A stretch of 64,000 nt of DNA, taken from contig NZ_JABBHF010000002.1 of the NCBI RefSeq assembly GCF_012910715.1, forward strand, positions 191,001 through 255,000, in the 5' to 3' direction. Source of the DNA: Flavivirga algicola. GTDB taxonomy: Bacteria > Bacteroidota > Bacteroidia > Flavobacteriales > Flavobacteriaceae. This document shows positions 1 to 64,000 of this stretch, in pieces. The notes beneath the pieces are model-generated. The model was not told the DNA's origin. It was given only the letters and a program-made list of their open reading frames with translations, and ran no database searches. Position numbers and translations under genes: made by a program. Positions within the stretch are counted from its first letter, which is position 1. The number at the start of each line of letters is the position of its first letter.

Positions 1-332
1 TTTACTTTTCCGAACGTATTGCTGCTGCAAGACAATCAGGAATTGTTGATATTATTGTAGACCCTGGGTTTGGATTTGCAAAAACTTTAGAACAGAATTA
101 TGAATTACTAAATAAACTTGAACATTTCAAAATGATAGAAAAACCTCTATTAGTTGGTATTTCCAGAAAATCCATGATATATAAAGCTTTAAAAAATTCA
201 GCCGAAGAATCTCTTAATGGCACCAGTGTTTTAAATACGGTTGCCTTACAAAAAAATGCTTCAATCTTAAGAGTTCATGATGTTAAAGAAGCTATGGAGT
301 GTATTAAGTTAGTTGAATTTTTAAATGTCTAA
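1..332 (+). CDS. folP: Dihydropteroate synthase, C-terminal part (cut by window edge)
   Basis: Folate biosynthesis enzyme joining p-aminobenzoate to dihydropterin pyrophosphate in the cytosol. The open frame runs in from the left edge (codon phase starts at base 3) and ends at TAA 330-332. It shows the family motif DPGFGFAKT, which contributes to the pterin pocket, then the loop LLVGISRKS and a final helix pair ending in REHDV-like residues (RVHDVKEAM). About 110 codons are present; the N-terminal part lies outside the window. The stop overlaps the start of the next gene, so both are probably co-transcribed. Identification is firm; the true start cannot be seen. Confidence 0.95.
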   Translation, partial: YFSERIAAARQSGIVDIIVDPGFGFAKTLEQNYELLNKLEHFKMIEKPLLVGISRKSMIYKALKNSAEESLNGTSVLNTVALQKNASILRVHDVKEAMECIKLVEFLNV

Positions 333-1026
333 CATGAAACAGCTATTGGTACTGGGATTATTTTTTATTGTTCTTTCTTGTGGAAAAGAAAAGGTTATTC
401 ACCTTCCTGAAATAAGCCATTCTGAAATAACAGAAATACATGACGTATCTCCCGCTTATCTATTTTATGATGAAACTCAAAAAGATAGTGTGGCGTTAAA
501 TAGAAAAAACCTGATTAGCACCACGAATTGGCTGGTTAATGTTGATAAGCGTTTAACACTTAGACAAGCTATTCCGCACATCAAGTTTCTTCAAGAGAAA
601 AAACAAAATTCAAGTCATAAAAATAAAGATGCCAAAAACTACTTTACCTGCAGCGATACTAGCAGAAAAAATTTAGGGTTTATTGAGTTTACGGATGTCG
701 TTTATCATGAAGAAACCATCAGGGAGTTTGGTAAGTATACTAAATATGAAATAGAACCAAATCAAGAAATATACGTACATGTGGTTTCAAATGACTCAAT
801 CCCTATTAATTTTGCTACTGGTAAATGTTCTACAAGTTACTATTCAAAAAAGGAGGACTTACTTAATGGTATTAAATCTGATTTACTTCACCATGGAAAC
901 ATCATAATAAGTGTGGGTTACAACAAAAATTTGTCTTTTCAAGATTATATAAGCATTAAATCTAAATTGAATAGTTTTGAATTAGGGCTTGTAAAAATAT
1001 CGAACCACGAATTCGTAACAGATTAA
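325..1026 (+). CDS. Lipoprotein between folP and cdaA, function unknown
   Basis: A lipoprotein of about 230 residues. A short hydrophobic signal ends in the lipobox LSCG, so the mature protein would start at Cys19 and be anchored in an envelope membrane. The rest is soluble, lysine-rich and without a motif I recognise; two Cys (in YFTCSD and TGKCSTS) could form a disulfide. The start at 325 overlaps the folP stop; an alternative ATG at 334, one base past that stop, gives an equally good signal peptide. Its place between folP and the diadenylate cyclase gene suggests one transcript. I do not assign a function. Confidence 0.8.
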   Translation: MSNMKQLLVLGLFFIVLSCGKEKVIHLPEISHSEITEIHDVSPAYLFYDETQKDSVALNRKNLISTTNWLVNVDKRLTLRQAIPHIKFLQEKKQNSSHKNKDAKNYFTCSDTSRKNLGFIEFTDVVYHEETIREFGKYTKYEIEPNQEIYVHVVSNDSIPINFATGKCSTSYYSKKEDLLNGIKSDLLHHGNIIISVGYNKNLSFQDYISIKSKLNSFELGLVKISNHEFVTD

Positions 1027-1061
1027 TCATATTTTATTAAATTTACCAAAACCCACTACTA

Positions 1062-1847
1062 TTGGATATTTTTAAAGATATTTTAGACTTACGTTTCATC
1101 GATTATGTCGATGTCGTTCTTGTAGCCCTTTTACTTTATTATGTTTACAAGCTTGTAAAAGGGACAGTAGCTATTAATATTTTTATAGGTATTATTATTA
1201 TTTATTTAGTCTGGAAACTTACCGAATTTCTTGATATGCAGTTGTTAACTGGCATTTTTGGTGGTTTTATGAAAGTGGGTATTATTGCTTTAATCGTGGT
1301 ATTCCAGCCAGAGATTCGTAAGTTTTTATTAATGGTAGGTTCTACTAATTTTAATAGACGGCGCAAGTTCTTAAAACAGCTTAAATTCTTAAAAACCGAA
1401 ACCAACGACGAAACCGATATTGATGCTATTGTCTCGGCTTGTAATAAAATGTCCATGTCTAAAACTGGAGCTTTAATCGTTTTTGAGAGAAATAACAATC
1501 TGGATTTTTTATCGTCATCGGGAGATGAAATGAACATAAAAGTAACCCAGCCTATTATCGAAAGTATCTTTTTTAAAAACAGCCCACTACATGATGGCGC
1601 TATTATAGTCAATAACAATATTGTAAAAGCAACACGGGTTATTTTGCCCGTAAATAATGAAAAAAACATTCCACAACGTTTTGGTCTTCGACATAGAGCT
1701 GCTATTGGTGTTACCGAAAAAACAGATGCATTGTCTCTGGTTGTGAGTGAGGAAACAGGACATATCTCTTATTTTAAAGATGGTGAATTTGTGGTTTTTG
1801 AAGACACAAACCAATTAAGCTCAATGATTAAAAACGACTTGTCTTAA
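1062..1847 (+). CDS. cdaA: Diadenylate cyclase (c-di-AMP synthase), CdaA/DacA type
   Basis: Makes cyclic di-AMP from two ATP at the inner membrane. Three hydrophobic segments (about residues 15-30, 36-52 and 62-82) are followed by a DAC domain. Its catalytic DGA triplet is at residues 178-180 in PLHDGAIIV, and the RHR motif is at 210-212 in LRHRAA. The length of 261 aa is normal for CdaA. The gene starts with TTG at 1062, because no in-frame ATG precedes the first membrane segment. The stop overlaps the next ATG (TAATG), indicating coupling to the DUF3667 gene. The usual regulator genes cdaR and glmM are not adjacent here. Confidence 0.95.
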   Translation: MDIFKDILDLRFIDYVDVVLVALLLYYVYKLVKGTVAINIFIGIIIIYLVWKLTEFLDMQLLTGIFGGFMKVGIIALIVVFQPEIRKFLLMVGSTNFNRRRKFLKQLKFLKTETNDETDIDAIVSACNKMSMSKTGALIVFERNNNLDFLSSSGDEMNIKVTQPIIESIFFKNSPLHDGAIIVNNNIVKATRVILPVNNEKNIPQRFGLRHRAAIGVTEKTDALSLVVSEETGHISYFKDGEFVVFEDTNQLSSMIKNDLS

Positions 1848-2644
1848 TGCTTTGTAAAAATTGCAACAAAAGTTTAAATCCTGATGTTAACTTTTGTGAC
1901 TTTTGCGGTGCCAAAGTGATTAGAAATAGGTTAACTATTAAAAACCTATTTGAACATTTTAGTGAAACGTTTCTTAATTACGACAACAAGCTTCTACAAA
2001 CCTTTATAAAGCTTTTTACACAACCAGAGATTGTTATTGAAAGTTATATTCGAGGAACTCGAAAAAAGTATGTTAATGTTATTAGTTATTTCGCCATAGC
2101 GCTCACCATATCTGGATTCCAGATGTTTGTATCAAATAAGTTTTTTCCTGAACTCATGAATATAGATTTTCTTGCTCAAAAAGGTGCTGAAGATTTTCAA
2201 AGAAATAATATGAACTTTGTTCAAGAATACCAGTCCTTTGTATACATGCTTATAGTTCCTGTATATGCTTTAATCTCAAAAGTTATTTTTTTCGATTTTA
2301 AAAAATATAACTATACCGAACATTTAGTTGCCAACATGTATATAACGGCTCACCTATCGATCTGTAGTTCCTTACTAATTCTAGTGACTTTCTTTTTCGG
2401 AGTTAATTTCGGAATTGTTGGTCTGCTCTCTATTCCAATACAAATCTTCATTACAGCTTATTATTTTAAACGCCTTTTTAACTTAAACTTAAAAAGTATA
2501 ATATTAAAAACGGTCTTCTTTTTGCTAATTCTAACCGTTTTATTTATTGTGTTTAGTTTCTTTGTTGCTATAACGATGTATTATGATGGTACTTTGGATC
2601 AAATAAAAGAAGCTCAAAAAGCAGCGGCAGAAACTGCAAAATAA
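1847..2644 (+). CDS. DUF3667-like membrane protein with N-terminal zinc ribbon
   Basis: A 265-residue protein with an N-terminal four-cysteine zinc ribbon (CKNCNKS ... CDFCGAK, residues 3-22), an amphipathic stretch, and four or five hydrophobic segments between about 80 and 245. This arrangement fits the DUF3667 family common in Bacteroidota. The start codon overlaps the cdaA stop, so translation is probably coupled to the c-di-AMP synthase. That makes a link to c-di-AMP signalling or envelope homeostasis possible, but this is inference from position only. The C-terminus is a short charged tail rich in Ala and Lys. Confidence 0.8.
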   Translation: MLCKNCNKSLNPDVNFCDFCGAKVIRNRLTIKNLFEHFSETFLNYDNKLLQTFIKLFTQPEIVIESYIRGTRKKYVNVISYFAIALTISGFQMFVSNKFFPELMNIDFLAQKGAEDFQRNNMNFVQEYQSFVYMLIVPVYALISKVIFFDFKKYNYTEHLVANMYITAHLSICSSLLILVTFFFGVNFGIVGLLSIPIQIFITAYYFKRLFNLNLKSIILKTVFFLLILTVLFIVFSFFVAITMYYDGTLDQIKEAQKAAAETAK

Positions 2645-2655
2645 GCGCGCTAAAA

Positions 2656-4425
2656 CTATATAACCTCTTCTTCTTGTAAAAACTGAACTTCGTATAGATT
2701 CTTATAGTAGCCGTCCGCTTTTTTCAACAACGCTTTATGTGTGCCTTGCTCTACAATATTACCAGCATCCATCACAATAATTTTATCAGCTTTTTTAACC
2801 GTTGCCAATCGGTGTGCTATAACAATAGAGGTTCTACCTTTAGTAATTTTATCGGTAGCATTTTGAATGAGCTGCTCTGAATACGAATCGACAGATGATG
2901 TCGCTTCATCCAATATCAAAATACTTGGATCTGTTACATAAGCCCTTAAAAACGATATGAGTTGTCGCTGACCAGAGGACAACATAACCCCTCTTTCTTT
3001 TACATTATAGTGATAACCATTTGGCAAACTCATTATAAAATCATGAATTCCAATCTCTTTCGCTGCCTGTTGAACTTGGGCTTCTGTAATCTCTGGATGA
3101 TTTAATGTGATGTTGTTTAAAATAGTATCGGCAAATAAAAATACATCCTGTAACACCACCGCTATCTGAGTACGCAAGGATTGTAAAGTAACTTGTTTAA
3201 TATCAATTCCATCAACATAAATAACACCATCTTTAATTTCATAAAAGCGATTCAATAAATTAATAATAGTAGATTTCCCCGCTCCAGTTGCACCAACTAT
3301 GGCGATGGTTTCACCTGCATTAACATCAAAAGAAATACCTTTTAAAACTTCTTCGTCTTCTACATAATTAAAAAAGACATTATCAAATTTTATATGGCCT
3401 TTAAAATGTTCTGCAACATGAGTTCCCAAATCATCAATCTGTGAAGTCGTATCTAAAACTTTAAACACTCTGGTAGCTGCCACCATTCCCATTTGTAGTG
3501 TATTAAACTTATCTGCTATTTGACGTAGTGGCCTAAACAACATAGGAATATACATGATGAATGCTACCAAGACACCTTCTGTTACTTTACCTTCCAGTAC
3601 AACATTTAAACCTCCATACCAAGCTATTAAACCAATAGTTACCGATGATGACAAGTCTGCTAACGGAAAGAATATAGAGTTATACCAAACCGTTTTTAAC
3701 CAACCTTTTTTATGCCGCTCGTTTATTTTTTTGAAATTTTCATGCTCAATAGCCTCACGGGTAAATAATTGTAGAATCTTCATCCCAGTTAACCGCTCTT
3801 GAACAAAAGAATTTAAATTAGAGACCTCTGTTCTAACTTCTTCAAAAGCTTTCTTCATATACTTCTGAAAGATGCGTGTGGCATATAATAACACAGGCAA
3901 CATAATGAACACAATTAAGCTTAACCGCCAATTAGTATAAACCATGATCCCAAAAACCACTGCCATGGTGAGTAAGTCCCTAAAAATCATGAATAAGCCC
4001 TGACCAAAAATATCTGCAATACGCTCCATATCGGTAACAGCCCTAGTAATAAGTACACCTACCGAAGAGTTATCGTAATACTTCATTTTAAAACGTAGCA
4101 AGTGATCGAATAATTTTATTCGCACATCTACAACTAAGCTTTGTCCTAACCAGGCTGCATAATAAATAAACGTTAGTTGAAAGATTGTTTGCAGAATTAA
4201 AATAACAAACATAATCACAATATAAAAGAGAAACTCTTTGGGGTTTTCTCCCGTAATACTATCATCAATAGCAAACTGAGTGACACGAGGCGTTGCTGCA
4301 CTAAAAGCAGCGAGTAGAATCACTAAAAGTACCAACCCTAAAAAAATAAATTTATAAGGTTTTATGTATTGAAAAAGACGCTTAAACAAGGCAACGTCAA
4401 ATATTTTCTCTTGCTTTTTACTCAT
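2656..4425 (-). CDS. MsbA-like ABC exporter, fused membrane and ATPase domains
   Basis: A half-size exporter that would act as a homodimer in the inner membrane. The N-terminal part to about residue 320 holds six membrane segments (ABC type-1 exporter fold). The ATPase domain follows, with Walker A GATGAGKST near residue 380, signature LSSGQRQL near 485 and Walker B ILILDEATSSVD near 505, then the H-loop IAHRL. The intact motifs predict an active ATPase. The 589 aa length is typical of MsbA/LmrA relatives. Substrate cannot be read from sequence; lipid or drug export is the family norm. The start overlaps the end of truA by 8 bases, so both lie in one transcript. Confidence 0.93.
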   Translation of the reverse strand: MSKKQEKIFDVALFKRLFQYIKPYKFIFLGLVLLVILLAAFSAATPRVTQFAIDDSITGENPKEFLFYIVIMFVILILQTIFQLTFIYYAAWLGQSLVVDVRIKLFDHLLRFKMKYYDNSSVGVLITRAVTDMERIADIFGQGLFMIFRDLLTMAVVFGIMVYTNWRLSLIVFIMLPVLLYATRIFQKYMKKAFEEVRTEVSNLNSFVQERLTGMKILQLFTREAIEHENFKKINERHKKGWLKTVWYNSIFFPLADLSSSVTIGLIAWYGGLNVVLEGKVTEGVLVAFIMYIPMLFRPLRQIADKFNTLQMGMVAATRVFKVLDTTSQIDDLGTHVAEHFKGHIKFDNVFFNYVEDEEVLKGISFDVNAGETIAIVGATGAGKSTIINLLNRFYEIKDGVIYVDGIDIKQVTLQSLRTQIAVVLQDVFLFADTILNNITLNHPEITEAQVQQAAKEIGIHDFIMSLPNGYHYNVKERGVMLSSGQRQLISFLRAYVTDPSILILDEATSSVDSYSEQLIQNATDKITKGRTSIVIAHRLATVKKADKIIVMDAGNIVEQGTHKALLKKADGYYKNLYEVQFLQEEEVI

Positions 4426-5167
4426 GTATCTTTATATCGTTAGGATATTCCACTTCTGTTAAATACAACCCATGTGCAGGAACTGAAAATCCAGCTTCAC
4501 TCCTATTCTTAGACTTTATAATGGTATGCAAATTTTCAACATCTATTTTGCCTAAACCAATATTAATCATAGTACCTACAATAGCTCGCACCATATTGCG
4601 TAAAAATCGATCGGCTTTTATTACAAAATGGAGTTCATTATTCTCTAAGGTCCATTTTGCCTTCATAATATCACAATAATACGTTTTTACATCGGTATTA
4701 CTTTTCGAAAAGCATTGAAAATCTTTATACTTGAATAAAATCTCAGAAGCTTTATTCATTTTTTCGACATTCAAATCTTGTTTTACGAAAAAACTATGGT
4801 TAAACGAAAATACATCCTTTTTTAGTGCGATTCTATATAAATAGGTGCGACTCACCGCATCAAAGCGAGCGTGTGCCTCGTCTTTCACTCTAAAAACATT
4901 AAGAATAGCAATGTCTTTTGGTAAATACGAGTTCAATTTATAAACTAAATTAGTTTCGTTAAAAATAGTATGGGTATCAAAATGAGCAAACATTTGAGAG
5001 GCATGTACACCTGTGTCTGTACGACCAGCCCCCATAATAGAGACAACTTCTTTTAAAAGTACGGACAATGCTTTTTCTACAACTTCTTGTACTGATATAT
5101 CGTTGGGTTGGTTTTGCCAGCCATGATAAGCAGCACCATTATAAGAAAGTTCTATGAAATACCTCAA
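4418..5167 (-). CDS. truA: tRNA pseudouridine synthase A
   Basis: Converts uridines 38-40 of the tRNA anticodon arm to pseudouridine. The catalytic aspartate is D51 in the motif GAGRTDTGVHA, and the early YNGAAYHGWQNQ block and late RFLRNMVRAIVG block are both family hallmarks. At 249 aa it has the usual length. It starts the minus-strand transcript that continues into the ABC exporter, overlapping it by 8 bases. A Bacteroidota -7 box (TATCTTTG on the minus strand) lies about 40 bases upstream of the start codon. There is no functional link to the transporter apart from shared transcription. Confidence 0.96.
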   Translation of the reverse strand: MRYFIELSYNGAAYHGWQNQPNDISVQEVVEKALSVLLKEVVSIMGAGRTDTGVHASQMFAHFDTHTIFNETNLVYKLNSYLPKDIAILNVFRVKDEAHARFDAVSRTYLYRIALKKDVFSFNHSFFVKQDLNVEKMNKASEILFKYKDFQCFSKSNTDVKTYYCDIMKAKWTLENNELHFVIKADRFLRNMVRAIVGTMINIGLGKIDVENLHTIIKSKNRSEAGFSVPAHGLYLTEVEYPNDIKIHE

Positions 5168-5204
5168 TCTGATTTAATACTTTTGTTAAATGATATATGG
5201 TATG

Positions 5205-5212
5205 CAAAGATA
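5205..5212 (-). promoter_or_regulatory. Putative -7 promoter element of truA
   Basis: Minus-strand TATCTTTG matches the Bacteroidota -7 consensus TAnnTTTG. It lies 38 bases upstream of the truA start. No clear -33 TTG was found at the usual distance, so this is a prediction from one box. Confidence 0.45.
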
Positions 5213-5225
5213 GATAGTTTTGCTA

Positions 5226-5243
5226 TTCCTGCGAAGACAGGAA
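5226..5243. repeat. Small hairpin of the ATTCCTGC...GCAGGAAT family
   Basis: TTCCTG and CAGGAA flank a 6-base loop between the divergent truA and phosphoesterase genes. It resembles the hairpins at 22423 and 54253, so it is probably a degenerate copy of the same interspersed repeat. Confidence 0.4.
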
Positions 5244-5315
5244 CCTTAATTATATATTAAAATTGAAAAAGAATAGGGTCTTTTACTAAATCAAAAGGTT
5301 TCTTACTAAATTATT

Positions 5316-5810
5316 ATGACAAAAATATTATTACTTTCAGATACACATAGTTACATTGACGACGATATTTTAAAATATGTAAAGCAAGTAGATGAAGTTT
5401 GGCACGCTGGTGATATAGGTGATTTAAATGTAACAGATGCCATAAAAAAATTAAAGCCGTTACGGGCTGTTTTTGGTAATATTGATGATAGCAAAGTAAG
5501 GGTGGAGTTTCCAGAAAATAATCGTTTTATGTGTGAAGATGTGGATGTATGGATGACACACATTGGTGGATATCCTAATGCTTATAATATGAGGGTTCGA
5601 GATGAAATAAAACGAAACCCTCCTAAACTTTTTATCTGCGGACATTCGCATATTTTAAAAGTAATGCCTGATAAAAAATTAAATTTACTTCATATGAACC
5701 CTGGTGCTGTTGGCAAACATGGTTTTCATAAAACCCGTACCATGCTCCGTTTTACTATTGATGGTAGCAAAATTGACAATTTAGAAGTGATAGAATTCAA
5801 TAAGCGTTAA
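5316..5810 (+). CDS. YfcE/MJ0936-type metallophosphoesterase
   Basis: A calcineurin-like phosphoesterase of 164 aa. The two-metal site is complete: D9 and H11 (LLLSDTHS), D33 (HAGDIGD), N55 (FGNID), H82 (MTHIGG) and GHSH at 109-112. Family members hydrolyse phosphodiesters or phosphoprotein/nucleotide substrates in the cytosol; the natural substrate here is unknown. It is transcribed alone, divergently from truA, and ends in a strong bidirectional hairpin shared with the convergent DUF4293 gene. Identification at family level is secure, but the specific activity is not. Confidence 0.9.
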   Translation: MTKILLLSDTHSYIDDDILKYVKQVDEVWHAGDIGDLNVTDAIKKLKPLRAVFGNIDDSKVRVEFPENNRFMCEDVDVWMTHIGGYPNAYNMRVRDEIKRNPPKLFICGHSHILKVMPDKKLNLLHMNPGAVGKHGFHKTRTMLRFTIDGSKIDNLEVIEFNKR

Positions 5811-5814
5811 TAAA

Positions 5815-5840
5815 AAACCCAAAGCTTTCACTTTGGGTTT
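5815..5840. terminator. Bidirectional terminator
   Basis: AAACCCAAAG and CTTTGGGTTT form a perfect 10-bp stem with a 6-base loop, with A-rich and T-rich flanks on both sides. It lies between the convergent phosphoesterase (+) and DUF4293 (-) genes and can serve both. Confidence 0.85.
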
Positions 5841-5870
5841 TAACGCACTAATACTACTAAGATGTTAGGT

Positions 5871-6281
5871 TTATCGCAATCGATCTACAGATTTTACAAG
5901 ATCTTCATCCTTTTTGATGGCCTTATTGGCTAACGCCAAAAACACGATAGAAACAATAGGAAGAAGCATCCCAATACCTTTCTCTGAAACCGCCGTTTCT
6001 CCAGATATGTTTAGAGATTGATATACGAAAAATCCTAGTAAAATAAAGTTTAATATGATATTAAGCCGTCCCAAAACAAATTGGGACTTCCTATTTTTGT
6101 ACATAAAAATAGCTATTAAAGATAACACTGCAGAGCCTAAAAACAGCCCAAAATAAAGCATACTATCTTTAGCATAAACACTCATATTATCATTTGTAAT
6201 CCATAAATGGAATACAAAAATTAAGCCTGCAGAAACCCCTGCCGCTATTAAAAGATATATGGTTTGAATACGCTGTAGCAT
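5871..6281 (-). CDS. DUF4293 family membrane protein
   Basis: A 136-residue protein with four hydrophobic segments, matching the Bacteroidota-specific DUF4293 family (N-terminal MLQRIQTIYLLIAAG is characteristic). The open frame extends a further 34 codons upstream, but those codons are unlike the family. The ATG at 6281 gives the conserved N-terminus and normal length, so I chose it. The C-terminus is a short charged tail (KKDEDLVKSVDRLR). Function is unknown. It is divergent from rho, an arrangement I would expect to be conserved in the family, and shares no operon. Confidence 0.85.
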   Translation of the reverse strand: MLQRIQTIYLLIAAGVSAGLIFVFHLWITNDNMSVYAKDSMLYFGLFLGSAVLSLIAIFMYKNRKSQFVLGRLNIILNFILLGFFVYQSLNISGETAVSEKGIGMLLPIVSIVFLALANKAIKKDEDLVKSVDRLR

Positions 6282-6489
6282 GTAATTTTGAAAAACTAGA
6301 AAGCAAAAATAATAGTTTCTTTTATAAAAATACCCCAAAAACTTAAAATAAAGTTGTATAATTGCAGTAATAATTCTCAACAACCGCTATTACAAGTGGT
6401 TAATTCTTCAGAATAAGAAATCATTTTTCAGAATTACTCAAAAGTTTATATTCAAAAAAATATTACATATCATATTCAATTAAACATAA

Positions 6490-8139
6490 ATGTTTGAAAT
6501 TTCACAATTAAAAGAAAAAAAACTCTCTGATTTACAAGAGATTGCTAAAAAAATGAACGTACCCAAATACCGTTCATTAAAAAAACTAGATTTAGTTTAC
6601 CAAATCCTAGATCAACAAGCCTCAGATCCTAAGGCAGTTAAAGCAGCTGTCACACCAAAAGAAACAGCAGAAAACAAAACAGAAAACAAGCCAGCAGCAA
6701 GAAAACCTAGACAGCGTGTTCAAAAGCCTGTTAAAAACGAACCTCCTAAAAAAGAAGAAAAGACTTCTACTGATAAAAAAGTTGAAGACACCAAATCTGC
6801 TGAAAAAGCCAATACTCCTAACCCTGCTGCCAAGCAAAACAACGAGGAGCAAAAACAAGACAACAAGCCAAAACAAAAGAACCAAAACGACAACCAGCAA
6901 AAGTCTCATCAAAGACGAGATAATCAAAATCAACAAAAAAATCAACATAGAAATCAAAAAAATGGCAATGTTGATTCTGGTAATAAAGATGGTAGAAACC
7001 GCTACAGAGAACCAGATTTTGAATTTGATGCTATTATAGAAAGTGAAGGTGTTTTAGACATCATGCAGGATGGCTATGGTTTTTTACGTTCTTCAGATTA
7101 CAACTATTTATCATCACCTGATGATATTTATGTATCCCAATCACAAATTAGATTGTTTGGCTTAAAAACTGGTGATACCGTTCTAGGGCATGTGAGACCT
7201 CCAAAAGAAGGCGAAAAATATTTCCCATTAATCAAGGTAAGCAGAATTAATGGTCAAAACCCTAATGTTGTTAGAGATCGTGTTTCTTTCGAACATTTAA
7301 CGCCGTTATTTCCACAGGAAAAATTCAATATTGCCGAAAAGCAAAGTACTATTTCTACAAGAATAATGGATTTGTTCTCTCCTATAGGGAAAGGGCAACG
7401 TGGTATGATTGTATCACAACCTAAAACAGGGAAAACCATGCTATTAAAGGATGTTGCAAATGCTATTGCAGCAAACCATCCTGAGGTATATCAAATGATT
7501 TTACTTATAGATGAACGCCCTGAAGAGGTAACCGATATGCAACGTAATGTACGTGGTGAGGTTATTGCTTCAACTTTCGATAAAGAAGCTCATGAGCACG
7601 TAAAAATTGCCAATATTGTACTTGAAAAAGCTAAAAGACTCGTTGAATGTGGTCACGATGTTGTTATTCTTTTAGATTCTATCACTCGTCTGGCAAGGGC
7701 TTATAATACAGTTCAGCCTGCTTCTGGTAAAATATTGAGTGGTGGTGTTGATGCCAATGCGCTACATAAACCAAAACGTTTCTTTGGTGCTGCCAGAAAT
7801 ATTGAAAATGGCGGTTCTTTAACTATTATTGCAACGGCATTAACAGAAACAGGTTCTAAAATGGACGAGGTAATTTTCGAAGAATTTAAAGGAACAGGTA
7901 ATATGGAACTGCAATTAGACAGAAAAATTTCTAACCGTAGAATTTTCCCAGCTATCGATTTGACATCGTCAAGTACGCGTCGTGATGATATCCTATTGGA
8001 CGAAAATACGATTCAACGTATGTGGGTAATGCGCAAATACCTAGCAGACATGAACCCTGTTGAAGCTATGGAATTTATTAACGATCGTTTTAAACAAACT
8101 AGAAACAACGAAGAGTTTTTAATCTCTATGAATGGATAA
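6490..8139 (+). CDS. rho: Transcription termination factor Rho with long Asn/Gln/Lys-rich insert
   Basis: Hexameric RNA helicase that ends transcription. Residues 1-45 form the N-terminal helical (Rho_N) domain. Residues about 55-175 are a low-complexity region rich in Lys, Asn, Gln, Pro and Glu, typical of Bacteroidota Rho and much longer than the E. coli linker. From about 178 the cold-shock RNA-binding fold begins ([16 protein letters not shown]). The ATPase follows, with P-loop SQPKTGKT near 310, [13 protein letters not shown], Walker [17 protein letters not shown], and the Q/R-loop region [16 protein letters not shown]. All motifs are intact. Total length is 549 aa. The insert may promote phase separation or RNA binding; that is inference. 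Confidence 0.97.
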
Positions 8140-8174
8140 ACTGAAATCCAACTAAACTAAACTAACTAAATTTG

Positions 8175-8208
8175 AAAGCCTTAGCATATATATTGTTAAG
8201 GCTTTTTT
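8175..8208 (+). terminator. rho terminator
   Basis: AAAGCCTTA and TAAGGCTTT form a 9-bp stem followed by a T run, 35 bases after the rho stop. Its left arm and flank are nearly identical to the terminator at 11782, on the other side of the accessory block. Confidence 0.8.
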
Positions 8209-8332
8209 CTTTGACAAAACATTTTGTATAAACTATATATTTTCTACAAGCTTACACACAATGCAAAAGATTTGTTACTTTAGTACGCATATAAAAAATA
8301 TATAGTTACCTAAGTAGTTATATACAATTGTT

Positions 8333-8338
8333 GGAGGT
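8333..8338 (+). promoter_or_regulatory. Strong Shine-Dalgarno deciding the DUF4952 start
   Basis: GGAGGT lies 7 bases before ATG 8346. Flavobacterial genes rarely carry such a site; elsewhere in this window starts are preceded by A/T-rich sequence. It picks the ATG at 8346 over the in-frame TTG at 8328 and hints at a foreign origin. Confidence 0.6.
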
Positions 8339-8345
8339 AATTCGA

Positions 8346-9062
8346 ATGAAACTCAAAAAAAGACATATGAGATTAGGTACTTTAGGACTATTGTTAGTTT
8401 TAGGCTTCTCAACTGAACTCTTTTCTAATCTTTGGGGACTTTTAATTGGAAATGGATATGTTATTCCAAATCAAAGTTCAGTCTTTACTTTCAAAGCTAC
8501 CAAAATGAATGAAGGTAGTGGTGATTATTGGTTATATGGTCAAGACCGAAACAATTATTACACAACTTTAGTAAAAGACCATCTCGAACCTTACACTTAT
8601 ATATCTAAATATGAAACCGAATCAATTTTAGGTTTTGATAAAATAAATTATAACACTTGGTGGAATCCTAAAATTCCGTGTAATGATTTATTGAGTACTT
8701 ATGCTAAAAAACCAATTGGATTGGAGTTTATAAAATGTGAAAGACTTGAAAAAGGTCAAACTATTGCAAAAGCTATATATCGAGTAAGTGGTGAACAGTC
8801 TAAAGAAATAGAAGACTTCTTAATTAAGAATTACGGAATGGGAAACTTGAAATGGGTATGTTGTGGATGGGAAACAAGTGGAAAATACGGTGGATTCGAA
8901 CATTCTGAATTTAAAAAAATTGACTCTTATTGTTCAGCAACGATAGATATGTATGCATCTGGAGAAGTAGAAGGTAAAAATGACCCGACTGAAATAAAAT
9001 TAGAGACTGACAGAAATAAAATTGATTACTTTACCGTGGTAGTGACATTAGTAATAGTTTAA
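8346..9062 (+). CDS. DUF4952-like protein with N-terminal membrane anchor
   Basis: A protein of 238 aa. Residues 1-35 hold basic residues and one hydrophobic helix (signal or anchor). The C-terminal half follows the pattern of DUF4952 as I know it: CNDLL, a central LEFIKCE strand, AIYRVSGE, a helix with LIKNYGMG, then VCCGWET, and a final YFTVVVTL strand. Two adjacent Cys (CCGW) are diagnostic of that family, whose function is unknown. The start is fixed by GGAGGT 7 bases upstream. It is the first gene of the accessory block downstream of rho and has no evident partner. Family assignment is from memory of the motif pattern. Confidence 0.7.
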   Translation: MKLKKRHMRLGTLGLLLVLGFSTELFSNLWGLLIGNGYVIPNQSSVFTFKATKMNEGSGDYWLYGQDRNNYYTTLVKDHLEPYTYISKYETESILGFDKINYNTWWNPKIPCNDLLSTYAKKPIGLEFIKCERLEKGQTIAKAIYRVSGEQSKEIEDFLIKNYGMGNLKWVCCGWETSGKYGGFEHSEFKKIDSYCSATIDMYASGEVEGKNDPTEIKLETDRNKIDYFTVVVTLVIV

Positions 9063-9166
9063 AAAATAACTACCACCAATACGGTATATAAGTAATAGCT
9101 GTTGAAGTAACAAAAGAAGAAATAAACAAAGAAAGGTCTGTGCAAAACTGAAAAGTTTGTGAGTAG

Positions 9167-9578
9167 AAATCCGCTACTACTCATACACTAGATCATCAGA
9201 CTGTCATTTGCCCCGTCCTGAATAAAGGCTACATAATTTTAAACATTATTTACAAAAACGACAAAGTCATCAGACGGTATTCAGAACTTTTTAAACTAAA
9301 AATTTTAGACGAAAAAATTGATACTGATGGTTTCGGTATTTATAAAAAAGATCCCTTATTGTGTTTAATGACTGAAAACTCAAATGGTGGAGCTTGGGTG
9401 TGGTTGACTTCACAAACTACTGAAAATGGAGAATGGCCACTTGCTTATTATAAATATAGACGACGGAAAACTATATTACAAAGTAAATAGTTTCAAAGAA
9501 TGGGTTCGAATAGCGACAAAATGCAAGTATGAAGTTATTCGAGAATTAGATAAAGACAATAAATTAAATTTAGGATAA
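9167..9578 (+). pseudogene. Frameshifted remnant of a small orphan gene
   Basis: From 9167 one frame is open to TAG 9488-9490 without a usable start. It reads like protein from about 9227 (GYIILNIIYKNDKVIRRYSE, later GGAWVWLTSQTTENGEWPLA). Near 9470 the coding character passes to the +1 frame, which continues DGKLYYKVNSFKEWVRIATK and ends at TAA 9576-9578. One frameshift thus splits an ancestral gene whose 5' end is also missing or replaced. The upstream bases 9130-9225 look unrelated and may be an insertion scar. I do not recognise the family. It lies in a 590-base stretch with no intact gene. Confidence 0.6.
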
Positions 9579-9652
9579 ATAAAAACGCATACAACACTGG
9601 TAGCTGTTACACAACCACTATGTATAACCGTTATGATTAATTAGAAATTAAA

Positions 9653-10282
9653 ATGTCGGATAACGAAATTAAAGTTCAAAAAGATTCTCAAAACAGAGAA
9701 AGCGAAGCCTGGGAAAAGCTCATAAAACTTATTGAAACTGCCAAAGTTGACGAACGACAAGAATTTAACCCAGCCAAAGAATTAGGTTTTGAAATTTGGA
9801 AAGACATAAGGAGTTTACCTAAAGAAATTGGAGAGCTTAATCAAGTAAAACATTTGATGCTTTACGGAAGCAACTTGACACGATTTCCACAAGAAATTGG
9901 AGAAATGGAATCTTTAGAGAAATTCACTCCATATACCTCTTATGGATTAAGATGGTTTCCTTATGAAATAACAAAATGTAAAAAACTTAAAGATAGTACA
10001 GTAAGTACAAGAGCATTATTTGGGAATTTCAAGAATAAGAAGCCATTTCCTGATTTGACTGATAACCCTGTAAATTATTTTGATAACAATAAATGCAGCT
10101 TATGTGGCAAAAGGGAAACTAAAAGTCGATTCGAACAATATTGGTTGTCTATACGGGTTGCAACAGATGTTTTACCATTATTAGCAATTGTTTGTTCTGA
10201 TTCTTGCTTTTCTAAGTTACCAAAACCTGAAGAGGGCTATTATCCGAAGCCACATAAAGGAGGGAAGTTGAAAAAAGAATAA
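9653..10282 (+). CDS. Leucine-rich-repeat protein with C-terminal Cys pairs
   Basis: A 209-residue protein, apparently cytosolic (no signal). Residues 1-50 are charged. Residues about 55-115 hold two to three leucine-rich repeats of the IRSLPKEIGELNQVKHLML kind, with the LP/FP-x-E-I-x spacing found in bacterial LRR proteins. The C-terminal part has a CxxC pair (CSLCGK) and a second pair (VCSDSCF) that could bind zinc. The tail is basic (PHKGGKLKKE). It belongs to the accessory block; the leader sequence resembles that before other orphan genes. A protein-binding role is likely from the fold, with unknown partner. Confidence 0.7.
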   Translation: MSDNEIKVQKDSQNRESEAWEKLIKLIETAKVDERQEFNPAKELGFEIWKDIRSLPKEIGELNQVKHLMLYGSNLTRFPQEIGEMESLEKFTPYTSYGLRWFPYEITKCKKLKDSTVSTRALFGNFKNKKPFPDLTDNPVNYFDNNKCSLCGKRETKSRFEQYWLSIRVATDVLPLLAIVCSDSCFSKLPKPEEGYYPKPHKGGKLKKE

Positions 10283-10307
10283 AAAATCATAACAATTTGT
10301 ATAGTTC

Positions 10308-10331
10308 ATTTGCTCCCTTAAGGAAGCAAAT
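10308..10331. repeat. 24-base near-perfect palindrome
   Basis: ATTTGCT and AGCAAAT flank a CCTTAAGG core with one mismatch each side. It lies between the LRR gene and the sigma factor gene. No T run follows, so it could be a weak transcription pause, an operator, or a protein-binding site. Confidence 0.45.
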
Positions 10332-10372
10332 ACACCATACAAGCGTCGCTAGGCAAAATTCGAAACTAATAA

Positions 10373-11188
10373 ATGAATATTTCGGAATCTGAATTTGAAA
10401 AATTATTTAAGGAAAATCAACCTAAACTAAAGTCTTTTATTTATAGGCTTATAACAAATAATGAAGATGTAGACGACCTATGCCAAGAAACGTTCATCAA
10501 GGCATATAAAAATATCGATGCTTTTAATGGAAATTCAACTTTTAAAACTTGGTTATTTGCCATAGCCAACAATCTTATAAAAGACCATTTTAAAGCTCAA
10601 AAGAGATGGGCAAGGAATGCACAGGATAATTGTAGCCAATCAATAAAGAACTCCACTGAACTACAAAACAAAACAATGAATTTATACGCTGCTGGGAGGT
10701 TTGAAATTAAAAATCATATTGACTATTGTTTTACTTGTGTTATGAAGTACCTACCATTAGAGCGACAGATTGCTATCATGTTAGCAGATATTTACGAGTT
10801 CAAAGTTTCTGAAATTTCTCAAATAATGAACAAAACTGTTGGGAGTGTCAAACACCTTTTGTTAAACGGAAGAAATACTATGAAGAAAGTTTTTGATGAA
10901 GATTGCACTTTGATACACAAAACAGGGGCATGCTGGAAATGCTCTGAATTAAGTAATAGCGGAAACACTAAAGCTAAAACGCAACAGAAAATTGCAAAAC
11001 TTGGAATGGTAAAAGCAAAAAATAAAGGAGCTAACAGGACAAAACTTTATGAATTAAGAACCCAGTTAATAAAAGCCATTAACCCCTTAAACAGCAGCAG
11101 TTTCGAACTGCACAATTTCCTTATCAACCAAACTGATTTTGCAAATAACAAAAACTACCCAAGGATAGATAAAGAATGCGGAGAATAA
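10373..11188 (+). CDS. Variant ECF-like sigma factor with Cys-bearing C-terminal extension
   Basis: Residues 1-75 are a normal sigma-70 region 2 (YRLITNNEDVDDLCQETFIKAYKNI ... FKTWLFAIANNLIKDHF, split here for reading). A spacer of about 50 residues follows, then region 4 (LPLERQIAIMLADIYEF with helix-turn-helix SEISQIMNKTVGSVKHLLLN). A C-terminal extension of roughly 85 residues is added, with a CWKC motif and a basic helical part. Total 271 aa, against about 170-190 for a plain ECF factor. Cys residues in the linker (DYCFTCVM) and tail could sense metal or redox. No anti-sigma gene is adjacent; the SRPBCC gene downstream is a possible target. Confidence 0.75.
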   Translation: MNISESEFEKLFKENQPKLKSFIYRLITNNEDVDDLCQETFIKAYKNIDAFNGNSTFKTWLFAIANNLIKDHFKAQKRWARNAQDNCSQSIKNSTELQNKTMNLYAAGRFEIKNHIDYCFTCVMKYLPLERQIAIMLADIYEFKVSEISQIMNKTVGSVKHLLLNGRNTMKKVFDEDCTLIHKTGACWKCSELSNSGNTKAKTQQKIAKLGMVKAKNKGANRTKLYELRTQLIKAINPLNSSSFELHNFLINQTDFANNKNYPRIDKECGE

Positions 11189-11261
11189 TCTTTTTCATTT
11201 AAAACCCGATCATTTCTTATGCCTTAGTCGTCTAAAGGATAAATAACTAAAATTAAAAGAA

Positions 11262-11713
11262 ATGATTTCAAAAAAAGATTATTCAAAAGAATTACAAGTA
11301 AATGCTTCGCCTAATGTGATTTTTAAGGCTATTACCTATGAAATTGATAAATGGTGGACAATCCATTCTAATATTGCCAATAAATTGAATTCTAAACTTA
11401 CTGTTAGGTTTGGAGAAACTACGATAAAAGAATTGTTAGTCACTAAACTTGAGAAAGACAAAAGTCTTATATGGAAAGTTACCAAAGCTTATATAGATAT
11501 CGAGGAACTTACTATAAAAGATGAGTGGGTAGAAACAGAAATTAAGTGGGAAATCACTCCTGCAAAGCAAGGAAGTTATATTCACTTTATTCACCTAGGG
11601 CTTACGCCAGAATTCCAATGCTACGATGCTTGCGAAGGTGGCTGGAACTTTTTTTAGAGAGCTTAAAAGATTACCTCGAAAAAGGAAAAGGCAGCCCACA
11701 TGGAGTGGCATAA
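11262..11713 (+). pseudogene. SRPBCC/AHSA1-type protein broken by a one-base frameshift
   Basis: The frame opens at ATG 11262 and reads as an AHSA1-like START-fold protein (VNASPNVIFKAITYEIDKWW ... CYDACEGGWNFF) up to TAG 11655-11657. The run of T at 11649-11655 has seven bases. With eight, the frame would continue LESLKDYLEKGKGSPHGVA and stop at TAA 11711, which is the normal end of this family. So one T is missing: a true pseudogene, a slippage-variable gene, or a sequence error. The truncated product lacks only the last helix, which packs over the ligand cavity. Confidence 0.8.
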
Positions 11714-11781
11714 AAACAAGTAAAATGATATTAAGGGGCTGCAAAAATCGCCTCCAAAACATGAAAACCAAATACAAATTT

Positions 11782-11816
11782 AAAAGCCTTAGCATTATTT
11801 ATTTGCTAAGGCTTTT
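11782..11816 (+). terminator. Strong terminator ending the accessory block
   Basis: AAAAGCCTTAGCA and TGCTAAGGCTTTT form a perfect 13-bp stem with a 9-base loop. The 5' arm and flank match the rho terminator at 8175 almost base for base. Confidence 0.85.
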
Positions 11817-11840
11817 AATGTCGTTTAGAAAGTATTTATA

Positions 11841-12203
11841 TTAATATGCCTTTAAAAGATCTCTATATTCTTTCAAGTCTGAAATATTAACTTTGTTTTT
11901 AAGGTTTTTAATCAGGGACAACAAATATTTAAGGCTTTCAACTGGAGAATCGGCTTCCTCTTCTATAACATCTCCCTCTTCATCTAAGGGTTCGTCATCA
12001 AGCGTAGGAATAAGAAATGAATTATTTTCTTCTATATGCTCATAAGTATACCTAAGCACCTTTACAACTAATGGTATTTGCTCTTCTAAGGCGTACGTTC
12101 TTAATTCTTTTATATCGTCAATTAATGTTTCTGTGTTAATCCCAGTTTTATCAAGGTTTTCCAGAATCTTATCGATTAATTTATTTGCTTTTTTATTTTC
12201 CAA
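11841..12203 (-). CDS. Small acidic helical protein, conserved type, unknown function
   Basis: A 120-residue cytosolic protein. Residues 1-70 are helical and mixed-charge (ENKKANKLIDKILENLDKTG). Residues about 68-88 are strongly acidic (LDDEPLDEEGDVIEEEAD), followed by a basic helical end. There is no signal peptide and no motif I know. Composition and codon use match the core genes, so it is likely a real lineage gene and not part of the adjacent accessory block. It is transcribed alone and convergent with the broken SRPBCC gene. Function is not assigned. Confidence 0.7.
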   Translation of the reverse strand: MENKKANKLIDKILENLDKTGINTETLIDDIKELRTYALEEQIPLVVKVLRYTYEHIEENNSFLIPTLDDEPLDEEGDVIEEEADSPVESLKYLLSLIKNLKNKVNISDLKEYRDLLKAY

Positions 12204-12543
12204 AAGGTTGACTATTTGAATGGTTAACTAATTATAATTTGCAAATTTATATTTTTAGAAATCAATTATAGCTATTTTTTTTAAGATTTTGTTTTTTTAA
12301 TATATAACTATTTTTAATAATTTTAATTCATTAAAATTGAGAGAAGAGACCACAAAAAATAGGCATCTAAAAAGTACATTCGATGTTATTCTGAACTTGT
12401 CAAAATATTTTTAAACTACTAATAGTCAATATTAATTTCAACTAATCCCACACAGGAACGCAAAACCGACAAATCAAATTGAGAAGGCTAGCCCTCCTCA
12501 ATGTATTTTAAAAACTTTTAACAATTGTATTGGATAAGTGTTT
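12204..12543. other. Gene-free stretch with decayed repeat
   Basis: 340 bases without a supported gene. Bases about 12340-12420 hold AGAAGAGACC, CTAAAAAGT and CTGAACTTGTC in the same order as the left half of the inverted-repeat element at 42454, so this looks like a degenerate copy. The rest is A/T-rich. The left end would carry the promoter of the acidic protein; the right end the 3' region of the TonB receptor. Confidence 0.45.
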
Positions 12544-14796
12544 TTAATTTAGCTTGTATCTTAATCCGAAAAACAAACGCCTACCTTGGTTAGGTGCATA
12601 AATATATGTTGGGTCAAATGTTAAAGCGTATGGGTTATCTACAGTTGGAACGACATTACCATTGTTGTCAAAAACCACATTGTTATCAAATGGATCACCT
12701 GCACCTGCAATTATAAATGGGTTGCCTCGATTTGGAGTCCAATCTAATACGTTTTTAATACCTCCATAAAATTCAAAATTATTTATCCCATCATAAGTTA
12801 ATTGTAGATTTTGTATACTCCAAATTGGAGACTCGGATTTTCTTGGGTCTAATTCACCTAAAACAGGTAATCTCATAGGACCATAAATATTCCCAGTATA
12901 ATCAATAATAAAATTATAATTGAAGTTTTTATACGACATAGACCAGGTTCCAGAAAATTTCTCTGTTAATATTTGTTGTGCTTTATTGCCATTTTCCTTT
13001 TGTGATACTTCCTGAACCGTAAATCCAGCTACCCCTCTAAAATTACTGGAAAATGTTGCATCTAAATTAATACTGAAACCTAAACTTGTAGCCGAACCAT
13101 CAAGATTATCATAAATTACCTGATTAGGATTTGTATCATAATCTGGCAAAATAGCATTTGTAAAATAGGTATACCAGGCAGAAGCATCGATCCCAATAAT
13201 TTTACCATTTTTCGTATAAAGTTTCTTTAAATAATTCAAGTTTACGTTTAATGATCTTTCAGGTTTTAATGCCTCTTCAATTATCACATCCCGAGATCCA
13301 TTTAATGCAGCATGCTCTTCGGCAAACAGATTAACAACCCTAAACCCCGTACCCGCATTTATCCTAAAAATATCATGCTCTGTAGGTTTGAATTTATAGG
13401 CTAACCTTGGCGTAAAAATATTACCATGTCTTTTATCATAATCATACCTAGCTCCAAGCAATAGTTTATGGGCTTTGTTTATTTTTATCTCATCTTGAAC
13501 GAATACAGAAGGGATTACAATTTCGTCGGCCTGTTCTGTAACGGTTGTATTATCATTATAAAAATTGTAACGCCCAGATAATCCAAAAAGCCAATCATGA
13601 TTTTTATTTGGAACATCCCATGTTAATTGTCCAAAGCCGATTCGCTGTTGAGCCAAATAAAAAGTATTTCCATAAGCAGAATTTTGATCGTGGTCTGAAT
13701 ACGAAAACTGAAACATCATTTTTTCGTCTACTGGTAGCTGATATTTAGCAATTATCTCGTATCGTGATGTATAAATGCTTTCTCCATATACTTCAGAACC
13801 TCCCCTAAATTTAGAATTCCATTGCATTTCTCCCCCCCAACGATCTTCGTAAAAATAACGCCCAGCAACAGAAAACATCCGATTATTTTTTCTTCTGAAA
13901 TCCCATTTTTGAAAAACTGAAATTCTATCTTGTAAAGTAACATCGGTAAAGTTGTCTTCATTATTATCGATGGGGTTAGAATAATTGAAATAGTTAGCCC
14001 CAAAAAGCATATCGACTTTTTCGCCAATCCTTGCCTTAAAACCTAGATCAAAATTCGTCTCTTCCCAATCTGTAGTATAAAAATTGGCAAAAACAATAGG
14101 CGCATTTTCAGGAAGTTTAGTAATTACATTTATCAACCCACCTACTGCTTCACTGCCATATAAGGATGATGCTGGACCTTTTACTATTTCCACTTGCTCA
14201 ATCAAAGAATTCGGTATCCCAGAGAGACCATAAACTGTTGAAAGACCACTTACAATAGGCATTCCATCAATTAGCACCAATGTATAAGGTCCTTCAAGTC
14301 CATTAATATGTATATCTCCAGTATTACAGACACTACAATTTATTTGAGGGCGTACACCATTTATAGTCTGTAAAGCTTCAAATATATTTGGGGTGGGGTT
14401 CTTTTTTAGAAAGGATGGCGAATAAACTTCTACAGGTACAGGACTCTCCAATCTACTTACTGGCTTTAAAGTACCAGTAACCACTACCTCGTTTAAGATT
14501 AGTTCCTCTTCCAACTTAATATTAATTCTTATATTCTGGTCTGCTAAAGAAATTGGTTTTTGAAAAGGCTTAAACCCTGTAAAAGAAGCTACTAAAACAT
14601 AATTTCCTTCAGGAACATTTTTAATGATAAAAGTTCCATCATCTATACTTACAGAACCTTTGTCCGTATTTTTCAAATACACATTTACATAAGGCAAAGC
14701 TTTATTATTACTAGTTACTTTTCCTTCAATATTAAAAGTGTTGTCAGCGCTTAAAGTATTTGATAAAAGAATTGCTATAACTATTAGGTATTTCAT
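12544..14796 (-). CDS. TonB-dependent outer membrane receptor (siderophore or metal type)
   Basis: A 750-residue outer membrane receptor. The signal peptide is MKYLIVIAILLSNTLSA. A carboxypeptidase-regulatory-like beta-sandwich follows (about residues 20-95: NIEGKVTSNNKALPYVNVYL), then the plug domain (EVVVTGTLKPVSRL ... VEIVKGPASSLYGSEAVGGL), then the beta-barrel ending in LFFGLRYKLN. The plug loop INCSVCNTGDIHINGLEGP carries two Cys. That variant is common in receptors of Bacteroidota and is compatible with metal or siderophore uptake. The frame is open nine codons further, but ATG 14796 gives the proper signal peptide. A palindrome upstream (14851) may control it. Substrate unknown. Confidence 0.9.
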   Translation of the reverse strand: MKYLIVIAILLSNTLSADNTFNIEGKVTSNNKALPYVNVYLKNTDKGSVSIDDGTFIIKNVPEGNYVLVASFTGFKPFQKPISLADQNIRINIKLEEELILNEVVVTGTLKPVSRLESPVPVEVYSPSFLKKNPTPNIFEALQTINGVRPQINCSVCNTGDIHINGLEGPYTLVLIDGMPIVSGLSTVYGLSGIPNSLIEQVEIVKGPASSLYGSEAVGGLINVITKLPENAPIVFANFYTTDWEETNFDLGFKARIGEKVDMLFGANYFNYSNPIDNNEDNFTDVTLQDRISVFQKWDFRRKNNRMFSVAGRYFYEDRWGGEMQWNSKFRGGSEVYGESIYTSRYEIIAKYQLPVDEKMMFQFSYSDHDQNSAYGNTFYLAQQRIGFGQLTWDVPNKNHDWLFGLSGRYNFYNDNTTVTEQADEIVIPSVFVQDEIKINKAHKLLLGARYDYDKRHGNIFTPRLAYKFKPTEHDIFRINAGTGFRVVNLFAEEHAALNGSRDVIIEEALKPERSLNVNLNYLKKLYTKNGKIIGIDASAWYTYFTNAILPDYDTNPNQVIYDNLDGSATSLGFSINLDATFSSNFRGVAGFTVQEVSQKENGNKAQQILTEKFSGTWSMSYKNFNYNFIIDYTGNIYGPMRLPVLGELDPRKSESPIWSIQNLQLTYDGINNFEFYGGIKNVLDWTPNRGNPFIIAGAGDPFDNNVVFDNNGNVVPTVDNPYALTFDPTYIYAPNQGRRLFFGLRYKLN

Positions 14797-14850
14797 TTTT
14801 TGGAGTTTTAAACTTTGATCCAAAAATGTTATTTTTATTTAGTCTAAATA

Positions 14851-14864
14851 ATGATAAATATCAT
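14851..14864. promoter_or_regulatory. Candidate CRP/FNR-family operator before the TonB receptor
   Basis: ATGATA-AA-TATCAT is a perfect palindrome 55 bases upstream of the receptor start. Its core TGAT-N4-ATCA matches the FNR-type half-site spacing. It could also be read as a partial Fur-like site. No regulator gene is nearby. Confidence 0.35.
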
Positions 14865-15063
14865 GTTTTACCACTAAAAAAAACTTAGGTAGCTGTAGCT
14901 TTAAATAAATGATATTTGGAATATGTGATATAAATAGAGAAATTACGAGTTACTATTCCATCTTCTGGATATTGAAGAAGTGAATTTAAATTACCAGAAT
15001 AGCTTTCAAGTAATCATAATAATTAAATAAAATCGAAATAAATGTGGTAAAATGTGATACCAT

Positions 15064-15093
15064 AAAAAAAGCTTCCCATTTCTGAGAAGCTTT
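15064..15093 (-). terminator. rpsT terminator
   Basis: On the minus strand AAAGCTTC and GAAGCTTT form an 8-bp stem followed by a T run, 27 bases after the rpsT stop. Confidence 0.8.
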
Positions 15094-15119
15094 CAAATAT
15101 TTTGAAACTTTAAATCTTA

Positions 15120-15371
15120 TTAAAGTGCTGCTATATGCTTAGCTAAACCAGATTTAAGATTAGCAGCTTTGTTTGCATGAATAACATTTTTCTTAGCTAA
15201 TTTATCTAACATAGATACCACAGAAGGAAATAAAGCTTCAGCTTCTTTCTTATCAGTTAACTCACGTAACTTTTTAATAGCATTACGAGTCGTTTTATGT
15301 TGGTACTTATTTAATAAACGCTTAGATTCGTTACTTCTAATTCTTTTTAACGCTGACTTATGATTTGCCAT
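15120..15371 (-). CDS. rpsT: 30S ribosomal protein S20
   Basis: An 83-residue basic helical protein that binds 16S rRNA in the small subunit. The start [19 protein letters not shown] is the family signature, and the three-helix layout to the end (LAKHIAAL) is complete. The length is normal. It lies between its own terminator and the tRNA-Glu gene on the same strand, so the two may share a primary transcript with the tRNA at the 5' side. No oddities seen. Confidence 0.98.
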
Positions 15372-15397
15372 TTGTTCTTTTTATTATTAAAATATTG

Positions 15398-15469
15398 TAG
15401 CCCGTAGGGGAATCGAACCCCTCTTACCAGGATGAAAACCTGGCGTCCTAGCCGATAGACGAACGGGCC
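15398..15469 (-). tRNA. tRNA-Glu (anticodon UUC)
   Basis: On the minus strand the sequence folds as a full cloverleaf: acceptor arm GGCCCGT with ACGGGCT (terminal G-U pair), D arm, anticodon arm CCAGG-loop-CCTGG with loop TTTTCAT (anticodon TTC), and T arm GGGG-TTCGATT-CCCC. The CCA end is not encoded. It lies between rpsT and proS, both on the same strand. Confidence 0.96.
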
Positions 15470-15618
15470 ATTTGTTTTTTTGAGTGCGCAAATATAAACA
15501 TAAAATTTAAACTTGCAATACTTTCAAATAACTAACAATGTCTCCATTGCGGATGCAAAAATACAACTATTTTTAAATGTCACAATAGCTAGATGATTTT
15601 TTTTGAAAAAAATTTAAT

Positions 15619-17097
15619 TTAGTATGCTTTTGCAAATAACACTCTACCCTGAGAAGGGTTGCCAGAATACACGCAAACACCTTCTTCCGACTTCATTTCC
15701 AAAGGAATACAACGAATAGTAGCTTTTGTTAAGTCTTTAATTTTTTCTTCAGTCTCATTTGTTCCATCCCAGTGGGCTGAAATAAATCCAGTTTTTGTTT
15801 CCAAAACCTCTTTAAATTCTTCAAAAGTATCTACTTCAGTAATGTGAGTATTTCTAAAATCTAAAGCTTTATTAAATAGCGCTTCCTGGATGTCTTTTAA
15901 TAACCCCTCGATAGTTTCTGTTAAATCGTCTAAATTAACCGTTTGCTTGGTCAATGTATCCCGGCGGGCAATTTCTACAGTTTTATTCGCTAAATCTTTA
16001 GGACCAATTGCAATACGCAATGGCACACCTTGCAATTCATGTTGTGCAAATTTTGCTCCTGGTCTATGTGTGGTTCTGTTATCAAATTTCACAGATATAT
16101 TTTTACCTCGCAAATTGCTTAAGATTCCATTCGCAACTTCTGTAATCGCTTTTAAATCTTCTTCGCTCTTATATATTGGCACAATAACAACTTGGTTTGG
16201 TGCCAGGCTTGGCGGTAAAACCAATCCGTTATCATCACTATGGGTCATGATTAATGCTCCCATTAATCGTGTAGATACACCCCAAGAGGTTGCCCAAACA
16301 TAATCTTGCTTACCTTCCTTATTGGCATATTTAACATCAAAAGCCTTTGCAAAGTTTTGCCCCAGAAAATGAGAAGTTCCTGCCTGTAAAGCTTTTCCAT
16401 CTTGCATTAAAGCTTCAATACAATACGTTTCTTCTGCCCCTGCAAAACGTTCACTTTCAGTTTTTACACCTTGCACTACAGGTATGGCCATAAAATTTTC
16501 AACAAAGGTTGCATAAACATTATTCATCAGTTTAGCTTCTTCTAAAGCTTCCGCTTTTGTTTCATGTGCCGTATGCCCTTCCTGCCATAAAAATTCGGCA
16601 GTACGTAAAAATAGACGCGTACGCATTTCCCAACGCACGACATTAGCCCATTGGTTTATTAAAAGTGGTAAATCTCTATAAGATTGAATCCATCCTCTAT
16701 AGGTATTCCAAATGATAGCTTCACTGGTTGGGCGTACAATTAATTCTTCTTCCAGTTTTGCTTCAGGGTCAACACGTAATTTTCCTTCTTTATCGGGGTC
16801 ATTTTGTAATCTATAGTGTGTTACAATAGCACATTCTTTAGCAAATCCTTCTGCATTTTTTTCTTCTGCTTCAAACAAACTTTTAGGCACAAATAATGGG
16901 AAATAAGCATTTTGATGCCCCGTTTCCTTAAACATTTTATCTAATTCTGTCTGCATTTTTTCCCAAATAGCATAACCATAGGGTTTGATAACCATACAAC
17001 CTCTAACTGCCGAATTCTCGGCCAGGTCTGCCTTTACAACCAATTCGTTATACCATTTTGAATAATCTTCTGCTCTGCTGGTAAGTTTTTTACTCAT
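15619..17097 (-). CDS. proS: Prolyl-tRNA synthetase, short archaeal/eukaryal-like type
   Basis: Class II synthetase that charges tRNA-Pro. At 492 aa it is the ProS form lacking the bacterial editing insertion, common in Bacteroidota. Motif 2 appears in [20 protein letters not shown] and motif 3 in the [16 protein letters not shown] region, followed by the anticodon-binding domain and the C-terminal domain ending GRVLFAKAY. The open frame extends 28 codons upstream; ATG 17097 begins the conserved [20 protein letters not shown] and was chosen. It is divergent from the WGWN-rich lipoprotein gene. Confidence 0.96.
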
Positions 17098-17196
17098 ATC
17101 AATTTTTTGGCACAAATATTGTGACTCTGTTAAATAAAAGAATAGTTCAGCAAAACTAACTATTTTTGTTATGTTCAACAATTAAATTCTAGAGAT

Positions 17197-18339
17197 ATGC
17201 GATTTAATAACTACTTAAAAGAGAAAGTATCGTTTGTTGTCATTCTTAGCTTACTATTTGGTTTAGCTTCGTGTGGTTCTTACCAATATGTTGGTGCAGA
17301 CGATGATGGTATTTATAGCAATACACAAAGACAAGTAAGCGTTGAAACCGCTCCACAAAATAATCGAACAGTAGTTGAAGTACCAAATACTTCAAATAGT
17401 AGTTTTTACCAAAACCATTTTAGAAATAAATCTTTAGAAGCTGAAAACATATTCTCTGACGATGCTATTTTCACCGATATAGATTCTTACGAAGGCAATA
17501 ACTATGTTGAGAATGACACTATAGGAAATAATTACCAAGGTTATGCTGGCTGGGGACAAAACAGCAACAGTGTTACCATTAATTATATTGATAACGGTTG
17601 GAACAACTGGGGTTGGAATGCAGGATTTGGTTGGGGATGGAATAACTGGGGCTGGAACAGTTGGGGATGGAATAGATGGAACAACTGGGGCTGGGGTTAT
17701 TATGATCCTTTTTGGTGCCCTCCTTTTTATGGCGGTGGATTTTATGGAAACCGTTGGGCTTATAATGGCTACTATGGCAATAACAGATATTACAGTAGAA
17801 GAAGTTATGCCTATAACAACAGTAGAAGAGGTAGCTATTACGCAAATACTTCAAGAGGTTTAAACAGAAATAATATTAGTTCATCGACACGACGTAGCTC
17901 GGTAGGTAATCTAAACAGACGCTCTACGACTTCAAAATATAATACTTCAAGAAGAAGTAGCACTGGTACTATAGCAAGATCGAACAATACAAGAAACTAC
18001 AATTCTAACGGAACCCGCAGATACACTACTAGCACGCAAAGAAGAACAGTGGCTTCCAGAACGCCATCAACAAATTCAGTAAGAAGATCATCATCTTCGA
18101 CAGTGAGGAGAAATTCAAGTACTATTTACAGACAACCTTCTAATACCAGTAGAAGGTCCTCCGGTAATAATGCATCAAGATCTTATTCACCTTCCAGAAA
18201 CTCAGGTTATTCACCTAGCAGAAGTTCAAGATCAAGCTCTGGAAATGTGTCCAGATCATCGTCCAGCAGTCGTAGCTACGGAGGTGGTAGAAGCTCTGGA
18301 GGTAGCAGAAGTTCTTCAGGAGGAGGAAGACGTCGTTAA
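17197..18339 (+). CDS. Lipoprotein with Trp/Gly/Asn repeats and Arg/Ser-rich tail
   Basis: A 380-residue exported protein. The N-terminus has a hydrophobic signal with lipobox LASCGS. Residues about 125-165 are a run of WGWN/NNWGW units. The next block, about 170-210, is Tyr/Gly/Asn-rich. From about 210 to the end it is an Arg/Ser/Thr-rich tail with many RRSS and SGG repeats. No globular domain is evident in the C-terminal two thirds. The make-up suggests a surface or cell-wall-associated disordered protein; that is inference. It is followed closely (27 bases) by the OmpP1-like porin gene, so the two may be co-transcribed. Confidence 0.85.
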   Translation: MRFNNYLKEKVSFVVILSLLFGLASCGSYQYVGADDDGIYSNTQRQVSVETAPQNNRTVVEVPNTSNSSFYQNHFRNKSLEAENIFSDDAIFTDIDSYEGNNYVENDTIGNNYQGYAGWGQNSNSVTINYIDNGWNNWGWNAGFGWGWNNWGWNSWGWNRWNNWGWGYYDPFWCPPFYGGGFYGNRWAYNGYYGNNRYYSRRSYAYNNSRRGSYYANTSRGLNRNNISSSTRRSSVGNLNRRSTTSKYNTSRRSSTGTIARSNNTRNYNSNGTRRYTTSTQRRTVASRTPSTNSVRRSSSSTVRRNSSTIYRQPSNTSRRSSGNNASRSYSPSRNSGYSPSRSSRSSSGNVSRSSSSSRSYGGGRSSGGSRSSSGGGRRR

Positions 18340-18366
18340 AATTTAAAAAAAGAAAAATACAATCAT

Positions 18367-19905
18367 ATGAAAAAGTTATATTTACTGTTCATAGGTGCTC
18401 TATCTATGTCTACAATTTACGCTCAAGAGATTGATGATGCCATAAGATTTTCTCAAGATGAAATTCAAGGAACTGCTCGTTTTAGAGCATTAAGTGGTGC
18501 TTTTGGTGCATTGGGGGGCGATATGAGTGCCGTTAGTTTAAACCCTGCTGGTTCTGCCGTTTTTAGTAGAAGTCATGCTTCTTTTACGGTCTCTAATGTA
18601 GATACTGAAAACAACACACAATATTTTAATGGGCTAAATAATTCTAACGACTCTAGATTTGATATCAATCAAGGAGGTGCAGCCTTTGTATTTGCTAGTA
18701 ACAATAATTCGCCATGGCGAAAATTTACCATTGCCATTGCTTATGAAAGGACTAACAGTCACGATACGAATTGGAGGGCACGTGGGTTAAACACAAACGA
18801 CGATGGCAATTTTAGTAACTCAATTGCTAGTTATTTTTACGATTATGCGGATGGCAAAAGATTGGACGAAATATCTGCTTTGCCCGATGAGTCATTAAGC
18901 GAAGCTTATCAAGACATCGGGGCAGTTTATGGGTTTGCCCACCAACAAGCATTTCTGGGTTTTGAATCATTTATTCTTGAACCTGATGATGTTAACAACG
19001 ATGCCAATACGTTATATTTTGCCAATGTAAGTCCTGGAAATTTTGACCATGATTACTCTTATTTTGCAAAAGGGTATAATGGCAAAGTGACATTTAATAT
19101 AGCAACCCAGTATGAAGATAATTTATATTTAGGATTAAACTTAAACTCTCACTTTATTGATTATCAAAGAACTAGCTTGTTATTTGAAAACAACTCAAAT
19201 GTAGGCTCTATTGTTAATAGTGTAGAGTTTGAAAACAACTTATCTACCACAGGTAATGGGTTCTCTTTTCAATTAGGAGGTATTATGAAACTATCAAATG
19301 AGTTTAGGGTTGGTGTTACTTACGATTCCCCTACTTGGTACACCATAGAAGAAGAAACAACACAATACCTGGCTACAGTTAGAAATGATGCAGGTTCTAA
19401 TGTTACTCAAGTTATAAATCCTGGTGTTGTAAATGTTTTTCCGCGATATAAATTGCAAACACCTGCAAAATTAACTGGAAGCTTAGCTTATGTTTTTGGA
19501 AAACAAGGCTTAATTAGTTTTGATTATTCTCGTAAAGATTACAGTAAAACAAAATTTAAACCAACATCTGATGCCTTTTTTGCAGATCAGAACGATATTA
19601 TAAGTAATATATTAACCGATGCTTCTACCTATAGACTTGGCGGTGAGTACAAGTATGAACAATTTAGTTTTAGAGGTGGTTACCGTTTTGAAGAAAGTCC
19701 TTACGTAGATGGCCTCACTATTGGCGATTTAAATGGATATTCTCTAGGAATTGGTTACAATTTTGGGAACACAAAATTAGATGTTACCTACGATCGCTCC
19801 GAACGCTCTAATGCAACACCTTTGTATAATGTTGGATTAGTTGATACTGCAAATATTGACCGAACAAATTCTAACATTACATTATCGCTGAGTTTTAATA
19901 TATAA
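18367..19905 (+). CDS. OmpP1/FadL-family outer membrane transporter
   Basis: A 512-residue beta-barrel with a cleaved signal (MKKLYLLFIGALSMSTIYAQ). The plug-like N-terminal part reads RFSQDEIQGTARFRALSGAF and GGDMSAVSLNPAGSAVF, the arrangement seen in FadL/OmpP1 relatives, where this hatch region blocks the barrel. It ends in the alternating strand NITLSLSFNI with a final hydrophobic residue, as outer membrane proteins do. Relatives import hydrophobic compounds such as long-chain fatty acids; the substrate here is not proven. A strong terminator follows. Confidence 0.88.
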   Translation: MKKLYLLFIGALSMSTIYAQEIDDAIRFSQDEIQGTARFRALSGAFGALGGDMSAVSLNPAGSAVFSRSHASFTVSNVDTENNTQYFNGLNNSNDSRFDINQGGAAFVFASNNNSPWRKFTIAIAYERTNSHDTNWRARGLNTNDDGNFSNSIASYFYDYADGKRLDEISALPDESLSEAYQDIGAVYGFAHQQAFLGFESFILEPDDVNNDANTLYFANVSPGNFDHDYSYFAKGYNGKVTFNIATQYEDNLYLGLNLNSHFIDYQRTSLLFENNSNVGSIVNSVEFENNLSTTGNGFSFQLGGIMKLSNEFRVGVTYDSPTWYTIEEETTQYLATVRNDAGSNVTQVINPGVVNVFPRYKLQTPAKLTGSLAYVFGKQGLISFDYSRKDYSKTKFKPTSDAFFADQNDIISNILTDASTYRLGGEYKYEQFSFRGGYRFEESPYVDGLTIGDLNGYSLGIGYNFGNTKLDVTYDRSERSNATPLYNVGLVDTANIDRTNSNITLSLSFNI

Positions 19906-19926
19906 ATATAAAACAGGATACTTCAT

Positions 19927-19959
19927 AAAGGTTTGATCGTGAAATGATCAAACCTTTTT
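19927..19959 (+). terminator. Terminator after the OmpP1-like gene
   Basis: AAAGGTTTGATC and GATCAAACCTTT form a perfect 12-bp stem with a 7-base loop, followed by a T run, 22 bases after the stop. Confidence 0.9.
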
Positions 19960-20049
19960 CGTTTTTATTGTAATTTAATTAATAAAAAAGAGACATATAT
20001 AAGAAAATTAATTGTTTGTTAATACAAAACATAACAAAAGTGTTTTACT

Positions 20050-20057
20050 TATCTTTG
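20050..20057 (+). promoter_or_regulatory. Putative -7 promoter element of folE
   Basis: TATCTTTG fits the Bacteroidota -7 consensus and lies 29 bases before the folE ATG. A -33 element was not found at a convincing distance. Confidence 0.5.
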
Positions 20058-20085
20058 CAGACTAAAAACATCACCTTTTTAGCTA

Positions 20086-20763
20086 ATGAAAATTGAAAAT
20101 AACATAGAAGAATACGAATCTTTGGGGGACGACCATATTGGGACTTCTTCAAATACGCCATTAAGAAATGATGCCTTTAAACTTTCGAATGAAGAAAAAA
20201 TAGACATTATTAAAGATGATGTGCGTCATATTATGGAAACATTGGGTCTCGACTTGACAGACGACAGCTTAAGCGGTACACCCAACCGTGTTGCTAAAAT
20301 GTTTGTTAAAGAAATTTTTGGAGGATTAAATCCGAAGAAAAAACCAAGTGCCTCTACATTTGAAAACAAATATAAGTATGGAGAAATGCTTGTTGAAAAA
20401 AACATTACAGTTTATTCAACTTGCGAACACCATTTACTACCTATTGTTGGTAAAGCACATATTGCCTATATCTCTAATGGTACTGTAGTAGGATTATCCA
20501 AAATGAATCGTATTGTAGATTATTTTGCTAAACGCCCGCAAGTGCAAGAACGTCTTACCATTCAAGTAGTCAAAGAGCTCCAGGAGGTTTTAGGTACTGA
20601 AGATGTAGCTTGCGTTATAGATGCAAAACATTTATGTGTTAATTCAAGAGGTATTAGAGACATTGAAAGTAGTACGGTCACTTCAGAATTTGGAGGGAAA
20701 TTTAAAGAAAAAGCAACTCGTAGAGAATTTTTAGATTATATAAAATTGGATACTAAATTTTGA
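20086..20763 (+). CDS. folE: GTP cyclohydrolase I
   Basis: First enzyme of tetrahydrofolate/pterin synthesis, turning GTP into dihydroneopterin triphosphate. The protein of 225 aa holds the zinc ligands in STCEHHLLPI (about residues 110-117) and the later Cys in AKHLCVNSRG (about 184). It also has the GTP-binding strand VGLSKMNRIVDYFAKRPQVQ. A leader of about 35 residues before the core is usual. The companion folate gene folP is at the left edge of this window but far from it. Single gene with its own -7 element. Confidence 0.97.
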   Translation: MKIENNIEEYESLGDDHIGTSSNTPLRNDAFKLSNEEKIDIIKDDVRHIMETLGLDLTDDSLSGTPNRVAKMFVKEIFGGLNPKKKPSASTFENKYKYGEMLVEKNITVYSTCEHHLLPIVGKAHIAYISNGTVVGLSKMNRIVDYFAKRPQVQERLTIQVVKELQEVLGTEDVACVIDAKHLCVNSRGIRDIESSTVTSEFGGKFKEKATRREFLDYIKLDTKF

Positions 20764-20796
20764 GTTATTTCCTAATTGTTAAATTGAACAATAATC

Positions 20797-20907
20797 CTGA
20801 AAAAAGAACTTAATTTTATTCCTGAAAAAGCTACAAAAATATTAGATTTGAAGTCGGATCAATTATTAAATAAATTTAATGCTTCAAAAGATTTTGAAGC
20901 CCGATAA
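20797..20907 (+). other. Short open stretch with protein-like reading, no start
   Basis: An open frame of 36 codons (KELNFIPEKATKILDLKSDQ in part) ends at TAA 20905-20907 but has no start codon and is preceded by TGA. It may be the trace of a lost gene or chance. It fills most of the 177-base gap between folE and cysS. Confidence 0.2.
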
Positions 20908-20940
20908 CAAGCGGTTTAATAAAACACAATAAAATAGCCC

Positions 20941-22422
20941 ATGCAACTTTTTCAGCACCAACAAATCAAACTATACAATTCACTTACTGGCAAAAAAGAA
21001 AAATTCGAACCTATTAACGAAGGTTATGTAGGTATGTATGTTTGTGGCCCTACCGTTTATAGCAATGTACATCTAGGTAACGTAAGAACCTTTATGTCTT
21101 TTGATATGGTGTTTAGGTATTTAAAGCATTTAGGCTACAAAATACGTTATGTTAGAAATATTACCGATGCAGGGCATTTGGAAAACGATGCTGATACTGG
21201 TGAAGATAAGATTACCAAAAAAGCTCGTTTAGAGCAAATTGAACCCATGGAGGTTGTGCAACGTTATACGGTTGATTTTCACAACATCTTAAATACATTT
21301 AATTTCTTGCCACCAAGCATTGAACCTACAGCTACTGGCCACATTATCGAACAAATCGAACTTATAAAGAATATTATAGATAATGGTTTTGCATACGAAG
21401 TAAATGGTTCTGTTTATTTTGATGTACACAAATTCAATGAAACAAACGATTACGGAAAACTTAGTAAACGTAAACTGGATGATTTAATTCACAATACACG
21501 TGAATTGGACGGGCAAAGTGATAAAAAAAATCCTCAAGACTTTGCTCTTTGGAAAAAAGCCGAACCACAGCACATTATGCGCTGGCCTTCGCCTTGGAGT
21601 GACGGTTTCCCTGGTTGGCACTTAGAATGTACTGCTATGAGTACTAAATATTTAGGTGAACAATTTGATATTCATGGAGGCGGTATGGATCTAAAATTTC
21701 CACATCACGAGTGTGAAATTGCTCAAAATGAAGCGGCCAAAGGAAAATCTCCCGTTAAATACTGGATGCATGCCAATATGTTAGAGCTTAATGGACAACG
21801 TATGTCCAAAACCACAGGAAATACTGTTAACCCTCATGAGCTATTGTCTGGAAATAACACGTTTTTTAGTAAGGCCTACAACCCAAGTGTGATCCGTTTT
21901 TTTAATGCACAGTCGTCTTACCGAAGCGTTTTAGATTTAACCGATGATGGTTTACTAGCAAGCGAAAAAGGTTTTTATAGACTGATGGATGCTGTTAACC
22001 TTTTAGATGATTTAAAAGCTTCTGGCAATTCTACAATAGATGTTAGTGCATGGAAACAGAAATGTTATGATGCTATGAATGACGATTTTAATTCACCCAT
22101 TTTAATTTCGCATTTATTTGAAGCCGCAAAATATATCAATCAAATCAAAGAGGGCTCTGAAACAATATCAGCTGAAGATTTAAACATTTTTAAAACAACT
22201 ATTAACAATTTTGTTTTCGATGTTTTAGGTCTTGAAAATGCGGCCAAAAACGATTCTGGAACAGATAAGCTATCTGGAGCTGTAGACATATTGATTAAAT
22301 TAAGGCAAGAGGCCAGGGCAAACAAAGACTTTGCTTTATCTGATAAAATACGTGATGAACTTGCAGAAGTTGGTATTCAACTTAAGGATGGTAAAGACGG
22401 GACTACTTTTTCGACTAATTAA
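20941..22422 (+). CDS. cysS: Cysteinyl-tRNA synthetase
   Basis: Class I synthetase charging tRNA-Cys. At 493 aa it is of normal length. The HIGH-type motif is [15 protein letters not shown] with the preceding zinc ligand in MYVCGPTVY. Further zinc ligands are in WHLECTAMS and [12 protein letters not shown]. The KMSKS motif appears as RMSKTTGN. The anticodon-binding end contains the family pattern [19 protein letters not shown]. The start gives the standard N-terminus ([20 protein letters not shown]). It is followed by a repeat hairpin and then yidD. Confidence 0.97.
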
Positions 22423-22480
22423 ATTCCTGCGCAAGCAGGAATCTCATCTTTTGAAGTTCGATTAAAAAGATTCCCTACTG
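22423..22480. repeat. Interspersed hairpin repeat between cysS and yidD
   Basis: ATTCCTGC-GCAA-GCAGGAAT is a perfect 8-bp hairpin at 22423-22442. About 25 bases on, AGATTCCCTACTGCGAGGAA repeats the arm sequence in inverted and degenerate form. Related hairpins lie at 5226 and 54253. Confidence 0.55.
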
Positions 22481-22500
22481 CGAGGAAATGATAATTATTG

Positions 22501-22737
22501 ATGTTAAAGAAACTACTCATAGCACCGTTTTTATTTTTAATAAAAGTATATCAAATTTTGATATCGCCATTAACACCTGCAACTTGTAGATTTCACCCCA
22601 CTTGTTCACACTACACGAAAGAAGCTTTACAAAAACATGGTTTATTTAGAGGTGGAAAACTAGCCATAAAACGAATTTTTAGCTGTCACCCTTGGGGCGG
22701 TAGTGGTTATGACCCTGTACCCGAAAAAGAAAAATAG
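22501..22737 (+). CDS. yidD: YidD membrane protein insertion factor
   Basis: A 78-residue membrane-associated protein that helps the insertase YidC. The family core is complete: [39 protein letters not shown], and the end [13 protein letters not shown], with its three conserved Cys. The ATG at 22501 was preferred to the preceding in-frame TTG. It follows cysS on the same strand with a repeat hairpin between them; neither rnpA nor rpmH, common neighbours elsewhere, is present. Confidence 0.95.
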
Positions 22738-22743
22738 TTAAAC

Positions 22744-24204
22744 CTATTTTACTGGAATCTCCTTCAAAATCTCCAAAACAAACCTCCAATATTTTTGTAC
22801 TGATGATATTTGAGCACGTTCATCAGGCGAATGTGCCCCTTTTATGTTAGGGCCAAAACTAATCATATCCATTTCTGGATAGTTTGTTCCCAGAATACCA
22901 CATTCTAAACCAGCATGACACGCAGCTACATGGGGTTTTTCTCCATTTAAATCTTCATACAGTCTTGTCATTACTTTTAAAATTGGTGAATCCATGTTTG
23001 GTGTCCATCCAGGATAATCTCCAGAAAATTCGACTTCGCAGCCTGTTAGTTCAAATGTTGCCCGTAATGTATTGGCCAAATCCATCTTAGAGCTCTCAAC
23101 AGAAGAACGTGTTAGGCAGCCTATATGAATATTGCCATCTTTAACTATAACACATGCTATATTATTAGAGGTCTCTACCAACTCAGGAATATCGGCACTC
23201 ATTCTATAAACACCGTTAAAAGCTGCATATAGAGCTCTTGTCAACCCTTCTTGAACTCCAAGATCCATAATACGTTTTGGTGAATCTATTTTAGAAATAC
23301 TAATTTCTAAATCGGGTTCCATCGTTTTCAGTTCCTTTTTAATCGTATTAGAAATCAAGGCAGTTTCTAATAAAAAAGCATCTTCATGAACCGCATCAAT
23401 AGCGACTATAGCATTACTCTCTCGAGGAATCGCATTACGTAAACTACCTCCGTCAATTTCAGAAATTCTTAATCCGAAATTTTCAAAACCATCAAATAAC
23501 ACACGGTTCATTATTTTATTGGCATTCCCCAAACCTTCATGAATTTGCATTCCTGAATGACCGCCTTGTAAACCTTTTACAGTAACCTTATACCCTATTT
23601 TAAATTCGGGTGTTTCCTCTTCGTTATAAGTTCTTGTTGCCGTAACATCAATACCTCCGGCACAGCCAACACCAATTTCATCATCCTCTTCGGTGTCTAA
23701 GTTTAAAAGAATACCGCCAGAAAGCAATCCGCCTTTTAGTCCCATAGCCCCTGTCATACCTGTTTCTTCATCTATAGTAAACAGAGCTTCTATAGCGGGA
23801 TGCGAGATTTCTGTACTTTCTAAAATAGCCATTATGGTAGCGACTCCTAAACCATTATCTGCTCCTAAGGTTGTTCCTTTGGCACGCACCCAATCACCAT
23901 CTATATACATATCAATCCCTTGAGTCTCAAAATCAAAATTAGTATCGCCATTTTTCTGATGTACCATATCCAAATGCGACTGCATAACTATGGCGGTTCT
24001 GTCTTCCATTCCTGGAGTCGCTGGCTTTTTTATAATAACATTTCCAACTTCATCCTCTATAGTATCTAAATCCAAACCTTTACCAAAATCTTTCATAAAC
24101 GCAATAACACGTTCTTCTTTTTTAGATCCTCTCGGTACAGCATTTAAATCTGCAAATTTAGTCCAAAGCTTTTGTGGTTGAAGTTCTCTTATTTCTGTGC
24201 TCAT
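22744..24204 (-). CDS. pepD: Aminoacyl-histidine dipeptidase (PepD, M20 family)
   Basis: Cytosolic two-zinc dipeptidase with broad activity on X-His and other dipeptides. The 486-residue protein has the M20 metal-ligand motifs: MQSHLDMVHQ, TTLGADNGLGVATIMAILE, TIDEETGMTGA (catalytic Glu pair) and LNLDTEEDDEIGVGCAGG. The lid domain lies in between, and a final ligand sits in PNIKGAHSPDER. Length and order match PepD. It is transcribed alone, convergent with yidD at a distance of six bases. A -7 box (TATCTTTG, minus strand, 24226-24233) lies just upstream. Confidence 0.95.
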   Translation of the reverse strand: MSTEIRELQPQKLWTKFADLNAVPRGSKKEERVIAFMKDFGKGLDLDTIEDEVGNVIIKKPATPGMEDRTAIVMQSHLDMVHQKNGDTNFDFETQGIDMYIDGDWVRAKGTTLGADNGLGVATIMAILESTEISHPAIEALFTIDEETGMTGAMGLKGGLLSGGILLNLDTEEDDEIGVGCAGGIDVTATRTYNEEETPEFKIGYKVTVKGLQGGHSGMQIHEGLGNANKIMNRVLFDGFENFGLRISEIDGGSLRNAIPRESNAIVAIDAVHEDAFLLETALISNTIKKELKTMEPDLEISISKIDSPKRIMDLGVQEGLTRALYAAFNGVYRMSADIPELVETSNNIACVIVKDGNIHIGCLTRSSVESSKMDLANTLRATFELTGCEVEFSGDYPGWTPNMDSPILKVMTRLYEDLNGEKPHVAACHAGLECGILGTNYPEMDMISFGPNIKGAHSPDERAQISSVQKYWRFVLEILKEIPVK

Positions 24205-24225
24205 TTCTGCCTATTTTATGATGCA

Positions 24226-24233
24226 CAAAGATA
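24226..24233 (-). promoter_or_regulatory. Putative -7 promoter element of pepD
   Basis: Minus-strand TATCTTTG fits TAnnTTTG and lies 22 bases before the pepD ATG. No clear -33 element was seen. Confidence 0.45.
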
Positions 24234-24300
24234 CTAATTGAAGCCTATAAAATGATTACTTATTAAGTCCAACATATCTTAATAACATCAAAACTCTAAT

Positions 24301-24708
24301 TTATTTAACAGAATCTTTATTTAAACTTCTATTGAGTAGCCCCATAGCCGCATATAAAACAGGTGATATTAATAATTCTTGAATGGCTTTAGCAGATTCC
24401 CTTAAACTCAAGTTTATTTCGGATACAAACCACACAAACAAACCTAAAAAGGTAATAATACACAATCCGGAAATATGGACAAAGTGCCAAATAGACGACA
24501 TCCAAGTATCTTTTAATTTTCCAAGGTGAAGTGTTCCAACAAAATAAACTGCTATGGTAGTAAAAAACCTAATAATATGGTTCATTTTTCTTGATAATAA
24601 AGCTGTGTTTTTGTTTTCAACAAAATACAAATGGTAACAAGAATAAATAATAATAATAAATATAAGTCCGAATATAAAACGAACTTTATCCGACTTGTAA
24701 AGATTCAT
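24301..24708 (-). CDS. Exosortase F-associated membrane protein
   Basis: A 135-residue protein with four hydrophobic segments (about 10-28, 45-60, 72-92 and 110-125). Its size, topology and place right after the exosortase gene match the partner protein known to accompany exosortase F in Flavobacteriia. Its ATG lies 23 bases inside the exosortase gene, so translation is coupled. A role in substrate handling or stability of the exosortase is inferred from constant linkage; no catalytic motif is visible. Confidence 0.8.
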   Translation of the reverse strand: MNLYKSDKVRFIFGLIFIIIIYSCYHLYFVENKNTALLSRKMNHIIRFFTTIAVYFVGTLHLGKLKDTWMSSIWHFVHISGLCIITFLGLFVWFVSEINLSLRESAKAIQELLISPVLYAAMGLLNRSLNKDSVK

Positions 24709-25282
24709 TTTTGAAATGTATTTTACGGCAAAAGCGCATCCACATTAAAAATGTAGCTGTGTACACAGTCGCTTTAAATAAATAATGGTGTGCGAATTCG
24801 AAGTAGACATAAAAATATTCTCGAAGATAGATTAACCCAACACATCTAAGAATATTTATAAAATCAAGAGCTATTAAACCAAGAATAATATAAAGTACCT
24901 TACGCCAAAATTTAGAGGGCATACAAATAATAAACCCTACATATAAGGCCATTAATGATAGTCCATTACAAACATTGGCTATATATAACACTTTATTCTC
25001 ATTATGATATATTGCCGAAACTTTTTCTTTTGACATGTCTCCTTCATAAGTTAAATTCCATTCTTCATTTTTTGCAACAAACCCATCTAATGAAGTGAAA
25101 TTATTCAAAAATTGAGCCGAAGATTCTCCAATGTGAGTGGTCAATGGGTGATCCAATAGCTGTGAATCATATAAGAAAACACCATAAATAATTTCCCAAG
25201 CAATGAAAAGCAATAAGGCTTTTCCTAAGAAAAGCCTTATTGGTGAAGGAATTTTATTTTTTAAAGAATTAAAGCTTTCCAT
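24686..25282 (-). CDS. xrtF: Exosortase F family transpeptidase
   Basis: Inner membrane cysteine transpeptidase that would cut C-terminal sorting signals. The 198-residue protein has several membrane segments and the exosortase catalytic residues in order: C105 in IANVCNGLSLM, R146 in FINILRCVGL, and H165/H166 in FEFAHHYLF. The open frame extends 13 codons upstream, but ATG 25282 gives the usual N-terminus and was chosen. It overlaps the substrate gene upstream by 14 bases and its associated protein downstream by 23, forming a tight three-gene operon. It is small, as XrtF is. Confidence 0.9.
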   Translation of the reverse strand: MESFNSLKNKIPSPIRLFLGKALLLFIAWEIIYGVFLYDSQLLDHPLTTHIGESSAQFLNNFTSLDGFVAKNEEWNLTYEGDMSKEKVSAIYHNENKVLYIANVCNGLSLMALYVGFIICMPSKFWRKVLYIILGLIALDFINILRCVGLIYLREYFYVYFEFAHHYLFKATVYTATFLMWMRFCRKIHFKNESLQVG

Positions 25283-25622
25283 TTTTATTTCCAAGCAATT
25301 TTCTAATTCCAAAAGCAGCACCTCCTAATAATAAAATACCAAGGCCTCCATCTAACGGAACTGAGTCTGTATGCCCTCCTTTTTTACGACATTTACCTCT
25401 ACAACTTTCCGATCCACATCTACGGCATCTTTTTTTATTCTTTTTCTTCTTTTTTTGCCACCATTTACCTGAGATTGCAATAAAGTTGGTCTGTACCGTA
25501 TTTACACTTGCAGGTATTGTAGTTAAGCTAGTTGAACTTGCGCTCACACTAGTAGAAAATGTTAAAGCTAAAAGTATTATAAACATACTTATAGTTTTAA
25601 ACAGCGTAGTTTTAATTTTCAT
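25269..25622 (-). CDS. Cationic, Cys-rich exported protein with C-terminal sorting signal (exosortase substrate)
   Basis: A 117-residue precursor. Residues 1-28 are a signal peptide (cleavage after VSA likely). The mature part of about 58 residues holds WWQ followed by a Lys/Arg cluster (57-68) and four Cys in the pattern CxxC-x4-CxxxC (66, 69, 74, 78). The C-terminus is a PEP-CTERM-like signal of the VPLDGG kind: VPLDGG at 88-93, a hydrophobic helix 94-106, and a basic tail. It is the first gene of the operon and overlaps the exosortase start by 14 bases. It is most likely a dedicated substrate. The fate and role of the mature peptide are unknown. Confidence 0.85.
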   Translation of the reverse strand: MKIKTTLFKTISMFIILLALTFSTSVSASSTSLTTIPASVNTVQTNFIAISGKWWQKKKKKNKKRCRRCGSESCRGKCRKKGGHTDSVPLDGGLGILLLGGAAFGIRKLLGNKNGKL

Positions 25623-25868
25623 AATGTGTAATTTAAAAAGATTGATAATAGCTATTCAAATATATTTATAATTTTATTTTTATACGAAACCCCTCTACCC
25701 TTTTCGATGAATTCTCTTTTTTCCCGCATAAACGGTAAGAAATATTAATTATAAGTACCCCAATAAACGTTATAATTATTAAATATTCATTAAAATTCGG
25801 TTTCTAAATTTTAGAGAATATGTAATTTTACAGAGTCTAATAAATTAATTTTTAGGTATTTTTGGTTT

Positions 25869-26936
25869 ATGCTGAAAAAGAAAAAGACCTTAATAGCATT
25901 ATCGCTAATTCCGCAGTACTTATTAATTACATGGCTATCTAATCATCCTGATTTTGTTGAGCGGTTTTATAGCAATGGTATTTATCCATTTATTTCGAAA
26001 ATATTTAGATATACTCTGGGTTGGCTCCCATTTTCTTTTGGCGATTTTGTTTATACTTTTTCAATGGTTTATATCGTTCGATGGTTTTACAAAAACAGAA
26101 AACGATTGAGAAAAAACACAAAACAATGGGTTGTCGATGTTTTTTCTGCTGTAGCTATCATGTACTTTGCCTTTCATTTGTTTTGGGGATTTAATTATTA
26201 TCGGTTGCCATTACACAAAAGCTTAAATATTGCCAATGATTACAACACAGAACAATTAATTGCTGTAACCGAAAAACTCATAAAAAAATCGAATGCGCTT
26301 CATTTGAAGATCACTGATAACGATACAATCGGAGTTGATTTGCCGTATAGTAAAGGCGAAGTGCTAAACATGACACCTATAGGCTATGAAAATTTAAAGC
26401 AGATATTCCCTCATTTAGAATATCACCCTAAAAGCATAAAAAAGTCGTTGTACAGCTATCCGCTAACCTATATGGGATTTAGTGGTTATTTGAATCCGTT
26501 TACTAACGAAGCCCATGTTAATGGATTAATCCCTGTTTACAAAGTTCCTACAACGGCTTCTCATGAAATCGCACATCAATTGGGGTATGCGGCCGAAAAT
26601 GAAGCTAACTTTATTGGGTGTATGGCAGCTATAAATCATGATGACATCTATTTTAGATACACTGGTTATACTTTTGGACTGCGCTTTTGCTTGAATGAAA
26701 TTTACAGACGTGACGCATGTTTATTTGAGGATATGGTTGCAGACGTTCATGTAGGTATTTTAAAAAACTACAAAGAAGTACGTGAATTTTGGGAAGCACA
26801 CGAAAATCCTACAGAACCTTTATTTAAATTATTTTACGGCAACTTTTTAAAGGCTAATAACCAAAATAAAGGTATGAAAAGCTATAGTTATGTAGTCGCT
26901 TTATTAGTTAATTATTTTGAAACTAAAAGCTTATAG
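25869..26936 (+). CDS. DUF3810 membrane-anchored putative metalloprotease
   Basis: A 355-residue protein of the DUF3810 family. Three hydrophobic segments occupy about residues 8-25, 50-70 and 87-108. The remaining domain has the zinc-protease motif HEIAH near residue 231 (TTASHEIAHQLGYAAENEAN), with a following Glu that could be the third ligand. This suggests a metallopeptidase; activity is not proven for the family. It is divergent from the exosortase operon, sharing a 246-base region between them. Function in envelope protein turnover is inference. Confidence 0.85.
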   Translation: MLKKKKTLIALSLIPQYLLITWLSNHPDFVERFYSNGIYPFISKIFRYTLGWLPFSFGDFVYTFSMVYIVRWFYKNRKRLRKNTKQWVVDVFSAVAIMYFAFHLFWGFNYYRLPLHKSLNIANDYNTEQLIAVTEKLIKKSNALHLKITDNDTIGVDLPYSKGEVLNMTPIGYENLKQIFPHLEYHPKSIKKSLYSYPLTYMGFSGYLNPFTNEAHVNGLIPVYKVPTTASHEIAHQLGYAAENEANFIGCMAAINHDDIYFRYTGYTFGLRFCLNEIYRRDACLFEDMVADVHVGILKNYKEVREFWEAHENPTEPLFKLFYGNFLKANNQNKGMKSYSYVVALLVNYFETKSL

Positions 26937-26937
26937 T

Positions 26938-27732
26938 TTATTCCACAAGTGTTGCCCCTTCAGGAACTTTGAAAAGGTCTGCATTAGGTTTTTCGGCTGA
27001 AAGTTTAATGTTGGTAAACTTCATATCACTCTTCTTAGCAGTAGGCACATTATTTTCATAATGATACCAGGTTAAGGTTTTTGGCAGTAACAGACCATCA
27101 ATAGTTTGCCAATCACTATAATTTATATACCTAAAGTCCTTACTTTTTTCTTTTGAAAAATAAGTAACGGTATAGCTTAACCATACCATTTGGTTGGTTT
27201 CGGAATCATAATACAAAACATATTCATCTTCTGAAGATTCCCCTACTCCACTTTCATAAGAAATCTTAATTCCTGGATATGATTTTCCCTCAAACACTAA
27301 AGGTTCTGTATCTTCATAAATAATTCCGTCATCAGCCAATATAAAGGGCATGGCACAAAAGTAAAACATTAAATTATAGTAAAACCTGGCATTGCCTTTA
27401 TAAGCTAATGAATCTTCTTGCCTTAACCAAACATGAGTCCCATCAAAACCAATCTTAAATGTTTCCGTCTCAATTAATGATTCTCTACTTTTTAAAGCCG
27501 TAGTTGTTTTTTCATTGCCTTCTGGATGTTCTATTTCAAATACTAAGGATTGCATCTTTTTCCATACATCCAACCCGCCATGGGCTTTAAACACTTTAGA
27601 AATATTTTCTGGATAAATACTAGTGGTCACATCTAGGTTCTCTTCAGAATAGTCTATTTTTTCTTTAGTACCTGTGTTTTTTTTACAGGACACAAATAAA
27701 ATTATAGTCGTTAAAAAAAGTATATTTTTCAT
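26938..27732 (-). CDS. DUF6503-type lipoprotein
   Basis: A 264-residue lipoprotein (signal MKNILFLTTIILFVSCKK with Cys16 as lipid site). The mature part begins with a helix (ISKVFKAHGGLDVWKKMQSL) and continues as beta strands with the FDGTHVWLRQED pattern. This matches the DUF6503 family, thought to share the LolA/LolB-like half-barrel fold. It is convergent with the DUF3810 gene, with a single base between their stops. Role in lipid or lipoprotein handling is a fold-based guess. Confidence 0.75.
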   Translation of the reverse strand: MKNILFLTTIILFVSCKKNTGTKEKIDYSEENLDVTTSIYPENISKVFKAHGGLDVWKKMQSLVFEIEHPEGNEKTTTALKSRESLIETETFKIGFDGTHVWLRQEDSLAYKGNARFYYNLMFYFCAMPFILADDGIIYEDTEPLVFEGKSYPGIKISYESGVGESSEDEYVLYYDSETNQMVWLSYTVTYFSKEKSKDFRYINYSDWQTIDGLLLPKTLTWYHYENNVPTAKKSDMKFTNIKLSAEKPNADLFKVPEGATLVE

Positions 27733-27922
27733 TTTTATATGAATTAACTGATTCTTATAATGCTACATTAAATGGTAATTAAAATGAGTTAGTAAATCAA
27801 ACTCTTCATAACCATCAACGTCTTCACCACAAATATGGTATTCTATTTACAAAAAACTGGAGGTTCTCTCTTAACTTGATAATAAACAGAAAATGATAAA
27901 AAATGAAAAGGAAGAATAGTAA

Positions 27923-27950
27923 TTGTTGTACCATATTTATAGTAAATTTG
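27923..27950 (+). promoter_or_regulatory. Promoter of the SpoU-type methyltransferase gene
   Basis: A -33 TTG at 27923-27925 and a -7 TAAATTTG at 27943-27950 are 17 bases apart, fitting the Bacteroidota promoter consensus. Transcription would start near 27957, 16 bases before the TTG start codon at 27973, supporting that start. Confidence 0.6.
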
Positions 27951-27972
27951 CCTAAACAAAACTAGCTAATAA

Positions 27973-28773
27973 TTGTCTACAAAATTAATAACCAGTACAC
28001 AAAACCCAATTATTCGACAACTTACTCAGTTAAAGGATAAGTCGCGCGAACGGAGAAAAACAGGATTGTTTTTAATTGAAGGCATACGCGAAATTTCGTT
28101 AGCCTTAAAAGGAAATTATGAGCTAGAAACTATCCTATTTTATCCAGAATTATTTTCTGAAGAAGCGTTAAACAACTTGGATGCCAAATGCGTAAACATC
28201 ATAGAAATCTCTAAAGAAGTATATCAAAAAATAGCTTATCGTGAGACAACCGAAGGCATTTTAGCAGTAGCCAAAAGTAAAAATCATGATATCACAAATT
28301 TAAGACTCAACACTAAAACACCATTAGTTTTAGTGGCTGAAGCTCCTGAAAAACCTGGAAACATAGGTGCTATTTTAAGAACTGCTGATGCTGCTAATGT
28401 CGACGCTGTCATCATAGCCAACCCTAAAACAGATCTGTACAATCCTAATATTATTCGGTCTAGTGTAGGCTGTGTATTTACTAATAAAATTGCAACTGGT
28501 AATACCTCCGAAATTATCGGTTTTTTAAAAGAAAACCACATCAATGTTTACTGTGCTGCTTTGCAGGCTTCTATAGAATATCACACACAAGATTTCAACG
28601 ATTCTACGGCTATTGTTGTTGGTACGGAGGCCATCGGACTAAGTAATGAATGGCTTGAAAATTCGACTCAAAATATTATTATCCCCATGCAAGGAGAAAT
28701 AGATTCTATGAATGTGTCTGTTGCCGCTGGAATTCTTATTTTTGAAGCCAAAAGGCAACGAGGCTTTTTATAA
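27973..28773 (+). CDS. SPOUT-family RNA 2'-O-methyltransferase (TrmH/SpoU type)
   Basis: A 266-residue methyltransferase that uses S-adenosylmethionine on rRNA or tRNA riboses. An N-terminal substrate-binding domain (SRERRKTGLFLIEGIREISL) precedes the trefoil-knot domain with motif 1 EKPGNIGAILRTADAANVDA, motif 2 VVGTEAIGLSNEWLE and motif 3 IPMQGEIDSMNVSVAAGILI. All three are intact. The start is TTG at 27973, supported by the promoter spacing. The target nucleotide cannot be told from sequence. A second SPOUT gene (trmH) lies at 36.3 kb. Confidence 0.9.
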   Translation: MSTKLITSTQNPIIRQLTQLKDKSRERRKTGLFLIEGIREISLALKGNYELETILFYPELFSEEALNNLDAKCVNIIEISKEVYQKIAYRETTEGILAVAKSKNHDITNLRLNTKTPLVLVAEAPEKPGNIGAILRTADAANVDAVIIANPKTDLYNPNIIRSSVGCVFTNKIATGNTSEIIGFLKENHINVYCAALQASIEYHTQDFNDSTAIVVGTEAIGLSNEWLENSTQNIIIPMQGEIDSMNVSVAAGILIFEAKRQRGFL

Positions 28774-28774
28774 A

Positions 28775-28858
28775 ATGTCATTACGAGGAGAGAAACGACG
28801 CGGTAATCTTTGAAATTAAAACAGATTGCCATAACTTTTGTATAGTCTCGCAATGACC
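28775..28858. repeat. Interspersed inverted-repeat element (GTCATTACGAG type)
   Basis: TGTCATTACGAGG at the left and TCTCGCAATGACCA at the right are imperfect inverted copies. An inner pair, GCGGTAATCT and AGATTGCC, lies inside. It closely resembles the repeat of the form CGTCATTGCGAGG...GCAATCTG that I know from other Bacteroidota genomes. It sits between two + strand genes. Confidence 0.65.
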
Positions 28859-28871
28859 AACTTAATTATTT

Positions 28872-30104
28872 ATGACATCAACAACTTTGTTTTACATCAT
28901 TATCGCCATAATAATTATCAACTTTTTAGTCGATAAAATTCTAGATGCTTTAAATGCAAAGCATTATAATGACGAACTTCCCGAAGATTTACAGGATGTT
29001 TATGATGATGCTGAATACAAAAAATCACAAAACTATAAAGCAACTAAATATAAATTTGGAATTTTAACGTCAACATTTTCTATAGTTTTAACCCTAGGCT
29101 TTTTATTTTTTGATGGATTTGAATTTGCAGATAACATAGCTAGAGGCTACAGTGATAACCCTATTATCATTGCTTTAATTTTCTTTGGTATCATTATGGT
29201 TGGCAGTGACATTATTACTACTCCCTTCTCCTATTACAGCACTTTTGTTATTGAAGAAAAATTTGGTTTCAACAAAACAACGATAAAAACATTTATTCTT
29301 GATAAAGTAAAAGGCTGGTTAATGATGATCATTCTTGGTGGTGGTATTTTAGCACTTATTATTTGGTTTTATCAAGTTACAGGAAGTCATTTTTGGTTAT
29401 ATGCCTGGGGAGTCGTAGCTGTATTCACTTTGTTTATGAATATGTTTTACTCTAAACTCATTGTGCCTTTATTCAATAAACAGACCCCTTTAGAAGCAGG
29501 AAGCTTACGAGATAAAATTTCTGAATATGCCCAAACGGTTGGTTTTAAACTCGATAAAATATTTGTGATTGACGGTTCAAAACGTAGCACCAAAGCAAAT
29601 GCCTATTTTTCTGGATTTGGTAGTGAAAAACGCGTAACACTTTACGATACGCTAATTAACGACCTAGATGATGAAGAAATTGTAGCAGTACTGGCACATG
29701 AAGTAGGTCATTATAAAAAGAAACATATTATTTTTAATTTATTTGCATCTGTTCTATTAACAGGGCTAACGTTTTTTATTCTGTCACTTTTTATTTCAAA
29801 CCCGTTACTATCAAATGCTATCGGAGTTGAAATACCGAGTTTCCATATCGGGCTTATTGCTTTCGGACTCCTATATTCCCCTATCTCCGAAATTACAGGT
29901 TTGATAATGAATGTCTTCTCCAGAAAGTTTGAATACCAAGCCGATGATTATGCAAAAAACACGTATAAAGCAGAACCATTAATTACATCACTAAAAAAAC
30001 TCTCTAAAAACAGTTTGAGTAACTTAACACCGCATCCCGCTTATGTCTTTATGCATTACTCGCATCCTACTCTTTTAGAGCGGATTATAAATTTAAAAAA
30101 ATAA
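28872..30104 (+). CDS. M48 family membrane metalloprotease (Ste24/CAAX endopeptidase type)
   Basis: A 410-residue inner membrane zinc protease. The pattern of several membrane segments in the first 190 residues, then a domain with HEVGH near 275 (VAVLAHEVGHYKKKH), two more membrane segments, and the third ligand in RKFEYQADDYA, is that of the Ste24 branch. The end HPAYVFMHYSHPTLLERI is also typical. Bacteria lack CAAX prenylation, so the likely role is quality control of membrane proteins, as for HtpX. Intact and of normal length. Confidence 0.93.
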   Translation: MTSTTLFYIIIAIIIINFLVDKILDALNAKHYNDELPEDLQDVYDDAEYKKSQNYKATKYKFGILTSTFSIVLTLGFLFFDGFEFADNIARGYSDNPIIIALIFFGIIMVGSDIITTPFSYYSTFVIEEKFGFNKTTIKTFILDKVKGWLMMIILGGGILALIIWFYQVTGSHFWLYAWGVVAVFTLFMNMFYSKLIVPLFNKQTPLEAGSLRDKISEYAQTVGFKLDKIFVIDGSKRSTKANAYFSGFGSEKRVTLYDTLINDLDDEEIVAVLAHEVGHYKKKHIIFNLFASVLLTGLTFFILSLFISNPLLSNAIGVEIPSFHIGLIAFGLLYSPISEITGLIMNVFSRKFEYQADDYAKNTYKAEPLITSLKKLSKNSLSNLTPHPAYVFMHYSHPTLLERIINLKK

Positions 30105-30159
30105 ACCTAGACGCAACCATTTGCAGTCATGTGCATCTATAAATAAACTTTGACTGTAT

Positions 30160-30519
30160 ATGAAAAATTTTTACTTCTTTTTGTTTTTATTTTTAATTCT
30201 CTTTTCTTGTTCAAATTCAAATACTGATAAAGACACTTTAGACATTAATGGACTTTTCACTTATACAACTCCCAATTGTAACAATGGAGGCAACCCAGAA
30301 ATAAATTGTATTCTATTTATTAAATTTTTAGATGAATCAACGGTTGATGTCTTGATTGACGGTGGAGATATTGTTTATCGAACTGATTATGTAATAAATG
30401 ATGGTGAAATTAATTTTAGCAAAAAACCTGGGTTAAATTACGACATCTCCTTCAAGATAATAAATGAGACAACTCTAAAGCACATTCAAAATGATAATAT
30501 TTGGTTGAAGAGTGAATAA
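30160..30519 (+). CDS. Small lipoprotein, unknown
   Basis: A 119-residue protein with signal MKNFYFFLFLFLILFSCS and Cys17 as the lipid site. The mature part reads as a small beta fold: GLFTYTTPNCNNGGNPEINC (two Cys) then alternating strands to NIWLKSE. I do not recognise the family. It stands alone after the M48 protease gene and before the leader of the DEAD-box gene. Confidence 0.6.
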   Translation: MKNFYFFLFLFLILFSCSNSNTDKDTLDINGLFTYTTPNCNNGGNPEINCILFIKFLDESTVDVLIDGGDIVYRTDYVINDGEINFSKKPGLNYDISFKIINETTLKHIQNDNIWLKSE

Positions 30520-30680
30520 TCCTATGCTATCAATCAAACAACTTCTATTAATTATCTACCCCATAAATAGCAAATGGCTAAAACATACTTGACCATGAAA
30601 TATCCCTCAAATAAAATCATTATCTAAACTCCTAAGTCATAAGATTTTCACCTCTACAGGAATGGCAAATAAAAAAAGCT

Positions 30681-30817
30681 TATATTTGCCGCTTGAAACT
30701 CCAAAATGGGGTTAAATTCCTCAGAGTGAGGGTGTGTTATTAGAAGTTTAAGGTTAAGTATGTCGATTCGCTTCTTTATGTAACACTGCATAACATAATC
30801 GAATACTTATTAAAAGA
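30681..30817 (+). promoter_or_regulatory. Promoter and long structured leader of the DEAD-box helicase gene
   Basis: A -7 TATATTTG at 30681-30688 predicts transcription from about 30695, leaving an untranslated leader of about 120 bases before ATG 30818. The leader holds a CCTCA-GAG-TGAGG hairpin at 30719-30731 and other pairable parts. Long leaders are known for cold-responsive helicase genes, so temperature or autoregulatory control is possible but not shown. Confidence 0.4.
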
Positions 30818-32614
30818 ATGAGCACATTCCAAGAATTAGGTCTTAATAACGACCTATTGCAAGCAATTACAGATTTAGGTTTTATAAAACCAAGTGAAGT
30901 ACAAGAAAAGGCCATCCCTATTTTATTAGACTCTGAAGGTGATCTGGTAGCCTTAGCCCAAACAGGAACTGGTAAAACAGCAGCTTTTGGTTTTCCAATG
31001 CTTGAAAAAATAGATGCTAATAGCCGAACAACGCAAGGTTTAATTTTATCACCTACAAGAGAGCTCTGTTTACAAATTGCCAACGAAATGAAACAATATG
31101 GTAAATATTGCAAGGGTCTTAATGTGGTTGCTATTTATGGTGGTTCCAGTATTACAGAGCAGTCCAGAGAGGTTAAAAGAGGCGCTCAAATTATTGTAGC
31201 AACACCTGGACGTATGAAGGATATGATTAGTAGACGTTTGGTTGACATTACCAAAATACAATATTCTGTTTTAGATGAGGCTGATGAGATGCTGAATATG
31301 GGCTTTAAAGAAGATATCACAGATATTTTATCACATACACCTGAAGATAAAAGCACCTGGCTATTTTCTGCAACTATGCCCCGTGAAGTAGCAGCTATTG
31401 CTAAAAACTTCATGCACAATCCTCAGGAAATTACAGTCGGAAATAAAAACGAAAGTACCACCAACGTATCACACGAATATTATTTGGTAAACGCCAGAGA
31501 TCGCTACCAAGCCTTAAAACGTCTTGCAGATGCAAATCCTGATATATTTTCTGTGGTATTTTGTCGTACCAAACGCGATACTCAAAAAGTGGCAGAAAAT
31601 CTTATTGAAGATGGTTATAATGCAGGTGCTTTGCATGGAGATTTAAGTCAGAATCAACGTGATTTGGTAATGAATGCCTTTAGAAAAAAACAAATTCAAA
31701 TGTTAGTGGCTACCGATGTAGCTGCCAGAGGTATTGATGTTGATGATGTTACACATGTAATAAATTATCAATTACCAGACGAAATTGAAACCTACACCCA
31801 TCGTTCTGGACGAACTGGACGTGCAGGAAAAACCGGGGTTTCTATGGTCATTGTTTCCAAAAGCGAGGTGCGTAAAATAAAAAGCATTGAGCGTATCATT
31901 AAACGTCAGTTTGAGAAAAAAGAGATTCCTGATGGTATGGAAATATGCGAGGTTCAATTAATGTCCCTAGCAAACAAAGTTCACAATACTGAAATTAATC
32001 ATGAAATAGATAAATATTTAGCTAATATTAATGAGTTATTTGAGGACACCAATAAAGAAGAATTAATTAAAAAGTTCTTCTCAGTTGAGTTTACGCGCTT
32101 CTACAACTATTACAAAAAGGCCAAAAATTTAAATGTATCTTATGATGATAGTCGTGATAGTGGACGTCATTCTGGAGGCAGATCCGATTCTACGCGCTAC
32201 TTTATTAATGTTGGAGGCAAAGATGGCTTCGACTGGATGAAACTTAAAGATTTCTTAAAAGAACAGTTACAACTTGGAAGAGACGATGTTTTTAAAGTTG
32301 AAGTAAAAGATAGCTTCTCATTTTTTAATACTGAAAACGAATTAAAAGAAAAAGTATTAGCATTCTTCACCGACTTTAAACACGAAGGTCGTTTTGTTAA
32401 TGTTGAAGTATCTGAAAATCGTGGTGGCGGAAGACGTAACGACAGAAAACGAGGTAGAAGACGCGATGACAGAAAAGGTGGTGGAAGACGTGACGATAGA
32501 AAATATAATTCTGGAAACAGAAGTGAAAGACGTCGTTCTGAAAGTGCTTCAAAGCCTAGACGCTCTAATTCTGAGAGTTCTAATGCCTTTAAACCCCGAC
32601 GTTCCAGAAGGTAG
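30818..32614 (+). CDS. DEAD-box RNA helicase, DeaD/CsdA-like
   Basis: A 598-residue ATP-dependent RNA helicase. Motifs in order: Q motif GFIKPSEVQEKAIP, motif I AQTGTGKT, Ia SPTRELCLQ, II VLDEADEM, III SAT, IV VVFCRTKRDT, V ATDVAARGID and VI HRSGRTGRAG. After the two RecA domains come a dimer/linker region and a DbpA-type RNA-binding domain (YFINVGGKDGFDWMKLKDFL). The tail of about 60 residues is rich in Gly, Arg and Asp (RRDDRKGGG repeats). Role in ribosome assembly or mRNA decay at low temperature is known for the family. Confidence 0.95.
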   Translation: MSTFQELGLNNDLLQAITDLGFIKPSEVQEKAIPILLDSEGDLVALAQTGTGKTAAFGFPMLEKIDANSRTTQGLILSPTRELCLQIANEMKQYGKYCKGLNVVAIYGGSSITEQSREVKRGAQIIVATPGRMKDMISRRLVDITKIQYSVLDEADEMLNMGFKEDITDILSHTPEDKSTWLFSATMPREVAAIAKNFMHNPQEITVGNKNESTTNVSHEYYLVNARDRYQALKRLADANPDIFSVVFCRTKRDTQKVAENLIEDGYNAGALHGDLSQNQRDLVMNAFRKKQIQMLVATDVAARGIDVDDVTHVINYQLPDEIETYTHRSGRTGRAGKTGVSMVIVSKSEVRKIKSIERIIKRQFEKKEIPDGMEICEVQLMSLANKVHNTEINHEIDKYLANINELFEDTNKEELIKKFFSVEFTRFYNYYKKAKNLNVSYDDSRDSGRHSGGRSDSTRYFINVGGKDGFDWMKLKDFLKEQLQLGRDDVFKVEVKDSFSFFNTENELKEKVLAFFTDFKHEGRFVNVEVSENRGGGRRNDRKRGRRRDDRKGGGRRDDRKYNSGNRSERRRSESASKPRRSNSESSNAFKPRRSRR

Positions 32615-32755
32615 TAATTGAATTAACATTATTAATAAGATACACACAAAGCAGGTATCTACTCATATTTTATCGTGTTTAGAAAGATTCGTAGGCTTGC
32701 ACCTACAACTAATTTTATATGGCAACTTCTGTCTCACTTATTATTTTATTATTCT

Positions 32756-34210
32756 TCAGTTATCCCAACTGTCGGTTCTAAATGGTGAAGCTGGATTCCC
32801 TCCAGTATCGTACAAATGTCCTGTAAACCAATTACTCCAACAATAACGAACGGCAACGGGGTTTGATACTTTTTCATGATACACTTCCAAAAGAGGCCTC
32901 CTTTTATGGTGAGGTTTATCATATTCGATCTTCACTTTTGCCTTGGCTTGGTAGAAGACCTTATCTGCACCAGCAATTAAAAAACCTGTTAAGGGTTTAT
33001 TAAATGTAGTCAGTCCTTTAGGTGCATTTTTAAATTCAAGAATGGCGCTTCCTTTAACGATCTCCATACCTTTATATATAGGGCCTCCGCAAAGAATATT
33101 TCGATACCCATAGGTCTTGTTTAAAGCTAAGTAAGACAAACGGTCTCCTACTTCTTTTTTTTGCCCTGGATGAATATTCCATCTATCTCCCACATCATTA
33201 GTCGTTGCCATGCCTGTATTAGGTATTATATCTAACGTTTTAAGTTGTGCATCTCTAATCACATAAGATTTTTTTTCCTTTTGGTATTCAAATGGTGCAA
33301 TCTGTACATAATAAAAAGGGAAATTTCCTTGTCCCCATAAACTGCGCCATCGGCTTATCATAGCAGGAAAAAGAGAATAATATTTTTTGGGACTGCCAAA
33401 AATATTTGATTCGCCTTGATACCACAAAACACCTTTAATTCTCATACCTACTAAAGGATTTACCATAGCATTAAAGAGGACTGTTGGGGTCTGAAATACC
33501 ATTTTATCAGTTCCAATCTCAGATAGATTTGTTTCTTTAAATTCATTCTTCAAGATTTCTCTGTCCATCCAGGCTTCAACCCTTGTACCTCCCTTGCTTG
33601 TATTAACAATACCAACTGGTACCTGTAAACTTTTATACAATTGCAAGGCAAAAAAATATCCAACAGCAGTGAAATTAGCAACCGTATTGAGATGTGCTTC
33701 CTCCCACTTAGCTTCACAATCATTAAGCGGGGTTGCCGAATAGTTTTGTTTCACAAAACACTGACGAATAAAAGAATTCTTGCTACTGGCAATATATTCA
33801 TTACTACCTATTATTGGTTCATTGGCATTACCTTTTACTTGCATTTCCATGTTGGACTGTCCAGAACAAAGCCAAACCTCTCCGAAAAGAATATTTTCCA
33901 ATGTAATAGTAGTTATACCTGCAGAAATTTCAATCGTATGTTGTTTTAAATCGGCTTTTGGTACTGGAATCGCAATTTTCCAATAACCTTTTTCATTAGT
34001 GGCTGTAATCAATTCTCCTGTCAACCAAGAAGATTTCAACAGTATTTTTTGATTTTTTTTCGCCCAGCCCCAAATATAATTTTCTTCGTTCTGTTGTAAC
34101 ACCATGTTATCTCCAAAGATGTTGGCAATACTTAATTGAGAATAAGAAATCTTACTATTAAAAAGTAAGACAAATAAAATATAGAATATTTTTAAATTGG
34201 AAATCTTCAT
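32756..34210 (-). CDS. Sialate O-acetylesterase family protein (SASA)
   Basis: A 484-residue exported esterase (signal ending KISYSQ). Residues about 25-105 form a beta-sandwich (IFGDNMVLQQNEENYIWGWA). The SGNH-type catalytic domain has the Ser block VWLCSGQSNMEMQVKGNA, GVLWYQGESNI and a His near NIHPGQKK. The mature protein would remove acetyl groups from sialic acid or plant/algal glycans in the periplasm. No sialic acid catabolic gene or polysaccharide utilisation locus is next to it, so the physiological substrate is uncertain. Confidence 0.88.
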   Translation of the reverse strand: MKISNLKIFYILFVLLFNSKISYSQLSIANIFGDNMVLQQNEENYIWGWAKKNQKILLKSSWLTGELITATNEKGYWKIAIPVPKADLKQHTIEISAGITTITLENILFGEVWLCSGQSNMEMQVKGNANEPIIGSNEYIASSKNSFIRQCFVKQNYSATPLNDCEAKWEEAHLNTVANFTAVGYFFALQLYKSLQVPVGIVNTSKGGTRVEAWMDREILKNEFKETNLSEIGTDKMVFQTPTVLFNAMVNPLVGMRIKGVLWYQGESNIFGSPKKYYSLFPAMISRWRSLWGQGNFPFYYVQIAPFEYQKEKKSYVIRDAQLKTLDIIPNTGMATTNDVGDRWNIHPGQKKEVGDRLSYLALNKTYGYRNILCGGPIYKGMEIVKGSAILEFKNAPKGLTTFNKPLTGFLIAGADKVFYQAKAKVKIEYDKPHHKRRPLLEVYHEKVSNPVAVRYCWSNWFTGHLYDTGGNPASPFRTDSWDN

Positions 34211-34275
34211 AGGGTGAATAGTTTATTGAGTTTTGCGAATCTGCAAATTAGTATGATTCTTTGAGTAAGATAACA

Positions 34276-34356
34276 ATCTTAAACGAGAACAACATTATTT
34301 TTAAAATTTGCAATTCCAGTTCAAGTAAAAAAAGCTCTTATTCTCGTTTATAAGAT
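34276..34356. repeat. 81-base inverted repeat between divergent genes
   Basis: ATCTTAAACGAGAA (34276-34289) and TTCTCGTTTATAAGAT (34341-34356) are inverted copies with a two-base bulge. A second small palindrome, TTTAGTC-N7-GACTAAA, lies at 34375-34395. Both are in the shared region between the divergent esterase and carboxypeptidase-regulatory-like genes. Confidence 0.5.
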
Positions 34357-34463
34357 GAAATTTTTTTGTTAATTTTTAGTCAAATTACGACTAAACTGAT
34401 GCTTTTGACGTTTTGTTTAGTATTTTAGCTATTGAATTTAATATATGAAATGATTCATTACTC

Positions 34464-35240
34464 ATGAAAAACTACCTGCTCCTTTTTTCTTTTATATTGA
34501 CTTCTGCTATCTGTATAGGGCAAGAAGCTGGTAAGGTGTTCGGTGTTGTTGTGAATTCATCAAATGATTCACCACTCGAAAATGTTAATATTGTTAACCT
34601 TAATCAGGTTATTGGTACGACGACCAATAAAAAAGGGGAATTTGAAATTTCCGCCAAGGCAAACGATACACTGCATTTTTCATATTTAGGTTTTAAATCG
34701 ATAAAAGTTAGGGTTACCAACGACTGGTTAAAGTTTGGAAGCTCTAAAATTGAATTAACAGAACTGGCTTTAGCCCTTGAAGAAGTGGTTGTAAACCAAC
34801 TAAAACTTACAGGCTATTTAGAAGTTGACATAAAACAACTACCTGCCATTAACAATAATTATCGCTATAGTATTTCCGGGTTACCTAGTACAGGCTATGA
34901 AGCTGGCTCAAAAGGTGCCATTACCAAAATTATTGGGTCTATTTTTAATCCTGCCGATTTTTTACATCGTATGTTTGGTAAAAAACCAAACGAGTTACGA
35001 AAGTTAAAAAAGATGAAAGAAGATGATGAAATTAGAAACTTATTGGCATCGCGATTTGATAGGGAAATGCTAACCGTTTTATTACAAGTAGACCGTGTTG
35101 ATCTTGATGAAATTGTAAGTCAATGCAATTACTCTAAAGGCTTTATACAAACTGCTAACGATTTGCAAATCCTCGATGCAATTAGCGAGTGCTATGAAGA
35201 ATATAAATTGTTAAGCCGGGGCCGAAGCAAAAGAATTTAG
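34464..35240 (+). CDS. Carboxypeptidase-regulatory-like domain protein
   Basis: A 258-residue exported protein with signal peptide ending ICIGQ. Residues about 22-108 are a CarboxypepD_reg-like beta-sandwich (KVFGVVVNSSNDSPLENVNI, GEFEISAKANDTLHFSYLGF), the domain that usually precedes TonB receptors. Here no receptor follows. The remaining 150 residues are mostly helical and charged (LRKLKKMKEDDEIRNLLASR). Such stand-alone proteins are common in Flavobacteriia and their role is unknown; a periplasmic partner for a TonB receptor is a possibility. Confidence 0.82.
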   Translation: MKNYLLLFSFILTSAICIGQEAGKVFGVVVNSSNDSPLENVNIVNLNQVIGTTTNKKGEFEISAKANDTLHFSYLGFKSIKVRVTNDWLKFGSSKIELTELALALEEVVVNQLKLTGYLEVDIKQLPAINNNYRYSISGLPSTGYEAGSKGAITKIIGSIFNPADFLHRMFGKKPNELRKLKKMKEDDEIRNLLASRFDREMLTVLLQVDRVDLDEIVSQCNYSKGFIQTANDLQILDAISECYEEYKLLSRGRSKRI

Positions 35241-35333
35241 AATAAAAGAAGACTTTCTTTATTGATAAAAACAGTTTTAGATTCTTCAGTAGTCCCTCAC
35301 AGAATGCTGATAAACAAACTTTTAATGACAATT

Positions 35334-35711
35334 TTAGGCTCTGGAATGTAAAGCTATCCTATTGCCTTCACTATCTATAAATACAGCCATATAGCCAATA
35401 TCTGGTGAGATTTGGGTTTTGGCTTGAACTACTTGTCCTCCGGCATCTTCTACTCTACTTAATTCGTTATCAACATCTTCGGAATTAAAATATACCAGAG
35501 TTCCTTTTTTATCACTCGGTTCATAAGCTTGATTTTTAATTAACGAACCTGCTGCTCCTGGTTTGCCTTCACTAAATGGAAACCACCCCATTAGAGTACC
35601 TCCAAAATCTTGCACTTGTATTTCTATTTTGAATACCGCATTGTAAAAGGTTGTAGCTCGATCCATGTTAATTACAGGAACCTCAAACCAACCCACCATA
35701 TTATTATCCAT
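35334..35711 (-). CDS. VOC-family (glyoxalase-like) protein
   Basis: A 125-residue cytosolic protein of the vicinal oxygen chelate superfamily, with two beta-alpha-beta-beta-beta modules (VGWFEVPVINMDRATTFYNA and later GTLVYFNSEDVDNELSRVED). The end IALHSR is typical. Members range from dioxygenases to resistance proteins, so the reaction cannot be told. It is followed on the same strand by the SRPBCC gene upstream in transcription (five bases apart), suggesting one transcript: trmH, SRPBCC, VOC. Confidence 0.85.
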   Translation of the reverse strand: MDNNMVGWFEVPVINMDRATTFYNAVFKIEIQVQDFGGTLMGWFPFSEGKPGAAGSLIKNQAYEPSDKKGTLVYFNSEDVDNELSRVEDAGGQVVQAKTQISPDIGYMAVFIDSEGNRIALHSRA

Positions 35712-35716
35712 AATTT

Positions 35717-36244
35717 CTAATTTTCTAAAATTTCTTTTAAACTTGACAAACCTTCTTCAAAATCTTTTCCTATGTGCTTATCAACATTATAAAGCATCAT
35801 AAAAATATTTGCAGGTATCTTATTAATACCTGTAAACCCCCAGGTTACTTCTGTATTACCATCTCCAGCATCTTTTACACTTAAAAAAGCATCAGACTCG
35901 GATTTCCAAGGTTTAAAAAACCGTAATTTGGATTCTACACGATCATTTTCAACAATATTCAAAATCTCCTGCTCTCCTACACCAACATCTTTATTCCCTT
36001 CCCATTTAACCGTAAATCCAATTTCACCATCATTACCAACAAATTCCTGCTTCATGTTTGGATCTTTCTTTTTCCAGGGAGACCAATTATCTTGGTTCTT
36101 AATATGCTTCAAATATTGAAATACTTCTGGAAGTGCTTTTTTTATTAGTATGCTTCTATTTACTTGAGTTTTTTTGGGAGCTATCAGTGCTAAAATAACG
36201 AATAGACCAACTAATGTAAGAATTACATAAAGTGCTACATGCAT
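35717..36244 (-). CDS. SRPBCC-family protein with N-terminal membrane helix
   Basis: A 175-residue protein. Residues 1-22 form one membrane helix (MHVALYVILTLVGLFVILAL), followed by a START-like polyketide-cyclase fold (VNRSILIKKALPEVFQYLKH ... TEVTWGFTGINKIPANIF). The frame is open 26 codons further, into the end of trmH, but ATG 36244 gives a clean membrane anchor and was chosen. Such anchored SRPBCC proteins probably bind a lipid or other hydrophobic ligand; function unknown. It lies between trmH and the VOC gene. Confidence 0.8.
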   Translation of the reverse strand: MHVALYVILTLVGLFVILALIAPKKTQVNRSILIKKALPEVFQYLKHIKNQDNWSPWKKKDPNMKQEFVGNDGEIGFTVKWEGNKDVGVGEQEILNIVENDRVESKLRFFKPWKSESDAFLSVKDAGDGNTEVTWGFTGINKIPANIFMMLYNVDKHIGKDFEEGLSSLKEILEN

Positions 36245-36284
36245 GATTAACAGATTAATAATTAGTGCTTTAAAATTACAAAAA

Positions 36285-36941
36285 TTATTGCTTATTATAA
36301 AAACGGGCAACAATCTCATCATAACTTTTAATCGTTTTTGTAATCCAATCCAAACGTTTTTCCAACATTTCTTGTTCAGTCAATTGCCAATTAATATTAG
36401 TTTGTCTTAATTTAGTAGTGACATGCTGTAAAATAATTGCTGCTGATACCGATATATTCAAACTCTCGGTAAAACCGACCATAGGGATTTTTAAATAACA
36501 ATCCGCTGCACCTAAAACCTCCTGAGATAAGCCATCGATTTCCCTTCCAAAGAAAAAACATGATTTTTTAGTAACATCAAACGCATGTAATTCACAATCG
36601 TTTGTATGGGGAGTCGTAGCCACAATTTGATAGCCTTTTTCTTTTAAATTTGAAATACAATCCTCTACGGTTTGGTATCTATTTAAATCTACCCACTTTT
36701 GGGCCCCCATAGCAATCTCCCTATCTATGCGCTTGGAATTACGTTCTTCAACAATATTGACTTCTTGGATGCCAAACACATCGCAACTACGAATGACTGC
36801 ACTAGTGTTATGTAATTGGTAAACATCTTCCGTAGCCACTGTAAAATGCTTTGTACGCTGGCATAGTACCTTTTCAAAACGTTCTTTACGATTTTCTGTT
36901 AAATATGTTTCTAAGTGCTCTAAAAGTTTTAAATCGACCAT
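36285..36941 (-). CDS. trmH: tRNA (guanosine-2'-O-)-methyltransferase TrmH family
   Basis: A 218-residue SPOUT methyltransferase. The N-terminal part contains the TrmH-like block RFEKVLCQRTKHFTVATEDV, followed by the motif-1 region NTSAVIRSCDVFGIQEVNIV. Motif 2 is FFFGREIDGLSQEVL, where the usual GTE is GRE, and motif 3 is IPMVGFTESLNISVSAAIIL. The C-terminal helix extension fits TrmH, which makes Gm18 in tRNA. The GRE variant is a small departure. It begins a likely three-gene transcript with SRPBCC and VOC genes. It is divergent from the sirtuin gene. Confidence 0.9.
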   Translation of the reverse strand: MVDLKLLEHLETYLTENRKERFEKVLCQRTKHFTVATEDVYQLHNTSAVIRSCDVFGIQEVNIVEERNSKRIDREIAMGAQKWVDLNRYQTVEDCISNLKEKGYQIVATTPHTNDCELHAFDVTKKSCFFFGREIDGLSQEVLGAADCYLKIPMVGFTESLNISVSAAIILQHVTTKLRQTNINWQLTEQEMLEKRLDWITKTIKSYDEIVARFYNKQ

Positions 36942-37023
36942 ATGCTAGTAAAATATCTAATTTAATAAAAAAGTGTCGATTCTTTACCTAGTGGGAATCA
37001 TAAATAATAACTACTTTTATCAT

Positions 37024-37704
37024 ATGAAAAAACATCTAGTCGTACTTACAGGTGCTGGTATGAGTGCAGAAAGCGGCATTAAAACCTTTAGAGATGCCGA
37101 TGGTTTATGGGAAGGCCACGATGTTATGGAAGTGGCAACTCCCGAAGGCTTTAAAGCAAACCCCGAATTGGTTTTAGACTTTTATAACCAACGTCGTAAA
37201 CAGCTTTTTGAAGTAACTCCCAATACTGCTCATTACGATTTGGCCAAACTTGAAGACTATTTTAAAGTTACCATTATTACGCAAAATGTTGATGATTTAC
37301 ATGAACGCGCAGGAAGCAGCAATGTAATTCATTTACACGGTGAACTTTTAAAAGTAAGAAGTACTGGTGACGAGCGTGATGTACAAGCATGGCAATCTGA
37401 TTTGGTTTTAGGTGATACATGCCAAAAAGGCTACCAGTTGCGGCCTCATATTGTTTGGTTTGGCGAAGATGTTCCTATGATTGAAAAAGCGATTTCTATT
37501 TGTGAAACTGCCGACATACTAACAATTATTGGTACATCCATGCAAGTATATCCTGCTGCTGGTTTGATGCATTATGTCCCAAAAAATACACCAACCTATT
37601 TTATAGACCCTAAACCCAATATAGCCAGTAAAGAAAACTTAACGGTTATTGCTGAACCTGCTACGGTTGGGGTTTCAAAAATTTTAAGTATGCTAAATAA
37701 ATAG
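37024..37704 (+). CDS. Sir2-family NAD-dependent protein deacylase
   Basis: A 227-residue sirtuin. NAD-binding motifs: GAGMSAESGIKTFRD, TQNVDDLHERAG and IHLHGEL with the catalytic His. FYNQRR supplies the Tyr and Arg that in SIRT5/CobB relatives recognise succinyl- or malonyl-lysine. The four Cys of the zinc module are absent (only isolated Cys remain), as in some bacterial sirtuins. The frame is open 17 codons further, but ATG 37024 gives the conserved start MKKHLVVLTGAG. Likely a desuccinylase of metabolic enzymes. Single gene. Confidence 0.92.
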   Translation: MKKHLVVLTGAGMSAESGIKTFRDADGLWEGHDVMEVATPEGFKANPELVLDFYNQRRKQLFEVTPNTAHYDLAKLEDYFKVTIITQNVDDLHERAGSSNVIHLHGELLKVRSTGDERDVQAWQSDLVLGDTCQKGYQLRPHIVWFGEDVPMIEKAISICETADILTIIGTSMQVYPAAGLMHYVPKNTPTYFIDPKPNIASKENLTVIAEPATVGVSKILSMLNK

Positions 37705-37714
37705 TACCTCCTGT

Positions 37715-37890
37715 TTTTTGATTGAAGCGATTTAAACTTTTTTGATTGAAGGGAAAAATAGCAATTTTATTCCCAAGTGAGGACTTTTTTGAACTGCATA
37801 GCATCGCTACGGAGTAATAAAAAGGCAAAATGTGGGGATAAAAGAGAATTTTGCAGCCAATTATAAAAAGTTTAAATTACTTTATTAGAA
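37715..37890. repeat. Intergenic repeat-like stretch with TTTTTTGATTGAAG units
   Basis: Two direct copies of TTTTTTGATTGAAG about 25 bases apart start a 170-base segment that also holds AAAAGTCC/GGACTTTT-like pairs and ends GAATTTTGCAGCCAATT. It resembles an interspersed flavobacterial repeat. No gene is present. Confidence 0.35.
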
Positions 37891-37891
37891 C

Positions 37892-38317
37892 CTATTCTTT
37901 TTCAACAACCGTAATGGGCAAATCTTCTGTACCCGAATAAAACACTACAATTTCGGCAGGCTTATTGCCTTTATTAATACCATAATGTACTTTGTTTACA
38001 AGTTCTACAATAACATCGCCAGCCTTAAGTTCTAAAATATTGTTAGCTTCATCTACGACAGTCAGTGCGCCTTTTAATAAAATACCTGAATTAATTACAG
38101 GATGATAATGCTTGTGCAATGTCGTTTTAGGCGGAATCGTTATTTTTAAAACGGTAATTTTTGGGCTTCCCTTTGGGTAATTTGGCAACTTGTCACCATT
38201 CCAACTCTTTGTCGTTTCAGCCAGCTTAACGACCTGTATTTCTTTTGTTTTAATAGCCCTACAGGATGACAAAACCAATACAAAGCTTAAAAAAATGAGT
38301 ATTTTATTCATTTTCAA
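37892..38317 (-). CDS. Cupin-domain lipoprotein
   Basis: A 141-residue protein with signal peptide and lipobox (LVLSSCRA; the start may be ATG 38317 or the next in-frame ATG at 38311). The rest is a single cupin barrel with metal-ligand pattern TTLHKHYHPVINSG in motif 1 and the second motif IVELVNKVHYGINKG. The metal site looks complete. Exported small cupins of this kind have no agreed function. It follows a glycosyltransferase gene on the same strand, nine bases apart. Confidence 0.85.
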   Translation of the reverse strand: MKMNKILIFLSFVLVLSSCRAIKTKEIQVVKLAETTKSWNGDKLPNYPKGSPKITVLKITIPPKTTLHKHYHPVINSGILLKGALTVVDEANNILELKAGDVIVELVNKVHYGINKGNKPAEIVVFYSGTEDLPITVVEKE

Positions 38318-38326
38318 TTAATTTTT

Positions 38327-39559
38327 TTATTTATTCTTTTCCTCAATCCACTTACTCATAAATTTAGTACTCTGTAATCCATGATGCCATAACATTTGCC
38401 CCGTGAAGTTTTTAAGTCGATGATCATTCAATTTCATAATTATTTCCTCTATCTGCAAACTTAGGTTCTGTTGATGTATTTTGATATTAAAACGCTCGTT
38501 AAGAACCTTGATTCCGTTTTTTTGTTTTTCTTCCCAGATATTTTTATTGGTATATAATGCCATTGCTTTTTCCACAAATTTTTCTGGAGTATCTTCTATA
38601 AAACCATTAACTCCCATACTACCAAACATACCCTCGCTCCCCACATTTGTTATCATACAAGGCGTACCATTTTGCATAGCATCAACCAATTTTCCTTTTA
38701 AACCAGCTCCAAATCTTATGGGTGCCAAACAAACTCTGGAACGTTGCATAACATCATGTACATCTTCAGCAAAACCTTTAACTAAAAATCCTTGGTTTTC
38801 ATTATGTAACTGATTAACTTTTTGTGACGCATAGGCTCCATAAATATGTAATTCTGCTGTTGGTAATTGTTTTTTTACCAATGGCCAAATGGTTTCCTTT
38901 AAGTACAATACCGCATTATAATTAGGTTCATGTAAAAAATTACCAATGGTTATAAAATGCTGGCGTTCATCAAAATTTGGAAGTTTTTCAATAGTGCCTT
39001 CTGTGATTTCATCTAACATAAAAGGCAAATAATGCAATAAAACACTATCGATTCTAAAATCGTTTTTAAGAATCTCCATTTCAACTTCAGAAATAATCAA
39101 ACTTAAATCACTTCTATAAATACTTGCTATTTCCCGTTTTGCTGTATCATTAAACAAATAAGAGGTATCAAATGTTTTACCTTCTTTAAAAGCTTGTTGC
39201 CTTCCTTTTCTTAAACAGTGCAAATCTTCAGTATCTAAAACCCTCAACGCATCCGGGCATTGCTCAGCAACACGCCAACCAAATTGCTCCTCCATCATAA
39301 AACGGTCAAATAAGACGATATCTGGATGCAATTTTTTTATAAAAACATCAAAACTAGCATGATTTAATTCAATAGAAACTTGTTCAACTCCTATGGTGGT
39401 CAAATCGAAAGCATTGTCATTTTTAGCACAGGGACTAGAAAATGTTATTTGATAATTCTTAGTCTTAAAAAAATCAATTAATTGCATCATCCTACTACCA
39501 GCAGCAGAACTTTTTGGCTCTGGCCAAACAAAACCAATAATCAAAAGCTTTTTTATCAC
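38327..39559 (-). CDS. Glycosyltransferase, GT4-like
   Basis: A 410-residue cytosolic or membrane-associated GT-B glycosyltransferase. The N-terminal Rossmann part begins LLIIGFVWPEPKSSAAGSRM, the acceptor-side pattern of this branch. The C-terminal part has GNFLHEPNYNAVLYL, then AELHIYGAYASQKV, and the donor-binding block CLAPIRFGAGLKGKLVDAMQ, where the usual E-x7-E is modified. The donor and acceptor are unknown. No polysaccharide gene cluster surrounds it. It is upstream of the cupin lipoprotein gene. Confidence 0.82.
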   Translation of the reverse strand: MIKKLLIIGFVWPEPKSSAAGSRMMQLIDFFKTKNYQITFSSPCAKNDNAFDLTTIGVEQVSIELNHASFDVFIKKLHPDIVLFDRFMMEEQFGWRVAEQCPDALRVLDTEDLHCLRKGRQQAFKEGKTFDTSYLFNDTAKREIASIYRSDLSLIISEVEMEILKNDFRIDSVLLHYLPFMLDEITEGTIEKLPNFDERQHFITIGNFLHEPNYNAVLYLKETIWPLVKKQLPTAELHIYGAYASQKVNQLHNENQGFLVKGFAEDVHDVMQRSRVCLAPIRFGAGLKGKLVDAMQNGTPCMITNVGSEGMFGSMGVNGFIEDTPEKFVEKAMALYTNKNIWEEKQKNGIKVLNERFNIKIHQQNLSLQIEEIIMKLNDHRLKNFTGQMLWHHGLQSTKFMSKWIEEKNK

Positions 39560-39647
39560 TAATTCAAGATTATCTTTCGTTGAAATTATATAATTGTATC
39601 ACTTGTTCGAAATAATCATTTCCCGAATACTACTACCTACTGAAAAC

Positions 39648-40121
39648 TTATTCAGGTTTTGGTTCTAAGCTGTATTTAAAACGTACTTGTTTTGCCCAAT
39701 CGACAATAGTAGCTATTTGTGCATCTGTAAGTTTAGCTTCTGTATGTGTCCAAGTATAAGAATTAAGAGGCATACTCCTATCTTCAACCATTTCTATAAG
39801 CTCTTCAAATTTGTGATCTTTTCTTTTCGCAGAGTTTCCCTCCCAATTAGATACATTAAAATGCTTTTTCCCATGTTTTATATGGTCTGCCAACCAATAA
39901 TTCACAGGTGTGATATGATTATACCAAGGATATCTAGTAAAATCACTATGACAATCAAAACAACTCTCCTTTAAAATGATTTTAACATCTTCCGGCGGGT
40001 TTGTCTCTTTAAAAAAGGCTTCAATTGACACCAAATCCCCAGCATTTTTTTCTGGCCCAAAAAATTGAGCAATAATAAATATGATCAATAATAATAGGAG
40101 TATCTTTTTTATTATTTTCAT
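39648..40121 (-). CDS. Haem-binding domain protein (CxxCH, cytochrome-like)
   Basis: A 157-residue protein with an N-terminal membrane anchor or signal (KKILLLLLIIFIIAQFFGP) and one CFDCH haem c motif (about residues 54-58). The patterns YPWYNHITPVNYWLADHIKH and AKRKDHKFEELIEMVEDRSM are those of the haem-binding domain family often found as short periplasmic proteins in Bacteroidota. One haem c is expected. A role in electron transfer or haem sensing is likely but unproven. Single gene. Confidence 0.88.
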   Translation of the reverse strand: MKIIKKILLLLLIIFIIAQFFGPEKNAGDLVSIEAFFKETNPPEDVKIILKESCFDCHSDFTRYPWYNHITPVNYWLADHIKHGKKHFNVSNWEGNSAKRKDHKFEELIEMVEDRSMPLNSYTWTHTEAKLTDAQIATIVDWAKQVRFKYSLEPKPE

Positions 40122-40252
40122 CTGGATATGTTTATTGTTTTTTTAATTGTTGGATACGATTCGCATATTAAACATTTTTATTAATATTGAGTCATAAATT
40201 ATACACATTTATTATAAAGTAATTTAGAAACTTAAAAATAAATAAAATTCTT

Positions 40253-40828
40253 ATGACTTTAGAAGAATTCCATAAAGAGTTAAACTACGTGAATACTTCT
40301 CGTGAGAACCGAATGAAATATGCTAATAAAGTTTTAAATAATATGGGTTTATTTCCAAAACTCATAGACATTTTATTTATGGTCGATGATAAAGTATCAA
40401 GTAGAGCTGCCTGGATTTTAGAGTTTGTTTGTGCAGAATATATCTATGCCATGGTGCCTTATTTAGAAACATTTACTAAAAATATTAACAAAATCCATTT
40501 AGATTCGTCTGTACGCCCAGTTTCTAAAGTCTGTGAATTTATCACTAAAGCTTACTATGCTAAAAGACCTAATCCCATAAAAAAAGCATTGACTCCTAAA
40601 CATAAAGAACGAATCATTGAAGCTTGCTTTGATTGGATGATTAATGATCAAAAAGTAGCACCAAAAGTATATGCTATGGAGTCCTTATTTCTTTACGGAA
40701 CTGATTATAAATGGATTCATCCAGAATTAACACAAATTTTAGAACAAGATTTTCATAAACAAAGTGCGGGTTTTAAGGCTAGAGCTAAACGCACGTTACT
40801 TAAAATAAAGAAAAACGAAACCTCCTAA
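40253..40828 (+). CDS. Helical-repeat protein upstream of purB, unknown
   Basis: A 191-residue cytosolic all-helical protein. Patterns such as DDKVSSRAAWILEFVCAEYI and APKVYAMESLFLYG look like degenerate HEAT-type repeats. It is 74 bases before purB, on the same strand, though purB has its own -7 element. It resembles proteins sometimes labelled adenylosuccinate lyase only because of the neighbour; no lyase motif is present. Function unknown. Confidence 0.75.
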   Translation: MTLEEFHKELNYVNTSRENRMKYANKVLNNMGLFPKLIDILFMVDDKVSSRAAWILEFVCAEYIYAMVPYLETFTKNINKIHLDSSVRPVSKVCEFITKAYYAKRPNPIKKALTPKHKERIIEACFDWMINDQKVAPKVYAMESLFLYGTDYKWIHPELTQILEQDFHKQSAGFKARAKRTLLKIKKNETS

Positions 40829-40869
40829 AAAATCCTAAATCAGATACCAAAAAACGCGAATCAAAAACG

Positions 40870-40877
40870 TATCTTTG
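40870..40877 (+). promoter_or_regulatory. Putative -7 promoter element of purB
   Basis: TATCTTTG fits TAnnTTTG and lies 25 bases before the purB ATG at 40902. It argues that the further upstream in-frame TTG at 40875, which overlaps the box, is not the start. Confidence 0.5.
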
Positions 40878-40901
40878 CAACTTCAAAAAAAACACATCAC
40901 A

Positions 40902-42245
40902 ATGTCATTATCAACATTAAATGCCATCTCTCCTATTGATGGACGATATCGAAATAAAGTTAACGAATTAGCACCTTATTTTTCTGAAGAAGCACTTATA
41001 AAATATCGTGTTTTAGTAGAAATTGAATATTTTATTGCACTTTGTGAAATTCCGTTACCACAACTCAAAAATATTGATAAAGGCATTTTTAAGGACTTAA
41101 GAAACATCTATAAGGATTTCTCTGAAGATGATGCCTTAGCTATTAAAAAAATTGAGGGCGTTACCAATCACGATGTTAAAGCTGTAGAATATTTTATAAA
41201 AGAAAAATTTGATGCTTTAAATCTATCACAGTATAAAGAATTTATCCACTTCGGATTAACTTCTCAAGATATTAATAATACGGCCATTCCTTTAAGTATT
41301 AAGGAAGCCATGAACGATGTATATGTTCCAGAATATTTTAATGTTTTAAATAAATTAAAATCGTTAACCCAAGACTGGGCCTCTATTTCTATGCTTGCCA
41401 GAACACACGGGCAACCAGCATCACCTACACGTTTAGGAAAAGAAATCGAGGTCTTTGTAAAACGCTTAGAGGAACAATTTAATTTATTAAACGATATACC
41501 GAGTGCGGCTAAATTTGGTGGTGCCACTGGTAATTTTAATGCTCATCATGTAGCCTACCCAGACATAGATTGGAAAGCATTTGGCTCTAAATTCGTGCAA
41601 GAACAGTTAGGATTACAACATTCATTTCCGACAACTCAAATTGAACATTATGATCATATGGCTGCCTTGTTTGATACCTTAAAACGAATAAATACCATTT
41701 TAATTGATTTAGATCGAGATATTTGGACTTATGTTTCAATGGATTATTTCAAGCAAAAGATTAAAGCAGGTGAAGTTGGAAGTTCTGCTATGCCACATAA
41801 AGTAAATCCTATTGATTTTGAAAATAGTGAAGGAAACCTAGGTATTGCCAATGCTGTTTTCGAACATTTATCGGCGAAACTTCCTATTTCCAGATTACAG
41901 CGCGATTTAACAGATAGCACAGTTTTACGTAATGTTGGTGTCCCCTTTGGACATACGCTCATTGGTTTTAAATCGACCTTAAAAGGTCTTGATAAATTAC
42001 TTTTAAATGAATCTAAATTTGCTGAGGATTTAGAAAATAATTGGGCTGTGGTTGCCGAAGCTATTCAAACCATTTTACGCCGTGAAGCCTATCCAAATCC
42101 ATACGAAGCTTTAAAGGGATTAACAAGAACCAATGCTAAAATTAACCAAGATTCTATTTCTAATTTTATTGACACTTTAGAGGTTTCTGATACAATAAAA
42201 GAAGAATTAAAACGTATTACACCTAGTAATTATACTGGAATCTAA
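40902..42245 (+). CDS. purB: Adenylosuccinate lyase
   Basis: Splits SAICAR and adenylosuccinate, releasing fumarate, in purine synthesis. The 447-residue protein has the fumarase/aspartase superfamily regions: LNAISPIDGRYRNKV at the start, HFGLTSQDINNTAIP, MLARTHGQPASPTRLGKEI (with the His of the active site), and the signature loop GSSAMPHKVNPIDFENSEGN. The frame is open nine codons upstream through a TTG, but ATG 40902 is the conserved start. Followed by a small membrane protein gene. Confidence 0.97.
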   Translation: MSLSTLNAISPIDGRYRNKVNELAPYFSEEALIKYRVLVEIEYFIALCEIPLPQLKNIDKGIFKDLRNIYKDFSEDDALAIKKIEGVTNHDVKAVEYFIKEKFDALNLSQYKEFIHFGLTSQDINNTAIPLSIKEAMNDVYVPEYFNVLNKLKSLTQDWASISMLARTHGQPASPTRLGKEIEVFVKRLEEQFNLLNDIPSAAKFGGATGNFNAHHVAYPDIDWKAFGSKFVQEQLGLQHSFPTTQIEHYDHMAALFDTLKRINTILIDLDRDIWTYVSMDYFKQKIKAGEVGSSAMPHKVNPIDFENSEGNLGIANAVFEHLSAKLPISRLQRDLTDSTVLRNVGVPFGHTLIGFKSTLKGLDKLLLNESKFAEDLENNWAVVAEAIQTILRREAYPNPYEALKGLTRTNAKINQDSISNFIDTLEVSDTIKEELKRITPSNYTGI

Positions 42246-42253
42246 AAAATTAT

Positions 42254-42451
42254 ATGCTAACCGATAAACAATCCTTGCTATTTTGTGGTCTCATGGCTGG
42301 TGGCATTTTTGTTGCTGGAATTTTAGACATCTTAAATAATTTTATTGTTTTAACGGTTCTCACAATCATATTTTTAACTATTATCATCAATCTGTTTTAT
42401 TCAAAAAAAAATCAGAAAGAAGACACGGAAAATCAAAACAACTCGAAATAG
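42254..42451 (+). CDS. Small two-helix membrane protein
   Basis: A 65-residue protein with two hydrophobic segments (about 8-27 and 29-48) and a charged Asn/Lys/Glu tail. It starts eight bases after the purB stop, so it is probably read from the purB transcript. No family is recognised. Codon use resembles the neighbours, which supports a real gene. Confidence 0.6.
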   Translation: MLTDKQSLLFCGLMAGGIFVAGILDILNNFIVLTVLTIIFLTIIINLFYSKKNQKEDTENQNNSK

Positions 42452-42453
42452 AG

Positions 42454-42589
42454 AAAAGAGACCGTCTAAAAAGTTTTTATAATTTGGTTTGTCAGGTTGA
42501 GCTTGTCGAAACCCATATTGAATATTATTAAGTTAAAACATTTCGACAGGCTCAATGTGACATATACTTACTTTTAGACAGCCTCTTTT
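42454..42589. repeat. 136-base MITE-like nested inverted repeat
   Basis: Terminal arms of about 20 bases (AAAAGAGaCcGTCTAAAAAGT and the inverse of ACTTTTAGACAGCCTCTTTT) enclose an inner inverted pair (GTCAGGTTGAGCTTGTCGAAA and the inverse TTTCGACAGGCTCAATGTGAC). No coding frame lies inside. It sits between convergent genes, where it may also stop transcription from both sides. A decayed relative is at 12340. Confidence 0.75.
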
Positions 42590-42677
42590 TATTCCTCATA
42601 TTTACGAGACTGAAAATCTTTAAAATAAATCTTGAGATAAAACCTCAAGCTTTCTTTTCTATTAACATAACTATAAA

Positions 42678-43214
42678 TTATTTAAAGAAATTCATTAGGT
42701 TTTCTACCTGGCTTTCATCAATATCAGCCTTTTGTAAGGCAGTAATTAAGGTTACCATTTTATCTGGACTCATATCGTTTCCTAACACACGGATAATTCC
42801 GAATCCTAAATCTTTAGAGCTTCCAAAAACAATAACTTCATCAGCTTCATCATCTGTACCAACATATTTTACAATAATTTTTCTTCCCTTATCGTTAAAC
42901 TCCATAAGGTCATTATACTTTTTATCTTTCAAAATAGTTTTAACCTTTGCCAATTCGGTTTTAAATGTCTTTGCCTCGCTTACTTTATAGCCCAAAAAGT
43001 TCAATCTTTTTACAGAATTAAAAGCTTCATTTTGCTCTTCTGAAAAATGAGACTTATCTAATTTTACCATAGAAATTGGTATATCTTGCGATATAAAGTT
43101 GCTGGACTCTTGGTTGTCCACAAAATAATGTTGTAAACTGGCTTCACTTGCACAGCTTGCCAACATTATTGTTATAGATAATATGTAAAATATATGTTTG
43201 ATTGTTCGCTTCAT
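42678..43214 (-). CDS. DUF4252 lipoprotein
   Basis: A 178-residue protein with signal and lipobox (TIMLASCASE). The rest fits DUF4252: a helical start, then strands with EVIVFGSSKDLGFGIIRVLG, and the late helix KMVTLITALQKADI. It is last in a minus-strand set with a second DUF4252 protein, a membrane partner and an ECF sigma gene. Members are exported and of unknown function; linkage to the sigma factor suggests they are part of its response. Confidence 0.88.
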   Translation of the reverse strand: MKRTIKHIFYILSITIMLASCASEASLQHYFVDNQESSNFISQDIPISMVKLDKSHFSEEQNEAFNSVKRLNFLGYKVSEAKTFKTELAKVKTILKDKKYNDLMEFNDKGRKIIVKYVGTDDEADEVIVFGSSKDLGFGIIRVLGNDMSPDKMVTLITALQKADIDESQVENLMNFFK

Positions 43215-43330
43215 CTGTTTTTATTTATTTGTGTTTGATGTTAGATACTCAGATGTTATTTACATATCTAAAGGTTTCTATATTTGCTGAAACCTTTAGA
43301 TACGTTTCTTTTTTGATTGATGATTATTTC

Positions 43331-43891
43331 TTAGTGTTCTTTCTCTAAATGTTTCCCTCCTGGTATATTCATTTTTTCGGTAAGCTTAGAGATTTCATTT
43401 AAATCGATATCTCCAGTAAGCGATACAACCACAGTTTCAATTTTTCTATGCTCGCCGTTAATTTCAACGCCTTGGCCTTTCATGGCTTTATCAATACCAT
43501 TTACAAAAATTAAAAGCTCTTTTACATGATCTGCATCTTTACCTTCTTTCACATAAAATTTCACTTCGGTACCATCATCTTTAACTTCCATTAACTCTTC
43601 TAGAGAGCTAGATCGAGACTTTACCCATTTTGTAATATCTCCCGAAATGGCTTTGTTATCGGTTACAATTGTTTTAAAACTCGTAATACTTTTTACCATA
43701 TCCATATAAGCTTTGGCTTCGGCATCTTCTACATTAATACCCATTTTGGCTATCATTTGAAACATTTTGGGTTTAATGGACACATAAGTCACATCGGAGT
43801 TATCACTATATTTATCAAAAATATTTTGAGCCATTCCTGTTAATGGTACTAACATTAATGCCATTATGAATACAATTACTTTTTTATTCAT
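43331..43891 (-). CDS. DUF4252 exported protein
   Basis: A 186-residue protein with a cleaved signal (MNKKVIVFIMALMLVPLTGMAQ). The mature part is a DUF4252 domain (YVSIKPKMFQMIAKMGINVE ... VVVSLTGDIDLNEISKLTEK). The frame is open further; ATG 43891 gives the best signal, though ATG 43924 cannot be excluded. It is paired with the other DUF4252 lipoprotein 116 bases downstream in transcription. They differ in membrane attachment: this one is probably soluble. Confidence 0.85.
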   Translation of the reverse strand: MNKKVIVFIMALMLVPLTGMAQNIFDKYSDNSDVTYVSIKPKMFQMIAKMGINVEDAEAKAYMDMVKSITSFKTIVTDNKAISGDITKWVKSRSSSLEELMEVKDDGTEVKFYVKEGKDADHVKELLIFVNGIDKAMKGQGVEINGEHRKIETVVVSLTGDIDLNEISKLTEKMNIPGGKHLEKEH

Positions 43892-44012
43892 CTTTCCTTT
43901 ATTAAAATTTATTATCGTTTTCATTTTTATGTTTTTTAATGGTTTTTTAATGATGATATGTGAATCGCATAGTAAATTTCTAGTGATCACCATTTCATCT
44001 GTTTTTTTATTA

Positions 44013-44480
44013 TTAATTTTTAAAAATTATATTGGTCGTATTTTCAATTTCATTGAGGTAACCCAGTGTAGCAGTACCTTTGTTTACTTCGTTTAGGTAT
44101 CCTACTGTAGAGGTGCCTTTATTAAAATGAGTAGAAATCATTTCCAAAGCTTTTGACACTTCATTAAAAGCAAGCTGTGGATCTTCAATCGTACCAACAT
44201 CATTAGGTTGTTGATTAAAATAAAACCCTAACATAAGAACAGCAACCGCAGCGACAGCAATCCATTTATAATTAAAAGTACGCTTCGTTTTTAATGGTAT
44301 GTCTTTAGTAAATTGTTCTTGTTGGTTTCCCAAAAAATACGTGAACATGGGTTTATACATTTCCAAATGTGGCGCTACAGTTTCTTGCGAAAAATAGTGT
44401 TTTAACTGCTGCTCTTCTTTTAGAGTTGTTTCTCCGTTCTCGTACTTTTCAAGTAAGTTTTCTATATTATTTAACACCAT
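44013..44480 (-). CDS. Membrane partner of the ECF sigma factor (anti-sigma-like)
   Basis: A 155-residue protein with one membrane helix at about 73-88 ([16 protein letters not shown]). The cytosolic N-terminal part begins [20 protein letters not shown], the pattern often seen in anti-sigma-like proteins coupled to ECF genes in Flavobacteriia. The C-terminal end holds a short tandem repeat, [12 protein letters not shown] then [12 protein letters not shown]. Its start overlaps the sigma gene by 14 bases, so translation is coupled. Anti-sigma function is inference from context. Confidence 0.8.
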
Positions 44481-44976
44481 AATTATGTGTTTTAGTTAAT
44501 TTTTCTCTTATTGTTTTTCTTGCTCTCGATAAGTTTACACGTACTGCCGTATTGTTCATCTCTAACATTTTTGCAATCTCATCAAAATCATATTCTTCTA
44601 TATCTCTCAGTTGAATGATCATTTTTTGTTGTTCGGGCAATTCTTCAATAATTTTTGAAACCCAATCGACACTATCGTTTAATTCAACTTGTTTTTGTAA
44701 CGATGTATTCCCGTCTTCATAATTACTATGTACAATTTTTAGATTTTGAGCTTGTTTAGATTTTAATTTATCAAAACAAAAATTCTTGGTCATTGTCATA
44801 GAAAAAGCCTCTACATTTTTATATTCCTGCATCTTCTTTTTATTATTCCATAATTTTAGTAATACCTCTTGAGTAGCATCCTCGGCTTCCTCTGTCGATA
44901 CCAGTAATCGTTTTGCTAAACGAAAGACCTTATCTTTAAAAGGCATTACAATATTTAAAAACTCTCCTTGAGTCAT
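44467..44976 (-). CDS. ECF RNA polymerase sigma factor
   Basis: A 169-residue sigma factor with region 2 ([35 protein letters not shown]) and region 4 ([20 protein letters not shown], with helix-turn-helix [20 protein letters not shown]). It is of normal ECF length. It heads a minus-strand set with its membrane partner and two DUF4252 proteins, a grouping common in Flavobacteriia. It probably directs transcription of this set in response to an envelope signal; the signal is unknown. Confidence 0.92.
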
Positions 44977-45118
44977 TGATGGTTTGGTTTAGTTAATTAA
45001 GCTTATTATTGCTATTTGATATTACGACGACCTACTATCTATTTTGTTACAAATTATTTTTAATTATATAATAATGTAAGTAATTTTAGGGTTTTAAGGA
45101 CTAAACGTTTATAAAAAA

Positions 45119-46555
45119 ATGGCTATGAAATATTTTAAGACCCTAATTCTATTACTTACGCTTAGCTTTTTAACAAGTTGTTTTGAAGATGGTGATGATA
45201 TTCCCGTTTCTACAAGAAGCATAAACGATTTTGTTTGGAAAGGCATGAACACTTTTTATCTTTATAAAGATAATGTTCCCAATCTTGCTAATAATAGGTT
45301 TTCCAGTGATCAAAATTATTTTAACTATTTAAATGACTTTTCCAGACCAGAAGATTTATTTGAAAGTTTAATATATGAAAGAGAAACTGTAGACAGGTTT
45401 AGTTGGATTGTTGATGATTATTTTGAATTAGAACGTCAATTCCAAGGAATTTCTGGCACTAATGGTATGGAGTTCGGTTTTTTTGCTTCACCTAATAGTG
45501 ATATAGAAGGTTTTTGTGTTATTCGTTTAGTTTTACCTAATAGTCCAGCTGAAGATAATAACCTAAAACGTGGTGATATTTTTTACGGTATTGATGGTAT
45601 GAGACTTACCAATAATAATATAAACACATTACTAAGTCAAGAAACCTATACTTTAAATCTAGGTTTTTATAATGACAAAGGAACACCAGAAACTACTGAT
45701 GATTCTATAGATCCACTTGATAAAAATATAACTATAAGTAAAGTTCAATATACTGAAAATCCAATCTTTATAACAGATATAATAAATATAGGTGGGGAAA
45801 ATGTTGGCTATTTAATGTATAATGGCTTTATACTTGGTTCTGAAAATGAATTAAATAGTGTCTTTGCTGATTTTAAATCTAATAATATACAACATTTAGT
45901 TTTGGATTTGAGATATAACCCTGGAGGCTCTGTATCTACGACTACTTTTTTAGCAAGTATGATCACAGGTCAATATAATGGGGAAGTTTTTAAAAAGCTT
46001 ATTTACAATAATGATTTACAGTCTAGTAATACCCTTTATAATTTCACTAATATATTAGCTAATGGAGCTACAATTAATAGCTTAGGCCTTGAAAAACTAT
46101 ATGTTTTAACCTCTAAAAGATCTGCTTCTGCAAGCGAAGGTTTAATAAATGGATTAAATCCTTACATCGATGTTATACAAATAGGAACTAATACTACAGG
46201 TAAAACACAGGCATCAGTAACCATTTATGATTCTCCCAATTTTCAAAGGCAAGGTCTAAACCCTAATCATACCTACGCTATGCAACCTCTAATATCTACT
46301 GGTGTAAACAAAAATGACATACAAGTACCTGGAACTGGCCTAATCCCTTCTATTGGGTTTGAATATGAGGAAAGACCTCTTAATTATGGCACTTTAGGCG
46401 ACGTTAATGAACCTTTATTAGCTCTAGCTTTAGCTGACATAGAAAGTTCTACTACTAGATCGGAAAGTATAAAATCTAAATCTGGTATTTCATTTAAACT
46501 TATAAAAGATAGCCATGATTTTAACCCTCATGAAGGAGGTATGCGTATTGATTAA
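45119..46555 (+). CDS. S41-family peptidase lipoprotein with PDZ domain
   Basis: A 478-residue lipoprotein (lipobox LTSCFE; start at 45119 or 45125). An N-terminal helical domain and a PDZ-like domain (VIRLVLPNSPAEDNNLKRGD) precede the tail-protease domain with the Ser in TSKRSASASEGLIN, DLRYNPGGSVSTTTFLASMI, and the Lys near NTTGKTQASV. Catalytic Ser/Lys positions look intact. Such carboxyl-terminal proteases process or degrade periplasmic proteins. It is next to the broken secreted-protein gene on the same strand. Confidence 0.9.
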   Translation: MAMKYFKTLILLLTLSFLTSCFEDGDDIPVSTRSINDFVWKGMNTFYLYKDNVPNLANNRFSSDQNYFNYLNDFSRPEDLFESLIYERETVDRFSWIVDDYFELERQFQGISGTNGMEFGFFASPNSDIEGFCVIRLVLPNSPAEDNNLKRGDIFYGIDGMRLTNNNINTLLSQETYTLNLGFYNDKGTPETTDDSIDPLDKNITISKVQYTENPIFITDIINIGGENVGYLMYNGFILGSENELNSVFADFKSNNIQHLVLDLRYNPGGSVSTTTFLASMITGQYNGEVFKKLIYNNDLQSSNTLYNFTNILANGATINSLGLEKLYVLTSKRSASASEGLINGLNPYIDVIQIGTNTTGKTQASVTIYDSPNFQRQGLNPNHTYAMQPLISTGVNKNDIQVPGTGLIPSIGFEYEERPLNYGTLGDVNEPLLALALADIESSTTRSESIKSKSGISFKLIKDSHDFNPHEGGMRID

Positions 46556-46673
46556 AGCTCTTCGATAAAATTAATCATTTCAATAAATTAAAATATAAGT
46601 TTTTTTATGCGTGGTTTGTAGGATTAAGTATATTTACTATAATTAAATCTACATTAAATTTAAACCTAAAATC

Positions 46674-48120
46674 ATGAAAAAAACTTTACTTATTTGTATT
46701 CTAATTACTTCTCAATTATCAATTGCTCAACTTGGATCTAACGCTCCAATTATATGATGCAGCAGATTTTGAATCTACTCTAAAATACATATATACTTCT
46801 AAACAAGGCTCTGGAAACTGTCTTTCCTATATAAATGCACAGGTATCTTTCGCATCACCTATTCCAGAAAACCATTCAGGTTCTGTTACATCGTTTGGCT
46901 ATTACAAATATGAACTCAAATTCTATGTTTATGGTATTGATAATAATGGCAATGAAACTTTAGTTAAAACCAGAGCCAGGTATCGTAACGATTATGATGG
47001 ATACCCTAATACATCAACGAGTGAGTACCTATATTATTTATATGATAGGAATGAGACTCCCTTTTTTGTTGGTGATCTTTCCTATGAATCATACTATGCA
47101 AAAATTAGAATTACCAAAATAATCACAAACAATGATCCTGGTTTACTTTTATTTTTTCCTGAATCTCATTGGGAACAGAAGGATAAATACCCTCAACCTA
47201 TATGTGGCGACAATGTAGCCTGCGCTACTAACTTTGCGAGAGGCCTTACAATCCCTAGTTGTGTTGGTGCTGATGAGAATAATGACACAGATGGAGACAA
47301 TATTCCAAATGACTCTGACAACTGCCCAAACAATCCTAATACAGATCAATTAGATACTGATGGTGATGGAATAGGAGACGTTTGTGACCCCTCTGATAAT
47401 AATGCAAAACCAAATCTTACACTTTCTAAATTGACCATCACAGTAGACTCAAAAACTTATAACGTTTTTGGAAATACTAATAATGTTCCTGAATTTAAAT
47501 ATGGAGAAAACCATACATTTAATATAACTATTAAAAATGATGATGATGGTTATTCAGCATCTTCAAAATATAAATTATTAGTTTCTGAAGAAAATAAATA
47601 CCCAAACATTGGCAATAAACCTGTTTATGAATACAGAACTATAAATGGCTGTAGTATTGAAGGTAATTCTGAAAAAACAACTGTTTTCTCTGAAAATATT
47701 TATGATAATATTTCTACATTAAATTTAGAAAACGATAAAACTTATTACATGTTTATTGATATTGATCCAAATAACAATGTCGATGAATCTAATGAAAACG
47801 CAAATGACAATATTAAGATCATTTAGTTTAAATATAAAAAAACAGTTACAGGTAAAATATCTTTAAAATTAAATGAGAATGGAGCTACTGTAGATATCGA
47901 TTATGATTATTCTTCAAATACTAATGATATTAAAATTCAAAACATTCATTATAATCATTTAAAATACATTAAAACTATTCATGAGCAAAACCCTATAATT
48001 AATATATCTCATATGTACAATGGTATATATGCCATATATGTAAATGATGTATATGTAAAAAAAATGGGGCTAATCACTGGAAAGATATATCCAGGAGGCG
48101 GAGGAGTAGATGATTTTTAA
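46674..48120 (+). pseudogene. Broken gene for a secreted calcium-binding-type protein (TSP3 repeats, possible secretion tail)
   Basis: ATG 46674 starts a signal peptide (KKTLLICILITSQLSIAQ) that stops at TGA after 27 codons. The coding sense continues in the next frame from about 46723, showing a one-base shift near 46755. That frame runs to TAG 47824-47826 and contains a thrombospondin type 3 calcium repeat (DTDGDNIPNDSDNCPNNPNT, DTDGDGIGDVCD) and a CARDB-like domain (KPNLTLSKLTITVDSKTYNV). The same frame stays open for 97 codons after the TAG, reading like a C-terminal sorting domain (GIYAIYVNDVYVKKMG), to TAA 48118. So at least two lesions exist in one former gene of about 480 codons. Confidence 0.75.
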
Positions 48121-48139
48121 TAATAGTATTATATCTAAA

Positions 48140-48180
48140 AAAAGTGCCCTTAATAAAAATCATTATTAGAGGGCACTTTT
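48140..48180 (+). terminator. Terminator after the broken secreted-protein gene
   Basis: AAAAGTGCCCT and AGGGCACTTTT form a perfect 11-bp stem; an inner TAATAA/TTATTA pair extends it. It lies 19 bases after TAA 48118-48120, supporting the view that the original gene ended there and not at the TAG at 47824. Confidence 0.85.
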
Positions 48181-48215
48181 ATATTTATAATTTATCTTAG
48201 TCGATATATAATTAT

Positions 48216-48938
48216 ATGCAAAAAATCAAAACCTATTTCAATTGGAGTACCGGAAAAGACTCTGCACTGGCACTTTATCATTTATTAAAAGATGATCGCT
48301 ATACGATTGACGAGCTTATTACCACTGTTAATAGTCATTACAATCGGGTCTCTATGCATGGCCTTAGAAAAGAATTATTACTAGAGCAGACAAAAGCCTT
48401 AAATATAAAATCGAGTCTTATTGAATTGCCTGAAATGCCTAGTATGGACATTTATGAGCAAAAAATGACAGAAACAATTACTCGGCTAAAAGAAGATGGA
48501 TTTACGCATAGTGCTTTTGGAGATATTTTTCTTGAAGATTTAAAGGCTTATCGTGAAAATCAACTAGCTAAAGTAGGTTTAAAAGCGGTATTTCCTATTT
48601 GGAAACACGACACGAAAGAACTCATCCACGAATTTTTAGATTTGGGTTTTAAAACGATTATTGTATGTGCCAATTCTAAATATTTTAACGAAGATTTTGT
48701 TGGTACCGTTATAGACAAACACTTTATTGACAACTTACCTCAGGGTGTAGACCCATGTGGCGAAAATGGCGAGTTTCATACCTTTTGTTTTGATGGTCCT
48801 ATCTTTAATAAACCTGTATCGTTTACCATAGGCGAAAAAGTATATCGAGAATATAACACACCTCAAACAGATGATTCTATTTGTAAAGCTGACAAATACG
48901 GTGTCTGGTATTGTGATTTAATCGAAAAAAACTCCTGA
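48216..48938 (+). CDS. Dph6-like ATP pyrophosphatase (paralog 1)
   Basis: A 240-residue cytosolic protein of the N-type ATP pyrophosphatase superfamily. The PP-loop is FNWSTGKDSALALYHLL near the N-terminus. The family block GDIFLEDLKAYRENQLAKVG and the end DPCGENGEFHTFCFDG match diphthine-ammonia ligase relatives. Bacteria have no diphthamide, so the substrate differs. It differs clearly from the second copy at 54375. It stands convergent with btuB and within the B12 locus, so a role in cobamide metabolism is plausible but unproven. Confidence 0.85.
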   Translation: MQKIKTYFNWSTGKDSALALYHLLKDDRYTIDELITTVNSHYNRVSMHGLRKELLLEQTKALNIKSSLIELPEMPSMDIYEQKMTETITRLKEDGFTHSAFGDIFLEDLKAYRENQLAKVGLKAVFPIWKHDTKELIHEFLDLGFKTIIVCANSKYFNEDFVGTVIDKHFIDNLPQGVDPCGENGEFHTFCFDGPIFNKPVSFTIGEKVYREYNTPQTDDSICKADKYGVWYCDLIEKNS

Positions 48939-48977
48939 AAACAAAATACCATAAGGAACCAAAAATATTTATATAAA

Positions 48978-49000
48978 AAATGCCGCTAAAAGCGGCATTT
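48978..49000 (-). terminator. btuB terminator (may serve both strands)
   Basis: AAATGCCGCT and AGCGGCATTT form a 10-bp stem with a 3-base loop. On the minus strand a T run follows, 33 bases after the btuB stop. Confidence 0.8.
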
Positions 49001-49032
49001 AATAAAGTAGCTAAGAGGTAGATTACCGACTC

Positions 49033-50895
49033 TTATAGAGTCAATTGAAAACCTAATCTAACGTTTCTTCCTTTTGATACATACCCTGGAACATCCTGGT
49101 AATCTTCATTTAAAATATTATCAATGCCTCCGAAAAGTTTTATTTTATTTTTTAAAGTATTATGACTAACATATAAGTTAAACAAACTAAAGCTCTCTAA
49201 CAACGGCACAAAGCTATTTTCAAACCTATCATGTGTGTATTGATATGACAAAGATGCAAAAGTTGTTTTAGAAAAATCGTATCCCAATTGTAAATTCCCT
49301 TTATGCTTAGGTATTCTTCGTGCTAAACTTTCTTTATACTCTGTAAATGCATAGTTCGCTGTAAGAGATAATTTTTCTAGTGGTGTAGCCTTAACTTCAA
49401 CCTCAATACCTCTTACATTCAATTTATCGGTTGCATTTAAATAGCCCCCGTTTACCCACAATACCGTGTTTTTTTCTTCTCTGTTAAAGAAAAGTCCTGT
49501 AATTCTAAAATTGTTGTTCAATTTAAACTCTGCACCAGCTTCTAACGTCCTATTTTCCTCGGGCTCTAAATCTGGATTAGGTCCAAATGAACCAAATAAC
49601 TGTGGTAATGAAGGCGCAATAAAAGAGGTACTGAAGGATCCAAAAACCTTTGTATAACCATCTACATTGGATTTTATTGTAAATGATGGATTTAAATTAT
49701 ATATAAAATGAGAACCATATTCACTATGATTATTTAATCTTCCTCCCGCATTAATATTCAATCCAAAATCCGATACATAAACAAAATTAGCGTAGGGATC
49801 TACATTTGTAAATGTTTCTTCTTTAGAAAAATAAGCTTTATTTTCTATAACATTCAACCCAACAATAGTGTAAAACATTTTATCAAATACATATTTGTTG
49901 TAAGCGTCTACGATGTAATTCTTTGATTTTAGTGTTGAGGGAAAATCAGAAATAAATTCTCTGTCATATTCACTAAAAGCAGCATTTATATTAACACTTC
50001 CGTTTCGATACTTATATTTTGAAGCGAGCCCTACCCTAGCCTGTTCATTATTGAATTCATCAGAAGTATCTACTAAATTGAAATTTGAATCGTACCCATC
50101 GATGTCAGAATTCGTATCGGTAAAATTTCCATACACATTTAAAGAAAAAGCTTTGCTAAACGTATATCCTAAGTTAACATCAACGCTGTATTTTGAATAC
50201 ACATCTTTTTCATTAGTATCACTAATAGCGGCAGAAATACCATCGGAAAATTGATTACTAAATGCCGTGCGGTACGTAAACTTATTCAAAGTTCCGCTAA
50301 CAGCAACACTATTATTAAAATCGGCTATATTATAATTTTGATCCGACTCAGACTGGTTTGTGCCAAAACTTGATGTAAAAACGGCTCTTACTTTTTTAGT
50401 TTCGGCCTTTTTAGTTGTAATATTGATAACTGCAGATGCCGCACCACTTCCATATAAAGTACTTGCAGCTCCTTTAATTATTTCAATTGACTCTATCTGA
50501 TTTAAGTTTAAAAGTCTAAAATCATATTCACCACTAAGCTGTGATGGATCCCCCACTTGTATACCATCTATTAAAACTAACACTTGACGATTACGTCCAC
50601 CACGGGCATAAACCCCTAAGTTTTGTCCTGCATTACTTCTACTACCATTTATTTCAATACCAGACTGTGCATTGATCAATTCTGAAACCGTTCTTCCTTG
50701 ATTTCTTTCAATATCAATTTTTGATATTTTGATGACTGACTTCCCCGAGTTTTCACGCTTTAATTTAAATCGTGAATCTGTAATAACAACTTCTTCCAGT
50801 TGTTCTACATTTGTTGAATCGATTTGCTGTTGTGCAAACCCAGACATAGATATACCAAAGCACAGTATACCAAAAACATTTAATTTTTTGTTCAT
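49033..50895 (-). CDS. btuB: TonB-dependent vitamin B12 receptor BtuB
   Basis: A 620-residue outer membrane receptor with a signal ending SGFAQ. A TonB-box-like segment (EQLEEVVITDSRFKLKRENS) is followed by the plug (GQNLGVYARGGRNRQVLVLI, IESIEIIKGAASTLYGSGAA) and a barrel ending in NVRLGFQLTL. Unlike the receptor at 12544 there is no N-terminal beta-sandwich extension, and the length is that of BtuB. The cobalamin riboswitch just upstream on the same strand, and cob/btu genes beside it, identify the substrate as a corrinoid. Confidence 0.93.
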   Translation of the reverse strand: MNKKLNVFGILCFGISMSGFAQQQIDSTNVEQLEEVVITDSRFKLKRENSGKSVIKISKIDIERNQGRTVSELINAQSGIEINGSRSNAGQNLGVYARGGRNRQVLVLIDGIQVGDPSQLSGEYDFRLLNLNQIESIEIIKGAASTLYGSGAASAVINITTKKAETKKVRAVFTSSFGTNQSESDQNYNIADFNNSVAVSGTLNKFTYRTAFSNQFSDGISAAISDTNEKDVYSKYSVDVNLGYTFSKAFSLNVYGNFTDTNSDIDGYDSNFNLVDTSDEFNNEQARVGLASKYKYRNGSVNINAAFSEYDREFISDFPSTLKSKNYIVDAYNKYVFDKMFYTIVGLNVIENKAYFSKEETFTNVDPYANFVYVSDFGLNINAGGRLNNHSEYGSHFIYNLNPSFTIKSNVDGYTKVFGSFSTSFIAPSLPQLFGSFGPNPDLEPEENRTLEAGAEFKLNNNFRITGLFFNREEKNTVLWVNGGYLNATDKLNVRGIEVEVKATPLEKLSLTANYAFTEYKESLARRIPKHKGNLQLGYDFSKTTFASLSYQYTHDRFENSFVPLLESFSLFNLYVSHNTLKNKIKLFGGIDNILNEDYQDVPGYVSKGRNVRLGFQLTL

Positions 50896-50938
50896 TTTAA
50901 TGATTAATTAATCGAGAGTCGTATGGATGATCATACGC

Positions 50939-50959
50939 AAACTTTTATCCCGAAAGTTT
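50939..50959 (-). promoter_or_regulatory. Hairpin between riboswitch and btuB start (expression platform candidate)
   Basis: On the minus strand AAACTTT-N7-AAAGTTT forms a 7-bp stem between the B12 box and the btuB ATG at 50895. It has no T run, so control of translation start seems more likely than termination. Confidence 0.4.
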
Positions 50960-50976
50960 AACTTATTTGTTTGAAT

Positions 50977-51230
50977 TTGGCAGGTCTCCTGACTTATTTT
51001 ATGTTATTTCACCTTCCCAGCACAAAGCCAGTGGTATTGTAGTTAATAACATCCTCCAAGGAGGTGCTGAATCGATTCAGCATAAACTTACAGTTGCGGG
51101 AACAGTTCAAGAATGAAGAAAAATAATCTTTGATCTTTGATGAAAGAATTCTCAGTTCCTTAATCGTTAATCTAAAATCATCAATCTTTTCACTTGATTC
51201 CCTTTTAATCCGTTCAACTAAAAATTGAAC
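50977..51230 (-). ncRNA. Cobalamin riboswitch controlling btuB, with an extra hairpin
   Basis: On the minus strand the conserved parts occur in order: AAAAGGGAATCAAGTGAAAA (51191-51207 region), CTGTTCCCGCAACTGTAA (about 51090-51107), the CCACTG...GCTGGGAAGG arm (about 51012-51040) and the B12 box AGTCAGGAGACCTGCC (50979-50994). About 75 bases between the first and second parts are extra. They contain a TTGATGA/TCATCAA stem (51137-51143 with 51178-51184). The 5' hairpin GTTCAA-N7-TTGAAC closes the element at 51230. It should lower btuB expression when adenosylcobalamin or related cobamide is present. Confidence 0.92.
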
Positions 51231-51346
51231 GAAACCAAAATTCGCTGCAAATATACTAATCAATTTTAGAATTAGAATCCTCTTTTTAGGCTTTATTCAT
51301 ATAAAATATTTAATCTTTGCATAAGTATTAAAACAATTCTCTAGGC

Positions 51347-51850
51347 ATGATTTTTTATATAACAGGCGGTGAACGCTCAGGAAAAAGCAGCTACGCACAA
51401 AATCTGGCTCTGTCGCTTTCAAACACCCCTAAATACATTGCAACCTCACGTGTTTGGGGAGATGACCACAGAAAACGAATCGATAGACATATCGCGGATA
51501 GAGATGAACGATGGACTTCCATTGAAGAAGAAAAAGTACTTTCAAGAATGATAAACCCAAAAGATGTCGTGGTTATTGATTGTGTCACACTTTGGCTTAC
51601 AAATTTTTACGTTGATACCAAAAATGACATTGAAAAAAGCTTAGAATTGGCTAAAATCGAGTTTGACAAGTTGATCAATATCGATGCAACGATCATTATT
51701 ATTTCCAACGAAATTGGTATGGGAGTACACGCCCAGACTGAAATAGGCAGAAAATTCACAGAACTTCAAGGTTGGATGAATCAACATATTGCTAAACATG
51801 CCAACAAAGCGACATTAATGGTATCGGGCATACCTGTAAAATTGAAATAA
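51347..51850 (+). CDS. cobU: Adenosylcobinamide kinase / guanylyltransferase
   Basis: Phosphorylates adenosylcobinamide and then transfers GMP to it, giving adenosylcobinamide-GDP. The 167-residue protein has the P-loop GGERSGKSSYAQ at 7-18, the RHIADRDERWTSIEE block with the guanylylated His, VVIDCVTLWLTNF, and the end TEIGRKFTELQGWMNQHIAK. It heads the operon cobU-cobT-cobS-cobC, with its stop directly before the cobT ATG. It is divergent from btuB; the riboswitch is on the other strand and no second one precedes cobU. Confidence 0.95.
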   Translation: MIFYITGGERSGKSSYAQNLALSLSNTPKYIATSRVWGDDHRKRIDRHIADRDERWTSIEEEKVLSRMINPKDVVVIDCVTLWLTNFYVDTKNDIEKSLELAKIEFDKLINIDATIIIISNEIGMGVHAQTEIGRKFTELQGWMNQHIAKHANKATLMVSGIPVKLK

Positions 51851-52894
51851 ATGACCTATCGTATAGAATCTATTATTAATCCCGAACTAGAGGTTAAACT
51901 TCAGCAAAAAATAAACTTAAAGACTAAACCTATAGGCGCCTTGGGTGAACTTGAACGGATCGCTTTTAAGATTGGATGCATTCAACAAACCGAAAACCCT
52001 AAAGTAGAAAATCCCGCCATTGTTGTATTTGCAGGCGATCATGGTATCGCTGCCAAAGGCGAAGTAAATCCTTTTCCACAGGAAGTAACCTCGCAAATGG
52101 TTTATAATTTTGTAAATGGTGGTGCTGCAATTAATATTTTCAGCAATACAAATGGCCTAAATTTAAAAATAGTTGACGCTGGAGTAAATTATAAATTCCC
52201 AGAAGTATTTGATATTATTAATGCAAAGATTGATTTTGGCACTAAAAACTATCAGGAAGAACCCGCCATGACATTGGAACAATGCGAAAAAGCATTTTTT
52301 AAAGGGGGCGACATTATTTCTACACTTAAAGATGGGGGGACAAATACTATCGGTTTCGGAGAAATGGGGATTAGTAATACCTCGTCTGCTGCATTGCTTA
52401 TGGCTTATTTTACGAAAATACCAATTTCGGATTGTGTAGGTGCTGGTACAGGTCTAAATAATGAGGGAATTTCCAAAAAACAACAGATCTTGTCTGAAGT
52501 TTATAAAAAATACGATCCAAAAAATCCATTAGAAGCCATGTCTGTTTTTGGCGGTTTTGAAATAGCAATGCTCTGCGGTGCTATTTTAAAGGCTGCAGAA
52601 CTAAAAATGACGATAGTGATTGACGGATTTATAGTAACTGCTGCTCTATTAGCTGCACAGGCCATAAACAAAAATGTTTTGGAGTATTGCATATTTGCAC
52701 ATAATTCAAATGAAAAAGGACACATAAAAATGCTAAACTTTTTAAATGCAAAACCCTTATTGTCTTTAGGTTTAAGACTCGGAGAAGGTACGGGTGCGGC
52801 ATTAGCGATACCTTTGGTTCAAGTTTCAGTCAATTTTTTAAATGACATGGCAAGTTTTGATGCTGCTGGAGTAAGTGGTGAAACTAAGGACTAA
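51851..52894 (+). CDS. cobT: Nicotinate-nucleotide-dimethylbenzimidazole phosphoribosyltransferase
   Basis: Activates the lower-ligand base of cobamides by making alpha-ribazole phosphate. The 347-residue protein shows AGDHGIAAKGEVNPFPQEVT, FGEMGISNTSSAALL, VGAGTGLNNEGISKKQ, and the catalytic Glu in LRLGEGTGAALAIPLVQ. All family blocks are present and the length is normal. It begins directly after the cobU stop and is five bases before cobS, so it is translated from the same message. Confidence 0.96.
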   Translation: MTYRIESIINPELEVKLQQKINLKTKPIGALGELERIAFKIGCIQQTENPKVENPAIVVFAGDHGIAAKGEVNPFPQEVTSQMVYNFVNGGAAINIFSNTNGLNLKIVDAGVNYKFPEVFDIINAKIDFGTKNYQEEPAMTLEQCEKAFFKGGDIISTLKDGGTNTIGFGEMGISNTSSAALLMAYFTKIPISDCVGAGTGLNNEGISKKQQILSEVYKKYDPKNPLEAMSVFGGFEIAMLCGAILKAAELKMTIVIDGFIVTAALLAAQAINKNVLEYCIFAHNSNEKGHIKMLNFLNAKPLLSLGLRLGEGTGAALAIPLVQVSVNFLNDMASFDAAGVSGETKD

Positions 52895-52899
52895 TAAAT

Positions 52900-53661
52900 A
52901 TGAAAAAAGAGCTTCAAGTATTTTTAACGGCTATTATGTTTTTCACAAGAATTCCTTGTCCAAAATGGGTAGACCATAATCCTGAATATCTTTCAAAAAG
53001 TGCCAAATATTTTTCGTTAGTAGGCATTATTGTAGGCTGTATTGGAGCTTTGGTATTTTATGGTTTTTCGCTTGTTTTTTCTACTGAAATAGCACTTTTA
53101 CTAAGCATGGTTACTACTATTTATATTACAGGAGCGTTCCATGAAGACGGTTTTGCAGATGTTTGTGATGGATTTGGAGGTGGATGGTCTAAAGAAAAAA
53201 TTCTTCTCATTATGAAGGATTCCCGTTTAGGCACCTATGGTGTATCTGGGTTAATTTTGATTTTGGCCATAAAGTTTTCAGCTTTAAGAGAGGTTCCCTT
53301 TCAATTTATTCCAATCACGATTATTTCCGGACATAGTCTAAGTAGATTTATAGCAACGACATTAATTTACACACACCCTTATGTTCGAGATACTGAAGAC
53401 AGCAAAGCTAAACCTGCTGCAAAAAGTATAACTATAAACATGCTTCTTATTAGTGCTGTTTTTGGCATAGTACCCCTATTCTTTTTTTATAAACCTCTAA
53501 TTTTCTTGACCATTATTCCATGCTATTTAACTAAAGTCTATCTGGGTACTAAATTTAAGAAATGGTTGGGAGGACAAACAGGAGATTGTGCTGGAGCTGT
53601 TCAACAACTAAGTGAGGTTGTATTCTACCTAAGTGTTATAGCTTTATGGAAATTTATATAA
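52900..53661 (+). CDS. cobS: Adenosylcobinamide-GDP ribazoletransferase (cobalamin synthase)
   Basis: Inner membrane enzyme that joins adenosylcobinamide-GDP with alpha-ribazole. The 253-residue protein has the conserved block GAFHEDGFADVCDGFGGGWS and the following DSRLGTYGVSGLIL, with five or six membrane segments. The late motif GGQTGDCAGAVQQLSEV is the usual end. It overlaps the start of cobC by 16 bases, suggesting coupled translation. Together with CobU and CobT it completes the nucleotide loop. Confidence 0.95.
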   Translation: MKKELQVFLTAIMFFTRIPCPKWVDHNPEYLSKSAKYFSLVGIIVGCIGALVFYGFSLVFSTEIALLLSMVTTIYITGAFHEDGFADVCDGFGGGWSKEKILLIMKDSRLGTYGVSGLILILAIKFSALREVPFQFIPITIISGHSLSRFIATTLIYTHPYVRDTEDSKAKPAAKSITINMLLISAVFGIVPLFFFYKPLIFLTIIPCYLTKVYLGTKFKKWLGGQTGDCAGAVQQLSEVVFYLSVIALWKFI

Positions 53662-54221
53662 TTAGACACACGACACCCAACATTGAAAAAGGGATTTGCT
53701 ATGGACAAACAGATTTAGATTTGGCAGATACTTATTCCAAAGAATTTAAAACCATAACGCAGCAAATCCCAAATAGTAAAAGCTATTTGGTAAAAAGTAG
53801 CCCTTTAAAACGTTGTGCTCTATTAGCCAATCATCTAAATTCTCAGGTTCTTTTTGATGATCGCTTAAAAGAATTTGATTTTGGGGACTGGGAAATGAAA
53901 CGATGGAATGACATTTCTGAGGAAACATTAAATCCGTGGATGGAAGACTTTGTAAACACAAGAGTCCCTAATGGAGAATCTTATATCGATTTAGCTTCTA
54001 GAGTCCATAGTTTCTTTGAAGACATTATATATTCGAAAGATAAACAAAACCTTATTATTGTAACCCATGCTGGACCAATAAGAGCTTTTCTCGCATCGGT
54101 TTTAAATATTCCATTGGAAAAATCTTTTCATATTAAAATTAAATATGGTGCTATTTTTCATCTTAAAAGAGAAGGGAATTCATGGAATCTTATTTCTGAA
54201 ATTAACTTAAATTCGATTTAA
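53646..54221 (+). CDS. cobC: Alpha-ribazole phosphatase, histidine phosphatase family
   Basis: Removes the 5'-phosphate from alpha-ribazole phosphate or from cobalamin phosphate. The 191-residue protein starts with the phosphatase motif in the form IIRHTTPNIEKGICYGQTDL, where the usual RHG is RHT, as in CobC relatives. The second His is in VTHAGPIRAFLASVL. The context, last in cobUTSC and overlapping cobS by 16 bases, makes CobC the best call over other phosphatases of the superfamily. Confidence 0.9.
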   Translation: MEIYIIRHTTPNIEKGICYGQTDLDLADTYSKEFKTITQQIPNSKSYLVKSSPLKRCALLANHLNSQVLFDDRLKEFDFGDWEMKRWNDISEETLNPWMEDFVNTRVPNGESYIDLASRVHSFFEDIIYSKDKQNLIIVTHAGPIRAFLASVLNIPLEKSFHIKIKYGAIFHLKREGNSWNLISEINLNSI

Positions 54222-54252
54222 TCAATACATTTTGTTTACCAATTATTCATTT

Positions 54253-54278
54253 GTCATTCCTGCCTTCGCTGGAATGAC
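54253..54278. repeat. Hairpin repeat GTCATTCC...GGAATGAC
   Basis: Perfect 8-bp stem with loop TGCCTTCGCT, between the end of cobC and the convergent Dph6-like gene. Same repeat class as at 5226 and 22423. It may also stop transcription. Confidence 0.55.
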
Positions 54279-54374
54279 AAAAAAAGATTTAGGGTTAGGT
54301 TTTAAGTTCTATGCAATTCCTTTTTTATTTGCCACTCTAAGACTTTTAATTAACGTATTAACAAAAAAATACAA

Positions 54375-55031
54375 TCAATTTTCTACAAGACCCAATTCAG
54401 CAAAATTGTAATTGCTAGAAATAGACTTTTTAATGACCTCTACCTGGATTTTCTTTTTAAAAAATGGTGCATTGACAACCAATGTGTGATATTCTCCATT
54501 CTCTCCACAGGCATCTACCCCCATAGATTCAAAAGTTTCAATAATAGAGGCGTCAATAGTTTTTCCTAAAAAATCGGATCCTAAATCGTTATTACAAGAC
54601 ACTATAATAGCTTCCAAGCCATTATTGATCATATCTAAAACCAATTGTTTTCTATTCCCTTTCCATAAAGGCAAAATAGCTTCTAAATTTGCAGAATTTG
54701 ACACCTTTTCTTCCCAAGCCCGATGCGATTCTATATCAATATCACCAAAAACCGCATGCGTTATTGGATAATCTTCAACCAATTTTTTTAGATTTTTAAT
54801 ATACTTTGCTTCATAATCTGTCCATGAACTGCTAAAAAAATGAATTGGCAAGTCTAGGGCTTCAGCCTGAGCCCTTAAAATTGGTTTGGTAATGCCATGA
54901 GACCGTGATCTATCTCCAAATTCATTCATGACATTTAATAAAACCGTTGGTTTATAGCCTAATTGCATGGCTTTGTAAAATGCAAAACAACTATCTTTCC
55001 CGCCACTCCAGGAACATAAAAAATGATTCAT
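54375..55031 (-). CDS. Dph6-like ATP pyrophosphatase (paralog 2)
   Basis: A 218-residue protein with PP-loop FLCSWSGGKDSCFAFYKAM at the start (SGGKDS, the canonical form, versus STGKDS in paralog 1). It shares with paralog 1 the pattern FGDIDIESHRAWEEKVSNSA and the end DACGENGEYHTLVVNAPFF. It is on the opposite strand between cobC and btuF. Two diverged members both in a B12 locus point to a function in corrinoid salvage, such as amide or side-chain chemistry. This is inference; the bacterial reaction is not known to me. Confidence 0.85.
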   Translation of the reverse strand: MNHFLCSWSGGKDSCFAFYKAMQLGYKPTVLLNVMNEFGDRSRSHGITKPILRAQAEALDLPIHFFSSSWTDYEAKYIKNLKKLVEDYPITHAVFGDIDIESHRAWEEKVSNSANLEAILPLWKGNRKQLVLDMINNGLEAIIVSCNNDLGSDFLGKTIDASIIETFESMGVDACGENGEYHTLVVNAPFFKKKIQVEVIKKSISSNYNFAELGLVEN

Positions 55032-55125
55032 AATTTAGTTTAAAACCTCAAAAATAGGTTTAATTACTATTAAGACTATAGTTTTACAAAAAAAATAAAG
55101 ACCTTTAGACCTTAATTATTTTTCC

Positions 55126-56271
55126 ATGCGTTTTCTTATACTTTTAGTTATATGTTCTATGCTTCTTACATCTTGTAAGGAAGAAAAAAAACAACAAATA
55201 GAAATTTCTGTAAATGAACCAAAAGGTACAGAAGAAAATATAAGTTATGCCAAAGGCTTCTCAATAACGAATTACGAAGGCTATAAAAAAGTTGTCGTTA
55301 ATTCTCCATGGCCCAATAGTAATAAATCGTTTACTTATTTTTTAGTAAGGAAAGGAGAAAAACCACCCAACCTTGATGCTAGTGCCAAAATCATAGAAGT
55401 TCCTATTAAAACTCTGGTAGCTATTTCTACTACCAATATCCCAACTTTAGAATATTTAGAAGTAGATCGTAGTTTAATTGGATTTCCTAACACAAAATAT
55501 ATTTGTTCAGAAAAAACCAGAACAAGAATAGATAATGGAGAGATTAAAGATTTAGGTAACGATTTGGAGATCAATATCGAATCGCTTTTAGAGCTAAATC
55601 CAGAGTTGGTCATTGGCTTTTCTGTTAATGGTGTCAATACAAAATTAGATCAAATAGAAAAATTAGGTATTCCAGTTGTTATTGATGGAGCCTGGACAGA
55701 ACAACACCCTTTAGGAAAAGCCGAATGGATAAAATTTGTCGCTGCATTTTATAATAAGGAAAAAGAAGCCGATTCTATTTTTAAAAATATAGAAACAGAT
55801 TATTTAAAGGCCAAAGAAATAGCAAAAACCTTAACCAGAAAGCCAATAGTTATGTCTGGTTCTACATTTAAAGATGTATGGCATGTACCTGGTGGAAAAA
55901 GTTTTATTGCAACATATCTAGAAGATGCAAATACCGATTATCTTTGGAAAGCCAACAATAGCACAGGAAGTATACAATTAAACTTTGAAAACGTATTAGA
56001 AAAAGCGCAAAATGCGGAACTATGGATAGGTGTTGGAAGTTTTGATACAAAAAAGCAAATGCAAGATAATCACAAAGGCTATACTCTTTTTGATGCCTAT
56101 AAAAATAGCGCGGTGTATACTTACACAAAAAGAAAGGGCGCTAAAGGCGGTTTACTTTATTACGAATTGGGAACTTTACGACCAGACTTAATTTTAAAAG
56201 ACATTATAAAGATTGCGCATCCAAATTTATTAAATGATTACGAACCCTTCTTTTTTAAACGTTTAGAATAG
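55126..56271 (+). CDS. btuF: Corrinoid ABC transporter substrate-binding lipoprotein
   Basis: A 381-residue lipoprotein (signal MRFLILLVICSMLLTSCKEE). The rest is a two-lobe type III binding protein: a first lobe with PIKTLVAISTTNIPTLEYLE, then LLELNPELVIGFSVNGVNTK and a long helix linker, then a second lobe with AELWIGVGSFDTKKQM. It is directly followed by the permease gene (TTG start right after its stop). A B12 cargo is assigned from the cob/btuB surroundings; iron-siderophore proteins share the fold. Confidence 0.85.
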   Translation: MRFLILLVICSMLLTSCKEEKKQQIEISVNEPKGTEENISYAKGFSITNYEGYKKVVVNSPWPNSNKSFTYFLVRKGEKPPNLDASAKIIEVPIKTLVAISTTNIPTLEYLEVDRSLIGFPNTKYICSEKTRTRIDNGEIKDLGNDLEINIESLLELNPELVIGFSVNGVNTKLDQIEKLGIPVVIDGAWTEQHPLGKAEWIKFVAAFYNKEKEADSIFKNIETDYLKAKEIAKTLTRKPIVMSGSTFKDVWHVPGGKSFIATYLEDANTDYLWKANNSTGSIQLNFENVLEKAQNAELWIGVGSFDTKKQMQDNHKGYTLFDAYKNSAVYTYTKRKGAKGGLLYYELGTLRPDLILKDIIKIAHPNLLNDYEPFFFKRLE

Positions 56272-57303
56272 TTGCCATACACTAAAACATATAGACTATC
56301 TTTCATAATACTAATTTTAGTACTCCTACTATGTTTCTGTATAAACATAAGCTTAGGCTCTGTACTTATCCCCTTTAAGGATATTTTTAATGGCCTTATT
56401 GGACAGCCAACAGAACATACGTCCTGGCAACATATTATTCACGAATATAGGTTACCAAAGGCTTTCACAGCTATTATTGTTGGGTCTGGTTTGGGTATCT
56501 CTGGGCTGCTTATGCAAACACTATTTAGAAACCCGTTAGCTGGACCTTTTGTTTTAGGAATTACATCTGGTTCTAGTTTAGGAGTCGCTTTAGTTATTAT
56601 GGGCGCTTCTATTTTTGGTGGTACCTTGGCAGGTATACTTACTTCTAAGTGGAGTATTGTAATAGCCGCTAGCCTAGGTAGCTTCATTGTACTACTTGTT
56701 GTTTTAATAATGTCTAACAAAGTTAGAGATACCATGGCCATATTAATTATTGGTCTCATGTTTGGCAGTATTACAACGGCTACGGTTAGTGTACTTTCCT
56801 TTTTTAGTTCAGCCGAAGAATTACAACAATATATCTTTTGGGGTTTTGGAAGCATTGGAAATCTAACCTGGCACGAATTATTTATACTATTCCTAATTTA
56901 TGCTATAGGTATTGTATTAAGTCTGGTCTCCATTAAAACGTTAAACACATTGTTATTGGGAGAAAACTATGCCAAAAGTTTAGGGCTGAATGTAAAAGCA
57001 AGTCGGTTATTAATAATTGTAGCCACCAGTTTATTGGCTGGAACCATAACAGCTTTTGCAGGTCCCATTGTTTTTATTGGCTTGGCGATCCCACATATGA
57101 CGCGACAAATTTTTAACACATCGAATCATAAAATATTATTGCCAGCAGTTTTTTTATTTGGTGCTATTATCATGCTTATTTGTGATACCATAGCCCAATT
57201 ACCTTCCAGTGACCTTACCTTGCCCATTAACGCCATAACCTCTTTAATTGGAGCACCAGTTATTATTTGGTTATTGGTAAGAAAACGTAAAATGATCTTT
57301 TAA
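56272..57303 (+). CDS. btuC: Corrinoid ABC transporter permease, FecCD family
   Basis: A 343-residue inner membrane permease with about ten membrane helices. Family blocks are present: RLPKAFTAIIVGSGLGISGL, MQTLFRNPLAGPFVLGITSG, and the coupling helix region near GPIVFIGLAIPHMTRQIF. Start codon is TTG at 56272, with no gap to the btuF stop; no in-frame ATG gives the first helix. It would form a dimer in complex with two ATPase subunits (next gene). Substrate is inferred from context. Confidence 0.88.
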   Translation: MPYTKTYRLSFIILILVLLLCFCINISLGSVLIPFKDIFNGLIGQPTEHTSWQHIIHEYRLPKAFTAIIVGSGLGISGLLMQTLFRNPLAGPFVLGITSGSSLGVALVIMGASIFGGTLAGILTSKWSIVIAASLGSFIVLLVVLIMSNKVRDTMAILIIGLMFGSITTATVSVLSFFSSAEELQQYIFWGFGSIGNLTWHELFILFLIYAIGIVLSLVSIKTLNTLLLGENYAKSLGLNVKASRLLIIVATSLLAGTITAFAGPIVFIGLAIPHMTRQIFNTSNHKILLPAVFLFGAIIMLICDTIAQLPSSDLTLPINAITSLIGAPVIIWLLVRKRKMIF

Positions 57304-57383
57304 AATAGACAAAAAATGAAAAACATAAGACAAAAAACCAACACTATAAACATTTAGAATCTGGAGCTTTCTTATTAAAATTT

Positions 57384-58178
57384 ATGGCAAAAAACAAGTC
57401 ACATATCGTTTTAAAAACCCAAGATTTAACTATTGGCTATACCAGCAAAAAAGCAAAAACAGTTATAGCCTCCAACATAAATATTGAGTTGCATAAAGGA
57501 GCGCTTGTCGGACTTATTGGAGCTAATGGTATTGGAAAATCTACCTTGTTACGAACACTTACCAGCGTACAGCGTAAACTAGGGGGTAATATTACCATTA
57601 ATAATACGGCTTTAGAAAATTATTCAAATATCAATTTAGCTAAAGTATTAAGCTTGGTACTTACAGAGTCTTTAGGATCAAAAAATCTCACTGTTTTTGA
57701 ATTGGTAGCGCTTGGGCGTCAGCCTTATACTAATTGGGTTGGTAATTTGACAAAAAAGGATTTTCAAGTTATAAATCAGTCTTTACTTCAAACTAATATT
57801 GACGATTTAAAACACAAAAAATGCTATGAGTTGAGTGATGGTCAATTACAAAAGGTGATGATAGCCCGTGCTTTGGCACAAGATACTGATTTGATTATTC
57901 TAGATGAGCCTACTACGCACCTGGATATGTACCACAAAGCTTATATTTTAAAATTGCTTCAGAAACTAGCCAAGGAGACTAACAAAACCATTCTATTTTC
58001 TTCTCATGAAATCGATTTGGCTATTCAATTATGTGATAATTTGATTGTTATGACTAAAGATTCTGTTATTACAGATCAACCTTGTAACTTAATAGAAAAA
58101 GGAACTTTTAATAATTTATTTCCTCAAGATTTAATAATTTTCGACAATAATACGGGCAGTTTTCGGGTGAAGAAATAA
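57384..58178 (+). CDS. btuD: Corrinoid ABC transporter ATPase
   Basis: A 264-residue ATPase with Walker A IGANGIGKSTLL, Q-loop in SLVLTESLG, signature ELSDGQLQKVMIARAL and Walker B LIILDEPTTHLDMYH, then the H-loop SSHEIDLA. All motifs are intact. It lies 80 bases after btuC, closing the importer set. The family also includes siderophore transporters; B12 is assigned from the locus. A short unlinked gap before rmuC follows. Confidence 0.88.
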   Translation: MAKNKSHIVLKTQDLTIGYTSKKAKTVIASNINIELHKGALVGLIGANGIGKSTLLRTLTSVQRKLGGNITINNTALENYSNINLAKVLSLVLTESLGSKNLTVFELVALGRQPYTNWVGNLTKKDFQVINQSLLQTNIDDLKHKKCYELSDGQLQKVMIARALAQDTDLIILDEPTTHLDMYHKAYILKLLQKLAKETNKTILFSSHEIDLAIQLCDNLIVMTKDSVITDQPCNLIEKGTFNNLFPQDLIIFDNNTGSFRVKK

Positions 58179-58240
58179 CATTCCAAAAAACTAATTCTAA
58201 ATTCCAAAATATTTAGTCTTCGTCTTCCATTCAAAAAAAT

Positions 58241-58248
58241 TATCTTTG
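58241..58248 (+). promoter_or_regulatory. Putative -7 promoter element of rmuC
   Basis: TATCTTTG fits TAnnTTTG and lies 22 bases before the rmuC ATG at 58271. No clear -33 element is seen. Confidence 0.45.
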
Positions 58249-58270
58249 ATTATCTATATTTTTCAAATAA

Positions 58271-59590
58271 ATGAACGACAATCTTATTCTTATAATTTCT
58301 ATAATCATTTCTGCAGCAACTGGCGGTTATTTGGGAATCTTATTCACTAAATTAAAAAGTAAAAGTGAAAAAAGCACTTTAGAAGAGCGCCAGAATCAAA
58401 TGAATTCAACTATTGATGAGTTAAAACAGAACCTTAGCAAAATTGAGCATGAGCGTGAAGAAATAAGAAGAGAAAAAGAATTTTTAAATGCTGAGTTAAC
58501 CAGAAAAAATACTGAATTCGAAAATCTTCAGCAATTAAATTTAAAACGAGATAAAGAGTTAGAAGAACGCCAGGAACAATTACGCAAAGATTTCGAGTTG
58601 TTAGCTACTAAGATATTGGATGAAAAGTCTGAGAAATTCACACTTCAGAACAAAGAGAACATCAAAAATATTTTAAACCCTTTACAAGAAAAAATTCAAG
58701 GTTTTGAGAAAAAAGTAGAAGCATCACAAAAAGAAAGTATTAGCATGCATTCGGCCCTAAAAGAACAATTGTTGGGCCTAAAAGATCTTAATCAACAAAT
58801 GACCAAAGAGGCTACCAATCTTACCAAAGCTTTAAAAGGTGATAGCAAAATGCAAGGTAATTGGGGCGAATTGGTTTTAGAACGCGTTCTTGAAAAATCT
58901 GGATTGGAAAAAGACAGAGAATATTTTGTACAACAAAGTTTCACTTTAGAGAATGGTTCCAGAGTCTTACCCGATGTTGTTTTACACCTTCCAGATAGTA
59001 AAAAAATGATTATCGATTCCAAAGTATCATTAACCGATTATGAACGCTTAGTAAATGCTGAAGATGATGAGAAGCTGCCATTTTTAAAGGCGCACGTTAA
59101 CTCCATTAAAAAGCATGTCGATCAACTTTCTGAAAAAAATTATCAGGATTTATATGATATAGAGTCGCCCGATTTTGTCCTCATGTTTATTCCTATAGAA
59201 CCTGCTTTTGCTGTTGTAGTTAACGAAGATAACGCCATATATAATAAAGCTTTCGAGAAAAACATTGTTATTGTAACACCATCCACGCTACTGGCTACAC
59301 TTCGCACCATAGACACTATGTGGAACAATGAAAAGCAACAACGAAATGCTATTGAAATTGCCAGACAAGCAGGTGCTTTATACGACAAGTTTGAAGGCTT
59401 AGTAAAAGATCTTACAGGTGTTGGTAAAAAAATTGATGCTGCAAAGAATGATTATTCCGCAGCTATGAACAAACTGGTTGATGGTAAAGGTAATTTAGTC
59501 ACAAGCGTTGAAAAACTTAAAAAAATGGGAGCCAAAGCTAAAAAGGCACTACCAGATGCCATTGTTAAACGAGCTGAAGAAGACAGTTAA
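58271..59590 (+). CDS. rmuC: RmuC-type DNA recombination protein
   Basis: A 439-residue protein. One N-terminal membrane helix (IISIIISAATGGYLGILFTK) is followed by a coiled coil from about residue 33 to 175. A nuclease-like domain follows with KGDSKMQGNWGELVLERVLE, VLPDVVLHLPDSKKMIIDSK (Asp and Lys of the PD-(D/E)XK type) and later FVLMFIPIEPAFAVV. It is thought to limit DNA inversions. Normal length. The stop is seven bases before the operator array of the satD operon. Confidence 0.93.
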   Translation: MNDNLILIISIIISAATGGYLGILFTKLKSKSEKSTLEERQNQMNSTIDELKQNLSKIEHEREEIRREKEFLNAELTRKNTEFENLQQLNLKRDKELEERQEQLRKDFELLATKILDEKSEKFTLQNKENIKNILNPLQEKIQGFEKKVEASQKESISMHSALKEQLLGLKDLNQQMTKEATNLTKALKGDSKMQGNWGELVLERVLEKSGLEKDREYFVQQSFTLENGSRVLPDVVLHLPDSKKMIIDSKVSLTDYERLVNAEDDEKLPFLKAHVNSIKKHVDQLSEKNYQDLYDIESPDFVLMFIPIEPAFAVVVNEDNAIYNKAFEKNIVIVTPSTLLATLRTIDTMWNNEKQQRNAIEIARQAGALYDKFEGLVKDLTGVGKKIDAAKNDYSAAMNKLVDGKGNLVTSVEKLKKMGAKAKKALPDAIVKRAEEDS

Positions 59591-59597
59591 TTCATTT

Positions 59598-59701
59598 TAT
59601 CACACTATAACGTGATATTTTAAATTATCACATAATTATGCGATATAATTGTTTATCACATAAAAATGTGATATATTTGTTTATCACATAAAAACGTGAT
59701 A
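59598..59701. promoter_or_regulatory. Array of four palindromic operators at exact 28-bp spacing before satD
   Basis: Four 20-base sites of the form TATCAC-N8-GTGATA start at 59598, 59626, 59654 and 59682, each 28 bases after the last. Site 2 has one changed base (GCGATA). Spacers of 8 bases are T/A-rich and unlike one another. The last site ends one base before the satD ATG. The promoter lies inside the array: site 3 between -33 and -7, site 4 over the predicted start of transcription. This predicts repression by a dimeric regulator, most simply SatD itself. Confidence 0.85.
59649..59679 (+). promoter_or_regulatory. satD promoter
   Basis: A -33 TTG at 59649-59651 and a -7 TATATTTG at 59672-59679 are separated by 20 bases, fitting the Bacteroidota consensus. 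Transcription would start near 59685, about 18 bases before the ATG. Confidence 0.65.
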
Positions 59702-59702
59702 T

Positions 59703-60332
59703 ATGATATCAAATACAATAACTAGTGTTATAACAGGCGATATAATTAAGTCTAGAGGCCAGATTAGCCCTGAAATATGGATAAAAGCATTAAAGGATGC
59801 CTTATCCTATCTAAGTAATGATAAGGTGTACTGGGAAATATATCGAGGAGACAGCTTTCAAATAGAAATTAAAGATATTCACTCTAGCTTTATAGCTGCC
59901 GTGTATATAAAAGCTTGCATAAAATCGATTCATGGTTTGGATGTACGTTTAGCTATTGGTATTGGCAATAAAACCTACGAAGGCGAAAACGTCACAGAAT
60001 CGAATGGTGAAGCATTTATATTTTCTGGAGAAACATTGGAAACTTTAAAAAAAGAGAAACAAAACTTACGTATTAAAACCAATAATAATGAAATTGACGA
60101 AGCATTAAACCTATATTTTAAGTTAGCGCTTATATCTATGGATAGTTGGACCGTAAATTTGGCAGAAATTGTTAAGCTAAGTATAGAAAAGCCGAAAGCA
60201 CTACAAAGTGAATTAGGCGAACTAACTGGCATCAATCAAAATGCAGTAAGTACCAGACAAAAAAGGGCTCACCTAGATGAAATTAAGGAACTGGATCTTA
60301 TGTATAGAAAAAAAATAAATGCTCTAATATGA
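59703..60332 (+). CDS. SatD family protein, possible cyclase-fold regulator with C-terminal helix-turn-helix
   Basis: A 209-residue cytosolic protein of the SatD family. The first 110 residues show a class III nucleotide-cyclase-like pattern: SVITGDIIKSRG (D13 in a metal-site position), IYRGDSFQIEI (G49-D50), VRLAIGIG (82-88), and NGEAFIFSGETLE. The last 50 residues look like a winged or plain helix-turn-helix (LQSELGELTGINQNAVSTRQ). This layout suggests a one-component regulator that binds a nucleotide or other small ligand. The ATG is one base after the fourth operator palindrome, and the stop overlaps the next gene by 4 bases (ATGA). The functional reading is inference. Confidence 0.75.
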   Translation: MISNTITSVITGDIIKSRGQISPEIWIKALKDALSYLSNDKVYWEIYRGDSFQIEIKDIHSSFIAAVYIKACIKSIHGLDVRLAIGIGNKTYEGENVTESNGEAFIFSGETLETLKKEKQNLRIKTNNNEIDEALNLYFKLALISMDSWTVNLAEIVKLSIEKPKALQSELGELTGINQNAVSTRQKRAHLDEIKELDLMYRKKINALI

Positions 60333-61030
60333 TACTACTAAAACTTTTACTAGCTCACTTAATTGGTGATTTTTTTCTACAACCTCAAAAATGGGTCCAT
60401 GAAAAAGAAAAGAAAAAATTAAAATCACCTAAACTGTATTTACACATATTAATTCATATTGCATTATTAATAGTGTTTCTTTGGGATATATCCCTATGGC
60501 CTTACGTAGTAACAATAAGTATTACACATCTTCTAATTGACGGCGCAAAACTTGTTTTACAAAAGAAAAAAACAAAACGATTGTTATTCTTTATAGATCA
60601 ATTACTTCATATCCTGGTAATTTTTGGGTGCTATTTTTTATATTCAAATAATGTATTTAACCCAGAGTCTTTTTTAACCGAAAACAATCTTTTACTACTA
60701 ACTTGCCTAGCATTTTTAACAATTCCAGTCTCTATATTTATGAAAACCATTTTTTTAAAGTGGAATATTTCAGAACTTACTAAAAATAACGAGTCTCTTA
60801 AGGATGCAGGCAAATATATTGGTATTTTAGAGCGTGTTTTAGTGTTTATATTTATAATTTCAGACCACTGGGAAGCTGTTGGTTTTTTAATTACAGCTAA
60901 GTCCGTTTTTAGATTTGGAGATTTAAAAGAATCTAAGGACAGACAGCTTACTGAGTATATTTTAATAGGCACTTTAATTAGTTTTGGAATAGCAATCATC
61001 ACAGGTATTATATACACTGTGCTAATTTAA
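60329..61030 (+). CDS. DUF3307 membrane protein, partner of SatD
   Basis: A 233-residue membrane protein with about six hydrophobic segments. His and Asp residues in conserved places (LLAHLIGDFFLQP near the start, HILIHIAL, ITHLLIDGAKLV, FFIDQLLHIL) suggest a metal-binding site in the membrane, as noted for DUF3307 proteins. Its start overlaps the satD stop by four bases, so the two are translated together. The pair recurs in other bacteria as far as I recall. Function unknown; transport, lipid or hydrolase activity are all open. Confidence 0.82.
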   Translation: MILLKLLLAHLIGDFFLQPQKWVHEKEKKKLKSPKLYLHILIHIALLIVFLWDISLWPYVVTISITHLLIDGAKLVLQKKKTKRLLFFIDQLLHILVIFGCYFLYSNNVFNPESFLTENNLLLLTCLAFLTIPVSIFMKTIFLKWNISELTKNNESLKDAGKYIGILERVLVFIFIISDHWEAVGFLITAKSVFRFGDLKESKDRQLTEYILIGTLISFGIAIITGIIYTVLI

Positions 61031-61035
61031 AATAC

Positions 61036-61572
61036 ATGTTTAAAAGTACAAAAGAATCTCAAATTACCATTACAGAATTAATGCTGCCATCGCACTCAAA
61101 TTTTAGCGGAAAAATTCACGGCGGCTATATTTTAAACTTGATGGATCAAATTGCGTTTGCATGTGCATCAAAACATTCCAGACACTATTGTGTAACGGCA
61201 TCTGTAAACAGAGTAGATTTTTTAAACTCCATTGATGTTGGGGAATTGGTAACTTTAAAAGCATCTGTTAATTATACAGGAAGGACTTCTATGGTTATCG
61301 GGGTTCGTGTGGAATCGGAAAATATTCAAACGGGAAAAACGAAACATTGCAACTCTTCTTATTTTACAATGGTTGCTAAAGACGAAAACGGAAAAAATGT
61401 ACAAGTGCCTGGTATTATTTTAGATTCTGAACAAAGTATTCGCCGTTTTTCTAGAAGTATTACCAGACAAGAGCAGGCAAAAAAACGTTCTAATAGTTTT
61501 AAGGCTTCAGAATTTAAAATGGATGAATATATTGACCTTTTAGAAGGACATAATGCTAAAATTGAACTTTAA
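61036..61572 (+). CDS. Acyl-CoA thioesterase, hotdog fold (YciA type)
   Basis: A 178-residue hotdog-fold enzyme. The pattern MLPSHSNFSGKIHGGYILNL (with Asn and Gly of the active site), then DQIAFACASKHSRHYCVTAS and VDFLNSIDVGELVTLKASVN is that of YciA/BACH-like thioesterases. The last 30 residues are an extra charged tail. It begins five bases after the DUF3307 stop, so it is probably the third gene of the satD transcript. It hydrolyses acyl-CoA in the cytosol; chain length preference unknown. Confidence 0.92.
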   Translation: MFKSTKESQITITELMLPSHSNFSGKIHGGYILNLMDQIAFACASKHSRHYCVTASVNRVDFLNSIDVGELVTLKASVNYTGRTSMVIGVRVESENIQTGKTKHCNSSYFTMVAKDENGKNVQVPGIILDSEQSIRRFSRSITRQEQAKKRSNSFKASEFKMDEYIDLLEGHNAKIEL

Positions 61573-61608
61573 GGCGTAAAAAAGTATTTTATTACGCCTT
61601 TTTCTTTA
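61571..61608. terminator. Bidirectional terminator after the thioesterase gene
   Basis: AAGGCGTAA and TTACGCCTT form a 9-bp stem starting at the thioesterase stop, with a T run on the + side. It also lies just past the end of the convergent DoxX gene. Confidence 0.8.
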
Positions 61609-61953
61609 GTCCTTCAATATTTTGTATAAAGCAAACGCGCCAATTGCCATAACCAAATCCCTAACGGCAACATCGAAATAATGTCCACTAAAAATCAAAG
61701 TTAGTGCTATAAGTACCAACCAAGCAGTAACTATTATCGCGCCTATTTTAGTTTTAACGAGTACTAAAATTCCAGCAATAATTTCAATAATACCAACAAT
61801 CATCATAAAAGTTGAAGCATCAAAAGGTAAAATATTTTGTAAACCCAAACCTAAATACTGAGACCAGTCTGTCAAAATATTAGTAAACTTGTCTAATCCT
61901 GCCACAATAGGTACAAAGCCATACGTGTACTTAAGCAAATCTTTCACATTCAT
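61606..61953 (-). CDS. DoxX family membrane protein
   Basis: A 115-residue inner membrane protein with four hydrophobic helices. The beginning LLKYTYGFVPIVAGLDKFTN and the pair GIIEIIAGILVLVKTKIGAI, LVLIALTLIFSGHYFDVAVR match the DoxX/DoxD-like fold. Members are linked to redox or membrane quinone functions; the role here is open. It is transcribed alone and convergent with the thioesterase gene. Confidence 0.85.
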   Translation of the reverse strand: MNVKDLLKYTYGFVPIVAGLDKFTNILTDWSQYLGLGLQNILPFDASTFMMIVGIIEIIAGILVLVKTKIGAIIVTAWLVLIALTLIFSGHYFDVAVRDLVMAIGAFALYKILKD

Positions 61954-62060
61954 AATATTCTTATTTTTAATTAATTACACGCTTTAGATGGCAAACCCTA
62001 AAAAAAGTTACAAAATTTTGTAACTTTTTACATTCATTTATATCTAAAGGAAAAACAAAT

Positions 62061-62699
62061 ATGGAAGCCATAAGAATTGATGATTATAAAAACCCTATGA
62101 TCCATGATTTTGATGTTATTAAAAAAATCTTAGAGGGAGAAAAAGGATTGTTTGAGATTTTAATGCGCAGAAATAATCAAAAATTGTATAGGGTTATAAA
62201 AAGTTACATTAATGATGAGACACTTATAAAAGATATCATGCAAGACACTTATATAAGAGCCTATGAGAAACTTCACCAGTTTAATGGGAAATCTCAATTC
62301 TCTACATGGCTAATTAGAATAGGTATCAATGAAGCCCTACGTGAACTAAGATTTAACCAAGTAAAAAAAACTGCTAAATCTTTTATAGAAGATAAAAAAG
62401 AAATGAGTCCTGAAAAAGCTATCATACAAAAAGAAGCTAAGTGGATTTTAGAACAAACCATTGAAAGCCTTCCCGAAAAATACCGGGTAGTTTATATGCT
62501 GAGTGAAGTTGAAAACATGTCTATGAAAGAAATTAGCGATTGCTTGGACCTTTCTACAAGTAATGTAAAAGTAAGAATCCATCGTGCTAAACACATGCTT
62601 AAAAATAAGTTATATGAATTGTCTCAAAAACCTAATGTTTTTGAATTTGGCTTTTCTAAATGTGATGATTTAGTGGATATTGTAATGAAAAATCTTTAA
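62061..62699 (+). CDS. Sigma-70 family (ECF) RNA polymerase sigma factor
   Basis: A 212-residue sigma factor. Region 2 reads FEILMRRNNQKLYRVIKSYI and IKDIMQDTYIRAYEKLHQFN; region 4 has IESLPEKYRVVYMLSEVENM with helix-turn-helix SMKEISDCLDLSTSNVKVRI. A C-terminal extension of about 20 residues (VFEFGFSKCDDLVDIVMKNL) carries one Cys in an FxFxxxxCDxLV pattern, seen in a subgroup of ECF factors often near redox or cytochrome genes. It precedes the OB-fold and DUF5777 genes on the same strand and may control them. Confidence 0.9.
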   Translation: MEAIRIDDYKNPMIHDFDVIKKILEGEKGLFEILMRRNNQKLYRVIKSYINDETLIKDIMQDTYIRAYEKLHQFNGKSQFSTWLIRIGINEALRELRFNQVKKTAKSFIEDKKEMSPEKAIIQKEAKWILEQTIESLPEKYRVVYMLSEVENMSMKEISDCLDLSTSNVKVRIHRAKHMLKNKLYELSQKPNVFEFGFSKCDDLVDIVMKNL

Positions 62700-62732
62700 C
62701 TTTCAACTATTATTCAATTTATTTCAATAAAA

Positions 62733-63137
62733 ATGGGTAAAAACAGAAAAACACGAATTAGCATTATAGCACTGATAATTGTCGTTTTAATAGTTATTAT
62801 TGGATATAATTATATATACCAAGACCATCGTAACATTGAAAAAGAAAAAGCCACTTTCTCTTTATCTGCTGATGAGATTAGTGCCGAATTTTCAAAAGAC
62901 CCCGATACTGCCGAAAAGAAATATTTGAATAAGACTGTAGAAATTTATGGTACTATCACGGAATTAAATCCTATGGATATGACTTTAAATAACAATGTTT
63001 ATGGTGCTTTCAACATATCTCTTACTGCAACAACATCATACCATATTAATTCTAAAATAAAAATCAAAGGCAGGTGTATTGGTTATGATGATTTACTCGA
63101 ACAAGTGAAATTAGATCAATGCACCATATCTGATTAA
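62733..63137 (+). CDS. Membrane-anchored OB-fold protein (tRNA_anti-like)
   Basis: A 134-residue protein with one N-terminal membrane helix (ISIIALIIVVLIVIIGYNYI) and a C-terminal OB-fold of the tRNA_anti-like type: SADEISAEFSKDPDTAEKKY, LNKTVEIYGTITELN and IKIKGRCIGYDDLLEQ. The domain lies outside the cytosol. No nucleic acid is expected there, so it probably binds a peptide or other ligand. It is 33 bases after the sigma factor gene and before the DUF5777 barrel gene; the group looks like one unit. Confidence 0.8.
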   Translation: MGKNRKTRISIIALIIVVLIVIIGYNYIYQDHRNIEKEKATFSLSADEISAEFSKDPDTAEKKYLNKTVEIYGTITELNPMDMTLNNNVYGAFNISLTATTSYHINSKIKIKGRCIGYDDLLEQVKLDQCTISD

Positions 63138-63211
63138 ACCTAAATGAAAAAGATGATTGATTTCTACCAGAACTAAAAATAACAAAAACACCCTGTTTAA
63201 TCTTTAATTTT

Positions 63212-64000
63212 ATGAAATACTTACTAACTATTATTTTTTGTTTTCCCCTTCTAATCTATTCACAAGACGATTTATTAGATGAAATCGATTCAGATTCAAC
63301 TGGGATAGAATATGTTTCTGCTGCTTTTAAAGGACTAAAAATAGTCAACTTTGAGTCTACTAAACTTGTAGCTAAGAACGAACTTACGTTTATTGTATCC
63401 CATCGATTTGGAAGCCTAGAAAATGGCATTGATACTTTTTTTGGGTTGGATGATGCTGTAACACGTTTAAATTTTGTTTACGGCGTTTCCGATAACCTTA
63501 ATTTTGGAATCTCTAGAAGTTCTTTTCAAAAAATTTACGAAGTATCAACAAAATATAGGATACTAAGGCAAGTAAAAGACGGTTTCCCTTTTTCTATAGT
63601 TGGTTTTAATGCCTTTTTAATTAATACAGGCTTAGAGAAAGACAACTTACCTTTTATTGAATTTGAACACAGGCTTAGTTATACAATCCAATTATTAATA
63701 TCAAGAAAAATAAACACTAATTTATCCTTAGAATTAGCGCCTACCTTTTTCCACGACAACTTTGTACAAATTGACGGGCAAGATAATTCCCAATTCGCTC
63801 TAGGCCTAGGTGGTCGCCATAAATTATCTAAGCGTTGGTCTGTTAATATAGATTATGGTTGGCATTTAAATAGAGCTGATAACTCCCCTTTTAAAAATCC
63901 GCTATCCATTGGTTTCGATTTAGAAACTGGCGGGCATATTTTTCAGTTGCATTTTACTAATGCGCAAGGCATGAATACAAATACTTTTTTAGGTCAGGGG
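63212..64000 (+). CDS. DUF5777-type outer membrane beta-barrel, cut by window edge
   Basis: An open frame from ATG 63212 to the right edge (263 codons, no stop). The signal peptide is MKYLLTIIFCFPLLIYSQ. A short acidic segment precedes FKGLKIVNFESTKLVAKNEL and then paired strands such as TRLNFVYGVSDNLNFGISRS and LSYTIQLLISRKINTNLSLE, the DUF5777 pattern. Members often stand next to cytochrome or YceI-like genes in Bacteroidota. Whether such genes follow cannot be seen. The final part of the barrel is outside the window. Confidence 0.85.
   Translation, partial: MKYLLTIIFCFPLLIYSQDDLLDEIDSDSTGIEYVSAAFKGLKIVNFESTKLVAKNELTFIVSHRFGSLENGIDTFFGLDDAVTRLNFVYGVSDNLNFGISRSSFQKIYEVSTKYRILRQVKDGFPFSIVGFNAFLINTGLEKDNLPFIEFEHRLSYTIQLLISRKINTNLSLELAPTFFHDNFVQIDGQDNSQFALGLGGRHKLSKRWSVNIDYGWHLNRADNSPFKNPLSIGFDLETGGHIFQLHFTNAQGMNTNTFLGQG

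Follow-up and report, generated by a model that had tools for sequence, protein, structure and literature searches.

Omega/ParB of plasmid pSM19035 is a ribbon-helix-helix protein associated with repression and DNA wrapping. At least four contiguous, gapless repeats are needed for the full activity of its array in ParA activation (PMC9499535). The locus described here is like this system in that a small, presumably dimeric DNA-binding protein goes with tandem short sites at a fixed spacing. It is unlike it in its sites; those of Omega/ParB are described in the same text as 7-bp contiguous heptads in mixed orientation that serve plasmid partition (PMC9499535), whereas here 20-bp palindromes recur every 28 bp. 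In addition, the helix-turn-helix (HTH) is here fused to a cyclase-like domain and belongs to a chromosomal gene pair. The protein appears to be related to the SatD family. Streptococcal satD has been linked to acid tolerance (PMC11323703). A literature search, with subscription papers mostly outside its reach, found no published SatD operator, no DNA-binding role for the SatD family, no function for DUF3307, and no tandem operators with a 28-bp period.

A satD-like gene pair and its upstream array

The window, which is the whole 64,000-nucleotide stretch of Flavivirga algicola DNA that was analysed, contains a gap between the stop of rmuC (59590) and the start of a gene for a 209-amino-acid protein (59703). 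This gap is filled by four 20-bp palindromes (Table 1). They are exactly 28 bp apart and the array finishes at 59701, one base ahead of the ATG, both as the first-pass annotation of this DNA had claimed. The annotation had also counted four copies of TATCAC-N8-GTGATA. All four starts are correct and sites 1, 3, and 4 are exact, but site 2 is not, as it reads GCGATA in its second arm. Because the spacer and the linker are both 8 bases long, half-sites recur every 14 bp throughout and are alternately inverted.

Table 1. Features of the satD-like locus, in window coordinates.
Feature	Position	Strand	Remarks
Operator site 1	59598..59617	.	TATCAC-N8-GTGATA; putative
Operator site 2	59626..59645	.	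TATCAC-N8-GCGATA, one mismatch; upstream of the -33 element; putative
-33 element TTG	59649..59651	+	Predicted sigma-A promoter; 20 bases ahead of the -7 box
Operator site 3	59654..59673	.	Fills the -33/-7 spacer and overlaps the first two bases of the -7 box; putative
-7 box TATATTTG	59672..59679	+	TAnnTTTG consensus; puts +1 near 59684
Operator site 4	59682..59701	.	Over the predicted transcription start and almost the whole predicted 19-nt leader; putative
satD-like gene, 209 aa	59703..60332	+	Putative N-terminal nucleotide-cyclase-like palm (D13, D50 conserved), C-terminal HTH
HTH recognition-helix region, residues 178-189 (NQNAVSTRQKRA)	60234..60269	+	Residue 184 at 60252-60254, best operator covariation
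DUF3307 membrane protein gene (PF11750)	60329..61030	+	Overlaps the satD stop by 4 bases; second gene of the pair

The array appears to be unique in its genome. A whole-genome search for TATCAC-N8-GTGATA, which had been proposed earlier, found three exact sites in 5.02 Mb, and all three are in this array. The 11 one-mismatch sites elsewhere are background-like (15 matches in total, with 15 for a control pattern as well). When the genome was searched for pairs of sites in 28-bp register, with a tolerance of three mismatches, this array alone was hit (three overlapping matches; control, 0). Lone sites that carry one or two mismatches form a common background in both the window and the genome. 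Six sites with up to two mismatches are present in the window against a shuffle mean of 2.7, which is not striking, as 7 of 100 shuffles reach six.

A promoter had been proposed to run through the array, and its TTG, 20-base gap, and -7 box were found just as described (Table 1). The flavobacterial -7 box (TAnnTTTG) is placed at -12 to -5 in one study (PMC9723704). Transcription would therefore start near the first bases of site 4, with site 3 inside the -33/-7 spacer. A sigma-70 scan with E. coli hexamers gave nothing on the + strand. A hairpin in the leader RNA was considered as a candidate and rejected, as the fold of the leader plus the gene start was no better than shuffles (z -0.26).

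The 209-residue protein has no match to Pfam SatD (PF16264) at E <= 0.1 or 0.01. A search of its own genome with PF16264 also found no match, and the 14 control genomes were likewise empty, so that this search was uninformative. The protein is called SatD-like because 35 of the 45 relatives in its alignment match PF16264 at E <= 0.01 (best 1.3e-10), even though it does not match the model itself. The same holds for the HTH, as several HTH Pfam models match aligned relatives and none matches the protein of the window. An HTH in relatives together with presumed sites in the gene's own promoter is what is found in HTH autorepressors with multiple operators. Searches of NCBIfam and PHROGs gave sub-threshold matches only, and the weak matches in PDB sequence searches were HMG boxes, HTH proteins, and a cyclase at E 1.8-1.9. 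The predicted fold of the N-domain appears to resemble nucleotide-cyclase palms in an AlphaFold2 model built on 12 close sequences (pLDDT 78; the five models ranged from 47 to 78). D13 is conserved in 216 and D50 in 224 of the 226 alignment rows. Of 299 genomes sampled from the family, 162 have the satD-like gene, and so do 85 of 296 sampled from the phylum when nearer relatives are counted. Some SatD-like proteins (L227, L230, L231, L233-L235, and L242) have an HTH that diverges (DSL[IS]RAHW type) and lack a clear array.

The second gene was assigned to DUF3307 through a Pfam match at 5.9e-30. It comes after satD, in the same orientation, in 137 of 139 loci, with a median gap of about 0 bases, and rmuC was found upstream of satD in 52 of the 139 only. 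In DUF3307, H10, D14, H39, H67, D71, and H94 are invariant in all 136 relatives extracted (136/136), which suggests a putative metal site in this membrane protein. The rmuC product (window 58271-59590) matches the PADLOC model RTasRmuC at 1.6e-240 and looks like the product of an ordinary chromosomal rmuC, so this model may be naming host neighbours. Neither SatD nor DUF3307 has a PADLOC match.

Geometry of the array among relatives

Named genomes supplied 11 loci of relatives, mostly Flavivirga. Further loci came from the 299 family genomes, where those of 130 of the 162 genomes with the gene were examined. One row that was the window again (L016) and then two duplicates (L017 and L019) were removed. 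A second set came from order and phylum searches. Of its 99 loci, 12 duplicated proteins that were already in use or one another, so that 87 distinct loci remained, some of them in the same family.

When the 200 bp upstream of each of 141 loci was tested for periodicity, the single best period was 28 in 121 loci and 29 in 11. After shuffling, 28 ranked alone at the top in 4 of 141 copies, and no period was prominent. A free fit over 81 combinations of inner gap and linker gave an inner gap of 8 with a linker of 8 in 109 of the 139 loci of the first set, 8 with 9 in 11, one other combination, one tie, and 17 loci without a good array. The corresponding numbers for the 87 loci of the second set were 30 (8/8), 20 (8/9), and 37 without a good array. 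Thus, well-fitted arrays in both sets have an inner gap of 8 and a linker of 8 or 9, barring the one exception and the one tie.

Adjacent units agree at 0.80-1.0 in positions 1-5 and 16-20, at 0.65 and 0.68 in the innermost arm positions (6 and 15), and at 0.36-0.68 in spacer and linker. The units have therefore diverged while the outer arms and the distances were kept. The earlier claim that spacing is under selection is strongly supported, since arm letters and spacers have changed among relatives and the geometry has not. Fixed spacing of neighbours under selection is also what is found in arrays read by proteins that assemble on DNA. The palindromes had further been expected to be conserved upstream of related satD genes, and their absence to speak against the proposal. 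This expectation holds for the geometry and not for the letters, and needs to be reworded.

Residue 183 of SatD tracks the period best. Serine occurs with 28 in 140 of 152 cases and asparagine or histidine with 29 in 19 of 20, an association confounded by kinship. Among 86 nearest pairs there are only 3 with different periods, and one of the 3 is concordant with residue 183, so that this residue is no more than a candidate determinant of 28 versus 29.

Arm letters and residue 184

The arm letters differ by clade. TATCAC is found around Flavivirga, and other clades have TATTCC, TATCGT, TATCTG, TATTAG, TATAAG, TATATG, TATTAC, and more. Covariation with SatD was explored in 125 of the 139 loci, after 14 with a score under 28 or with arms not beginning with TAT were removed. 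Residue 184, which is in the putative recognition helix, ranks first of 199 SatD columns for half-site positions 4, 5, and 6 and also for the three jointly (mutual information 2.08; next column, 1.44). Glutamine at 184 goes with TATAAG, TATTAG, TATTAA, or TATTAT in 50/50 loci, lysine with TATTCC or TATGCC in 19/23, glutamate with TATCGT, TATCGG, or TATCTG in 18/20, and threonine with TATCAC in 9/11 and with ATG twice. Threonine, serine, and methionine accompany CAC or CAT arms. The glutamine and glutamate rules hold in two or more HTH backgrounds. For lysine, CC arms occur in 18 of 18 loci of one background and in 1 of 5 of another, where the rest have TATTAC and TATAAC.

Kinship among the loci was considered in several ways. 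For pairs that are 30-40% identical in the N-domain, those sharing residue 184 have the same inner dinucleotide in 82% of cases and the others in 14%. The effect is present in every identity bin up to 80%. Above 80% it is absent, as all 15 pairs with different residues at 184 have the same dinucleotide, and so do 43 of the 48 with identical residues. Nearest relatives were also compared in 62 pairs without overlap. A change of residue-184 class came with a change of inner dinucleotide in 12 of 14 pairs, and the dinucleotide changed in 8 of the other 48 (Fisher p 3.8e-6), with classes that were fixed after the table had been seen. By plain letter change in these pairs, residue 184 is fifth (p 9e-4), behind 177, 180, 181, and 155; the eight best columns are all within residues 152-187. 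An N-domain tree shows a minimum of 32 changes at residue 184 and of 22 in the arm class. A tree test with independent pairs on well-supported branches had no power, as the loci are related and only 1-3 such pairs were available.

The rule was also applied to the second set, in which 52 of the 87 loci have a clear array and 47 of these bear a residue known from the first set. Residue 184 gives the exact dinucleotide in 23/47 (shuffle mean 9.1, maximum 18). With less than 60% N-domain identity to the first set the result is 16/33 (shuffle mean 9.1, maximum 17), and below 45% the rule fails (2/9; shuffle mean 1.4, maximum 3). A lenient score, which accepts any dinucleotide already seen with the residue and was set after the strict one, gives 38/47 (shuffle mean 13.5, maximum 25). 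This covariation between recognition helix and operator supports the earlier suggestion that SatD is the binder and, from sequence comparison, points to SatD as the protein that reads the array.

Five arrays upstream of satD mix two operator types, TATTCC and TATCAC (L020, L021, L022, L024, and L026). The mixed arrays are in 28-bp register except for the far sites of L020 and L024, which are one base off, and L026 has a gap that was not scored. They are perhaps specificity switches in progress.

Interpretation and relation to known systems

It is likely that the array is an autoregulatory operator and that SatD represses its own promoter by side-by-side assembly; binding, repression, and cooperativity are what we infer here. 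The first-pass reading of this locus is largely supported, and it extends further than the window by itself could show. A SatD dimer would sit on each 20-bp palindrome through its C-terminal HTH, with residue 184 reading the inner half-site bases. Dimers on adjacent sites would touch across the fixed 8-bp linker and the protein would be lined up along the DNA. Each site would take up 2.67 helical turns, and after three sites (84 bp, or about 8 turns of 10.5 bp each) the protein would be back on the same face. Occupation of site 3 in the -33/-7 spacer and of site 4 at the predicted transcription start would shut off the satD-DUF3307 promoter, and sites 1 and 2 would add cooperativity and make the response steeper. 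The cyclase-like N-domain would probably tune DNA binding through a nucleotide, a presumed ligand that it either binds or produces. DUF3307 would be the membrane partner.

The 28-bp period could have a different cause, in which SatD binds the sites independently and the number comes from sigma-A geometry (TTTG, 20 bases, and TAnnTTTG giving 28), with the units being interchangeable -7/-33 modules. In 114 loci with 28-bp arrays, 73 of them having a TAnnTTTG match, 86 of the 112 matches share one array phase, though this bias is partly built in because nearly every site ends in ATA. G is enriched at unit position 26 (0.31, against 0.01-0.12 at other linker positions), and the -7 box of the window follows site 3 in the same way. 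The phase of TAnnTTTG supports, across relatives, the earlier proposal of a promoter threaded in register through the array. However, register is also kept where no promoter element needs it. In 78 loci with a -7 box, 26 of the 27 site pairs that are wholly upstream of the presumed -33 element (up to 60 bp apart) are spaced 28, 29, 56, or 58 bp. Arrays with a 29-bp period, 31 of the 172 clear ones, also count against this explanation, which is considered unlikely. Since promoter geometry does not require the upstream pairs to be in register, contact between dimers is favoured for the period, and the preferred cause of the 28 bp is an array set by this contact into which the promoter has been fitted. 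The cooperative oligomerisation that was suggested at the outset would fit these upstream pairs as well.

Three other readings are less probable still. Because it is we who infer SatD binding and autoregulation, another regulator might occupy the array, with satD being merely the regulated gene. Such a regulator would need to switch in step with SatD, as the arm letters track SatD's own recognition helix through the many changes counted on the tree, and the array accompanies satD even where rmuC was not found upstream; this is very unlikely. The number of sites is variable, as expected from gain and loss of units; it ranges from 2 to 6 in 132 of 139 loci by a loose scan that also picks up stray sites. 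The period might therefore be left over from tandem duplication, with spacing free of selection. That is highly improbable when the outer arms and the spacing have been preserved in spite of divergence in spacers and linkers, and when nearly all well-fitted arrays have the same inner gap and one of two linkers. Finally, the palindromes might act as RNA hairpins, and site 4 is indeed within the predicted leader and able to pair. Three of the four sites are outside the transcript from the predicted promoter, which makes this hardly credible.

A broader reading of the repressor array is possible, although doubtful. SatD-DUF3307 may be an undescribed signalling module, in which a cyclase-fold transcription factor forms a filament on an array whose fixed geometry extends across much of the phylum. 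A nucleotide that the palm domain makes or binds would control this filament, and DUF3307, as a membrane protein with invariant histidines and aspartates, would be the output. Its drifting letters would be read mainly by one residue, and the mixed arrays would be half-done switches. If this were true, the family would hold a large natural set of orthogonal repressor-operator pairs.

With its fixed geometry and drifting letters, the family allows the requirements of protein-DNA reading to be told apart from those of packing between dimers. It also provides many naturally occurring repressor-operator pairs that differ in specificity. An uncharacterised gene is given a testable regulatory role, and direct tests are possible for the binder, for the residue that reads, and for the operator.

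The predicted fold of the N-domain and its two conserved aspartates (D13 and D50) may correspond to those of class III nucleotide cyclases, GGDEF proteins, and Cas10 palms. Unlike these, the SatD palm is predicted to be fused to a C-terminal HTH, and its cyclase activity is putative. With regard to the covariation, MerR-family factors reportedly covary with their sites, as in Prot-DNA-Korr. The kind of inference is the same, correlated residues and bases, in a family other than SatD. Panoptes (optSE) is also a two-gene operon that pairs a palm-fold protein having two aspartates with a membrane protein (PMC12657218). Its aspartates are active-site residues, and an equivalent catalytic role for the conserved D13 and D50 of SatD is putative. 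OptE is described in the same text as an S-2TM-beta effector (PMC12657218). The second gene here encodes DUF3307 and no such effector is present in the operon, nor was there a PADLOC match (2023 library, which may lack Panoptes). SatD adds an HTH and an operator array. A repressor that acts on several operators of its own promoter is of a kind already known; what is new here is the family, a geometry that is widely fixed while the letters drift, and the cyclase-like domain.
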